Origin: an uncultured Bacteroidota bacterium
GTDB lineage: Bacteria; Bacteroidota; Bacteroidia; Bacteroidales; GWA2-32-17
DNA: 39,824 nt
Assembly (NCBI GenBank): GCA_903872185.1
Contig: CAIQJL010000363.1
Location: 1-39,824 of the forward strand
Direction: 5' to 3'
Part shown: in pieces, positions 1-39,824 of the stretch
Numbering within the stretch: position 1 is the stretch's first letter
Layout: the number at the start of each line of letters is the position of its first letter
The notes under the pieces: model-generated
What the model saw: the letters and a program-made list of their open reading frames with translations, nothing else
Databases searched by the model: none
Told to the model about the DNA's origin: nothing
Translations under genes and position numbers: made by a program

Positions 1-1994
1 AACCTTCAGCTCATATGTTTAGTTTTAATAGCCCCACAGGTGCTTGTCCAACATGCGATGGGTTTGGTCAAACAATAGGCATTGATGAAGATTTAGTAAT
101 TCCTAACAAATCACTTTCAATATACGAAGATGCTATATTTTGCTGGAGAGGTGAAGTAATGAGCGAATGGAAAAACAAATTAATTTATAGTGCAGAGAAA
201 TTTAAATTCCCAATTCATAAACCATTTTACGAATTAACAGAAGATCAACAAAAATTACTTTGGGAAGGAAATAAATATTTTAATGGAATAAATGATTTCT
301 TTAAATTCTTAGAAGAAAATCTATATAAAATTCAATATAGAGTGATGCTTGCAAGGTATAGAGGAAAAACCCTTTGCCCTAACTGTAAGGGCTCGCGTTT
401 AAAAAAGGAAGCATCTTACATTAAAATTAACGATAAAGCAATTACAGAAATATCAGTAATGACTGTTTCGCAATTAAGTCAATTTTTTAAAAATATTAAA
501 TTATCAAAAGAGGAAGCTAATATAGCAAACAGATTGTTAACCGAAGTTCAATCACGACTTAATTATTTAGAAAATGTAGGCCTGGGTTACTTAACATTAA
601 ACAGAAACTCTTCTTCACTTTCTGGCGGAGAATCACAAAGAATAAATTTATCAACCTCGCTTGGTAGCAGTTTAATTGGTTCGCTATACATACTTGACGA
701 ACCAAGTATTGGGCTTCATCCTTTAGATAACTTGAGATTAATAAGTGTATTAAAAAATCTAAGAGATATTGGCAACACTGTTGTTGTTGTTGAGCACGAT
801 GAGGAAGTAATGAAATCAGCAGATTACATTATTGATATGGGCCCAGGTGCAGGAAGCCTTGGTGGTGAAATTGTTTTTGAAGGAAACTATGACGAACTAT
901 TACAAAGCACTAATAGCTTAACTGCTGATTATATAACAAATAAAAAAAGCATACCCGTACCAAGATTCAGAAAAGCCTGGAACAACTTTATAGAAATAAA
1001 TGGTGCACGAGAAAACAATTTGAAAAATATTAATGTAAAATTTCCATTAAATGCATTCACAGTAATAACAGGTGTTAGCGGCTCCGGAAAATCAACCTTA
1101 GTTAAGAAAATACTTTTTCCAGCTCTTAAAAAATATTACGGCAACGGACTTTCAGAAAAAACCGGTTCTTTCGACAATTTAAAAGGCGACCTAAGTTTAA
1201 TTAAAGATATTGAGCTTGTAGACCAAAATCCAATTGGAAAATCATCCAGATCAAATCCGGTCACTTATATTAAAGCATATGATGAAATAAGAGGTTTATT
1301 CTCAATTCAACAATTATCAAAATTAAACGGTTTTAAGCCCTCACATTTTTCATTTAATGTTGATGGTGGCAGATGCGACGAATGCCAGGGCGAAGGATCG
1401 ATTAAAGTTGAGATGCAATTTATGGCCGACGTTAACCTTGTTTGCGAAAGTTGTGGAGGTAAAAGATTTAAACCAGAAATTCTGGAAGTTGAATATAATG
1501 GCAAAAACATTTACGATATTTTAAATTTAACAGTTGATGATGCTGTTGACTTTTTCAATTTGAAAAAAGGACTAAATGAACTAAAAGTTTCTGAAAAATT
1601 AGAGGTTTTAAAAAATGTTGGATTAGGATATGTAAAGCTAGGACAATCATCAAGCACTTTGAGTGGTGGAGAATCTCAAAGATTAAAACTTGCTACATTT
1701 TTAGGAAAATCTTCATCGGCGCAAACACTTTTCGTTTTTGATGAACCAACAACGGGCTTACATTTTCATGACATAAAAAAATTATTAGCTTCATTTGAGG
1801 CACTAATTCAGCATGGTAATAGTGTTATTGTTATTGAACATAATTTAGATGTAATAAAATGTGCCGATTGGATAATTGATCTAGGACCAGGTGGAGGAGG
1901 CAAAGGTGGTGAGGTAGTGTTTTGCGGAACACCAGAAAACTTAATTAAAAACAAAAATTCCTATACAGGAAAATACTTAAAAGATAAACTATAA
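1..1994 (+). CDS. uvrA: UvrA-family excinuclease ABC subunit A (5' end cut off by the window)
   Basis: DNA-damage recognition ATPase of nucleotide excision repair (or a UvrA paralog). The frame is open to the first base of the window, so the first ATG at 15 is internal; about 660 C-terminal residues of a protein that is usually 900-950 long are present. Visible in order, numbered from that ATG: the zinc-finger half ACPTC near residue 10, a second CPNC pair near 125, the first ABC signature LSGGESQR near 205 with Walker B ILDEPSIGLH, the second Walker A GVSGSGKST near 355, the CDEC/CESC zinc module near 455-480, and the second LSGGESQR with FDEPTTGLH near 560-590. Many Bacteroidota carry two UvrA paralogs, and without the N-terminus I cannot say which this is. 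It converges on the next gene through a shared terminator. Confidence 0.93.
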   Translation, partial: PSAHMFSFNSPTGACPTCDGFGQTIGIDEDLVIPNKSLSIYEDAIFCWRGEVMSEWKNKLIYSAEKFKFPIHKPFYELTEDQQKLLWEGNKYFNGINDFFKFLEENLYKIQYRVMLARYRGKTLCPNCKGSRLKKEASYIKINDKAITEISVMTVSQLSQFFKNIKLSKEEANIANRLLTEVQSRLNYLENVGLGYLTLNRNSSSLSGGESQRINLSTSLGSSLIGSLYILDEPSIGLHPLDNLRLISVLKNLRDIGNTVVVVEHDEEVMKSADYIIDMGPGAGSLGGEIVFEGNYDELLQSTNSLTADYITNKKSIPVPRFRKAWNNFIEINGARENNLKNINVKFPLNAFTVITGVSGSGKSTLVKKILFPALKKYYGNGLSEKTGSFDNLKGDLSLIKDIELVDQNPIGKSSRSNPVTYIKAYDEIRGLFSIQQLSKLNGFKPSHFSFNVDGGRCDECQGEGSIKVEMQFMADVNLVCESCGGKRFKPEILEVEYNGKNIYDILNLTVDDAVDFFNLKKGLNELKVSEKLEVLKNVGLGYVKLGQSSSTLSGGESQRLKLATFLGKSSSAQTLFVFDEPTTGLHFHDIKKLLASFEALIQHGNSVIVIEHNLDVIKCADWIIDLGPGGGGKGGEVVFCGTPENLIKNKNSYTGKYLKDKL

Positions 1995-2012
1995 AAAAGT
2001 TTAATCATAAAA

Positions 2013-2039
2013 AAAAGCCGTTGTAATACAACGGCTTTT
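2013..2039. terminator. bidirectional intrinsic terminator
   Basis: The stem GCCGTTG / CAACGGC with loop TAATA is flanked by an A-run on the left and a T-run on the right, so it can act on both strands. It sits between the convergent uvrA-family gene and the secreted-protein gene. Confidence 0.85.
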
Positions 2040-2057
2040 CATTTATAATATAATTTC

Positions 2058-2519
2058 TTAGTCTTGTTTAAATGAGTTTTCGATATTCATAAAACCTACT
2101 AGAACAGAAACGCATCCACTTAAAATTTGGTCAGATAATTCGTCTGAAGTCTGAACCTGTAATGAAATAATTAATTGTTTACTTGATTCTAGTTTAAAAT
2201 CAAAACTTTTTGCATACTGATGTTTCTTATTATCATACAATACATTTCTTTCAGCATCTAGAACCTGAAATTGAATTGGAGGTAAATTTTCATCACCACA
2301 AATTGTGATTCTGTATTCTTGTCCAGAATAAAAAGTTTTATAAAGCTCAGCTGTTTCACCTTCTGAAAGAACTGTAGCATTATAAATTCCATCATGAACG
2401 TATGGTAATAACTCTAGTTTACATATTTTCTTTGCAAAATTTTTGCATTGTGCGTCAGCTACATTTGGAAGCGCCGCAATCATTAAAACAATTACAGATA
2501 AAATTAAAATTTTTCTCAT
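2058..2519 (-). CDS. small secreted protein of unknown function
   Basis: I do not recognise a named domain. The 153-residue product starts MRKILIL and has a clear signal peptide of about 24 residues ending ADA before QCKNF. The mature part has Cys residues near 25 and 33 and further ones in ITICG and SGCVS, and looks like a small beta-rich periplasmic or surface domain. I chose the ATG at 2519 over an in-frame TTG at 2528, because the signal peptide begins there and the ATG lies 9 nt after the stop of the upstream lipoprotein gene. The two genes are almost certainly co-transcribed, and their products probably act together in the envelope. Confidence 0.75.
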   Translation of the reverse strand: MRKILILSVIVLMIAALPNVADAQCKNFAKKICKLELLPYVHDGIYNATVLSEGETAELYKTFYSGQEYRITICGDENLPPIQFQVLDAERNVLYDNKKHQYAKSFDFKLESSKQLIISLQVQTSDELSDQILSGCVSVLVGFMNIENSFKQD

Positions 2520-2528
2520 GGCTTCCAA

Positions 2529-3434
2529 TTATTTTATAATGTTTGATCTAATTTCAGTTGCTGTTTTACAAATTTCGTTAAAAACTTCTGTTGTAACTTT
2601 CACTTCTGATTTTGAAGAGATAATTGATTTTCCGTCTTTTTCTACTACTTCCATTTTAGAAGATGAAGTTTGAATTTTATCAAAAACAACTTTTAATTTT
2701 TCCATATCAGGAAGTACAGCTTGTATGTTAGGATCGGTATTGTATTCACTCATTAAGCTAATTAAAGTATTTAATGATAAACGTTGATCAGCAATACGTT
2801 CAATAAGTTCTTTGTTTGAAGCGGTATTCTGAGCTACTTTACATCCTACATAAAGACCTTCTAACCAACCACCAGCAAGAATTATAGCAGCGATTTCAGC
2901 ACGGTCGTTTTCTTTTAAGAAAGAATTCGAATTCATAAAAGTTTCCGAAATAATTTCCATTAATGAATCACGATTATTAATGTTGGTTTCCATACGAGTA
3001 ATAATTGTTTTATCAATCGCATTTAGAATACCCAAATCATCAGCTAATTTTTTTGTTGTAGCAAGATATTTAATAGAAGCCTGAGATTGATCAAACATAC
3101 TTGCAAAACTTAAATCGGTACTATAAACACCTAAATTTAATGCCATACTTTTTGTTGTAGTATAGTTTCCAGCGTTAGAAGTTGGATTTAAATATTCTTG
3201 ATTATACTTTGCACCAGCTCTTTTCATTAACATAGCAGTCTCTATTGGCGATGGAATGCCATAAATAACTTGTTTTGCTTTGTTAAATTCATCTGGATTG
3301 TTTCCAGTTGCAACTGAATCTTCAATTTGGTCTTCAACATTCGCGTTATCGCCATTACATCCTATCATAAGGGAAGTTGCAACGAATACGGAAAAAATTG
3401 TTAGTTTGCTAATGTTCAATAGTTTAACGTTCAT
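2529..3434 (-). CDS. conserved Bacteroidota-type lipoprotein, function unknown
   Basis: A 301-residue lipoprotein starting MNVKLLN. A hydrophobic leader is followed by the lipobox SLMIGC and an acidic, low-complexity stretch. The rest is mostly helical, with a recognisable segment NLGVYSTDLSFASMFDQ near 100 that I remember from unnamed Bacteroidota lipoproteins. A TTG at 3461 would add nine residues. I prefer the ATG at 3434 because an AGGA-type ribosome site lies about 7 nt upstream and the signal peptide starts there. It is first in a two-gene operon with the secreted protein downstream, and a TAnnTTTG box lies 43 nt upstream. It probably sits on the periplasmic face of an envelope membrane; no function can be assigned. 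Confidence 0.78.
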   Translation of the reverse strand: MNVKLLNISKLTIFSVFVATSLMIGCNGDNANVEDQIEDSVATGNNPDEFNKAKQVIYGIPSPIETAMLMKRAGAKYNQEYLNPTSNAGNYTTTKSMALNLGVYSTDLSFASMFDQSQASIKYLATTKKLADDLGILNAIDKTIITRMETNINNRDSLMEIISETFMNSNSFLKENDRAEIAAIILAGGWLEGLYVGCKVAQNTASNKELIERIADQRLSLNTLISLMSEYNTDPNIQAVLPDMEKLKVVFDKIQTSSSKMEVVEKDGKSIISSKSEVKVTTEVFNEICKTATEIRSNIIK

Positions 3435-3476
3435 ACAGGTTCCTGTTTGTTTTATGTACAATATTAAGGATTATCG

Positions 3477-3484
3477 CAAAAATA
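3477..3484 (-). promoter_or_regulatory. candidate Bacteroidota -7 promoter box (TATTTTTG)
   Basis: Read on the minus strand, it matches the TAnnTTTG consensus, 43 nt before the lipoprotein ATG. The surrounding sequence is so AT-rich that the match is only modest evidence, and no good TTTG -33 box stands at the usual distance. Confidence 0.4.
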
Positions 3485-3510
3485 ACAAATTTTTTAAACA
3501 AAATAATTTA

Positions 3511-4092
3511 ATGAAGTTAAAATTCTTAGAAAAATACAGTTTTAAAAAAAATAAATTACTTTTGGAACTAAAATTTAGAATAAGCTTTTACATTATGAAT
3601 CACAAGATTAACCTTCAAAGAAAATTATTTTCAACAAATGAAAAAGAAGTAATTGAAGTATTAAAAAATATTTCGGAAAAAGGCTATCCAGAAATTGTTA
3701 CTGATTTAATTGGTCTATATTCAAGCTCTCAGTTTGAAAATGTAAGAAATCAAATTCTTTTTATTCTTTCAAATTTAAAAGACAAAAATTCTGTAAGTTA
3801 CTTTATTAATGGCCTTAAACTTGAAACAAATCCAGAAATAAGAACCCAATTAATTTCAGCTTGCTGGCAAAACGGATTAGACTACTCGGATTATTTAGAA
3901 TATTTTATTGAAATTATTACTAAAGAAAGTATGTTTAATTCTATTGAAGCATTCTCTGTTATTGAGGGAAACTTTACTAATCTTGAAGAGAGTAAAATTA
4001 TTGAGCTTAGAAATTTTGTAAAGAAAATCAAACTAGAAACTACTGGTGATAATTCCAAATTACTATCTGAAGTTGAAAACCTTATTTCTTAG
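3511..4092 (+). CDS. HEAT-repeat-like protein
   Basis: A 193-residue helical protein with no signal peptide. Residues from about 35 onward read as alternating amphipathic helices (VIEVLKNISEKGYPEIVTDL, then NVRNQILFILSNLKD, then EIRTQLISACWQ), the usual look of HEAT/ARM-type scaffolds. Such proteins generally mediate protein contacts; the partner is unknown. The reading frame is open further left (to 3280), but that stretch is antisense to the lipoprotein gene, so I start at the ATG at 3511; an ATG at 3595 is the alternative. The gene is divergent from the lipoprotein operon. Its last 11 bases overlap the 3' end of the convergent yggS gene. Confidence 0.68.
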   Translation: MKLKFLEKYSFKKNKLLLELKFRISFYIMNHKINLQRKLFSTNEKEVIEVLKNISEKGYPEIVTDLIGLYSSSQFENVRNQILFILSNLKDKNSVSYFINGLKLETNPEIRTQLISACWQNGLDYSDYLEYFIEIITKESMFNSIEAFSVIEGNFTNLEESKIIELRNFVKKIKLETTGDNSKLLSEVENLIS

Positions 4093-4762
4093 TATAAACC
4101 CGTTCTCCAAATATTGAGTTACCAACCCTAACCATTGTACTCCCCTCTTCTATTGCTATTTTATAATCTCCGGACATTCCCATTGAGATTTCGCAGAAAT
4201 CAGAATTATCATTAAAAAAATTAGCCTTTATACCTTTAAAGGTATTGGTTAATGATTTAAACTCCTTTCTTGTTAATTCTTCGTTGTCAGAAAAAGTAGC
4301 CATTCCCATTAATCCTAAAATCTTTATTGATTTAAAATTTTTAAACTCATCAGCAGTTAACATTTCTATTAATTCTTCATTAGAAAAACCGAATTTAGAT
4401 TCTTCGGTTGCAATATATACTTGAAGTAAACACGAAATTACTCGATTATTTTTTTCGGCTTCTTTGTGTATTTCTCTTAAAAGTTTAAATGAATCTACAG
4501 ATTGTATTAATGTTACAAAAGGTGCAATGTATTTTATTTTATTAGTTTGCAAATGACCAATCATATGCCATTCTATAGGCAAATTTATTTTTGATTTTTT
4601 TTCGGCCATTTCCTGTGCTCTGTTTTCACCAAAAATTACCTGACCGCTCTTTATTGCTTCCAGAATATCTTCCACCGGTCGGGTTTTTGACACAGCCACA
4701 AGTGTAACCGTTGAAGGTAGTGAGTCTTTTATTGATTGTATGTTTTGTTTTATATCAGACAT
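4082..4762 (-). CDS. yggS: YggS/PROSC-family pyridoxal-phosphate homeostasis protein
   Basis: A 226-residue single-domain TIM-barrel PLP-binding protein. Members hold PLP without known catalysis and buffer B6 and amino/keto-acid pools in the cytoplasm. Diagnostic pieces are the PLP lysine in VAVSKTRP (Lys26), WHMIGHLQTNK, and the C-terminal SMGMSGDYKIAIEEGST followed by VRVGNSIFGER. The ATG at 4762 gives a normal-length N-terminus. The TAA overlaps the end of the convergent HEAT-like gene by 11 bp, leaving no room for a terminator between them. Confidence 0.93.
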   Translation of the reverse strand: MSDIKQNIQSIKDSLPSTVTLVAVSKTRPVEDILEAIKSGQVIFGENRAQEMAEKKSKINLPIEWHMIGHLQTNKIKYIAPFVTLIQSVDSFKLLREIHKEAEKNNRVISCLLQVYIATEESKFGFSNEELIEMLTADEFKNFKSIKILGLMGMATFSDNEELTRKEFKSLTNTFKGIKANFFNDNSDFCEISMGMSGDYKIAIEEGSTMVRVGNSIFGERVYTKK

Positions 4763-4785
4763 AAAAAAGTCCCGTAAATAATGAT

Positions 4786-4793
4786 CAAAGTTA
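4786..4793 (-). promoter_or_regulatory. candidate -7 promoter box for yggS (TAACTTTG)
   Basis: Matches TAnnTTTG on the minus strand, 23 nt before the yggS ATG, with a TTTTC-like -33 region about 19 nt further upstream. The position is typical of Bacteroidota promoters. Confidence 0.55.
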
Positions 4794-4816
4794 GAATATT
4801 TACAAGAATATCGAAA

Positions 4817-4838
4817 ATGAAAGCGTGGACGCTTTCAT
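4817..4838. repeat. REP-like palindrome (first of a pair)
   Basis: ATGAAAGCGT GG ACGCTTTCAT is a perfect 10-bp inverted repeat around two bases. Its core GCGTGGACGC recurs with one change, in the opposite orientation, in the neighbouring hairpin at 4852-4885. The form resembles REP elements; no REP transposase gene is in the window. Confidence 0.6.
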
Positions 4839-4851
4839 CATAAAAAAACAA

Positions 4852-4885
4852 CAAATAGAGTAAGCGTCCTCGCTTGCTCTATTTG
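4852..4885. repeat. long hairpin, second REP-like unit and probable terminator of the ser block
   Basis: CAAATAGAG / CTCTATTTG outer arms plus TAAGCG / CGCTTG inner arms (one G-T pair) close on the loop TCCT, giving a 15-bp stem. Read on the minus strand, the hairpin follows the DUF1015 gene and is itself followed by a T-rich run (4839-4851), so it can serve as that gene's intrinsic terminator as well as being one unit of a REP pair. Confidence 0.7.
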
Positions 4886-4919
4886 CTATAAGCACAACAT
4901 TACTTTTTCTTATAAAATG

Positions 4920-6167
4920 TTATTCTAAAGAATGAACAACTAATCCACTTCTTAATTTAGGTTCGAACCAGGTGGTTTTTGGAGGCATAATGTTTCCTGA
5001 ATCAGCAATGTCTAACAATTGTTTCATACTTACAGGGTAGAGCGAGAAAGCAACTTTCATATCTCCACTATCAACACGTTTTACTAGTTCACCCAAACCA
5101 CGAATTCCTCCAACAAAGTCGATTCTTTTATCGGTTCTTAAATCTTTTATACCAAGTATCGGTTCAAGAATTAATTTACTTAACACCGTAACATCAAGAA
5201 CTTCAATCGGATCATTATCGTTATAAGTTCCTTGTTTTGCAGTTAGCGAATACCATTTATTATCTAAGTACATTCCAAAATTATGTAAATGTTTTGGCTT
5301 ACATAACTGACAACCACATTCAACTATATCAAAATTTATTTTCAATTTATCAATTAGTTCAGCAGAAGTTAAACCATTTAAATCTTTTACAACTCGATTG
5401 TAATCAATTATTGAAAGTTGATTATCTGGAAAATGAACAGCTAAGAAATAATTATACTCTTCGCTCCCATTATAATTTGGATTTTGCAAACGTTTTTCTT
5501 TACCAACCAATGCTGCTGCAGCAGTTCTATGATGACCATCGGCCACATAAGTACTTGGCACTTTTGCAAAAAGTTCAATTAATGTTTTAATCGTTTTCTC
5601 ATCACGAATTACCCAAAAATGATGTCCTACATTATCTGAGGTAGTAAAATCATATTCTGCTTTTTCATTTTTAACAATGTTCTCAACAATTTCATCAATC
5701 TCTTTAACTGCACGGTATGAAAAGAATACTGGTTCCATATTTGCATTTGTAACCCGAACATGTTTCATGCGATCTTCTTCTTTATCTTTTCGTGTAAGTT
5801 CGTGCTTTTTAATAACATTATTTAAATAATCATCAACACCAGCACAGCCTACCAAACCATATTGAGTTCTGCCATTCATTGTTTGTGCATATATATAAAG
5901 GTGTTCTTTATCGTCGGCTTTTAACCAATCTTTTTCAATAAATAGCAGAAAATTCGATTTTGCTTTATTGTATACCTCTTCTGAATGCTCATCAATTCCT
6001 TCTGGCAAATCAATTTCAGGTTTTGTAATTCGAAGTAATGAAAATTGATTGCCCCTAGCTTCTACTCTTGCTTCTTTAGAATTTAACACATCGTATGGAC
6101 GAGCAGCTAAATCTTTTGCTATTTCTATTGATGGACGAAGTCCTTTAAATGCTTTTAATATTGCCAT
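4920..6167 (-). CDS. DUF1015-family protein linked to serine biosynthesis genes
   Basis: A 415-residue soluble protein of the DUF1015 family. Family landmarks are ARPYDV near residues 22-27, the basic KHELTRKDKEEDR near 121, VGHHFW near 180 and ADGHHRTAAA at 209-218. The ADGHHR loop resembles the phosphate-binding GxHR-type loop of the ParB/sulfiredoxin superfamily, some of whose members are serine kinases; that comparison is from memory. The gene is the last of serC - serA - DUF1015 on one strand with gaps of 91-112 nt, an arrangement I remember from other Bacteroidota, which suggests a job in serine or phosphoserine metabolism. The activity is unproven. A REP-like hairpin terminator follows. 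Confidence 0.9.
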   Translation of the reverse strand: MAILKAFKGLRPSIEIAKDLAARPYDVLNSKEARVEARGNQFSLLRITKPEIDLPEGIDEHSEEVYNKAKSNFLLFIEKDWLKADDKEHLYIYAQTMNGRTQYGLVGCAGVDDYLNNVIKKHELTRKDKEEDRMKHVRVTNANMEPVFFSYRAVKEIDEIVENIVKNEKAEYDFTTSDNVGHHFWVIRDEKTIKTLIELFAKVPSTYVADGHHRTAAAALVGKEKRLQNPNYNGSEEYNYFLAVHFPDNQLSIIDYNRVVKDLNGLTSAELIDKLKINFDIVECGCQLCKPKHLHNFGMYLDNKWYSLTAKQGTYNDNDPIEVLDVTVLSKLILEPILGIKDLRTDKRIDFVGGIRGLGELVKRVDSGDMKVAFSLYPVSMKQLLDIADSGNIMPPKTTWFEPKLRSGLVVHSLE

Positions 6168-6258
6168 AACACTATAAAATTAAAATTTTCAAATTCCAAT
6201 CAACAAATTCCAAAATCAAACACAATTCTCAAAATTGATACATTTTCAAATTATCAAA

Positions 6259-7179
6259 TTATTTATTAACCTGAAATGTTTTATCTCCAGACTTTAAATA
6301 TCCTACTATTTGTTTTGCAGCAGCTATACCAGCGTTAATATTAGCTTCTGAAGTTTCTGCACCTTGTTTTTTTGGTGTTGAATAATAGCGATGTTCAAAT
6401 GCTAACAAATCTGCATGACAAGCCGGAGCTATATCAGAAATATATTTAAAATCTTCGCGGGCAGCAAAAATACGTTTTAGTGAATCTTCGCAAACTACTT
6501 CTTTTCTTGCAGTGTCTACTAATGTTCCACCTTTTGGCATTTTGGATAACAAATCGAAATTTATTGAGTTTTTCGTTTTATCATTTGCCGGAATATGCAA
6601 TGAAATATAATGACAAGTTGAATAAAGCTCTTCAACAGAACCAACAACTTTTACTCCGTCTTTTTCAATTTGTTCTTTTGCTACAAAAGGATCAAAAGCA
6701 AAAACATTCATTCCAAAACCTTTTGCAATTGTTGCTACACCCTTGCCAACATAGCCATATGCATGAATTCCGATATTTTTACCTTTAAGCTCTGTACCAG
6801 AAATTCCCTTATAATTTCCACGAGCCATAAATACCATCATACCAATTGCCAATTCAGCAACTGCATTTGAATTTTGCCCGGGTGTATTCATAACAACTAC
6901 ACCTTTTGCAGTTGCAGCAGCTAAGTCAACGTTATCATATCCTGCACCGGCACGAACAACAATTTTCAAATTCTTTCCAGCTTCAATTACTTCTTTTGTT
7001 GCTTTATCGCTTCTAACAATTAAAGCATCAACATCTGCAACAGCTTTTAATAAATCGTTGTTATCGGTATATTTTTCGAGTAATACAAATTCAAATCCTG
7101 CATCTTCTATTACTTTTCTTATTGCATCAACTGCAGCTTTTGCAAATGGTTTTTCGGTAGCAACTAATATTTTTGACAT
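6259..7179 (-). CDS. serA: D-3-phosphoglycerate dehydrogenase, short ACT-less form
   Basis: NAD-dependent oxidation of 3-phosphoglycerate to 3-phosphohydroxypyruvate, the first step of serine synthesis. The 306-residue protein has only the substrate- and nucleotide-binding domains and no C-terminal regulatory ACT domain. Visible: RAGAGYDNVD near 76, the NAD-binding turn GIHAYGYVGKG near 137-147, catalytic Arg in DTARKE (Arg225), and DIAPA near 249. Where classical enzymes have the catalytic His in TPHIGA, this one reads TPKKQGAET, so a Lys (270 or 271) takes the place. That matches the lysine subgroup of short (type III) enzymes described for Entamoeba and relatives. It lies between serC and the DUF1015 gene. 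Confidence 0.93.
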   Translation of the reverse strand: MSKILVATEKPFAKAAVDAIRKVIEDAGFEFVLLEKYTDNNDLLKAVADVDALIVRSDKATKEVIEAGKNLKIVVRAGAGYDNVDLAAATAKGVVVMNTPGQNSNAVAELAIGMMVFMARGNYKGISGTELKGKNIGIHAYGYVGKGVATIAKGFGMNVFAFDPFVAKEQIEKDGVKVVGSVEELYSTCHYISLHIPANDKTKNSINFDLLSKMPKGGTLVDTARKEVVCEDSLKRIFAAREDFKYISDIAPACHADLLAFEHRYYSTPKKQGAETSEANINAGIAAAKQIVGYLKSGDKTFQVNK

Positions 7180-7291
7180 AATTTATTTTTTTATTGCCGC
7201 TAAAGCACAAAAGCACTAAAAACTCACAAAATATTTTTATTTTTTTAACTTTATGAACTTTAAGTATTTTAAGTACTTAAGGCACTTGTTT

Positions 7292-8359
7292 TTAATTCAT
7301 TTTCTCAAATTCCTGCATACAATTTACCAATGCCTGTACAGATTCAATTGGTAAAGCATTATAAGTTGAAGCTCTAAAACCACCAACTAAACGGTGTCCT
7401 TTTAAACCAACCATTCCTTTACCTTTTGCAAATTCCATAAATGCATCACTCTTTTCTGCATATTGCTCAGCCATTACAAAACAAATATTCATTAATGAAC
7501 GTGAATCTTTTTCAGCTGTTCCAACAAACATTTTGTTTCTGTCAATTTCATTATAAAGTAAGGTTGCTTTTGCAATATTCATTTCCTGAATTTTCTTAAC
7601 TCCACCAATGCCTTTTAACCATTTTAAAGTTTCTTTTACAGTAAAAATTGGTAATACAGGAGGTGTGTTAAACATAGAACCTTCTTTTATATGTGTGCGA
7701 TAATCCAACATAGTTGGTAATATTCTTGATACTTTTCCAAGTATATCTTCACGAACTATAACAACAGTTACACCTGCTGGTCCAATATTTTTTTGAGCAC
7801 CACCATAAATAAGAGCATATTTACTTACATCAACAGGGCGACTTAAAAAATCTGAAGACATATCGGCAACCAAATTTACAGGACAATCATAATCTGTATG
7901 AATTTCTGTTCCGTATATTGTGTTATTTGTTGTGATATGGAAATAATCTACATCTTTAGGAATAGTATATCCTTTAGGAATATATGTAAAATTTTTATCA
8001 GCTGAGGATCCAAGAACTTGAACTTCGCCAAATAATTTCGCTTCTTTAATTGCTTTTTTAGCCCAAACACCTGTTTCTAAATAAGCTGACTTTTTCTCCA
8101 TTAAATTAAATGGCACCATTGCAAACTGTGTACTTGCTCCACCGCCAAGGAAAAGAACTTTATAGCCAGCAGGAATATCGTATAATTCTGTAAATAAAGC
8201 AACAGCTTCGTCAAGAACTGCTTCAAAATCTTTTGTTCTATGAGAAATCTCAAGAATTGACATTCCAAGCCCATTAAAATCTAATATTGCTTTTGCAGTG
8301 TTTTCAATTGCTATTCTTGGAAGAATTGCTGGTCCGGCATTAAAATTATGTTTTTCCAT
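7292..8359 (-). CDS. serC: phosphoserine aminotransferase
   Basis: PLP enzyme that moves the amino group of glutamate onto 3-phosphohydroxypyruvate to give O-phosphoserine; it may also act in pyridoxal phosphate synthesis. At 355 residues it is the usual length. Visible: the N-terminal [10 protein letters not shown], the PLP-phosphate contact region [10 protein letters not shown] near 71-80, [12 protein letters not shown] near 141, VADMSSD near 164, and the PLP lysine in [12 protein letters not shown] (Lys190). Its product feeds serine phosphatase; no serB-like gene is in the window. It lies upstream of serA, with a 112-nt AT-rich spacer containing nothing recognisable. Confidence 0.96.
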
Positions 8360-8509
8360 GTTGATTAAGGATTTAGGAATTACGAATTAAGATTTATAAA
8401 TTATTTTTTTGATTAAAATTTTAGGGTGCAATTTTGCAATTTCTTTTCAATTTACGAAGAAAATTGTCATGCTCTTTAATAGATTTAGAATTGTTTAATG
8501 ACATATCTA

Positions 8510-9226
8510 TTATGCCAGATAATCTGTAATAACCTCGTTTTTACATATTGGCAATACTTTTACAACATCTAGAGTATGGCAATACTCCACAATTTCGTCG
8601 CTTACAATTCCTCGTAAACGGTGACGATGTGCTGCTTTTTCGATATAAGTCATTACATCATTTTTGGCAACATTCCATAAATCTACTGAAGCATAAGTTG
8701 AATCACAAATAGTTGAAAATTTTCCTGACTCAATTAGTTTTGTAGCCATTGCGCCTGCACAAAGAGTATCTTCAATATTAAATTTCTTTTTCCAACCCGA
8801 ACATAAAATTACAACATCTGAATTATCAGAAATTAAAAACTTTACAACTTCTGCCAAATTTATAAAGGCTCCAATTATTACATGTTTTGCGTCTTTTGCC
8901 ATGTTTATTGCCTGAGTTCCATTGGTTGTGCTGTATGCAATTGTTTTTCCTTTTACTCTTTCTATAGTAAATAAGTTTGGTGAATTTCCAAAATCGGCAA
9001 AATCAAGTACAATTCCATCTCTTTCGGCAGCTAAAATAAAACCTGCATCTTTCATTTTTTTTGCATCTTCAACAGTACCAACAGGAATAATTTTATCGGC
9101 ACCTGCTGCAAAAGCAGCACAAATTGAAGTTGTTGCCCTCATTATATCAATAACAACAACATTTGCTTCGGTATTGTGGTATAAATTATATAAAGCCGGA
9201 GTAAAACAGATTTCTATCTTTTTCAT
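8510..9226 (-). CDS. comB: 2-phosphosulfolactate phosphatase family protein (ComB)
   Basis: Mg-dependent phosphatase family. ComB removes phosphate from 2-phosphosulfolactate in coenzyme M synthesis in methanogens; its substrate in Bacteroidota is uncertain. The 238-residue protein shows the family signatures VVVIDIMRATTS near 23-34, FGNSPN near 79, STTNGTQA near 98 and LCSGWKKK followed by EDTLCAGA near 140-160. It lies 150 nt upstream of serC on the same strand and has its own promoter-like box, so it may be the first gene of a comB-serC-serA block or a separate unit. Confidence 0.9.
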   Translation of the reverse strand: MKKIEICFTPALYNLYHNTEANVVVIDIMRATTSICAAFAAGADKIIPVGTVEDAKKMKDAGFILAAERDGIVLDFADFGNSPNLFTIERVKGKTIAYSTTNGTQAINMAKDAKHVIIGAFINLAEVVKFLISDNSDVVILCSGWKKKFNIEDTLCAGAMATKLIESGKFSTICDSTYASVDLWNVAKNDVMTYIEKAAHRHRLRGIVSDEIVEYCHTLDVVKVLPICKNEVITDYLA

Positions 9227-9247
9227 TTCATTAAAAAATAATTAATG

Positions 9248-9255
9248 CAAAGATA
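9248..9255 (-). promoter_or_regulatory. -7 promoter box upstream of comB (TATCTTTG)
   Basis: Read on the minus strand, TATCTTTG followed by CATTA lies 21 nt before the comB ATG. This is the most typical form of the Bacteroidota -7 box. A CTTG occurs about 23 nt upstream, slightly far for -33. Confidence 0.6.
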
Positions 9256-9439
9256 TAAAAACAAAAAAGAGTTAAGAACAAGAATAAATTTAATCCAAAA
9301 ATGATATTTACATTATTCTAATATTTGCATTTTGTTTAAATTACTATAATTTACCGAAAACTAATAATCACTTTTCATTTTGGATTAAAATTAAAAATAT
9401 TTAGCTTTAAAAATTATTATTAGGATATTAATAATTACT

Positions 9440-10564
9440 ATGAAACATTATTTAATAATATTTTTAGTTCTTTTCGGAATAACTTCGAATGTTAATTCAC
9501 AAGAAATAGTTTTTAAAAAAGATAGTGTAAATAATACACTAAGCTATAGTAAAAAACTTTTATCATCAAATCAAAATAAAGATTCAGTAATAGCTAATTG
9601 GTTAGTAAATGAATTTAGCATTCCATTAAATGCAATTAAATTTAAAAATAACTCTATTGTTTTTTCTAATAACACTCCTATTTACACAAAAAAAATTGGG
9701 CCTAAATTAAAAGATGGAGTATTTTATTATAAGATAACTATTTCATTTGATAGTTTACGATATAATTTTGACGCTTCTAACTTGATAATTGTAAACAAAA
9801 ATGATTCAACCACATTTGAAAAAATATCAACAACAACTGACAACACTAACACAATTAACACTAATTTAATTAGCTCACAGATAGTTGAAGAAATATCTTT
9901 ATTATCTAAATCTTTTGAAGAAAGTATTAATAAAGCCCAAATTAAAGATAAAAATATTGAAACTGGATTTATAAGATTCAGCATTACTTATAATTACAAT
10001 AGGCTTGTATCGCCATATGCAATGAATGAAAACACAGGTTTATCTAACTATATTAATGATTTAATGAATGGCTATGGATATTCAGCCAATATCATGTTTT
10101 TTAAACCTTCTAAATTAGGCTTTGGGGTTAATTTTATTCATTCATACTCCCATAATACCCAAAATTTTGTGCCTAATAATACCACTATGCCATCAGGTAA
10201 AATGGAAGATAAAATAACAACAAATATTATTGCAACATCTATTGGATATAGCGCTTTTAAAAAACAAAGTACCTTTAACTTAATTCCGTCAGCTTTTATT
10301 GGACTTTTGTTTTATCAAAATGATGGCTTCTTTCAACAGAAACTCTTAATTACTGGAAATACAGTAACAATTGGCACTTCAATCACAACTGATTTTAAAA
10401 TTAAAATAAATTCAAAAAAAGATATTGGCTTAAGCCTCACGGCATCATTTATCTACGCAACACTCAATAAAATAAGAGTAAATGGCGCAATTGACAATAA
10501 TTTATCTAATCTAAAATCTGATTTAAGTAGAGTAGAATTAAGTTTGGGAATTTGCCTTTATTAA
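9440..10564 (+). CDS. secreted, probable outer-membrane beta-barrel protein, unknown function
   Basis: A 374-residue protein with a signal peptide (MKHYLIIFLVLFGITS, cleavage near NSQ at about 20). The N-terminal half (about 25-115) contains one small alpha/beta-looking region whose layout recalls the DUF4468 type of Bacteroidota domain; this is a weak resemblance. A Thr/Asn/Ser-rich linker follows (about 120-140). Residues from about 170 to the end are alternating short beta strands rich in Phe, Tyr and Gly, ending in SLGICLY, as expected for a barrel in the outer membrane. The gene stands alone, divergent from comB, with a hairpin terminator directly after its stop. Confidence 0.7.
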   Translation: MKHYLIIFLVLFGITSNVNSQEIVFKKDSVNNTLSYSKKLLSSNQNKDSVIANWLVNEFSIPLNAIKFKNNSIVFSNNTPIYTKKIGPKLKDGVFYYKITISFDSLRYNFDASNLIIVNKNDSTTFEKISTTTDNTNTINTNLISSQIVEEISLLSKSFEESINKAQIKDKNIETGFIRFSITYNYNRLVSPYAMNENTGLSNYINDLMNGYGYSANIMFFKPSKLGFGVNFIHSYSHNTQNFVPNNTTMPSGKMEDKITTNIIATSIGYSAFKKQSTFNLIPSAFIGLLFYQNDGFFQQKLLITGNTVTIGTSITTDFKIKINSKKDIGLSLTASFIYATLNKIRVNGAIDNNLSNLKSDLSRVELSLGICLY

Positions 10565-10571
10565 AAACAAA

Positions 10572-10591
10572 AAAGAGGCTTACGCCTCTTT
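10572..10591. terminator. intrinsic terminator, copy A of a three-copy family
   Basis: AAAGAGGC TTAC GCCTCTTT is a perfect 8-bp stem with a T-rich tail, eight nt after the preceding plus-strand stop. Near-identical hairpins recur at 10787-10806 and 11970-11989. This copy is followed by the displaced gcvT 3' fragment in the same order as at the gcvT locus itself. Confidence 0.85.
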
Positions 10592-10601
10592 CCTTAATTT
10601 T

Positions 10602-10652
10602 TATAAATTGGTAATTTAACCACTTTTGCTTTAAGTAGCTTATCGCGTACTT
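10602..10652 (-). pseudogene. displaced 3'-terminal fragment of gcvT
   Basis: This 51-bp stretch matches 12000-12050, the end of the intact gcvT gene, at 47 of 51 positions. On the minus strand it still encodes [17 protein letters not shown]. All four differences (10614, 10636, 10645, 10648) fall in third or silent codon positions: TTA/CTA, CTA/CTG, GTA/GTG and CGC/CGT. The similarity continues into the adjoining terminator and stops where a REP-like repeat begins. It has no start and is not a working gene. The silent-only pattern suggests the piece came from a once-functional, diverged gcvT copy. Confidence 0.85.
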
Positions 10653-10656
10653 CCAA

Positions 10657-10727
10657 CCAAGGTCTGTGGCTCACATACATCTTATTGCAATTTTGTTTTT
10701 TTTTGTGGTCTTTGTGTCACAGACTAC
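10657..10727. repeat. REP-like hairpin pair, copy 1
   Basis: A degenerate unit CCAAGGTCTGTGGCTCACA, a spacer containing TTATTGCAATTTTG, and a second unit GTGGTCTTTGTGTCACAGAC. The whole composite, spacer included, aligns with the cleaner pair at 11880-11952. The hairpin symmetry here is decayed at several positions. Confidence 0.75.
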
Positions 10728-10746
10728 AAGGAGTAAATCAAAAAAA

Positions 10747-10769
10747 GGCCTGTGAGCCACAGACCATGG
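10747..10769. repeat. REP-like unit, inverted relative to the one at 10657
   Basis: TGTGAGCCACAGACCATGG is the reverse complement, with one change, of the first unit at 10657-10675, so the two form a wide inverted repeat enclosing about 75 bp. The unit also folds on itself (GGCCTGTG / CACAGACC). It is followed by a terminator exactly as the unit at 11928-11952 is. Confidence 0.75.
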
Positions 10770-10786
10770 ATTAGTGATAAAACAAA

Positions 10787-10806
10787 AAAGAGACTTACGC
10801 CTCTTT
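10787..10806 (-). terminator. intrinsic terminator, copy C
   Basis: AAAGAG and CTCTTT arms with one A/C mismatch relative to its two sister copies. Read on the minus strand, it lies about 50 nt after the stop of the small T9SS protein gene and ends in T-runs, so it probably terminates that gene. Confidence 0.7.
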
Positions 10807-10853
10807 TCTTAATTTTTAGCCTTTTTTGGAGTTATTCTCCAACAAAGATTTAT

Positions 10854-11609
10854 TTACATAACAATTTGCTTAGTATAAATACTTAAATCGGTAAATTGCA
10901 CCTGTACAATATAAGTACCATGTACAATACCTGCTGTACTTATGTTTGCTGAATAAGAATTTATATTGTTTTGCGATGCAACAACAACACCTGTTGTGCT
11001 TGTTAACGTTAAGCTCTTTATCAGCTTACCTGATTCAACAATAACATTACCCGAATTTCCTAAATAAACATTTGTACTATCAGTTATGTTTATGTTTGGC
11101 ATATTAGTACTAATTGTTGTTTGCCCATACAAAAATGGATAATTGGCAATTTTACAAAAAGCATATTTATCAATAGTCATTGTATTGGGGTTAATGGTTT
11201 TTAATATGTGAATCCATCCATAATAATTATTTGTTCCATCTAAAATCTTAATTCCTAAACGATAATCACCAGGAGAAACTGTCCACTCATCATCTCCAGA
11301 CCACCAGTATAGTGTACTGCTTGTTAAGGAATCATCATGAGTTGGTGGAAAACTTGCATACTTACAATTACTATTTAAAGTCTTAAAATATGGTGATGTA
11401 AATGGATAATAATGAAAATAAAATTGAATATCAAGTAATCCATCCTGATTTATATCAATCTTTAGAGTATCTGAAGGAGTTGATAACACAACATCTGGTA
11501 CATAATCATGAAAAATTACATTTGTGTCATTTAATGTTTGTAATGTTTGGGCTTTTAACGATAAGGACATTATTGTAATTATCGTTATTATTAAAAATTT
11601 TAGTTTCAT
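10854..11609 (-). CDS. small secreted protein with T9SS C-terminal sorting domain
   Basis: A 251-residue protein with a signal peptide (cut near AQTLQ, residue 21) and a C-terminal region from about 175 that has the form of a type A T9SS sorting domain: a short beta sandwich, then GTYIVQVQFTD and the basic end IYTKQIVM. It should cross the outer membrane through T9SS and be attached to, or released from, the surface. A calcium-loop-like DINQDGLLD sits at 52-60. The central Trp/Tyr-rich region (YWWSGDDEW, YYGWIHI) recalls small beta-sandwich domains, but I cannot name it. It is a single gene flanked on both sides by REP-like repeats and related terminators. Confidence 0.82.
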   Translation of the reverse strand: MKLKFLIITIITIMSLSLKAQTLQTLNDTNVIFHDYVPDVVLSTPSDTLKIDINQDGLLDIQFYFHYYPFTSPYFKTLNSNCKYASFPPTHDDSLTSSTLYWWSGDDEWTVSPGDYRLGIKILDGTNNYYGWIHILKTINPNTMTIDKYAFCKIANYPFLYGQTTISTNMPNINITDSTNVYLGNSGNVIVESGKLIKSLTLTSTTGVVVASQNNINSYSANISTAGIVHGTYIVQVQFTDLSIYTKQIVM

Positions 11610-11679
11610 ATTTTTATTTTTTAAATTTATTAATATTTTACTGAGGACAAGGGTGTGTAATTAAATCCAACTCGCTACA

Positions 11680-11687
11680 CAAAGGTA
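11680..11687 (-). promoter_or_regulatory. candidate -7 promoter box (TACCTTTG)
   Basis: TAnnTTTG match on the minus strand, about 70 nt before the ATG of the small T9SS protein. It would leave a long leader. No clean TTTG stands at -33. Confidence 0.45.
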
Positions 11688-11879
11688 CATCAAAATCGCC
11701 ATTTAACTAATTTTTAACAAATAAAATTAAGTTATTACAAAATTATAATGCAATTTTAGTAAGTGTTTGTAAACTACAACTGAATATAGTTTATTACAAG
11801 TATTTGTGTTTAATAACTAATAAGTTAGTTATTGTAATACGTTATTATAACAATTTAATTAATGAGATTATACACACAA

Positions 11880-11952
11880 CCAAGGTCTGTGTGTCACAGA
11901 CCTGTTATTGCAACTTTGTTTTTATTTGTGGTCTGTGTGTCACAGACCATGG
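11880..11952. repeat. REP-like hairpin pair, copy 2
   Basis: Two perfect hairpins, GGTCTGTG TGT CACAGACC at 11884-11902 and again at 11930-11948, framed by CCAA on the left and ATGG on the right and separated by a 27-nt T-rich spacer. The composite aligns with 10657-10727. Perfect arms suggest this copy is younger or under selection. Confidence 0.82.
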
Positions 11953-11969
11953 AGTAGAATATAAACAAA

Positions 11970-11989
11970 AAAGAGGCTTTCGCCTCTTT
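11970..11989 (-). terminator. gcvT intrinsic terminator, copy B
   Basis: AAAGAGGC TTTC GCCTCTTT begins 2 nt after the gcvT stop and on the minus strand is followed by a T-run. It is one of three related hairpins in this 1.4-kb stretch. Confidence 0.88.
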
Positions 11990-11991
11990 TC

Positions 11992-13080
11992 TTATTTTTT
12001 ATAAATTGGTAGTTTAACCACTTTTGCTTTAAGCAGCTTATCACGCACTTTAACATAGATTTCTGAATCAACTTTTGAGAATTCAGTTTTTACATAACCC
12101 ATACCAATTCCAATTTTCATCATTGGCGATTGTGTGCCAGATGTTACATGTCCGATTTTATTTCCTGCATCATCACAAATTTCATATTCGTGACGAGGAA
12201 TACCACGGTCAATCATTTCAAAACCTACTAATTTTGTATGTGTACCATTTTTCTTATGTTCTAAGAAAATATCTTTATTAATAAAATTCTTAGCATCGGT
12301 GAACTTTGTTATCCAGCCTAATCCAGCCTGAATTGGTGAAGTTGTATCATCGATATCATTGCCATATAAACAGAAACCCATTTCTAAACGTAAGGTATCG
12401 CGTGCTGCTAAACCAATAGGTTTAATTCCAAATTCTTTTCCTGCTTCAAAAACAGCATCCCAAACTTTTTCAGCATCGGCATTTGCAAAATAAATTTCGC
12501 AACCACCTGCACCGGTATAACCTGTTGTTGAGAAAATAACATCTTTAACACCTGCAAAATCTAACTTTTTAAAAGTATAATACTCCATATCTGTAACGGT
12601 AGTATTTGTTAACTTTTGCATAGCTTTTAATGCAAGCGGTCCCTGAACCGCAAGTTGTGAAACCTCATCAGAAGCATTATATAACACAGCGCCCATATCA
12701 TTCTGAGAATTTATCCAATTCCAGTCCTTTTCAATATTTGATGCATTAACAACTAGCAAATAAGTTTCTGAATTAACACGGTATACTAAAAGATCATCAA
12801 CTATTCCACCTTTTCCGTTAGGAAAACAGGAATACTGAACTTTACCATCAACCAAGACTGATGCATCATTTGATGTAACTTTTTGAATTAAATCTAAAGC
12901 TTTTGGACCTTTAACCCAAAATTCGCCCATATGCGAAACATCAAAAACACCAATACTTGTTCTAACTGCAACATGTTCTTCTATATCACCCGTATATTTT
13001 AAAGGCATATAAAAACCAACAAAAGGAACCATTTTAGCTCCTAATTTTTCATGAATGTGTGAAAAAGCTGTACGTTTCAT
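11992..13080 (-). CDS. gcvT: glycine cleavage system T protein (aminomethyltransferase)
   Basis: Transfers the methylene group from the aminomethyl-lipoyl H protein to tetrahydrofolate, releasing ammonia: the middle step of glycine breakdown into one-carbon units. The 362-residue length is standard. Seen: the N-terminal [24 protein letters not shown] near 44-54, the folate/catalytic Asp region [11 protein letters not shown] near 91-101, [16 protein letters not shown] near 190 and the C-terminal [21 protein letters not shown]. No gcvH or gcvP is in the window. A 51-bp copy of its 3' end lies 1.4 kb away at 10602-10652. Confidence 0.97.
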
Positions 13081-13100
13081 TATATAATTTTTTAGATTAA

Positions 13101-13108
13101 CAAAAATA
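13101..13108 (-). promoter_or_regulatory. candidate -7 promoter box for gcvT (TATTTTTG)
   Basis: TAnnTTTG match on the minus strand, 20 nt before the gcvT ATG, a typical distance. It lies in AT-rich sequence between gcvT and the OmpA-like gene cluster, where I see no clear terminator for that cluster. Confidence 0.45.
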
Positions 13109-13147
13109 GATTTTTAAATATCGATAAATGGTGATAAAAAGCACATT

Positions 13148-15121
13148 TTATTTACTTAAGATTTTAAATTCAACTCTTCTGTTTTGCTTTTTACCTTCTT
13201 CAGTATCATTTGAGGCAACAGGTTGCGAGAATGCATATCCTTTATATTCCATACGATTTTCGGCGATACCTTTATTTACAAGAAACTGCACAACTGATTT
13301 TGCTCTGGCAGTTGATAGTCTGGTATTGGTTTCAAGTGAACTCTGATTATCGGTATGTCCTGATATTTCAATTCGTATATTAGGATTTTCAACAAGCAAA
13401 TTATATAAATTAGTAAGCTCGGTAATAGACTCATCTTTTATTCTATCGCTTGCATAATCAAAAAACATATTTCTTAAAATAATTTTAGAATCAACCGAGA
13501 AATTTTCGAGTTTAACATCTAACGTTACTTCAGAAAATGCTGCAGAATCTGAAATATCAAAATTCTCTGAGTGGAATAAATAACCTTTTGACTTAACTGA
13601 AATTCCATAATTTATTCCTGATGGTAACGATATTAAATATTCACCTGTTGCTGAATTTGAATAAAATAATGCTACAAGTTCGTTTTTACTGTTATCAGTT
13701 ATTTCTATTTCAGCTTCAATAGGTGCTTTAGTATAAGCATCTCTAATCTCGCCTTTAACAATAGTTACAGTAGCAATTCCCATTGGTGATTCTTCATCTT
13801 TAAAATCTACAAGATAAATATCTTTTTCTCCCATACCTTCTGGCCTTACTGATGAAAAATAACCATGTAATCCACTTCCAGACATTGTAAAATAGATATC
13901 ATCATCGGGGGTATTTATTGGATATCCAATATTTTTTGGTTCAGTCCAGTTACCATCAGGTTGTAAAACAGAATAAAAGATATCATAACCTCCCATTGTT
14001 TTGTGACCCTTTGAAGAAAAATAAAGCGTTTTGTTATCTGGATGAATAAAAACACCCTCTTCATCATATTTAGTATTTATAACATCACTTAATTTTTTAA
14101 CATCGCCCCATTTGCCTTTCTTGTCCTTTGTTGAGCTATAAATATCACGACCGGTGTTTTTATCTCTATCGCTAACAAAATATAAAGTATTGCCATCAGA
14201 TGAAATACTAGCAGATGATTCTTTAAACTCAGAGTTTATTGGAGAAGGTAAAGGATGAGGCTCTATCCATTTATCGCCTTTTAGCTTACAAGTATAAATA
14301 TCACCACCATTATCACCTTTGTAAATATAAAGCTCTTGTCCATCTGGAGATAACCCCACTGTAGCTTCATGGTTCTGAGAATTAATAGGAGCACCTATAT
14401 TTTCCGGAGAAGACCAACCAGCGTCGGTTTTTCGACTAATATAAATATCTTCAAAATAAATTAAATCATTATCATCTCTTTGCCCACCTGTAGTGTTTGC
14501 TCTACGTGAGGTAAAAATCATTATTTTTTCATCAGCAGAGATAAGCGGGCAATAATCTGGAAATTGAGAATTTACTAAATTAATATTTTCGATCTTTCCT
14601 TTTTCAACTGTATTAATTAAAATAAATCCGTTTTTACATTCTTCAACTCTTTTGTTAACCTTAATTTCAATTTCAGATTTTAGGTTTTCGTTTTTATTTA
14701 CATTTTTATAAATAATAAATTCTTCTATAGCTTCGTCGAATCGTAAAGAGTTTTGCAAGGCAAGTCCTAATTGAAAATGTATATCTTCTGCAACACTTTT
14801 ATTAAGACTAAAGGCTTTTTGTAAAAAAGCATAAGCTTTATCTTTTTGAATAGAATTTATGTAACAAACACCTATTTTATAATTAAGCAAAGCATTTTCG
14901 GAATTAAAAGCATTTGCTTTAAGATAATGATCTAAAGCTAAACCGTAACAACATTTACGTTCAACAAAATAATCATTACCCTCTAAAATACTTTTAAGTG
15001 CAGTTTTTAGACCTTTAGAATCTTTAGAAAAGTTTTCCTTGGTAAATTCAACATTAGTTTGAGCAAATAAATTTGCAGAAAAAAAACAAATTGCAAGTAA
15101 TAAGTATAATTGTTTTTTCAT
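13148..15121 (-). CDS. TPR / PD40 propeller / CRD / OmpA envelope protein, paralog 1
   Basis: A 657-residue exported protein of PorE-like architecture. In order: signal peptide (about 1-20, ANLFAQ); TPR-type helices (about 45-165); a beta-propeller of PD40/WD40-like blades (about 185-440) with repeated PLISADEKIMIFTS, SPDGQELYIY, SSDGNTLYFVSD and HPDNKTLYFSS; a carboxypeptidase-regulatory-like beta sandwich (about 450-540); and an OmpA C-terminal peptidoglycan-binding domain (about 545-657) with GHTDN and NRRVEF. The last domain should hold it to the cell wall. PorE of the T9SS has this layout, but so do many uncharacterised relatives. It starts 5 nt after the next paralog's stop, so the two are surely co-transcribed. 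Exact role unknown. Confidence 0.87.
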   Translation of the reverse strand: MKKQLYLLLAICFFSANLFAQTNVEFTKENFSKDSKGLKTALKSILEGNDYFVERKCCYGLALDHYLKANAFNSENALLNYKIGVCYINSIQKDKAYAFLQKAFSLNKSVAEDIHFQLGLALQNSLRFDEAIEEFIIYKNVNKNENLKSEIEIKVNKRVEECKNGFILINTVEKGKIENINLVNSQFPDYCPLISADEKIMIFTSRRANTTGGQRDDNDLIYFEDIYISRKTDAGWSSPENIGAPINSQNHEATVGLSPDGQELYIYKGDNGGDIYTCKLKGDKWIEPHPLPSPINSEFKESSASISSDGNTLYFVSDRDKNTGRDIYSSTKDKKGKWGDVKKLSDVINTKYDEEGVFIHPDNKTLYFSSKGHKTMGGYDIFYSVLQPDGNWTEPKNIGYPINTPDDDIYFTMSGSGLHGYFSSVRPEGMGEKDIYLVDFKDEESPMGIATVTIVKGEIRDAYTKAPIEAEIEITDNSKNELVALFYSNSATGEYLISLPSGINYGISVKSKGYLFHSENFDISDSAAFSEVTLDVKLENFSVDSKIILRNMFFDYASDRIKDESITELTNLYNLLVENPNIRIEISGHTDNQSSLETNTRLSTARAKSVVQFLVNKGIAENRMEYKGYAFSQPVASNDTEEGKKQNRRVEFKILSK

Positions 15122-15126
15122 TACAA

Positions 15127-17196
15127 TTAATTTTGAAGAACTTTAAACTCAACCCTTCGGTTTTGCTGACGTCCCTCTTCTTTATCGTTTGATGCAATTG
15201 GTTGCAAATATGCATATCCTTTAAACTCTAACCTTGATTGTACAATACCCTTAGTAATCAAATAATCGACAACGGCTTTTGCTCTGTTTTCGGATAATTT
15301 TTGATTTGTTTGCAAAGATCCCTGATTATCGGTATGTCCAGAAATTTCGATTTTAATATTTGGGAAATCGGTAAGCATTTTAACTAAACGATCAAGCTCA
15401 GGAAATGATTCTGAACGTAAAGTTGCTTTTGCATAGTCGAAGAAAATATTTTTAAGAATAACTTTTTGTCCAACTGCCATTTTATTTAATAAAATGTCTT
15501 TTGTTATTTCCTGGTAATTTGTTGCTGCAGGAATATCAAAATTTTCAGAATGGAAAAGGTACCCTGTAGATTTAACAGCAATACCATAATTTCTACCAGA
15601 AGGCAAAGAAATTAGATAACGACCTGTAGAACTATTTGATGAAGAAATTGAGATTACTTCATTTTTAACATTATCTACAATTTCAATCTGAGCTTCAATA
15701 GGATTTAATGTTAAAGCATCTTTAATAGTTCCTTTAAGTATTGTTAAGCGAGTTGTTTTAATTTCAACCTGCTCGGCAATTATGCTTTCGGCAACAGGCT
15801 CAACATTTGCTAATAAATTATCTTCGTTCTGCAAAACAGGAGTTTTTTCTGGTCCTCTGAAAGTAATCATATAAATATCATAATCACCCTGGCCATCATC
15901 CCTTGAAGAACTATAATATCCATGTTTACCACTTGCATTCATAATAAAGAATAAATCATCATCTGGAGTATTAACAGGATAACCTAAATTTTCTGGATTA
16001 GACCATATTCCATCATCACCTAAAGTTGTTTTAAAAATATCAAAACCACCCATTGTGTTATGTCCTCTTGAACTAAAATAAAGAGTACGACCATCAGGAT
16101 GCATAAAAACTCCTTCTTCGTCATATTCGGTATTTATATTACTTCCCATATTTTTTGGTTCAGCCCATCTTTCTTTTTCAGCATCCCAATGTGTTTCCCA
16201 AAGATCATGTGCACCAAAACCATCCGGGCGATCGCTAATAAAATACATAGTTCTACCATCAAAAGAAAAAGATGCTGAAGTTTCATGATAATCTGTATTA
16301 ATAAACTTTTTTAATGTTGCATCACTGGGTGATGTCCATTCAGACCCTTCAAGACTAGAAACAAAAATATCACCGTTATTTGTCTTACCGTTAAATGTAA
16401 ATAATTGTTGCCCATCTGGCGACAGTCCAACAGTTGCGTCATTATTATTAGTATTTAATGGCTTACCAACATTCTTCGCTTTCCCCCATGAGTTTCCATC
16501 ATTATAAGAGATATAAATATCTTCAAAAAATAAATTATCTTCAGGATCGCGACCTCCACCATAAGTGTCTTCTCTTCGTGAAGTAAACATCATCATTGAT
16601 TCATCAGCAGAAATTAGAGGACTATATTCAGGATACATTGTATTAATACTTAACCCTACATTATCAATAAAAACACGAATAGGATTTTTAACCAACTCTT
16701 TTCCAACATTACATTCTACAACTCTTTTATCTATTTCTTTTCTTTTTTCTTGAAGATCAGAAGGAGCAAGTGAATTTTTATACTTAGTATAAAGTTCTAT
16801 TGCTTTATCAAATTCAGTGTTAAGATGATAACCAGATGCAAGTACCCACATAATATCTGGTGCTACATTTGGGTTTACGCTATAAGCTTTTTTGAAATAA
16901 TCAATACACCTAACACGCTGTATTGAGCGTAAATAACAAATACCAATTTTGTAATTTAATACTGCGTTATTAGGTAATTTTTGTACTATTGGCAAATAAA
17001 AATCCAATGCTCGTCTTAATCCTCCTCTACCTAGCGCATAGAATTCTTCTGCTTGTTTTAAGTTTTCTTTTGCAACTTTATAATCATCTTTATTAGCAAA
17101 ATCTTCTTTGCTTATCTGAACTTCTATGTCCTGACCTTTTAAAACACTTGCAAATGCTATAAAAACAACTGTCAATATTATTCCAATTTTTCTCAT
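15127..17196 (-). CDS. TPR / PD40 propeller / CRD / OmpA envelope protein, paralog 2
   Basis: A 689-residue close paralog of the next gene downstream. It has a signal peptide (MRKIGIILTVV, cut near KGQ at 22), TPR-type helices (about 40-165), a propeller (about 190-480) with PLISADESMMMFTSRRED, SPDGQQLFTF and HPDGRTLYFSSRGHNTMGG, a short linker, a regulatory-like beta sandwich (about 510-590) and an OmpA domain with GHTDN and NRRVEF. A longer reading frame exists upstream, but it runs into the preceding TPR gene. The ATG at 17196 starts the signal peptide and lies 13 nt after that gene's TAA. It probably came from an old tandem duplication with paralog 1 and sits in the periplasm bound to peptidoglycan. 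Confidence 0.87.
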   Translation of the reverse strand: MRKIGIILTVVFIAFASVLKGQDIEVQISKEDFANKDDYKVAKENLKQAEEFYALGRGGLRRALDFYLPIVQKLPNNAVLNYKIGICYLRSIQRVRCIDYFKKAYSVNPNVAPDIMWVLASGYHLNTEFDKAIELYTKYKNSLAPSDLQEKRKEIDKRVVECNVGKELVKNPIRVFIDNVGLSINTMYPEYSPLISADESMMMFTSRREDTYGGGRDPEDNLFFEDIYISYNDGNSWGKAKNVGKPLNTNNNDATVGLSPDGQQLFTFNGKTNNGDIFVSSLEGSEWTSPSDATLKKFINTDYHETSASFSFDGRTMYFISDRPDGFGAHDLWETHWDAEKERWAEPKNMGSNINTEYDEEGVFMHPDGRTLYFSSRGHNTMGGFDIFKTTLGDDGIWSNPENLGYPVNTPDDDLFFIMNASGKHGYYSSSRDDGQGDYDIYMITFRGPEKTPVLQNEDNLLANVEPVAESIIAEQVEIKTTRLTILKGTIKDALTLNPIEAQIEIVDNVKNEVISISSSNSSTGRYLISLPSGRNYGIAVKSTGYLFHSENFDIPAATNYQEITKDILLNKMAVGQKVILKNIFFDYAKATLRSESFPELDRLVKMLTDFPNIKIEISGHTDNQGSLQTNQKLSENRAKAVVDYLITKGIVQSRLEFKGYAYLQPIASNDKEEGRQQNRRVEFKVLQN

Positions 17197-17209
17197 AATT
17201 CTTACCGTA

Positions 17210-18262
17210 TTAATTACATTCTGAAATAAAAACAGAAGCAGCTTTAATTCCAAGTTCATCTGCTTTCTTCCAATCTGCACAAGCTTCTTTTAACATTTTA
17301 AGTTCTTCTTTGGCAATACCCCTGTTTAAATAGGCATATCCATAGTTTGCATCCTTTTGAATAAGTTTATCAAAATCTTCTATTGCTCCCTTATAATCTT
17401 TCATTTTAATTTTTGTTGAACCTAGATTATTGTAAGCTGCCAGATAATCATCTTTCAACATTATAACTTTATTAAAATCTTCCATAGCACCTTTAAAATC
17501 TTTCTTTTCGAATTTTGCACTACCACGATTATTGTATGCTAAAACATAATCAGATTTGATTTTTATTGCCTGTGAATAAGCATCAATAGCTTCATCAAAT
17601 TTATCTTTTTTACGAAGTACGCTTCCAAGATTATTGTATGCAAAATCCAGATTAGGATCAATCATTAAAGCTTTTCGATAATCGCTAATCGACTCATCAA
17701 ATTTTTCGAGTTTTCTAAAGGCACTTCCCCTATCATTGTATGCTAAAGCATATCTTGAATCAATTTGAATTGCACCGGTATAATCGTCGACAGCACCTTG
17801 AAAATCATCAGTTAAAAACTTAATCATACCTCTATAATAAAATGCCTTAGCATCTTTTAGTCCTTTATCTATTGCAAGTGTATAATCTGCAATGGCACCT
17901 TGATTATCTTTAAGTTGATGCTTTGCTCTTGCTCTTGAATAAAATGCAGTTATCATTGTTGAATCATATTTTAAAGTTGCATCAAAGTCAGAAATTGCAT
18001 CTTGTAACATCTTCATTTCAACTTTTACGCTACCACGATTAAAATATGCTTTTGCAAAATCAATTTTATAGCCAATTGCTTGAGTAAAATTATTTACAGC
18101 ATCTTGATAAAGTTTATTTTTATAATTCTCGATACCCATATTATATGCCATTTCAGCTTCCTGATTTTCGGCAACAATTAATGTAGTATCGCCCTTAACT
18201 TGTGCATTTATACTAAAGTCAAAACAGCAAAACAATAAAATAAAGAGAAATAAATTTTTCAT
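17210..18262 (-). CDS. exported tetratricopeptide-repeat protein
   Basis: A 350-residue protein with a signal peptide (MKNLFLFILLFCCFDFSINA, then QVK) followed by eight or nine consecutive TPR units of 34 residues from about 35 to the end. Typical unit pieces are AYFNRGSVKVEMKMLQDAISDFD, AYNNLGSVLRKKDKFDEAIDAYS and AYLNRGIAKEELKM. It has no enzyme motif and is a probable periplasmic scaffold. It is encoded just before the two OmpA-type paralogs (13-nt gap to the next start), so it is likely their partner or assembly factor. A TPR protein next to PD40/OmpA proteins is a layout also found around gliding and T9SS genes, but nothing here proves that link. Confidence 0.87.
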   Translation of the reverse strand: MKNLFLFILLFCCFDFSINAQVKGDTTLIVAENQEAEMAYNMGIENYKNKLYQDAVNNFTQAIGYKIDFAKAYFNRGSVKVEMKMLQDAISDFDATLKYDSTMITAFYSRARAKHQLKDNQGAIADYTLAIDKGLKDAKAFYYRGMIKFLTDDFQGAVDDYTGAIQIDSRYALAYNDRGSAFRKLEKFDESISDYRKALMIDPNLDFAYNNLGSVLRKKDKFDEAIDAYSQAIKIKSDYVLAYNNRGSAKFEKKDFKGAMEDFNKVIMLKDDYLAAYNNLGSTKIKMKDYKGAIEDFDKLIQKDANYGYAYLNRGIAKEELKMLKEACADWKKADELGIKAASVFISECN

Positions 18263-18263
18263 A

Positions 18264-18299
18264 CACGCATTTTTTAATTCAGTTTACGAATAATGCGTG
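18264..18299 (-). promoter_or_regulatory. inverted repeat just upstream of the TPR-OmpA operon
   Basis: CACGCATT (18264-18271) and AATGCGTG (18292-18299), 8-bp perfect arms 20 nt apart, directly before the TPR-protein ATG. It could be an operator or an mRNA leader hairpin close to the start codon. Confidence 0.45.
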
Positions 18300-18389
18300 C
18301 AATTTAAGTAATAAAAAAATAAATTAAAAATAGAAAAAAGTATAAATCAAAATTTCACACAGCGATTTATTCGTCTGTTATTACGCATC

Positions 18390-20402
18390 TTAACTCAACA
18401 GGTTAATTAAAACTTTATTTAAAGGATACCACGAAAGCATATTAATAACTTCAGATATGTGCACTCGTTTATTCTCTTTGTATGCAACTACCCATGCATC
18501 AGCGGTTCCGCAATTTATTTTTTCTTGTTTTGCTGTAGAATATTTATTAAAGTCGCCAATTAAATATTTGTACAACCCGTCATGAGTTTCTTTTAAAATA
18601 TCCTTTTTACCTGGATAACGTTGACGTAATTCGCTATAAGGAATTTCGCGTCTACAAGCACCAACCTGAACTTTAAAAGAAACATTTGAAGCAGTTACAA
18701 TATTTTCAACTTTTGTTTCAGCTTTAATTTCCTTATTTACAGCTACATTCACTTTAATGTCTTTTGCAGTATCATTATTCACTACTTGCTCTGTGTTAGT
18801 TTCCTTAACAACAACATTGCTAACATTAGGTTCTGTTTTTATTTGTTTTTCAATTTTTACTGAATCTGTTTTATCCACATTCACAAATAAATTTGAAGGT
18901 TCGCCATTATCAACTGGCACACGATAATTTTCAGGATTATCAGTTGAATCAGATTTATTGACTATTGCAACAGGATCTTGAATCATTTCAAAAGAATAAA
19001 TATCTATTGATCCTATACTTTCTTTTCGAACAGCAGAAAAATATCCATGTTCATTTCCTTTCTCACCAAAAACCTGACAATACATTTCATTATCTGGTGT
19101 ATTTAATGGGTAACCTAAATTTTCAGGTTTCGACCATTTACCATCAGTTAAAGTTGTTCGGTACATATCAAAGCCACCCATAGAATTGTGACCTGTTGAA
19201 GAAAAGTATAATGTTTTGCCGTCTTTAGACAAAGAAACACCTTCTTCGTCGTATGTAGTATTTACATCATTTCCAATATTTTCTGGTTCGCTCCAATCAC
19301 CTTTATCATTTAAATGCGAAACAAAAATATCTCTCATTCCAATTGATTTATCGGGGCGATCGCTAACAACGTATAAAGTTTTTCCATCATCTGAAATACA
19401 AGCAGAAGATTCCTGCGATGAAGTATTTATCTTACCTAATGATTTTGGTGCCGACCAAGCATTATTTTCATAAGTATATTCAAATAAATCGCCACCATTA
19501 ATAACACCTCTGTATATAAATAACAACTTACCATCAAAAGATAATCCTACGCTAGCATCATGGGACACAGTATTTACATTTCCATTTATTTTTTTGGGTG
19601 CGGTCCAGTTGCTACCATCTTTTGTAGATTGATAAACATCCTCATATAATTCCAGTTCATTTGGATCAATTTCATCGCCTGTACTTCCTTCGCGACGAGA
19701 AGTAAAAATCATAAGTTTTTCATCGGCAGTAACTAATGGTGACCCATCTCTATATTTAGAATTTACAACTCCTACATTTTCAATTTTTACTTTAAGTGGT
19801 GTTAATACTAATATTTTGCCATTTTCACATTCATTAATTTTCTTATTAATTTGTTTAGAAATTTCTACTTTATCTGAACCATTATATTCACTTTCAAATT
19901 TCTTATAATGTTGAATTGCATCATCAAACATAAGGCTATAATGATACCCTTGAGCAATTGCATATTCAATTTTAGAGTCAATTGCTGGTTTTAAACTTTG
20001 AGCTTTTATAAAATAATTTAACGATAAAGCTTTATCAGTTGAATTTAAATAACAAATTCCCATTTTAAAATTTAAAATAGAATTATTAGGGTTAAAGGTA
20101 TTGGCTTTTAAATAGAATTCGAGTGCTTGTGAGTATAACCATTTTTTTTGTTTAGCAAATAAATCATCACCTTTCTTTAAATTTGCTTGAGCTTCGTTAA
20201 ATCCTATTTCATCTGTAAAATTCTTTTTCTTAAACTCAATATCTTGTGCAAAAGCACTTACAGTAACTATAAGATTTGTTACTAACAATAGTAAAATATA
20301 TTTAATTCCAAAAATATTTAATCTTTTTAATAAAAAATCAACTTGTATAAATTTAACATTATACAAATTTACAGTTTTAAAATAATATAAATAGTTCATC
20401 AT
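18390..20402 (-). CDS. TPR / PD40 propeller protein with C-terminal SPOR-like domain
   Basis: A 670-residue third paralog of the cluster. The N-terminus is unusually long before the hydrophobic signal (IKYILLLLVTNLIVTVSAFA, about 34-53); I see no ATG nearer to it, so 20402 stands, with doubt. TPR-type helices occupy about 65-200. The propeller (about 215-475) has SPLVTADEKLMIFTSRREG, SDDGKTLYVVSDRP and SKDGKTLYFSSTGHNSMGG. A Val/Asn/Thr/Lys-rich linker (about 475-570) leads to a SPOR-like domain (about 573-650: SFKVQVGACRREI, YKYLIGDF, CGTADAWVVAYKENKR). It lacks both the regulatory sandwich and the OmpA domain of its paralogs, so it probably binds peptidoglycan through SPOR instead. It is 127 nt upstream of the TPR gene and divergent from the sensor operon. 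Confidence 0.85.
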   Translation of the reverse strand: MMNYLYYFKTVNLYNVKFIQVDFLLKRLNIFGIKYILLLLVTNLIVTVSAFAQDIEFKKKNFTDEIGFNEAQANLKKGDDLFAKQKKWLYSQALEFYLKANTFNPNNSILNFKMGICYLNSTDKALSLNYFIKAQSLKPAIDSKIEYAIAQGYHYSLMFDDAIQHYKKFESEYNGSDKVEISKQINKKINECENGKILVLTPLKVKIENVGVVNSKYRDGSPLVTADEKLMIFTSRREGSTGDEIDPNELELYEDVYQSTKDGSNWTAPKKINGNVNTVSHDASVGLSFDGKLLFIYRGVINGGDLFEYTYENNAWSAPKSLGKINTSSQESSACISDDGKTLYVVSDRPDKSIGMRDIFVSHLNDKGDWSEPENIGNDVNTTYDEEGVSLSKDGKTLYFSSTGHNSMGGFDMYRTTLTDGKWSKPENLGYPLNTPDNEMYCQVFGEKGNEHGYFSAVRKESIGSIDIYSFEMIQDPVAIVNKSDSTDNPENYRVPVDNGEPSNLFVNVDKTDSVKIEKQIKTEPNVSNVVVKETNTEQVVNNDTAKDIKVNVAVNKEIKAETKVENIVTASNVSFKVQVGACRREIPYSELRQRYPGKKDILKETHDGLYKYLIGDFNKYSTAKQEKINCGTADAWVVAYKENKRVHISEVINMLSWYPLNKVLINLLS

Positions 20403-20887
20403 TATTTAGTTTTAACTATACTAAAGTAACAATGTGATAAATTTATTAAATACATATTCTTTTAAAGTTATTAACTAGTATTTGTTAAATATTTAAGCCC
20501 GATATTAATTGATATTCTGAGCTTTATAACATTATTATATAATTAATTTAAAAGAGTGATTTTAATTAACTTAATAATATACAATAAAGAATAATGAGAA
20601 TTAAAATAAAAATTATTAATTTGTTATGAAGATTAATTATTAAAAAAAAATTAAATCGAATTCTTGAAAGACAATTAACAATGTTCAAAACGAGTATTTT
20701 ACCCTTTTTTAAACAGGTATTTTTACGCACTGCTAATCAGTGCATTAATTAAAATATTTTTTGTATTATTACATAAATTTATTTGAAAAAATTTCTCTAA
20801 AATAAAAGATTAAAAAAAATATTTTATTTTATTAACTTTTCAATAATATAACCGTATAAATAGATTATTGAAATATTTAACAAACTT
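20403..20887. promoter_or_regulatory. 485-bp divergent control region between the SPOR paralog and the sensor operon
   Basis: Very AT-rich, with no gene. Three structures stand out: a direct repeat GAGTATTTTACCC (20692-20704) and GGTATTTTTACGC (20716-20728) spaced 23 bp; a hairpin GCACTG CTAAT CAGTGC (20727-20743) overlapping the second repeat; and a perfect 10-bp inverted repeat TTTCAATAAT / ATTATTGAAA (20838-20847 and 20864-20873) ending 14 nt before the plus-strand ATG. These are candidates for activator and operator sites shared by both envelope operons. I find no convincing TAnnTTTG box on the plus strand. Confidence 0.55.
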
Positions 20888-23368
20888 ATGGCCAATAAAC
20901 TGCTAGTCAGTATTTTACTTTACTATTTTGTGCTTTGTCATTTTAATTTCTTTTCTGAAAGTTTAATGGCCCAAAATACTTCCCAAAATAAAAACAAGCT
21001 TCAAAAGCTTGCCAGCGAATATTTTAACAACGAAGAATTTAATAAAGCATTACCATTGTTGTTAACGCTTGACACCTTAATTCCAGACAACTTTGAAATA
21101 AAATATGATATTGGAGCATGTTATTTAAACACCAAATACGAAAAAACAAAAGGGATTCCTTATCTTGAATTTGCACTTGAAAAAGGGGCAAATCTTTTGC
21201 CTAATGTTGTTTTTTATAATTTAGGAACTCTTTATCACATGAATTATCAATTTGACGAAGCAATTACTCAGTTTAAAAGATTTCTTGAAATTGCAGAAAA
21301 AGATAATTATTTGATAGCAAGCGCAAATAGAATGATTGCTGTATGTAAAAACGCAAAAGAAATTCTTGAAAACCCATTATTAACAGAAATTATAAATATA
21401 GGGGAACCTGTTAATTCTGAAAACAGTGAAATAAATCCACTTATCTCTGCTGATGAAGGAGTAATTTATTTTACCAGATCATTTTCTAAATCTTTTGGCG
21501 AATTAGATATTGAATTCTTAAAGAAAATATATTACTCAGAATTAAAAAACAAAAAATGGCAAGAGCCAGCAGAAATTCAAATAGAAAACCCTATAGCAGG
21601 CATGCAGGTTTCTTTAGCAGGCACTTCACCTGATGGCCAATATTTATTTTTTTCAATTGGTGATGATATTTCCTCTGACCTATATTTTTGTAGAATTATT
21701 GATGGCAAATGTAAATCATTAACAAAATTACCCGAAATAATAAATTCTCCATTTTGGGAAGGAAAAGTAAGTATTACTCCAGATGGCAATTCGTTATATT
21801 TTTCGAGCAACAGACCCGGTGGCTATGGCGGAAAAGACATTTATAAAGTAACAAAAGACACCCTTGAAAACTGGATACATTTAATAAATTTAGGGCCATT
21901 GGTAAACTCAGAATTTGACGAAGATGCCCCATTCATTCATCCTAATACCAAAACCCTATATTTTAGTTCAAACGGGCATAATAACATTGGTGGTTATGAT
22001 GTATTTAGCAGTACTTTAATTGACTCATTAAATAACTGGACAGAACCATTAAATCTTGGTTATCCTATTAACACAACCAGTGACGATATAGGATTTGTAA
22101 TTTCGGCTGATGGAAATAATGCATATTTAGCTTCTTCGCAAAATAATTCTAATGGAAAATACGATATATACAAAGCGGTGCTTCATAAAACCATTCCACT
22201 TACACTTATTAAAGGAATTATAAAGGGTGGCGAATCACCAATACCAATAAATGCTAGAATTAAAATAATTGATCACGAAACTAAAGAAAGATTAAAATAC
22301 ATTTATAATCCGAGCCCAAAAACAGGAAAATATCTTTTAATTTTTCCACCAAATAAAAACTATGATATGCTAATTGAAGCTGGTGGATATTATCCACAGC
22401 TAGTCAATATATTTGTTCCGAATCAAACTTATTTTTATGAATTGTTTCAAGAAATATATTTAAAAAAGATAAAAGTAAATGATTCTGATAGTATAATTGG
22501 CCAAGAGATTACTATTACAAATACATTTTATGATATATATAAAACCAAAGCAGGAGATAGCCTCTTAATTGAGAGTGAATCAAATCGAATTCATAAATTT
22601 GATGATTTATTAAAAGTTGTTGAAGATATTATTAATTCTACAGACAGTTTGGGTCTAAAAAAACTCGACAGTCTATCAGCTAGTATCAACGATTCAGAAA
22701 ATCAAATTAAAAATAAAAACAATAAAGATTATAATAAGCTTTTAAACTTAATTGAAAACTCCATAGAAAGCACAGACTCCATTTCTCTTTTATTATTAGA
22801 TGCTAATACTGCCTATAACGATGTAACAAATTGCACTTACTTTTTTGGACTGAATAAATCTGATTCCACATTAAATAGAGTTATTGTTGATAATGACACA
22901 TTATACACTCTACCAAATGTAAACACAATTAAGACAAAAGTAAAAAACACTATAATAGATGAACATGAAACCCATATTGATTTTAAATTAACTCCTAACG
23001 ATTTAAAAAAATACATTTACGCAAATTACGTTTATTTTGAAACTGGCAAATCAGATATAACTGAGAATTACAATAAAATTATTAATGGAATTATAGAACT
23101 ATTAATTTTTAATCAAAACTTAGGAATAGAGATTCATGGTTATGCAGATCCCGAAGGAAGTATAGAATCAAATTTTGAACTTTCTAAGTCCCGTGCCTTT
23201 AATGTAATGGAGTATATTGTATCAAGGCAAATTGACCCGAGCAGAATAATAATGTCTGCGCATGGAGAAACAGGTAAAGATATTGTTATAGATAATTCTA
23301 AAATGCAGCATTTAAGAAGAGTTGAAATAATAGTTTTCGAAGTTCAAACTCTTCCAAAAAACAACTAA
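20888..23368 (+). CDS. large TPR / PD40 propeller / CRD / OmpA protein heading a sensor operon
   Basis: An 826-residue exported protein. It has a signal peptide (about 1-28, SLMAQ); TPR-type helices (about 37-160); a propeller (about 180-430) with NPLISADEGVIYFTRS, SPDGQYLFFS, TPDGNSLYFSSNRPGGYGG and HPNTKTLYFSSNGHNNIGG; and a regulatory-like sandwich (about 437-525). An insert of about 165 residues, absent from the minus-strand paralogs, contains a duplicated 33-residue segment. The OmpA domain (about 708-815) has GYADPEG at 751-757 and RRVE at 810-813. Its stop TAA is directly followed by the ATG of the YfiR-family gene, so translation is probably coupled. By analogy with OmpA-type YfiB, it could be the cell-wall-bound partner that relieves YfiR. 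Confidence 0.85.
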   Translation: MANKLLVSILLYYFVLCHFNFFSESLMAQNTSQNKNKLQKLASEYFNNEEFNKALPLLLTLDTLIPDNFEIKYDIGACYLNTKYEKTKGIPYLEFALEKGANLLPNVVFYNLGTLYHMNYQFDEAITQFKRFLEIAEKDNYLIASANRMIAVCKNAKEILENPLLTEIINIGEPVNSENSEINPLISADEGVIYFTRSFSKSFGELDIEFLKKIYYSELKNKKWQEPAEIQIENPIAGMQVSLAGTSPDGQYLFFSIGDDISSDLYFCRIIDGKCKSLTKLPEIINSPFWEGKVSITPDGNSLYFSSNRPGGYGGKDIYKVTKDTLENWIHLINLGPLVNSEFDEDAPFIHPNTKTLYFSSNGHNNIGGYDVFSSTLIDSLNNWTEPLNLGYPINTTSDDIGFVISADGNNAYLASSQNNSNGKYDIYKAVLHKTIPLTLIKGIIKGGESPIPINARIKIIDHETKERLKYIYNPSPKTGKYLLIFPPNKNYDMLIEAGGYYPQLVNIFVPNQTYFYELFQEIYLKKIKVNDSDSIIGQEITITNTFYDIYKTKAGDSLLIESESNRIHKFDDLLKVVEDIINSTDSLGLKKLDSLSASINDSENQIKNKNNKDYNKLLNLIENSIESTDSISLLLLDANTAYNDVTNCTYFFGLNKSDSTLNRVIVDNDTLYTLPNVNTIKTKVKNTIIDEHETHIDFKLTPNDLKKYIYANYVYFETGKSDITENYNKIINGIIELLIFNQNLGIEIHGYADPEGSIESNFELSKSRAFNVMEYIVSRQIDPSRIIMSAHGETGKDIVIDNSKMQHLRRVEIIVFEVQTLPKNN

Positions 23369-23941
23369 ATGAAGCAAATATATACATATTATTTAAAAAT
23401 AAAATATCTGTATGTTATTGCTATATTGCTAATAACTGGAATGACTGTACAATCTCAACAATATACAGAATACGAACTTAAAGCCGCATATCTTTTTAAT
23501 TTCGGCAAATTTGTACAATGGCCAGAAGAAACTTTTAAAAAATCTACAGATCCTTTTATTATTGGGATATATGGGAACGACCCTTTTGGTAACATACTAC
23601 AACAGACTATTCAGAATAAAACACTTCAAGACAGACAAATTATTATTATAAATATTACAAATATTGAAGATGCATCTTTGTGTCAGATTTTGTTTATATG
23701 CAAAACAAATAAATTTTATTTAAACAAAATTTTACAATACATAGGTAATAAACCAATATTAACAGTTGGCGATAATATTGAAGACTTTTGCGAAAGCGGT
23801 GGAATTATTAATTTTACTGTACAGCATTCTCAAAAAAGGTTTGAAATTAACAACAAGGCTTCTGCAAGGCTTCGATTATTGATTAGCTCTAAACTTTTAA
23901 CATTATCAAGAATAGTTACTGATGATGAGATTAAATTTTAA
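23369..23941 (+). CDS. YfiR-family (DUF4154) periplasmic regulator
   Basis: A 190-residue protein with an N-terminal hydrophobic signal (about 12-29, cut near QSQQ). The mature part matches the YfiR family: YELKAAYLFNFGKFVQWPEE (35-54), PFIIGIYGNDPFG (62-74), ILTVGDNIEDFCESGG (130-145) and RFEINNKASARLRLLISSKLLTLSRIV (split over 157-183). In Pseudomonas, YfiR is a periplasmic brake on the CHASE8-containing membrane cyclase YfiN and is itself controlled by OmpA-type YfiB. Cys105, Cys111 and Cys141 could make a redox-sensitive disulfide, although positions differ from the two disulfides known in Pseudomonas. It is directly adjacent to the OmpA gene (0 nt) and overlaps the kinase gene by 20 bp. 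Confidence 0.9.
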   Translation: MKQIYTYYLKIKYLYVIAILLITGMTVQSQQYTEYELKAAYLFNFGKFVQWPEETFKKSTDPFIIGIYGNDPFGNILQQTIQNKTLQDRQIIIINITNIEDASLCQILFICKTNKFYLNKILQYIGNKPILTVGDNIEDFCESGGIINFTVQHSQKRFEINNKASARLRLLISSKLLTLSRIVTDDEIKF

Positions 23942-25832
23942 CAACATATCGATAAAATATAAAGTTATTATTGTTATTTTAGCCGTAACTCTAATGGCTC
24001 AAGTAATTGCTGCTTATTTTTATGTCAGGTATGATAAAATTGAATTTACACAAAAGAATCTTAAGAATCTTGAAATTAATGCCCAAATAATTTCTAATAA
24101 CTCAACAGCGGCAATTTTATTTAATGACACTTCAGAAGCATTAAAAATTCTTATCTCACTTAAAGCAGAAAAAAACATTAAATCGGCCTATGTATTTAAT
24201 CTTCATAAAAGTATAGTTGCATTTTACACTAATGAAAGTAATGTTGAAGATCTAAAAAAACATGAATTTAAAAATAAAATTTCTACAGATATAACTGATA
24301 AAGAAATATCCATTTATAGAGCTATTTATGATGACTCCGAAAAAAATTCAATAATAGGATTTATTTATCTTGAACGTGATCTAACCGACTATGACATTCG
24401 ATTTTCAAAATTTTTAATTGTTTTAATTATTATCACTTTAGCATCGCTACTTTTCGCATTACTAATATCAACTCAAATACAAAAAATTATTTCTAAACCA
24501 ATAAAAAGTTTATCTTATAGCGTAAAGGACATTACAGCGAATAGCGACTTTTCTGTTCGAATACAGAAAAAAGGCGATGATGAAATAGGTGAATTAATTG
24601 GTGGTTTTAATGAAATGTTATCAAAAATTGAAGAACAAAATGAAGCGCTAACATTTACCAAAGAACAAGCTGTAAGTTCTGCTAAAATAAAAGAAGTTTT
24701 TTTAGCAAACATGAGTCACGAAATTCGTACACCAATGAATGCTATAGTTGGTATGACAAATCTTGTTCTAGGAACAACAGTTAATGAAGAACAAAGTGAT
24801 TATTTACGACATATAAAAACTTCTGCTGATAATTTACTTGTTATTATTAATGACATTCTGGACTTCTCGAAAATTGAAGCAGGAAAAATTGAATTCGAAA
24901 ACATCCGTTTTAATATAAATGACACATTAGAAAATTTACGCAAAACTTTTGAATTTAAATTAAAAGGGCATTCTCTTGATTTTATTATTGAAAAAGACAT
25001 TTTTGTTCCTAACTATTTTATTGGTGATCATGTTCGATTAAATCAGGTTCTACTTAATTTAGTGGGGAATGCTGTAAAATTTACTGAAAAAGGCAGCATT
25101 TCAATTTTAATTAAAAACCAAAGCGAAACAGCCGATATTATTGAACTATTATTTTGCGTAAAAGATACAGGAATAGGAATACCAAAAGATAAGTTAGGTT
25201 TTATATTTCATAGTTTTAGTCAGGCAGCAAGCGATACAACCAGAAAATACGGAGGCACCGGTTTAGGTTTAACAATTTGCAAACAGCTTATTGAATTACA
25301 AAGCGGAAAAATTTGGGTTGAGAGCGAACACGGTAAAGGAAGTTCATTTTATTTTACAATAAAATATAAAAAAACTTCTGCGCCAAGTTTATTAGAATTA
25401 CAAAAACTATCTATTCAAAATGTAGAATCAGTAACAAAAGAAATACTTGAAAACTCAAGAATTTTAATAGTTGAGGACAACCAGTTAAATCTTTTACTAG
25501 CAAAAACAATACTTAGAAAACAAAATTTTAAAAAAGTAGATTCAGCAGAAAATGGACAGGCAGCAATTGAAATGATAGAGAAGTCTGACTATGATGTGAT
25601 TTTAATGGATCTTCATATGCCTATTATGGATGGTTATGAAGCAACGTTATTTATCCGAGGAAACTTAAATGAGAAGAAGCGACATATACCAATTATTGCA
25701 TTAACAGCTGCTGCTATTAAAGGCGAAAAAGAAAAATGTTTCGAAATTGGAATGAACGACTATATTTCAAAACCATTTAAACCTGAAGAACTTTTTTCAA
25801 AAATCATAAAATTTCTTCAACAAAAAGAGTAA
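23922..25832 (+). CDS. hybrid sensor histidine kinase: CHASE8-like sensor, HAMP, HisKA, HATPase, receiver
   Basis: A 636-residue membrane kinase. A first membrane helix (about 13-33) precedes a periplasmic domain (about 36-160) with QIISNNSTAAILFNDTSEAL and IKSAYVFNLHKSIVAFY, which fit the CHASE8 sensor type also found in YfiN. The second helix is at about 163-185. HAMP runs 186-240 (ISKPIKSL, DDEIGEL). HisKA has the phospho-His in MSHEIRTP (His266). The ATPase domain shows NLVGNAVKFTEKG, DTGIGIP (415-421) and GGTGLGL (444-450). A receiver domain (about 512-633) has Asp563 in LMDLHMPIMDG, acidic EDN at 518-520 and Lys617. All catalytic residues are intact. It starts inside the YfiR gene (ATG at 23922 or 23925), and an HPt gene follows, so the relay would be His-Asp-His to a regulator encoded elsewhere. 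Confidence 0.93.
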   Translation: MMRLNFNNISIKYKVIIVILAVTLMAQVIAAYFYVRYDKIEFTQKNLKNLEINAQIISNNSTAAILFNDTSEALKILISLKAEKNIKSAYVFNLHKSIVAFYTNESNVEDLKKHEFKNKISTDITDKEISIYRAIYDDSEKNSIIGFIYLERDLTDYDIRFSKFLIVLIIITLASLLFALLISTQIQKIISKPIKSLSYSVKDITANSDFSVRIQKKGDDEIGELIGGFNEMLSKIEEQNEALTFTKEQAVSSAKIKEVFLANMSHEIRTPMNAIVGMTNLVLGTTVNEEQSDYLRHIKTSADNLLVIINDILDFSKIEAGKIEFENIRFNINDTLENLRKTFEFKLKGHSLDFIIEKDIFVPNYFIGDHVRLNQVLLNLVGNAVKFTEKGSISILIKNQSETADIIELLFCVKDTGIGIPKDKLGFIFHSFSQAASDTTRKYGGTGLGLTICKQLIELQSGKIWVESEHGKGSSFYFTIKYKKTSAPSLLELQKLSIQNVESVTKEILENSRILIVEDNQLNLLLAKTILRKQNFKKVDSAENGQAAIEMIEKSDYDVILMDLHMPIMDGYEATLFIRGNLNEKKRHIPIIALTAAAIKGEKEKCFEIGMNDYISKPFKPEELFSKIIKFLQQKE

Positions 25833-25928
25833 GATAATTGCCTACAGCATACTTTCAAAAACAAACTTTATTTTTCATTATCAGAAAAACATATTAATTT
25901 AGCATTTAAAATACTGTAAACTAAAAAA

Positions 25929-26276
25929 ATGAAACTAGAAATTGATTTATCTTATTTGGAAAGCATGGCTGCAGGTGACAATGATCTTATTAAAGAGATG
26001 ATTGAAATTTTTAAAGAACAAGTTCCAGAGTTTATTAAGGAGATGAGAGAAGCCTTAACAAATAACGATTCAAAAGCCTTATCGTCAGTTGCTCATAAAG
26101 CAAAATCATCTGTAGCTATTATGGGAATTACATCACTTTCAGAAGAGTTAAAAATCTTTGAAAGTATTACTTCAAATAACGAACGAACAGAAGAATACTT
26201 AACATTTGTAAACAGCTTTATATCTAACACTAACGAAGCAATAAAGTTGCTTGATAATATATCAGCAAAACTTTAA
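25929..26276 (+). CDS. HPt phosphotransfer protein
   Basis: A 115-residue, all-helical, soluble histidine phosphotransfer protein. The active-site helix reads LSSVAHKAKSSVAIMG with His56, and the expected small residues and Lys58 follow. The N-terminal helices (EMIEIFKEQVPEFIKEMREAL) are typical of HPt four-helix bundles. It should take phosphate from the receiver domain of the upstream hybrid kinase (Asp563) and pass it to a response regulator that is not in this window. It lies 96 nt after the kinase gene and 18 nt before the MORN-like lipoprotein gene. Confidence 0.92.
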   Translation: MKLEIDLSYLESMAAGDNDLIKEMIEIFKEQVPEFIKEMREALTNNDSKALSSVAHKAKSSVAIMGITSLSEELKIFESITSNNERTEEYLTFVNSFISNTNEAIKLLDNISAKL

Positions 26277-26294
26277 GGTTAATTGAAATAAATT

Positions 26295-27065
26295 ATGTTT
26301 AAGATTTTTTCTAAATATTATTTTATTCTTATTTTAACGATGAGTACAATAGCATGTTCCTTATTTACTGCTAACTCTGAAGATATAGAAGAAATTAACG
26401 GCTTAACATATTTAAAAGGCACTAAAAAATTATTTACCGGTGAAGTCCTTGACTCATATGATAACGGAAAAAACAGTATACAATGGAATTATAAAAATGG
26501 CAAGAAAGAAGGAAATTCTAAAGCATGGTATGAAAATGGTCAGATAGAATATGAAGGCCATTACATTGATGGTTTAAAAGATGGTGAATTTAAAGGTTAC
26601 TTTATTAATGGAAAAGTTGGAGCAATAAGAAATTATAATCACGGACTTGAAGATGGCAAGTGGAAAATTTGGCATGAAAACGGAAATATAAAAGAATCTG
26701 GTCATTTCAGCAATGGGCTAAAAGACAGCATATGGAACTGGCATTATGAAAATGGACAAAAGTGGATAGAAATTACATTTGTTAATGGTAAGGAACATGG
26801 TTTATGGAAAGCTTGGTACGAAACAGGTAAAATACGCGAAGAAATAAATTACCAACATGGGAAAAAAGAAGGACTATGGCAAGAATGGAATAATGATGGC
26901 CAAATAATTTCTAAAGGTTTATATTCACAAAATCGCGAAAACGGAAATTGGTATGGTTGGTATGATAATAACAAACCTCGTTTTGAAAAATTATATAAAA
27001 ACGGCGATATTATTTATAGCCGTGAATGGGATGAAAATGGAAATCCTATAAAACAGGAACAATAG
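26295..27065 (+). CDS. lipoprotein with MORN-2-like repeats
   Basis: A 256-residue protein. A hydrophobic leader ends in the lipobox STIAC (Cys21), so it is anchored as a lipoprotein. From about 45 to the end it consists of eight or so repeats of roughly 23 residues of the form NGxxxGxWxxWYENGxIxxExxY, for example KKEGNSKAWYENGQIEYEG and GKEHGLWKAWYETGKIREE. Such MORN-2 / YwqK-type repeats form beta-hairpin scaffolds. The automatic label "antitoxin" often given to them is not supported here. It is encoded 18 nt after HPt in the sensor operon, so it may be an effector or target of the system. The function itself is unknown. Confidence 0.82.
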   Translation: MFKIFSKYYFILILTMSTIACSLFTANSEDIEEINGLTYLKGTKKLFTGEVLDSYDNGKNSIQWNYKNGKKEGNSKAWYENGQIEYEGHYIDGLKDGEFKGYFINGKVGAIRNYNHGLEDGKWKIWHENGNIKESGHFSNGLKDSIWNWHYENGQKWIEITFVNGKEHGLWKAWYETGKIREEINYQHGKKEGLWQEWNNDGQIISKGLYSQNRENGNWYGWYDNNKPRFEKLYKNGDIIYSREWDENGNPIKQEQ

Positions 27066-27101
27066 ACGCCTGAAAATAATATTTACTAAATTTATTTAAA
27101 A

Positions 27102-28931
27102 ATGAAAAACGCCTATCTCTTTTTCTCGTTGATATTTATGATCTTGTGTTTCAATAACAATATATTTTCTCAATGCCCAGGATGTGCATTAAACACTTCT
27201 TGTACTATTTCTCCAGCATATCCAACAACATGCCCACAAGACACATTACCTAGCGGAATAGCTGGCCAAGCTTATAGTCAGGATATAACATTTTACATTC
27301 CTGAAACTTTCGAAGTAACTTCACCCATAACTCAAAATGTACATTTAGATGAATTAGTCATTTCAAATGTTACTGGCCTGCCCAACGGTTTAAACTGGCA
27401 AACAAATAGCACAAATAATAAATTTTACCCTTCTGCAGGGAACGAACATGGATGTGCAAAAGTATGCGGCACACCTCAGTTTCCTGGAATTTTTAATGTA
27501 ACTATCTTTTTTCAAGTAACTGTAACACCTCAAACAATAGGTGGGGTAACTACTCAAAACGAATCAACAACAATGTTACTTATTATTAATCCTAACCAAA
27601 CTGGTAATTCTGCATTTATTATTTCAAATTCGCAAGGTTGCGCTCCACATAGTTCAGGCTTTAGTTCAATAATAACTAGTAGTGGAAATCCATTATATAC
27701 ATATTCTTGGGATTTTGGAAATGGGAACAATAGTTCTTTAGAAAACCCACCTGTTCAGAATTATTCTACAGCTGGCACATTCATTGTTTCTCAAACAACA
27801 AATATATCTGCATACAAATTAACAAATGTCACATTTAATGTTGGGTCAAACACAAACTGGTGCGGCGATGTTGATGAACCAAATCTTTTTGGATGTACCG
27901 GCTCACCTGATTTTATATTCGAATTACGTGATAATAGTTCTTCAATAGTTTATACTTCCTCTGAAATTTCAAATTCAATGACCGGAACATGGAGTAATTT
28001 GAGCTCGTTGTTACAAAGTGGGCCTTATTCAATTCAATTTTGGGATGTTGATGCCGTTTCGCAAAATGACAACCTTGGCATTTTTACTTTTACACCTAAT
28101 GCAACCGGTACTTTTAATTTTAGCGGCGGTGGTGTAAGTGGAACATATACCATTGGCACACAAATCATAAATTCAATATCTGATACCGATTCAATTATTG
28201 TATATCCATTACCTCCTGTCTTATCAATTAACATATCACCAAACGATACTGTATGTTCAGATATACCAATAACATTAACAGTTCCGGGAGGATATATTTA
28301 TCAATGGTATAAGGATACAACAATGTTATATAATGCTGTAGATTCTTTTATAATTGTAGATAATGTTTCAGGAAATTATTGGGTAAATGTTACAAATCAA
28401 TTTGATTGCTCATCTTCATCGCAACAAATTAACATTAACTTTATTGAAATTCCACCCAAACCAAATTTCTGGTTTACGGGAAATACAATGAACAATGCAC
28501 TTACCGGAGTTTCGTTTCAATGGTACGAGAATGGCATATTAATACCCGGTGCAACAAATAACACTTATACAGCAACTACAAGTAATTTCTATTCATTAGT
28601 TGCAACAAATCCTTTTGGTTGTTCTACTACTTCGGATACTATTTTTGTTACTGTTTCTGACATAAATGAATTTGCTGTTTTAAATAATTTCTCAATATAC
28701 CCAAACCCAAATAATGGTGAGTTTTCAGTTTCTTTCGATTTAATAGAATCAACAGAAGTAAATATTACCATTACAGATTTAATAGGGAAAATAGTTTATC
28801 AGAAAAACGAAGCAGAATGTTATGGAAAAATAAATAATGCCATAAATCTCTCCGATTTAAATAAGGGAATGTATATAATTAATTTACAAACCGGCAAACA
28901 ACAGGTGAATAAACGATTTGTAATTCAATAA
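27102..28931 (+). CDS. T9SS-secreted multidomain surface protein (PKD and Ig-like domains)
   Basis: A 609-residue exported protein, probably an adhesin or surface structural protein. Order: signal peptide (1-24, NIFSQ); Cys-rich start CPGCALNTSC; a putative-Ig-like domain (about 45-165: LPSGIAGQAYSQDI, GLPNGLNW, CGTPQFPGIFNVTI); PKD (about 178-235: YSWDFGNGN, STAGTF); a beta domain at about 237-352 (GDVDEPNLFGC, PYSIQFWDVDAVSQND) that seems inserted before the last PKD-like strand (DTDSIIVYPLPP); two Ig-like repeats (about 375-450 and 455-518: YIYQWYKD, VSFQWYENG); and a type A T9SS sorting domain (about 528-609: SIYPNPNNGEF, GMYIINLQTG). It is the last gene of the plus-strand sensor operon, 36 nt after the MORN-like gene, and a strong terminator follows. 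Confidence 0.88.
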   Translation: MKNAYLFFSLIFMILCFNNNIFSQCPGCALNTSCTISPAYPTTCPQDTLPSGIAGQAYSQDITFYIPETFEVTSPITQNVHLDELVISNVTGLPNGLNWQTNSTNNKFYPSAGNEHGCAKVCGTPQFPGIFNVTIFFQVTVTPQTIGGVTTQNESTTMLLIINPNQTGNSAFIISNSQGCAPHSSGFSSIITSSGNPLYTYSWDFGNGNNSSLENPPVQNYSTAGTFIVSQTTNISAYKLTNVTFNVGSNTNWCGDVDEPNLFGCTGSPDFIFELRDNSSSIVYTSSEISNSMTGTWSNLSSLLQSGPYSIQFWDVDAVSQNDNLGIFTFTPNATGTFNFSGGGVSGTYTIGTQIINSISDTDSIIVYPLPPVLSINISPNDTVCSDIPITLTVPGGYIYQWYKDTTMLYNAVDSFIIVDNVSGNYWVNVTNQFDCSSSSQQININFIEIPPKPNFWFTGNTMNNALTGVSFQWYENGILIPGATNNTYTATTSNFYSLVATNPFGCSTTSDTIFVTVSDINEFAVLNNFSIYPNPNNGEFSVSFDLIESTEVNITITDLIGKIVYQKNEAECYGKINNAINLSDLNKGMYIINLQTGKQQVNKRFVIQ

Positions 28932-28935
28932 AAAC

Positions 28936-28972
28936 AAAAAGCCGTTTTGAAATTAATCCAAAACGGCTTTTT
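28936..28972. terminator. bidirectional intrinsic terminator
   Basis: Stem GCCGTTTTG (28941-28949) / CAAAACGGC (28959-28967), with A-run and T-run flanks on both sides. It separates the convergent sensor operon and FKBP operon. Confidence 0.9.
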
Positions 28973-28986
28973 TATTAAAAAAATAT

Positions 28987-30168
28987 TTACTTTACTCCCA
29001 TCAATTCAACATCGAACACTAGATTTGATTTTGGAGGTATTGCTCCAGGATAACCTTGTTCGCCATATGCCAACTGATATGGAATTAATAATCTGAGCTT
29101 ATCACCTACTTTCATTAATGCAATACCTTCGTCCCAACCTTTAATAACCATACCTTTTCCTATTTCAAAATCGAGTGGTTGTCCACGTTGCACTGAAGAA
29201 TCGAAAATATCACCATTTTCAAAATAACCAGTATAATGAACAGAAACTGTTTTACCAACTTCAGCTTTTACAGCATCTTTTTTTCCTTCACTAACAACTA
29301 TATATTTTAATCCTGAAGCTGTTGTTAAAGTTTCTTTACCTTTTGTTTCAAAAACTGGCGGCTTTACTTCAGGAGTAAAATCAATTAATTCAACATCAAA
29401 AATTAAATTTGCTTTAGCAGGAATAACAGGTGAACGGCCTGCTTCGCCATAAGCTAACTGATAAGGAATTATCAAACGAGCTTTATCTCCTACTTTAATA
29501 ATTGAAAGACCTTCGTCCCATCCTTTAATTACCATACCTTTTCCAACTTGAAAACTAATTGGTTCACCACGTTTTATCGAAGAATCGAATATTTTCCCAT
29601 CTTCTAAATATCCAGTATAATGAACTTTAACCGTTGATCCCTTTGGTGGTCTCTGATTGCTTTTATTTGTTTCTGAAACAATAATTACTTGCAAGCCTGA
29701 TGGAGTTTTTAATGTATCCTTACCGGCTGTGTTAAATGGCTCAATTTTAATTTCTTGCATAATTTTCATAAGTTTTACTGTAAATTTCAAAGTTGAATTT
29801 GCTGGTATAGAACCAGTACTTTGTGCTCCATAGCCTAAATCTGGAGGAATAATAAAAGTTGCAGAATCGCCTTCGTTTAATAAAGCAATACCTTCGTCCC
29901 AACCTTTAATAACCTGACCCTGCCCTAATGGAAAAGTATATGGCTGACCACGTTTATATGACGTATCAAAAATCGTATCGTTCATTAATTTTCCTACATA
30001 ATGCACAGATACTTTATCGCCTGATTTTGCCTGGACACCTTTACCTTTTTGGTGTATAATGTACTTTAGCCCAGAAGCAGTTGTCTTAAAATCCTTAGTC
30101 TGGCTCATTGTCTGAAATGTTATAACAGTTAATACCAAGGCTGTTAATCCTAAAATTTTAGTTCTCAT
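28987..30168 (-). CDS. exported peptidyl-prolyl isomerase with three FKBP domains
   Basis: A 393-residue exported protein with three tandem FKBP domains (about 30-135, 160-265 and 290-393). Each domain has the full active-site set: VHYxG, an IFD(T/S)S turn, the aromatic F before the GxGxVIxGWDEG loop, IP...LAYG or LGYG, and a final FxVxL strand. A signal peptide (MRTKILGLTALVLTVITF, cut near MSQ) places it in the periplasm, where it should help fold proline-containing proteins. An in-frame TTG at 30177 was rejected: the ATG at 30168 starts the signal peptide and follows the upstream stop by one base. Three complete copies in one chain are unusual; one or two is the common form. Confidence 0.92.
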   Translation of the reverse strand: MRTKILGLTALVLTVITFQTMSQTKDFKTTASGLKYIIHQKGKGVQAKSGDKVSVHYVGKLMNDTIFDTSYKRGQPYTFPLGQGQVIKGWDEGIALLNEGDSATFIIPPDLGYGAQSTGSIPANSTLKFTVKLMKIMQEIKIEPFNTAGKDTLKTPSGLQVIIVSETNKSNQRPPKGSTVKVHYTGYLEDGKIFDSSIKRGEPISFQVGKGMVIKGWDEGLSIIKVGDKARLIIPYQLAYGEAGRSPVIPAKANLIFDVELIDFTPEVKPPVFETKGKETLTTASGLKYIVVSEGKKDAVKAEVGKTVSVHYTGYFENGDIFDSSVQRGQPLDFEIGKGMVIKGWDEGIALMKVGDKLRLLIPYQLAYGEQGYPGAIPPKSNLVFDVELMGVK

Positions 30169-30169
30169 A

Positions 30170-31024
30170 TTATTCAATGTTTATTAGTTCTATTTCAAAT
30201 ATTAAAGTTGAAAATGGTTGAATCATTTTAAATTCCTGATCGCCATAAGCAATATTAGATGGAATAATTAAAGTTGCTTTACCTCCTTTTTTCATCTTGC
30301 AAATACCTTCTTCCATTCCTGGGATAACTTGATTTGTGCCAATCACAAACTCAAAAACTTCGCCACGTTTTAAAGACGAATCAAAAATTTCGCCGCTAAT
30401 AAAGGAACCAGTATAATGAATTTTTACTTTTTGCCCTGATTTTGGAGAACTACCTTTTCCTGCTTTTTCTTCAATATAATAAAGTCCAGTACTTGTTGGT
30501 TCTATAGTAATATTAGCATTTTCAAGATATAATTTTAAAATTTTCTGTTCCTGCTCTGCGGTCATAACATCTGCCGCTTTTTTCTCTTCAATATATTTAT
30601 CGTAACTAAAAATTTCGACTAACTTGATATTAAAAATAAGTTTATTTCCTTTTTTAATAAACTCTGGAACTTCTGAATTTTTTGTTTCCAAAAAGAATCT
30701 TTCAGCATCAACTATAAATTGAGCACTATCACCTTCGCGCATCATTGCAAAAGCATCATCAATAGTTCCTCCATTTTTTGATGTAGTTTTCATTATCATT
30801 CTAAAAGACTGGCCATTATATTCTTTTGTGTCAAAAAGCACTGAATCATTTTCAGTTGTATATTTCATTCTTAATACAAGAATATCGCCAACTACAGGTT
30901 TTCTATTTTGTTCGTTTTTTGTAAAAAATTTATACTTCATTCCTGAAGCATCAGTAATGTAATTATCTGAATTACACGAGCCTAACAATACTAAAAAAAC
31001 TAATAAATAAAAAATATTTTTCAT
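30170..31024 (-). CDS. FKBP-type prolyl isomerase lipoprotein with a degenerate first domain
   Basis: A 284-residue protein. The lipobox LLGSC (Cys17) follows a hydrophobic leader, so it is a lipoprotein. Residues about 40-145 align with an FKBP fold (FDTKEYNGQSF, AMMREGDSAQFIV, LIFNIKLVEI) but lack the tryptophan loop and the YG motif, so that copy is probably inactive. A helical linker precedes the C-terminal FKBP domain (about 185-284: VKIHYTGSF, IFDSSLKRGE, IIPSNIAYGD). There the usual VIxGW tryptophan is Met (VIPGMEEG), which may lower activity or FK506 binding. It is first in an operon with the three-FKBP gene (1-nt gap). Confidence 0.9.
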   Translation of the reverse strand: MKNIFYLLVFLVLLGSCNSDNYITDASGMKYKFFTKNEQNRKPVVGDILVLRMKYTTENDSVLFDTKEYNGQSFRMIMKTTSKNGGTIDDAFAMMREGDSAQFIVDAERFFLETKNSEVPEFIKKGNKLIFNIKLVEIFSYDKYIEEKKAADVMTAEQEQKILKLYLENANITIEPTSTGLYYIEEKAGKGSSPKSGQKVKIHYTGSFISGEIFDSSLKRGEVFEFVIGTNQVIPGMEEGICKMKKGGKATLIIPSNIAYGDQEFKMIQPFSTLIFEIELINIE

Positions 31025-31044
31025 GGATTTTTATAAATAGCGAA

Positions 31045-31052
31045 CAAAGATA
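31045..31052 (-). promoter_or_regulatory. -7 promoter box of the FKBP operon (TATCTTTG)
   Basis: Perfect TAnnTTTG match in its commonest form on the minus strand, 20 nt before the ATG of the FKBP lipoprotein gene and after the rny terminator. Confidence 0.6.
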
Positions 31053-31111
31053 AATTTAAAAATGAAATTGAGAATATAGCTTATTGGAGGTTTAACTATT
31101 TTTAAATAAAA

Positions 31112-31134
31112 AAGCTGCCTTTTCGAGGCAGCTT
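31112..31134 (-). terminator. rny intrinsic terminator
   Basis: AAGCTGCCT (31112-31120) / AGGCAGCTT (31126-31134) with a 5-nt loop. On the minus strand it is followed by TTTTTTATTT and lies 22 nt after the rny stop. Confidence 0.88.
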
Positions 31135-31156
31135 CTTAATATTTTTTATTTTGTTA

Positions 31157-32692
31157 TTATTTTGCGTAAGCAACAGCTCTTGTTTCGCGAATAACAGTAA
31201 TTCTTATTTGTCCAGGATAAGTAAGCTCATCCTGAATTCTACGAGCTAAATCGTATGATAATGTTTCGGCATCTTTATCGTTAATTTTTTCACTGCCAAC
31301 AATTACTCTAAGTTCACGACCAGCCTGAATTGCATATGTTTTAAGAACACCTGGATATGAAAGAGCCAGGTTTTCTAAATCTTTTAAACGTTTTACATAA
31401 GATTCGGCAACTTCACGTCGTGCGCCAGGGCGAGCTCCGCTAATTGCATCGCAAACCTGAACAATTGGTGAAAGCAAACTTGTCATTTCCATTTCATCAT
31501 GGTGAGAACCAATTGCATTACAAATTTCTGCTTTTTCTTTACAACGTTCAGCAATACTTGCTCCAAGTAAAGCATGAGGTAATTCAGGATTTTCGTCAGA
31601 AACTTTTCCAATATCATGAAGTAAACCTGCACGTTTTGCGGTTACTGGATTTAATCCTAATTCAGATGCCATTATAGCACAAAGGTTAGCACATTCACGT
31701 GAATGATGCAATAGATTTTGTCCGTATGATGAACGGTATTTCATTTTTCCAACCAAGCGAATTAGTTCAGGATGAAGACCATGAATACCTAAATCGATAG
31801 TTGTACGCTTACCTGTTTCAACCATTTCTTCCTCAACTTGTTTGCGAACTTTTTCAACAACTTCTTCGATTCTTGCAGGGTGAATTCTACCGTCAGTAAT
31901 TAACTGATGTAAAGCTAAACGGGCAATTTCTCTGCGAACTGGATCAAAGGCAGAAAGTACAATTGCTTCAGGAGTATCGTCAACGATAATTTCGACACCT
32001 GTTGCGGCTTCTAAAGCTCTGATATTACGACCTTCGCGACCAATAATACGTCCCTTAATCTCATCATTCTCAATATGAAAAACCGTAACAGAATTCTCTA
32101 CAGCAGCTTCTGAAGCAACACGTTGAATAGTCTGAATTACAATTCTTTTAGCTTCTTTAGATGCAGTCATCTTTGCTTCTTCCATAGCTACATTTACATA
32201 AGCCATAGCAGAAGTTTTTGCTTCATCTTTTAAAGATTCAATCAATTGAGATTTTGCTTCCTCGGCAGAAAGCCCGCTAATAGTCTCTAATTTCTCTAAA
32301 TGTTCATTTCTCTGACGTTCAAGCTCTTCTCTTTTCTTTTCAACCTTTTCAGTTTGTAGTTTAAGGTTATTCTGAAGTGTTTCAACTTCTTTACGATTTC
32401 TTTGTACTTCTTCTAATTTCTGAGATAATGATGCTTCTTTTTGAATTACCCTTTGCTCGGCTTGAAGTACTTTTGATCCTTTTTCGTTTACAAATTTTTC
32501 GTGATCGGATTTTAACTGAAGAAATTTTTCTTTTGCTAAAAGTTCTTTTTGTTTCCTAATAACTTCACCTTCTGACTCTGCTTCTTTAATAGCTCTTTGC
32601 GATTTAGTTGCAAGTGCCTTATCCCAAACAAAATACGAAATAATACCACCGGCTGCTAAAGCTATAATTCCAACTACAATTGTTGTTACCAT
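31157..32692 (-). CDS. rny: ribonuclease Y
   Basis: Membrane-anchored endoribonuclease that starts mRNA decay. The 511-residue length and domain order are standard. An N-terminal membrane helix (about 3-23) precedes a long charged coiled coil (about 30-190), then a KH RNA-binding domain (about 200-270) with the [12 protein letters not shown] loop, then an HD phosphohydrolase domain (about 325-420) with [15 protein letters not shown] and GSHHDE. The C-terminal region ends [16 protein letters not shown], the usual family end. It lies downstream of the 6S RNA on the same strand, with its own terminator after the stop. Confidence 0.97.
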
Positions 32693-32716
32693 ATTATATA
32701 TTTAAAAAAAATTAAT

Positions 32717-32912
32717 AAAAAAACCCGTACTGCCTTCTTTATCATTTTAGAAAACCCAATATCACATGGGCGGGGCTAACCGTTTGCTTCTGGTTTCCAC
32801 TGTTCCAAAAGGAATCCTGCGAACAGGATGCGGCCTACCATAGACATCGCGAGAATCACCCCTAGTTTGATTCTGTTGATTTTTAAAACGAATAAAGAAT
32901 TACGTACGGGCT
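32717..32912 (-). ncRNA. ssrS: 6S RNA, regulator of RNA polymerase
   Basis: A roughly 195-nt non-coding RNA on the minus strand. Its ends pair (CCCGTAC at 32910-32904 with GTACGGG at 32730-32724), as do TTCTTTAT (32899-32892) with ATAAAGAA (32742-32735) and TTTTA with TAAAA. A less paired middle follows, then a distal hairpin ATCCTG with a four-base loop (32814-32829). A T-run at 32723-32717 terminates it. A long closing stem, central bubble and apical hairpin are the 6S plan, and a position beside zapA is the classic 6S locus, here between zapA and rny. 6S RNA mimics an open promoter and holds RNA polymerase in slow growth. The exact 5' end is estimated. Confidence 0.85.
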
Positions 32913-32925
32913 GTATCGTTTTATG

Positions 32926-33231
32926 TTAAAGAACGTTCTGCTCTTTTTGCAGGTAATCTTCCAACTCTTTTTCAATCTCCTTAATCTGTTCTACGAACGG
33001 AGCGATATTTTGTTTTTCTTCAAACTCAGTTAATTTAGTTACATATTGCAAAACTGCCATAGCTAAAAAATCCTGTCCATCTTTATCTGTATACAACTTC
33101 CTATATTGCAATACAGTATCATTTATTCGCTTCGCTGCTTTTCTTACCTGCTCTTCTTCCAATTTTTTTATTGTAAGCGGATAATACCTGTCGGCTATAT
33201 TTACTCTAATGGTGAGTTTTTCGTCGTTCAT
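32926..33231 (-). CDS. zapA: cell division protein ZapA
   Basis: A 101-residue FtsZ-associated protein that bundles Z-ring filaments. The N-terminal domain has the ZapA beginning LTIRVNIADRYYPLTI, followed by EEEQVRKAAKRINDTVLQYR. The middle FLAMAVLQYVTKL is the typical dimer helix, and the C-terminal part (about 75-101) is a short coiled coil. It is preceded by a small coiled-coil gene (9-nt gap) and followed by the 6S RNA. Confidence 0.92.
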   Translation of the reverse strand: MNDEKLTIRVNIADRYYPLTIKKLEEEQVRKAAKRINDTVLQYRKLYTDKDGQDFLAMAVLQYVTKLTEFEEKQNIAPFVEQIKEIEKELEDYLQKEQNVL

Positions 33232-33240
33232 ATTATCTTT

Positions 33241-33534
33241 TTACTTATTTAAAAGAGCTATACAATTATCTACCTCCCGCACAATTCTATTTATCTTTAT
33301 TTGGGCATCATGTATTTCTGATCCCGAAATATCAATCATTTTACCAAGTTTAAGGTTTTCATATTTTTGTTCAACTTGCTGAATTAAAAGGTTTTTATCA
33401 TTAAGTTGTAACTCCAATTCTTCCTTATTTTTTAAAAGAACGTTATTTTTTGTTTTTTCTTCGTTTACCAGTACAATGAGTTTGAATATCTTGTCTTTTA
33501 GCGAAATAATCAAATCATCATAGTCAGTATTCAT
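33241..33534 (-). CDS. small coiled-coil protein encoded with zapA
   Basis: A 97-residue protein with no signal peptide or membrane segment. Residues about 5-65 form a continuous charged coiled coil. The C-terminal segment SGSEIHDAQIKINRIVREVDNCIALLN is the conserved part I remember from unnamed Bacteroidota proteins just upstream of zapA. It is first in the operon, 9 nt before zapA, so a division role, perhaps a ZapB-like or direct ZapA partner, is the best guess. Function not shown. Confidence 0.8.
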   Translation of the reverse strand: MNTDYDDLIISLKDKIFKLIVLVNEEKTKNNVLLKNKEELELQLNDKNLLIQQVEQKYENLKLGKMIDISGSEIHDAQIKINRIVREVDNCIALLNK

Positions 33535-33550
33535 TTATTCCATTTTAACA

Positions 33551-33558
33551 CAAAGATA
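33551..33558 (-). promoter_or_regulatory. -7 promoter box of the coiled-coil/zapA operon (TATCTTTG)
   Basis: Exact TATCTTTG on the minus strand, 16 nt before the ATG of the coiled-coil gene. The 161-bp region to the divergent anmK gene contains nothing else I recognise. Confidence 0.6.
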
Positions 33559-33695
33559 ATGTACCATAAGCTAAAAAAAAAGGAATTATTCTTATAAATC
33601 TTATTCTACTTATATATTGACACTTATATGTTATTTTAAAATCTAATTCTTTTTTTAAAATAAATCTATTTTATTTCTAATTTTATGGCGATTTA

Positions 33696-34796
33696 ATGAA
33701 AATTCAAAATTCATATTATTCAATTGGCATAATGTCGGGCACCTCGCTTGATGGAGTTGATATTGCATTATGTCTTTTTGATTATAAATTAAACGTATGG
33801 CATTATAAACTTTTAAAATCGGCTACTTTCTCTTATGCAAAAGAATGGAAAGATAAATTAACCAATGCCCCAAGTTTAAGCTCCTATGAATTCGTAAAAC
33901 TTCATAAAGAATATGGTGAATATCTTGGCTTATTAGTTAATAGATTTTTAAAAGGATTACCTATAAAAATAAATTTAATTGCTTCACACGGTCATACTAT
34001 TTTTCATAATCCTTCTGAAAATATTACATTTCAAATTGGAGATGGACATTTTATTGCTTCAGCTACAGGAATAACATCGATTAGTGATTTCAGAACTATG
34101 GATGTTGCAATGGGCGGACAAGGTGCTCCGCTAGTGCCAATTGGAGATGAATTGCTTTTTGCAAACTATGATTTCTGCCTTAACCTTGGGGGTATAGCAA
34201 ATGTTTCATTTAAAAACAATGGAAAAAGAATTGCTTTTGACATCTGTCCTGTTAATATGGCAATAAACTATTTAGCAAACAAAGCAGGAAAAGAATTTGA
34301 TAAAGATGGATTTATTGCCATGAAAGGAAAAGTAAATATTGAATTACTAGTCTCGCTTAATGCACTAAATTTCTATAATTTACCTACCCCTAAATCGTTG
34401 GGCAGAGAATGGTTTGAAACTGAATTCTTACCTTTAATTAAAAACGAGAAAATTAGTATAGAGGATAGAATTAGGACAGTTTGTGAGCATGTTTCAATTC
34501 AAATAGGAAAAATTCTTCCAGGTGAAAAACAACACTCAGTATTAACAACAGGCGGGGGAGCATTAAATAAATATTTAGTGCAAATTATAGAACAAAACTC
34601 TATTCATCAATTTGTTGTTCCTATTAGAGAAGTTATAGAATTTAAAGAAGCTATAATATTTGCATTTCTAGGAGTATTGAGATATCGCGATGAAATTAAC
34701 ACATTAGCTTCAGCTACTGGGGCTAAAACAGATTCAATTGGTGGTGTAATTCACAAAATTAGTTCAGAACATTCGCCTATTAAGAAATTATTTTAA
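33696..34796 (+). CDS. anmK: anhydro-N-acetylmuramic acid kinase
   Basis: Cytoplasmic peptidoglycan-recycling enzyme that opens and phosphorylates 1,6-anhydro-MurNAc to MurNAc-6-phosphate. The 366-residue protein shows the ATP-binding start GIMSGTSLDGVDIAL (11-25), ASHGHTIFHNP near 96-106, the catalytic-Asp segment SDFRTMDVAMGGQGAPLVP (130-148), LNLGGIANVSF near 162 and TTGGGALN near 285. No MurQ etherase gene is adjacent. It is first of a plus-strand set with the alcohol dehydrogenase 11 nt downstream. Confidence 0.96.
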   Translation: MKIQNSYYSIGIMSGTSLDGVDIALCLFDYKLNVWHYKLLKSATFSYAKEWKDKLTNAPSLSSYEFVKLHKEYGEYLGLLVNRFLKGLPIKINLIASHGHTIFHNPSENITFQIGDGHFIASATGITSISDFRTMDVAMGGQGAPLVPIGDELLFANYDFCLNLGGIANVSFKNNGKRIAFDICPVNMAINYLANKAGKEFDKDGFIAMKGKVNIELLVSLNALNFYNLPTPKSLGREWFETEFLPLIKNEKISIEDRIRTVCEHVSIQIGKILPGEKQHSVLTTGGGALNKYLVQIIEQNSIHQFVVPIREVIEFKEAIIFAFLGVLRYRDEINTLASATGAKTDSIGGVIHKISSEHSPIKKLF

Positions 34797-34807
34797 AATT
34801 TAACAAA

Positions 34808-35956
34808 TTGGAAAACTTTACAGTAAATAACCCAACACGTTTAGTGTTTGGAAAAGGAGTTTGCGATCAAATTCCTGGTCATATAAAGAATTATGGCGAA
34901 AAAGTATTATTGGTTTATGGAAAAGGATCTATAAAAAACAATGGCATATATAACGAAGTAAAGCAACAATTAGAAAAAGCCGGAAAGACTATTTTTGAAT
35001 TTGAAGGAATAAAACCTAACCCACTAGTAAGTGATGTTGAAGAAGCTATTGCTCTAGGAATTAAAAACAATGTGAATTTTGTTTTTGCAGTAGGTGGAGG
35101 CAGTGTAATTGATTCTGCAAAGATAATTGCACTATGTATTCCCGAAAACCACAACCCATGGCAGGTAATGAAATTTAAAGTAAAACCTACTAAAGCATTA
35201 CCATTAGTTACAGTTTTAACATTAGCAGCAACAGGAACAGAGATGAATCAATTCTCGGTACTTCAAAACACTTTAACAAAAGAAAAAATTGGTTTTGGTT
35301 CTCCTTTAATTTACCCAGCAATTTCATATTGTGATCCTTCATTTACACTTAGCGTTTCAAAAGATTACACTAGTTTTGGCATTATAGATATTATTGCACA
35401 TTCCTTAGAAGCATATTTTGGCGATGGAGATGCTGTACTTTCAGACAGGTTCGTTGTTAGCATTATCCGCGAAATGGCAGATGCTGGTCCCAAATTACTT
35501 AACAACTTAAATAATTATTTACTAAGGGCAAGAATTTTATGGGCATCAACTTGTGCATTAAATGGTTTAACTTTCTATGGACGAAAATCAGGTGATTGGG
35601 GTGTTCATGATATAGGGCACACACTTTCCTTGCTTTACGATACACCACACGGAGCTTCATTGTCTATTGTTTTTCCTGCATGGATGAAATATAATTCTGA
35701 AAAATTAAATGCAAAATTATTATGGCTCGGACAAGAAATTTTCAATGTCAAAACTGTTGAAGAAACCATTATTTCATTTGAAAAACTATTTACAGAATTA
35801 AATTCGCCTATAAGACTTTCACAAATTGGCATTTCAGATTCGATGAAGAAGGAAATAACAGATTTACTTATTAAAAACAATGCTTCTGGTATGACTGTAA
35901 AACTTGATAGTATTGCATTAGAAGAAATCGTGAAATTGATGTTATCATCTCAATAA
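34808..35956 (+). CDS. iron/zinc-containing alcohol dehydrogenase, YqhD-like
   Basis: NAD(P)-dependent reduction of aldehydes (or butanol-type dehydrogenase activity), 382 residues. The nucleotide loop GGGSVIDSAK is at 96-105. Metal ligands are Asp194 and His198 (GIIDIIAHSLEAYF), His267 (WGVHDIGH) and His281 (TPHGASL); these are the positions I remember for E. coli YqhD. That suggests an aldehyde-scavenging, NADPH-preferring enzyme, which is inference. The start is TTG at 34808: no ATG stands nearby, and MENFTVNNPTRLVFGKG is the normal beginning of the family. It lies 11 nt after anmK and is probably co-transcribed. Confidence 0.92.
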   Translation: MENFTVNNPTRLVFGKGVCDQIPGHIKNYGEKVLLVYGKGSIKNNGIYNEVKQQLEKAGKTIFEFEGIKPNPLVSDVEEAIALGIKNNVNFVFAVGGGSVIDSAKIIALCIPENHNPWQVMKFKVKPTKALPLVTVLTLAATGTEMNQFSVLQNTLTKEKIGFGSPLIYPAISYCDPSFTLSVSKDYTSFGIIDIIAHSLEAYFGDGDAVLSDRFVVSIIREMADAGPKLLNNLNNYLLRARILWASTCALNGLTFYGRKSGDWGVHDIGHTLSLLYDTPHGASLSIVFPAWMKYNSEKLNAKLLWLGQEIFNVKTVEETIISFEKLFTELNSPIRLSQIGISDSMKKEITDLLIKNNASGMTVKLDSIALEEIVKLMLSSQ

Positions 35957-35999
35957 AAATTGGTTGGAGAACCCATACCAAGGAAGAAATATCCCATAA

Positions 36000-37145
36000 A
36001 TGAAAAACATCCTTAATATTAAGTATGATTCAGAAAGAATATTTGGACTAGATATATTAAGAGCATTAGCAATTCTTTTTGTTATAATAGAACATGGGAC
36101 TTTTCTACTTCCCCATACACCAAGAATAATATCGAGATATTTTGTTTTTGATGGAGTATCAATTTTCTTTGTTTTAAGCGGATTTCTAATTGGTGGCATC
36201 CTTATTAAAAGCCTGGAAAAAAATAAACTCAGTTTAAAATTATTAATGCAATTCTGGACAAGAAGATGGTTCAGAACTCTTCCTAATTATTTTCTGATTC
36301 TTTTACTATTGGGTATACTTAACTACTTTTTTACAGTTGATTTCAATTTCAAAAGCATTTTTCCATATTTTATTTTCTCACAAAATATAATTCAATCACA
36401 TCCATTATTTTTTCCTGAAGCATGGAGTTTAAGTATAGAAGAATGGTTTTATTTATTAGTCCCAATAATGCTTTTTACTTCCATATGGGCATTTAAATTG
36501 AAGCCTAAAAATGCCATATTATTAATTGCAATCATTATAATACTATTTGTAACATTGTTCAGACTATATAGACACATTTACCTAGAAATAAATAATTTCG
36601 AAGACTGGGATGCGATTTTACGTAAACAGGTAATAACCCGGCTTGACAGTCTTATGTTTGGTGTAATTGCCGCATACATTCATTTTTATCATTTTAAAAT
36701 TTGGATTAATCATAAAGTTAAATTATTGATTATTGGGATTTCGCTAATTTTATTAAACAAATTTGTAATTACTGATTTTGTGGAAATAAATAGCCTATAC
36801 TCGAACGTATTTTCATTCACTTTCATTTCTTTTTCAACCATATTGCTTTTACCCTTTCTAAGTGTGCTTAAATCCGGAAAGGGAATCTTAGTTAAGCCTA
36901 TAACATATATAAGTATAATATCTTATTCTATGTATCTTTTAAATTCATCGGTAATACAATGGTGGATAATTACTAAATTGCCATGGAATCTGAATAACGA
37001 AACCGGAGATATAATTTGTATGATTAATTATTTTGTGTTTTGGGCATTAGTAATTATACTTTCAATACTTATGTATAAATATTTTGAAATTCCAATGACA
37101 AAACTTCGGGATAACAAAACAATTAAAAAATGGTTAAATATTTAA
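36000..37145 (+). CDS. membrane O-acyltransferase (acyltransferase 3 family)
   Basis: A 381-residue polytopic membrane protein with about ten helices. Members move acetyl or other acyl groups onto sugars of surface polysaccharides, lipids or peptidoglycan. The family start is clear: LDILRALAILFVIIEHG (18-34), then FDGVSIFFVLSGFLIGGIL and the conserved EAWSLSIEEWFYLLVP (about 140-155). The C-terminus ends in the final helix and YFEIPMTKLRD. It is 43 nt downstream of the alcohol dehydrogenase gene on the same strand. The acceptor cannot be told from the sequence. Confidence 0.92.
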   Translation: MKNILNIKYDSERIFGLDILRALAILFVIIEHGTFLLPHTPRIISRYFVFDGVSIFFVLSGFLIGGILIKSLEKNKLSLKLLMQFWTRRWFRTLPNYFLILLLLGILNYFFTVDFNFKSIFPYFIFSQNIIQSHPLFFPEAWSLSIEEWFYLLVPIMLFTSIWAFKLKPKNAILLIAIIIILFVTLFRLYRHIYLEINNFEDWDAILRKQVITRLDSLMFGVIAAYIHFYHFKIWINHKVKLLIIGISLILLNKFVITDFVEINSLYSNVFSFTFISFSTILLLPFLSVLKSGKGILVKPITYISIISYSMYLLNSSVIQWWIITKLPWNLNNETGDIICMINYFVFWALVIILSILMYKYFEIPMTKLRDNKTIKKWLNI

Positions 37146-37262
37146 AACAAAATGAAAATATATTACACAATTATTACATTCGCAAAGCCACTGAAGTCTT
37201 GTAAAACGAACAAGTTTAGCATTAGAAAATATTGTAAAATTAATGTAATTTATTAGTGTAAT

Positions 37263-37505
37263 ATGACATCACGAAAAACAGCTGGTAGCAAACCTTTAGA
37301 AGTTGATTTAATAAAAGGGAGAATTTATTCTTGGTGTTCCTGTGGGCTATCATTTAAACAGCCTTTTTGCGATGGTGAACATATGGGAACCGGAATAAAA
37401 CCAAAAGTTTTTAAAGCTGAGAAGAGTGGACCCCAACATTTGTGTATGTGCAAGCAAACTAATAATAGTCCCTTTTGCGATGGAACACATAATACTAAAA
37501 AATAA
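37263..37505 (+). CDS. double CDGSH iron-sulfur protein
   Basis: An 80-residue soluble protein with two CDGSH-type [2Fe-2S] sites, each three Cys and one His: CSCGLSFKQPFCDGEH (about 25-40) and CMCKQTNNSPFCDGTH (about 61-76). The usual Ser of CDGSH is Glu or Thr. Small tandem-CDGSH proteins of this type are cytoplasmic redox or cluster-transfer proteins of uncertain role. A 117-nt AT-rich spacer separates it from the acyltransferase, and its stop lies 2 nt from the end of the convergent membrane-protein gene. Confidence 0.92.
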   Translation: MTSRKTAGSKPLEVDLIKGRIYSWCSCGLSFKQPFCDGEHMGTGIKPKVFKAEKSGPQHLCMCKQTNNSPFCDGTHNTKK

Positions 37506-37507
37506 AA

Positions 37508-38986
37508 TTAAGGATTAGTATTTCCTACCAAGCTATATCTGCACAATGTTGCATTTGCCAAAGAAAAAGGTTCTTCTTGTTTTATCAAAGTTCTTCCAAA
37601 TTGTAGAATAGTATCTGGATATGAATCTAGCCACATATCTTTTATTAAATAAATTTTTTTCTGCTTAAAAACTTCATCTACTAATTTTAAATTTCTAACA
37701 CAAGATTTATCGTGTGGAGTTGATTTAATGTTTTCCGGATCATTAATTGAACAAATGTATGAATTCCAATATTCTCCAACAATGCCAATTTTACCAAGTT
37801 TATTAAGTTCAGAAACATATTCAGAATATGGTTTATAAGGTTTATACCAAACAAAAACCTGAGTATAAATTGCACCAAAACTTCCAACAAGTACTGTTAT
37901 CAACAATGAATATTTTACAATATTTAGCTTTATGTTAATTAAGTCAAGATTTTCAAATAATAATAAAAAAACTATTATTGCAGAGATATATGTACAATTA
38001 AAATACCTCATTGGAACACCATTCAATAAAGTCCATTTACTAACGATTATTACTATAAATACGACAAATAAGTCTAAAATAAAAAAAACTAATAATCGTT
38101 TAGTTATCGTATTAGTAAATTTAACTTTTCTTACAAACACCATCATTAAAATAACAGTAAACAATGCTAGATATGAATAGACACTTGTTAATGTTTCTTT
38201 TATATTAAAAAGAAAAATATCTTTTAAGGTACTAAATAATATACTTAAAGTTTTTAATATTTCATTTGGATTACATAACAAAGCATAATTGTTTTTAATT
38301 GGCGATGTACTTTTTGCATATGTTATAAATAAAAATCCTAACAATAATCCAAATATTATATAATAGGAAACTATATTCTTAAACAAAAATCTAATTGATG
38401 TATCTTTAATTAAGTATAAAAGATAAAGAGAAATAAAAATAGATACAGAGACTATAGCCAAATCAGAATCCCAAACTGCAATTATCATCGACAAAACAAA
38501 TAAGAAAAGAATTAAATGTTGTTTAAGATGAATGATTTTATTTTCTGCTTTAACTAAAAGAACTAGATACATTCCTATAAACAAAAACATATATTGTATG
38601 CTTAAAGTAAGCTGAGTAACCTCTATTTCTTTTGATGGTGGCAAAAACAGCATAAGTGCAAATAATAACTTAACAAAATGAGTTTTAAAAAATGAAGCTA
38701 TTGCAAAGAATCCAATTATTAAAATCAAATAATGAGCTATCGCTTCAGAATAGAGTGCTGAAATACTAAATAACTTATTAGGAATTTGAGCAACTAAAGG
38801 TATTATCGACCCCATTCTATCTTGTCCCCAAAAATATAAATCATCTGGTAATTGAAAATAATGAACCATTAAAATAGTAACAGCATTATCAGAATTCAAA
38901 CCAGGGTAATAAATAGAAGAATATATTCTAAATGAAATTAGAATAATAATTAACAATGTGGAATAATACGCAACTTTTTTAATCAA
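37508..38986 (-). CDS. polytopic membrane protein, possible GT-C-type glycosyltransferase
   Basis: A 492-residue protein with about ten to twelve membrane helices and a soluble C-terminal part of about 110 residues. The first periplasmic loop has acidic motifs PGLNSDNAV and FWGQDRMGSI (about 28-63), the place where GT-C lipid-linked sugar transferases keep their catalytic acids. This and the overall topology suggest such an enzyme, but no family signature is decisive. The start is TTG at 38986 (MIKKVAYYS, entering the first helix); I see no in-frame ATG nearby. It is 25 nt downstream of the phosphohexomutase gene, so a sugar-nucleotide/polysaccharide link is plausible. Confidence 0.7.
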   Translation of the reverse strand: MIKKVAYYSTLLIIILISFRIYSSIYYPGLNSDNAVTILMVHYFQLPDDLYFWGQDRMGSIIPLVAQIPNKLFSISALYSEAIAHYLILIIGFFAIASFFKTHFVKLLFALMLFLPPSKEIEVTQLTLSIQYMFLFIGMYLVLLVKAENKIIHLKQHLILFLFVLSMIIAVWDSDLAIVSVSIFISLYLLYLIKDTSIRFLFKNIVSYYIIFGLLLGFLFITYAKSTSPIKNNYALLCNPNEILKTLSILFSTLKDIFLFNIKETLTSVYSYLALFTVILMMVFVRKVKFTNTITKRLLVFFILDLFVVFIVIIVSKWTLLNGVPMRYFNCTYISAIIVFLLLFENLDLINIKLNIVKYSLLITVLVGSFGAIYTQVFVWYKPYKPYSEYVSELNKLGKIGIVGEYWNSYICSINDPENIKSTPHDKSCVRNLKLVDEVFKQKKIYLIKDMWLDSYPDTILQFGRTLIKQEEPFSLANATLCRYSLVGNTNP

Positions 38987-39011
38987 GTATCTTTTTTTTA
39001 ATATGACTTCA

Positions 39012-39824
39012 TTATACTGTTAAACTATTTACTGCTTTTAAAGCTTCCTCCTGAAATTCAATTAACCTCTCGGGAGATGAAGTCTCTGCATATAAACGCA
39101 ACAATGGCTCTGTTCCAGACGGACGAATCATTATCCATTCATTTTCATTTATAAAATATTTATAACCATCAAGTGTTTCAACCCTTTCAACTTTAAATCC
39201 GCCAAATTGTTTGAATATATCATTTTTACATGCTTGAATAACCTTACTTTTTAATTTTTCGTCTATTTTTAAATCATTTCGACTATAGAAGAAAGTTCCT
39301 GTAATTTTATAAATTTCCTGAATTATTTGATCAATATTTTTTCCTGTTTCATTCATGAATTGCCAGATAGTTAATCCCATCCAAATACCATCACGTTCTG
39401 GAATATGGCCTTTACATGTAATACCTCCTGACTCTTCTCCACCAACTAAAACATCTTCCTGCAACATTACTTTACAAATATCTTTAAAGCCAATACGAAC
39501 ACGTTGAACTGGAATATTATATTTTGCACATAGTTTTTCAACTTTTACTGTACTTGAAAATCCAGTAACAACTTTCCCTGATAATTTTTTATATTCTGCA
39601 AGGTAGTATGTTAGAATTAAAATAATAAGATGTGAATTAATATAATTCCCTTTACCGTCATAAAGTGCAATACGATCGGCATCGCCATCAACTGCAAGTC
39701 CGCAATCAATGTTTCCACTTTTCGCAATAAAATTACTGAATTCCAAAAGATTTTTATGTAAAGGCTCAGGAGCAATACCACAAAACGATGGGTTATTTTC
39801 GCAATGCAAAAGAGAAATATCTGG
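39012..39824 (-). CDS. phosphomannomutase/phosphoglucomutase family protein (5' end outside the window)
   Basis: About 270 C-terminal residues of an alpha-D-phosphohexomutase, which moves phosphate between C1 and C6 of mannose or glucose. The frame is open to the last base, so the N-terminal domain with the phosphoserine is not visible. Present: the metal loop DGDADR (near 45 of the visible part), the sugar-specificity loop GGEESGG near 120, and the C-terminal phosphate-binding loop RPSGTEPLLRLYAE. GEESGG does not by itself decide glucose versus mannose. Its likely role is supplying sugar precursors for surface glycans, together with the membrane protein encoded 25 nt downstream. Confidence 0.93.
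   Translation of the reverse strand, partial: PDISLLHCENNPSFCGIAPEPLHKNLLEFSNFIAKSGNIDCGLAVDGDADRIALYDGKGNYINSHLIILILTYYLAEYKKLSGKVVTGFSSTVKVEKLCAKYNIPVQRVRIGFKDICKVMLQEDVLVGGEESGGITCKGHIPERDGIWMGLTIWQFMNETGKNIDQIIQEIYKITGTFFYSRNDLKIDEKLKSKVIQACKNDIFKQFGGFKVERVETLDGYKYFINENEWIMIRPSGTEPLLRLYAETSSPERLIEFQEEALKAVNSLTV

Follow-up and report, generated by a model that had tools for sequence, protein, structure and literature searches.

The window, i.e. the whole analysed stretch of 39,824 nucleotides, belongs to an uncultured Bacteroidales-like bacterium in which secreted-protein genes have been inserted right behind the housekeeping gene gcvT, with a leftover gcvT end on the far side of the insert. 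Between gcvT and comB lies a 2.7-kb composite, which reads as geneA, a gcvT tail with terminator, REPs, another copy of the terminator, a gene for a secreted protein, a GH16-like stub, further REPs and a terminator. The features are as follows (terminator copies from a genome-wide 28-mer search).

8510-9226, minus strand: comB-like gene (2-phosphosulfolactate phosphatase family; Pfam PF04029, E 2.4e-66), the ancestral gcvT neighbour
9256-9271, minus strand: comB-side edge of the block, 16 bases that repeat the gcvT terminator in its 3' arm and tail (minus strand: CTCTTTTTTGTTTTTA) and are identical to 10562-10577
9440-10564, plus strand: geneA, 374 aa, convergent with gcvT, no Pfam match
10564-10591, minus strand: T3, copy of the terminator that follows the stranded tail
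10594-10650, minus strand: gcvT', the stranded tail, i.e. the last 18 codons and stop of gcvT (codon comparison with the intact gene)
10654-10769, no strand: REP2 block, three palindromes, adjoining gcvT'
10779-10806, minus strand: T2, second terminator copy
10808-10818, minus strand: gcvT'', a third copy (gcvT stop and last bases, up to 11), adjoining T2
10854-11609, minus strand: geneB, encoding a secreted protein of 251 aa whose T9SS type A sorting domain is weak
11638-11706, minus strand: 3'-terminal stub of a GH16-like gene, LNGDFDVPLCSELDLITHPCPQ*, matching the C-termini of the genes before geneB in G002 and G003
11708-11876, minus strand: spacer, a probable promoter region, also present in G004
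11877-11948, no strand: REP1 block, two palindromes
11962-11989, minus strand: T1, terminator of intact gcvT
11992-13080, minus strand: gcvT, intact aminomethyltransferase gene (NF001567, 445.6 bits)

A single direct repeat of 91 bp and 91% identity pairs positions 10562-10652 with 11960-12050 (83/92 identical over the aligned stretch, i.e. 9 differences); it is recovered by self-BLAST (E <= 1e-6) and contains the shorter match of 10602-10652 with 12000-12050 in the original prediction. Within 10602-10652 the four differences from intact gcvT are indeed silent. The predicted silent-only divergence does not extend to the full tail, however: gcvT' runs to its own stop codon at 10594 (57 coding bases, 10594-10650), and codon 362 reads AAT against AAA in the intact gene, a fifth and non-silent difference (K362N) that is also the state of the working gcvT in congener G003. 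For four silent and one non-silent codon differences, the probability of at least 4 of 5 being silent is 0.015-0.046. Moreover, the first silent difference (GTA/GTG) lies at the outermost position of the repeat; the REP flank in sister species G004 reads AAGTA there, so GTA may be junction sequence. Taken alone, the silent bias of gcvT' is weak.

The terminator, which had been predicted to be common to both gcvT copies, is present behind each. Allowing up to 3 mismatches, its 28-mer has three copies in the 4.3-Mb genome, all at the gcvT locus, and the gcvT/terminator repeat is thus not a common repeat, a possibility that we rejected. The original count of two gcvT ends falls short, since T2 too comes with a gcvT stop and as many as 11 bases of the gene's end. 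This third copy is joined to the geneB terminator through six shared bases (TTTTTA, 10813-10818), and the joint of gcvT' with REP2 shows a possible AAGTA microhomology of about 5 bases when read against G004; both are short AT-rich matches that may be due to chance. The DNA between the gcvT copies had been described as about 1.4 kb with one T9SS gene plus REP elements. Indeed geneB and two REP blocks are there, but the description is incomplete: T2 and the 22-codon GH16-like stub are present as well, and the block reaches to about 9272.

A profile scan of geneA and geneB gave no Pfam match for either. The sorting domain of geneB scores 16.4 bits, below the curated T9SS cut-off of 23, and its G003 homologue passes that cut-off with 25.6 bits. 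Homologues of geneB occur in G002 (63%) and G003 (59%), where they take third place in an S74 - GH16-like - geneB cluster located elsewhere; the gene ahead of geneB in G003 is a Glyco_hydro_16 (E 2e-14, from a scan of the G003 gene only). In G004 the spacer stands before an S74-domain T9SS gene. The product of geneA looks exported, as a signal peptide can be read by eye. No geneA homologue was found in the nine other family genomes. Across the order, where at most 6 candidates were scored in each genome, 13 of 294 other genomes gave weak matches of 21-30% identity, which are not informative. No integrase was found in the block, whose ORFs of at least 80 aa comprise geneA and geneB, the two scanned, and one antisense frame of 85 aa.

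In four of the nine other family genomes (G002, G003, G006 and G008) comB lies immediately behind gcvT. The empty site asked for by the original prediction is found in G003, where gcvT, terminator and comB abut with a single gcvT end and without the insert, which supports the proposed recombination scar. Since geneA is also absent from this site, it must be a further insertion, and given that gcvT adjoins comB in relatives, the inserted block is taken to extend to about 9272. The edge at 9256-9271 is continuous with comB in G003 and the same in G004, where the similarity of the flank beyond is reached by 1 of 5000 shuffles and by 1 of 11,362 window stretches. G004 carries gcvT, terminator, REPs, the same spacer and an S74 gene in that order, and on another contig a GH16-like C-terminus, one more gene and comB (read by eye). 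The window's arrangement, whose presence in relatives would have spoken against the prediction, is absent in all four congeners as far as their contigs extend. No donor genome whose gcvT ends in precisely this way was found; the family counts only 10 genomes. In a named collection the best gcvT match has 81% protein identity and none is as close as the congeners, so no donor emerges from that scan, from which records belonging to this genome or to a very close one may be missing.

The gcvT' tail is about equally distant from the gcvT of three species (83/92 for the local gene, 82/91 for G003 and 81/89 for G004); local gcvT and G004 share 83/89 over the same end. The expectation that the fragment would be closer to another species' gcvT is borne out in part: it is no closer to the local gene than to those of the other species. 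Polarised with G003 and G004 (outgroup row G007 excluded), only CTA, TTA and perhaps GTA fall on the tail's own branch. Two sites, CCA and the G after the stop (TAAG), unite the tail with local gcvT and make a local origin possible, and one (AAT) groups it with G003.

Further stranded gene ends were sought in 231 sequences (3,421,558 bases, 3.42 Mb) as direct repeats of 45-600 bp, separated by no more than 15 kb, in which an ORF of at least 100 aa has its stop codon (45-400 bp and 6 kb in part of the scan). Repeats were kept at an identity of at least 80%, a limit set after seeing the hits, with the second copy outside any ORF. Some stretches were picked for REP, terminator or Y1 matches and the sample is consequently not random. 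Four cases were kept (the window, L146, L218 and L266), all with the stub downstream; the three besides the window have stubs of 192, 84 and 111 coding bases against 57 here, and two of them (L218 and L266) lie in sister species behind other genes and enclose T9SS cargo genes. Dropped for lower identity, with the second copy outside an ORF, were L200 (69%), L259 (66%), L290 (73%) and L299 (76% and 78%), and L031, L232, L270 and L283 were dropped for having both copies in ORFs. The scanned stretches also contain many direct repeats at or above 80% that hold no ORF stop by the criterion used. Besides the window there are two cases in 2,031,719 bases of G000, G003 and G004 (L193-L232 and L243-L322), one in 80 named loci outside the genus (1,122,562 bases) and none in the remaining 30 sequences, so that the pattern is not clearly commoner in the genus than outside.

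The clearest case is L218 in G003, with 25 silent against 3 non-silent differences (P 1e-12, an approximate value, because codon differences were taken as independent and per-base rates were used) and a stub that is 12.6% from G000 against 17.4% from its own full copy. Compared along its whole length, the gene agrees only in part with a replaced 3' end. An empty site was not found: the sequence that follows the stub has no counterpart after the orthologue in G000, G004 or G001. For L266 in G004, G003 provides the empty site, aligning at 81% across 733 bp that run through stub and flank; here 3 silent and 3 non-silent differences are seen, and the stub differs less from its own full copy (9.5%) than from G003 (13.6%).

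We consider it probable that the locus is an insertion scar, in which homologous exchange in a shared gene and illegitimate joining left an allele end behind; such a scar is of a kind already known. We infer the following order of events. Starting from gcvT - terminator - comB, an incoming stretch from another lineage, comprising a gcvT end, terminator, REPs and secreted-protein genes, would have entered through homologous exchange within gcvT at one end and illegitimate (microhomology) joining at the other. Intact gcvT would thereby have been restored, now followed by the newly arrived genes, and the final 57 coding bases of the recipient would have been stranded together with their terminator. 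T2 with its gcvT stop would be a second leftover and would point to more than one event, and an S74-GH16-geneB cluster would later have lost S74 and most of the GH16-like gene. The gene gcvT offers the shared sequence for one-sided homology; a sliding comparison of the local gene with G003 and G004 for a breakpoint was flat, with no clear mosaic pattern. Import from a related genome, as originally predicted, is likely but unproven for gcvT, where CCA and TAAG tie the tail to the local gene; it is better supported for L218, which shows the proposed process in a sister species.

The main competitor is local tandem duplication. In this view the gcvT end was copied within one lineage, together with terminator and REPs, by slippage or template switching; the copies were later shortened by deletions, and the tail drifted as dead sequence. 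Three terminator copies and two REP blocks do resemble repeated local copying, the sites uniting tail and local gcvT agree with it, relaxed constraint would suit both K362N and the additional changes on the branch of the tail, and the L266 stub is nearest its own full copy. Nonetheless, we regard it as rather unlikely: the tail is as distant from local gcvT as from that of other species, the arrival of geneB and geneA is left unexplained, and so is L218 with a stub closer to another species. An assembly chimera in this metagenome-assembled genome would account for the REP2/gcvT' junction being known from one assembly only, yet is very improbable given that G004 supports other joints (T1-REP1-spacer and the comB side) and that the similar scar L218 lies well inside a 260-kb contig of another assembly.

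Mobile elements offer two more readings. Att-type islands are flanked by a direct repeat of a gene 3' end, and the window resembles them in having a restored gene end on one side and a leftover end, with terminator, on the other. Site-specific integration of a now-decayed element with the gcvT 3' end as attachment site, also put forward in the original prediction, is nevertheless not supported and hardly credible, because no integrase was found in the block (geneA and geneB being without Pfam match) and the repeats lack an identical att core; in addition, the other cases use other genes and tail lengths. REP/BIME palindromes, which are associated with RAYT transposases, stand in close groups behind genes, as do those of the window. 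The REP blocks adjoin the gcvT' tail and two terminator copies, and the genome encodes Y1-type transposases, so recombination between REP copies or RAYT mobilisation could have moved the gcvT end. This too we hold to be quite improbable: unlike the known system, the REPs occupy only 24 places, none of the 12 inspected Y1 loci of the genus (of 33 matches; 2.0-3.4 kb each, 2 of them from the 5 in G000) has such a palindrome, and none of 15 other REP stretches from G000 has a duplicated gene end by the criterion of the scan.

The insertion scar can be set beside two published processes. Insertion with long target duplication shows itself, against a related genome, as an inserted gene between long direct target repeats, often linked to restriction-modification genes (Nobusato et al. 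2000, Gene 259:99-108, as cited in PMC1643837, PMC3031569 and PMC4978471). Similarly, the window has a 91-bp repeat around the insert and G003 a single copy without it. In contrast to those descriptions, the repeats here are 9% diverged, two leftovers are nested, and the cargo consists of secreted-protein genes with no restriction-modification link found. Homology-facilitated illegitimate recombination (HFIR) combines homology on one side with, mostly, 3-10 bp of microhomology on the other; single crossovers duplicated part of the target gene, and products generally carry a deletion similar in size to the insertion (PMC3240628). The bases at the window junctions (6 and about 5) fall within this range, though in AT-rich sequence this may be chance, and unlike in those products recipient sequence is kept as a stub.

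Stranded gene ends show the entry of secreted-protein genes into a chromosome without any mobile element, and where a stub is unlike the intact gene the lineage of origin of imported genes becomes visible. A broader reading, which we put forward tentatively and with more doubt than conviction, is that T9SS cargo genes of this genus pass between species as the end of a housekeeping gene with cargo behind it; the shared end would serve as landing homology, the gene would be restored, and each arrival would strand the prior end farther downstream. Among the matches listed from the open-licence literature no title concerns T9SS cargo with stranded gene ends, which is no claim of absence from print. 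If true, stubs would form a countable record of gene arrivals and of donor identity, and if the pattern holds genome-wide it would provide a simple marker of gene import by ordinary recombination in uncultured Bacteroidales.

The contig that forms the window (C363) is one of the 407 contigs of genome G000, and the closest named relatives of its gcvT are Bacteroidia and Bacteroidales MAGs. The second copy of the gcvT 3' end noted earlier is indeed present: positions 10562-10652 match 11960-12050 at 91%. The main features of the locus are:

13080..11992, minus strand: intact gcvT
11638-11706: final 22 codons of a GH16-like gene, left over from an S74 - GH16-like - geneB cluster
10594-10650, minus strand: stranded gcvT tail, 57 bases with its stop at 10594, followed by terminator copy T3
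9440-10564, strand opposite to gcvT: geneA, an exported-looking orphan
9256-9271: 16-base terminator piece, the comB-side edge

Read along the gcvT strand (minus), the intact gene is followed by terminator copy T1, a palindrome block (REP1), roughly 170 bases of spacer, the GH16-like stub and geneB (encoding a secreted protein). Then come the geneB terminator, a gcvT stop with a few bases, T2, a second palindrome block (REP2), the gcvT tail, T3, geneA (on the other strand), the 16-base terminator piece and comB. The content between the copies was described as one T9SS gene plus REP elements; geneB and the REP blocks are there, together with the GH16-like stub, T2 and the gcvT stop piece. The S74 gene and the remainder of the GH16-like gene are absent from the window. 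The terminator 28-mer was not found elsewhere in G000 (allowing up to 3 mismatches). For geneA there were no matches in the nine other family genomes and weak ones in 13 of 294 other genomes of the order. REP palindromes like GGTCTGTGTGTCACAGACC lie at 10661-10765 and 11884-11948, and the palindrome occurs at 24 places in G000 (at most 3 mismatches), several of them shortly 3' of gene ends. The terminator of geneB itself (a GGAGTTATTCTCC hairpin, 10813-10848) recurs at several places in G000 and in its congener G004, where one also sits 3' of the gene adjoining comB.

The empty site is found in the sister species G003, where gcvT, a single terminator and comB stand in direct succession. Overall, comB lies directly 3' of gcvT in four of the nine other family genomes (G002, G003, G006 and G008). 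The two contigs of G004 stop somewhere between gcvT and comB, and those of G007 stop within about 230 bases. The gcvT contig of G001 runs for 292 bases past the gene and then breaks off (the comB contig extends about 25 kb on that side); G005 and G009 carry the genes on separate contigs. In other families comB is present at 9 of 20 gcvT loci (L010-L013 and L015-L030, several of them short). The REP2/tail joint is known from one assembly, and the genus sample consists of five genomes, all draft assemblies.

All four differences within 10602-10652 are silent, as originally noted. Given that the tail extends to the stop at 10594 and that codon 362 differs there (AAA to AAT, K to N), the full count is four silent and one non-silent in 19 codons; under random change, four or more silent differences out of five would arise with a probability of 0.015-0.046, a range set by transition bias. 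One silent difference (GTA) lies at the repeat edge, where the REP flank of G004 also reads AAGTA. When polarised with G003 and G004, CGT is a change in the intact gcvT and AAT is common to the tail and G003, whereas CTA, TTA and perhaps GTA are the sole changes on the tail's own side. Taken together, the silent bias is suggestive at this locus, not strong.

A scan for gene-end stubs over 231 sequences (3.42 Mb; a non-random sample, with the identity limit chosen after hits were seen) yielded three cases besides the window, each given by the coordinates of its two repeat copies:

8801-8997 and 11993-12190: L218 (G003, contig C105, about 108.8-112.2 kb)
6200-6346 and 8691-8837: L266 (G004, contig C101)
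393-505 and 1295-1407: L146 (another Bacteroidetes MAG)

The scanned stretches of G000, G003 and G004 also hold many other direct repeats of at least 80% that contain no ORF stop codon by the scan criterion.

The first gene of L218 encodes 243 aa (no match in Pfam). Behind it lie a gene for a T9SS protein that carries PKD domains, a gene on the opposite strand and a stub of 192 coding bases from the 243-aa gene's end. Stub and full copy differ by 25 silent and 3 non-silent (conservative) codon changes (P 1e-12 under random change, approximate) and a single 1-base gap in the stub. The stub is closer to G000 (12.6%) and G004 (15.1%) than to its own full copy (17.4%), and a small tree places it with G000 and G004, separate from the full copy (support 0.86-0.90). 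Five 90-column windows precede column 450: in three of them G000 is clearly nearer to the full gene than G004, one is a tie and in one G004 is the nearer; beyond 450 both are about equally near, and stub, G000 and G004 are alike. This pattern partly fits a replaced 3' end. A search for an empty site of L218 found none, as the DNA behind the stub was unmatched behind the orthologue in G000, G004 and G001.

L266 consists of a 279-aa epimerase-like gene (named from sequence; Pfam gave no match), a T9SS protein with YCF48 repeats, and a stub of 84 coding bases with 63 bases behind. Its empty site is present in G003 (stub plus flank 81% over 733 bases), the stub is nearest to its own full copy, and the differences (3 silent, 3 non-silent) cluster at the stub edge. 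In L146, a menaquinone-biosynthesis gene and a carbonic anhydrase precede a 111-base stub of the first gene's end, with 6 silent and 2 non-silent differences, one of these a stop near the edge. In the window, L218 and L266, the cases within this genus, one of the enclosed genes encodes a secreted protein that bears a T9SS sorting domain (scoring below cut-off in geneB and just above it in L266); since genes of this type abound in the scanned stretches, this cargo may be nothing special.

The reading of the locus as a recombination scar is supported, with an empty site in G003; the tail itself may stem from import or from an old duplication within the lineage. Whether the tail is nearer to another species' gcvT was the check originally proposed; it is about equally far from the local gene and from those of G003 and G004. 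Over about 90 bases it matches the local gcvT at 83/92, G003 at 82/91 and G004 at 81/89 (local against G004 gcvT: 83/89), with whole-codon differences of 5/19, 6/19 and 5/19, respectively. Given these near-equal distances, the tail is about as distinct as one more species' gcvT. On the other side, tail and local gcvT have two sites in common (CCA and the G that follows the stop codon), one site (AAT) links the tail with G003, and the local gene has no visible mosaic pattern. Import is favoured on the strength of L218.

The simplest reading of the scar is that homologous exchange within the shared gene on one side was combined with illegitimate joining on the other, which would have left the recipient's gene end stranded. 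PMC3240628 describes microhomology of 3-10 bp at the joint in most cases of homology-facilitated illegitimate recombination, and single crossovers that duplicate part of the target gene. At two joints in the window 5-6 bases are shared, in AT-rich DNA where chance matches also occur. A similar outcome is reported from Helicobacter under the name insertion with long target duplication (Nobusato et al. 2000, as cited in later papers). Integration of a site-specific element at the gcvT 3' end, also proposed originally, is disfavoured because the inserted block has no integrase and the two repeats have no identical core. The REP elements are at most a possible cause.

In G004, the same place holds an insert of different content. 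Behind gcvT and a terminator stand three REP palindromes and the spacer also present in the window, then an S74-domain T9SS gene and the start of another gene. From gcvT stop to spacer, 275 of 293 aligned bases (gaps excluded) are identical to the window. A second G004 contig carries a C-terminus (GH16-like by reading alone), another secreted-looking gene and comB. G000 and G004 share the comB-side edge, and the likeness of the flank beyond it was reached by 1 of 5000 shuffles. Homologues of geneB in G002 and G003 lie at another location, third in an S74 - GH16-like - geneB cluster. The differing G004 insert, the cluster elsewhere in G002 and G003 and the S74 and GH16-like parts missing from the window together indicate, as judged from sequence comparison, that the gcvT-comB interval is one that has been remodelled several times.
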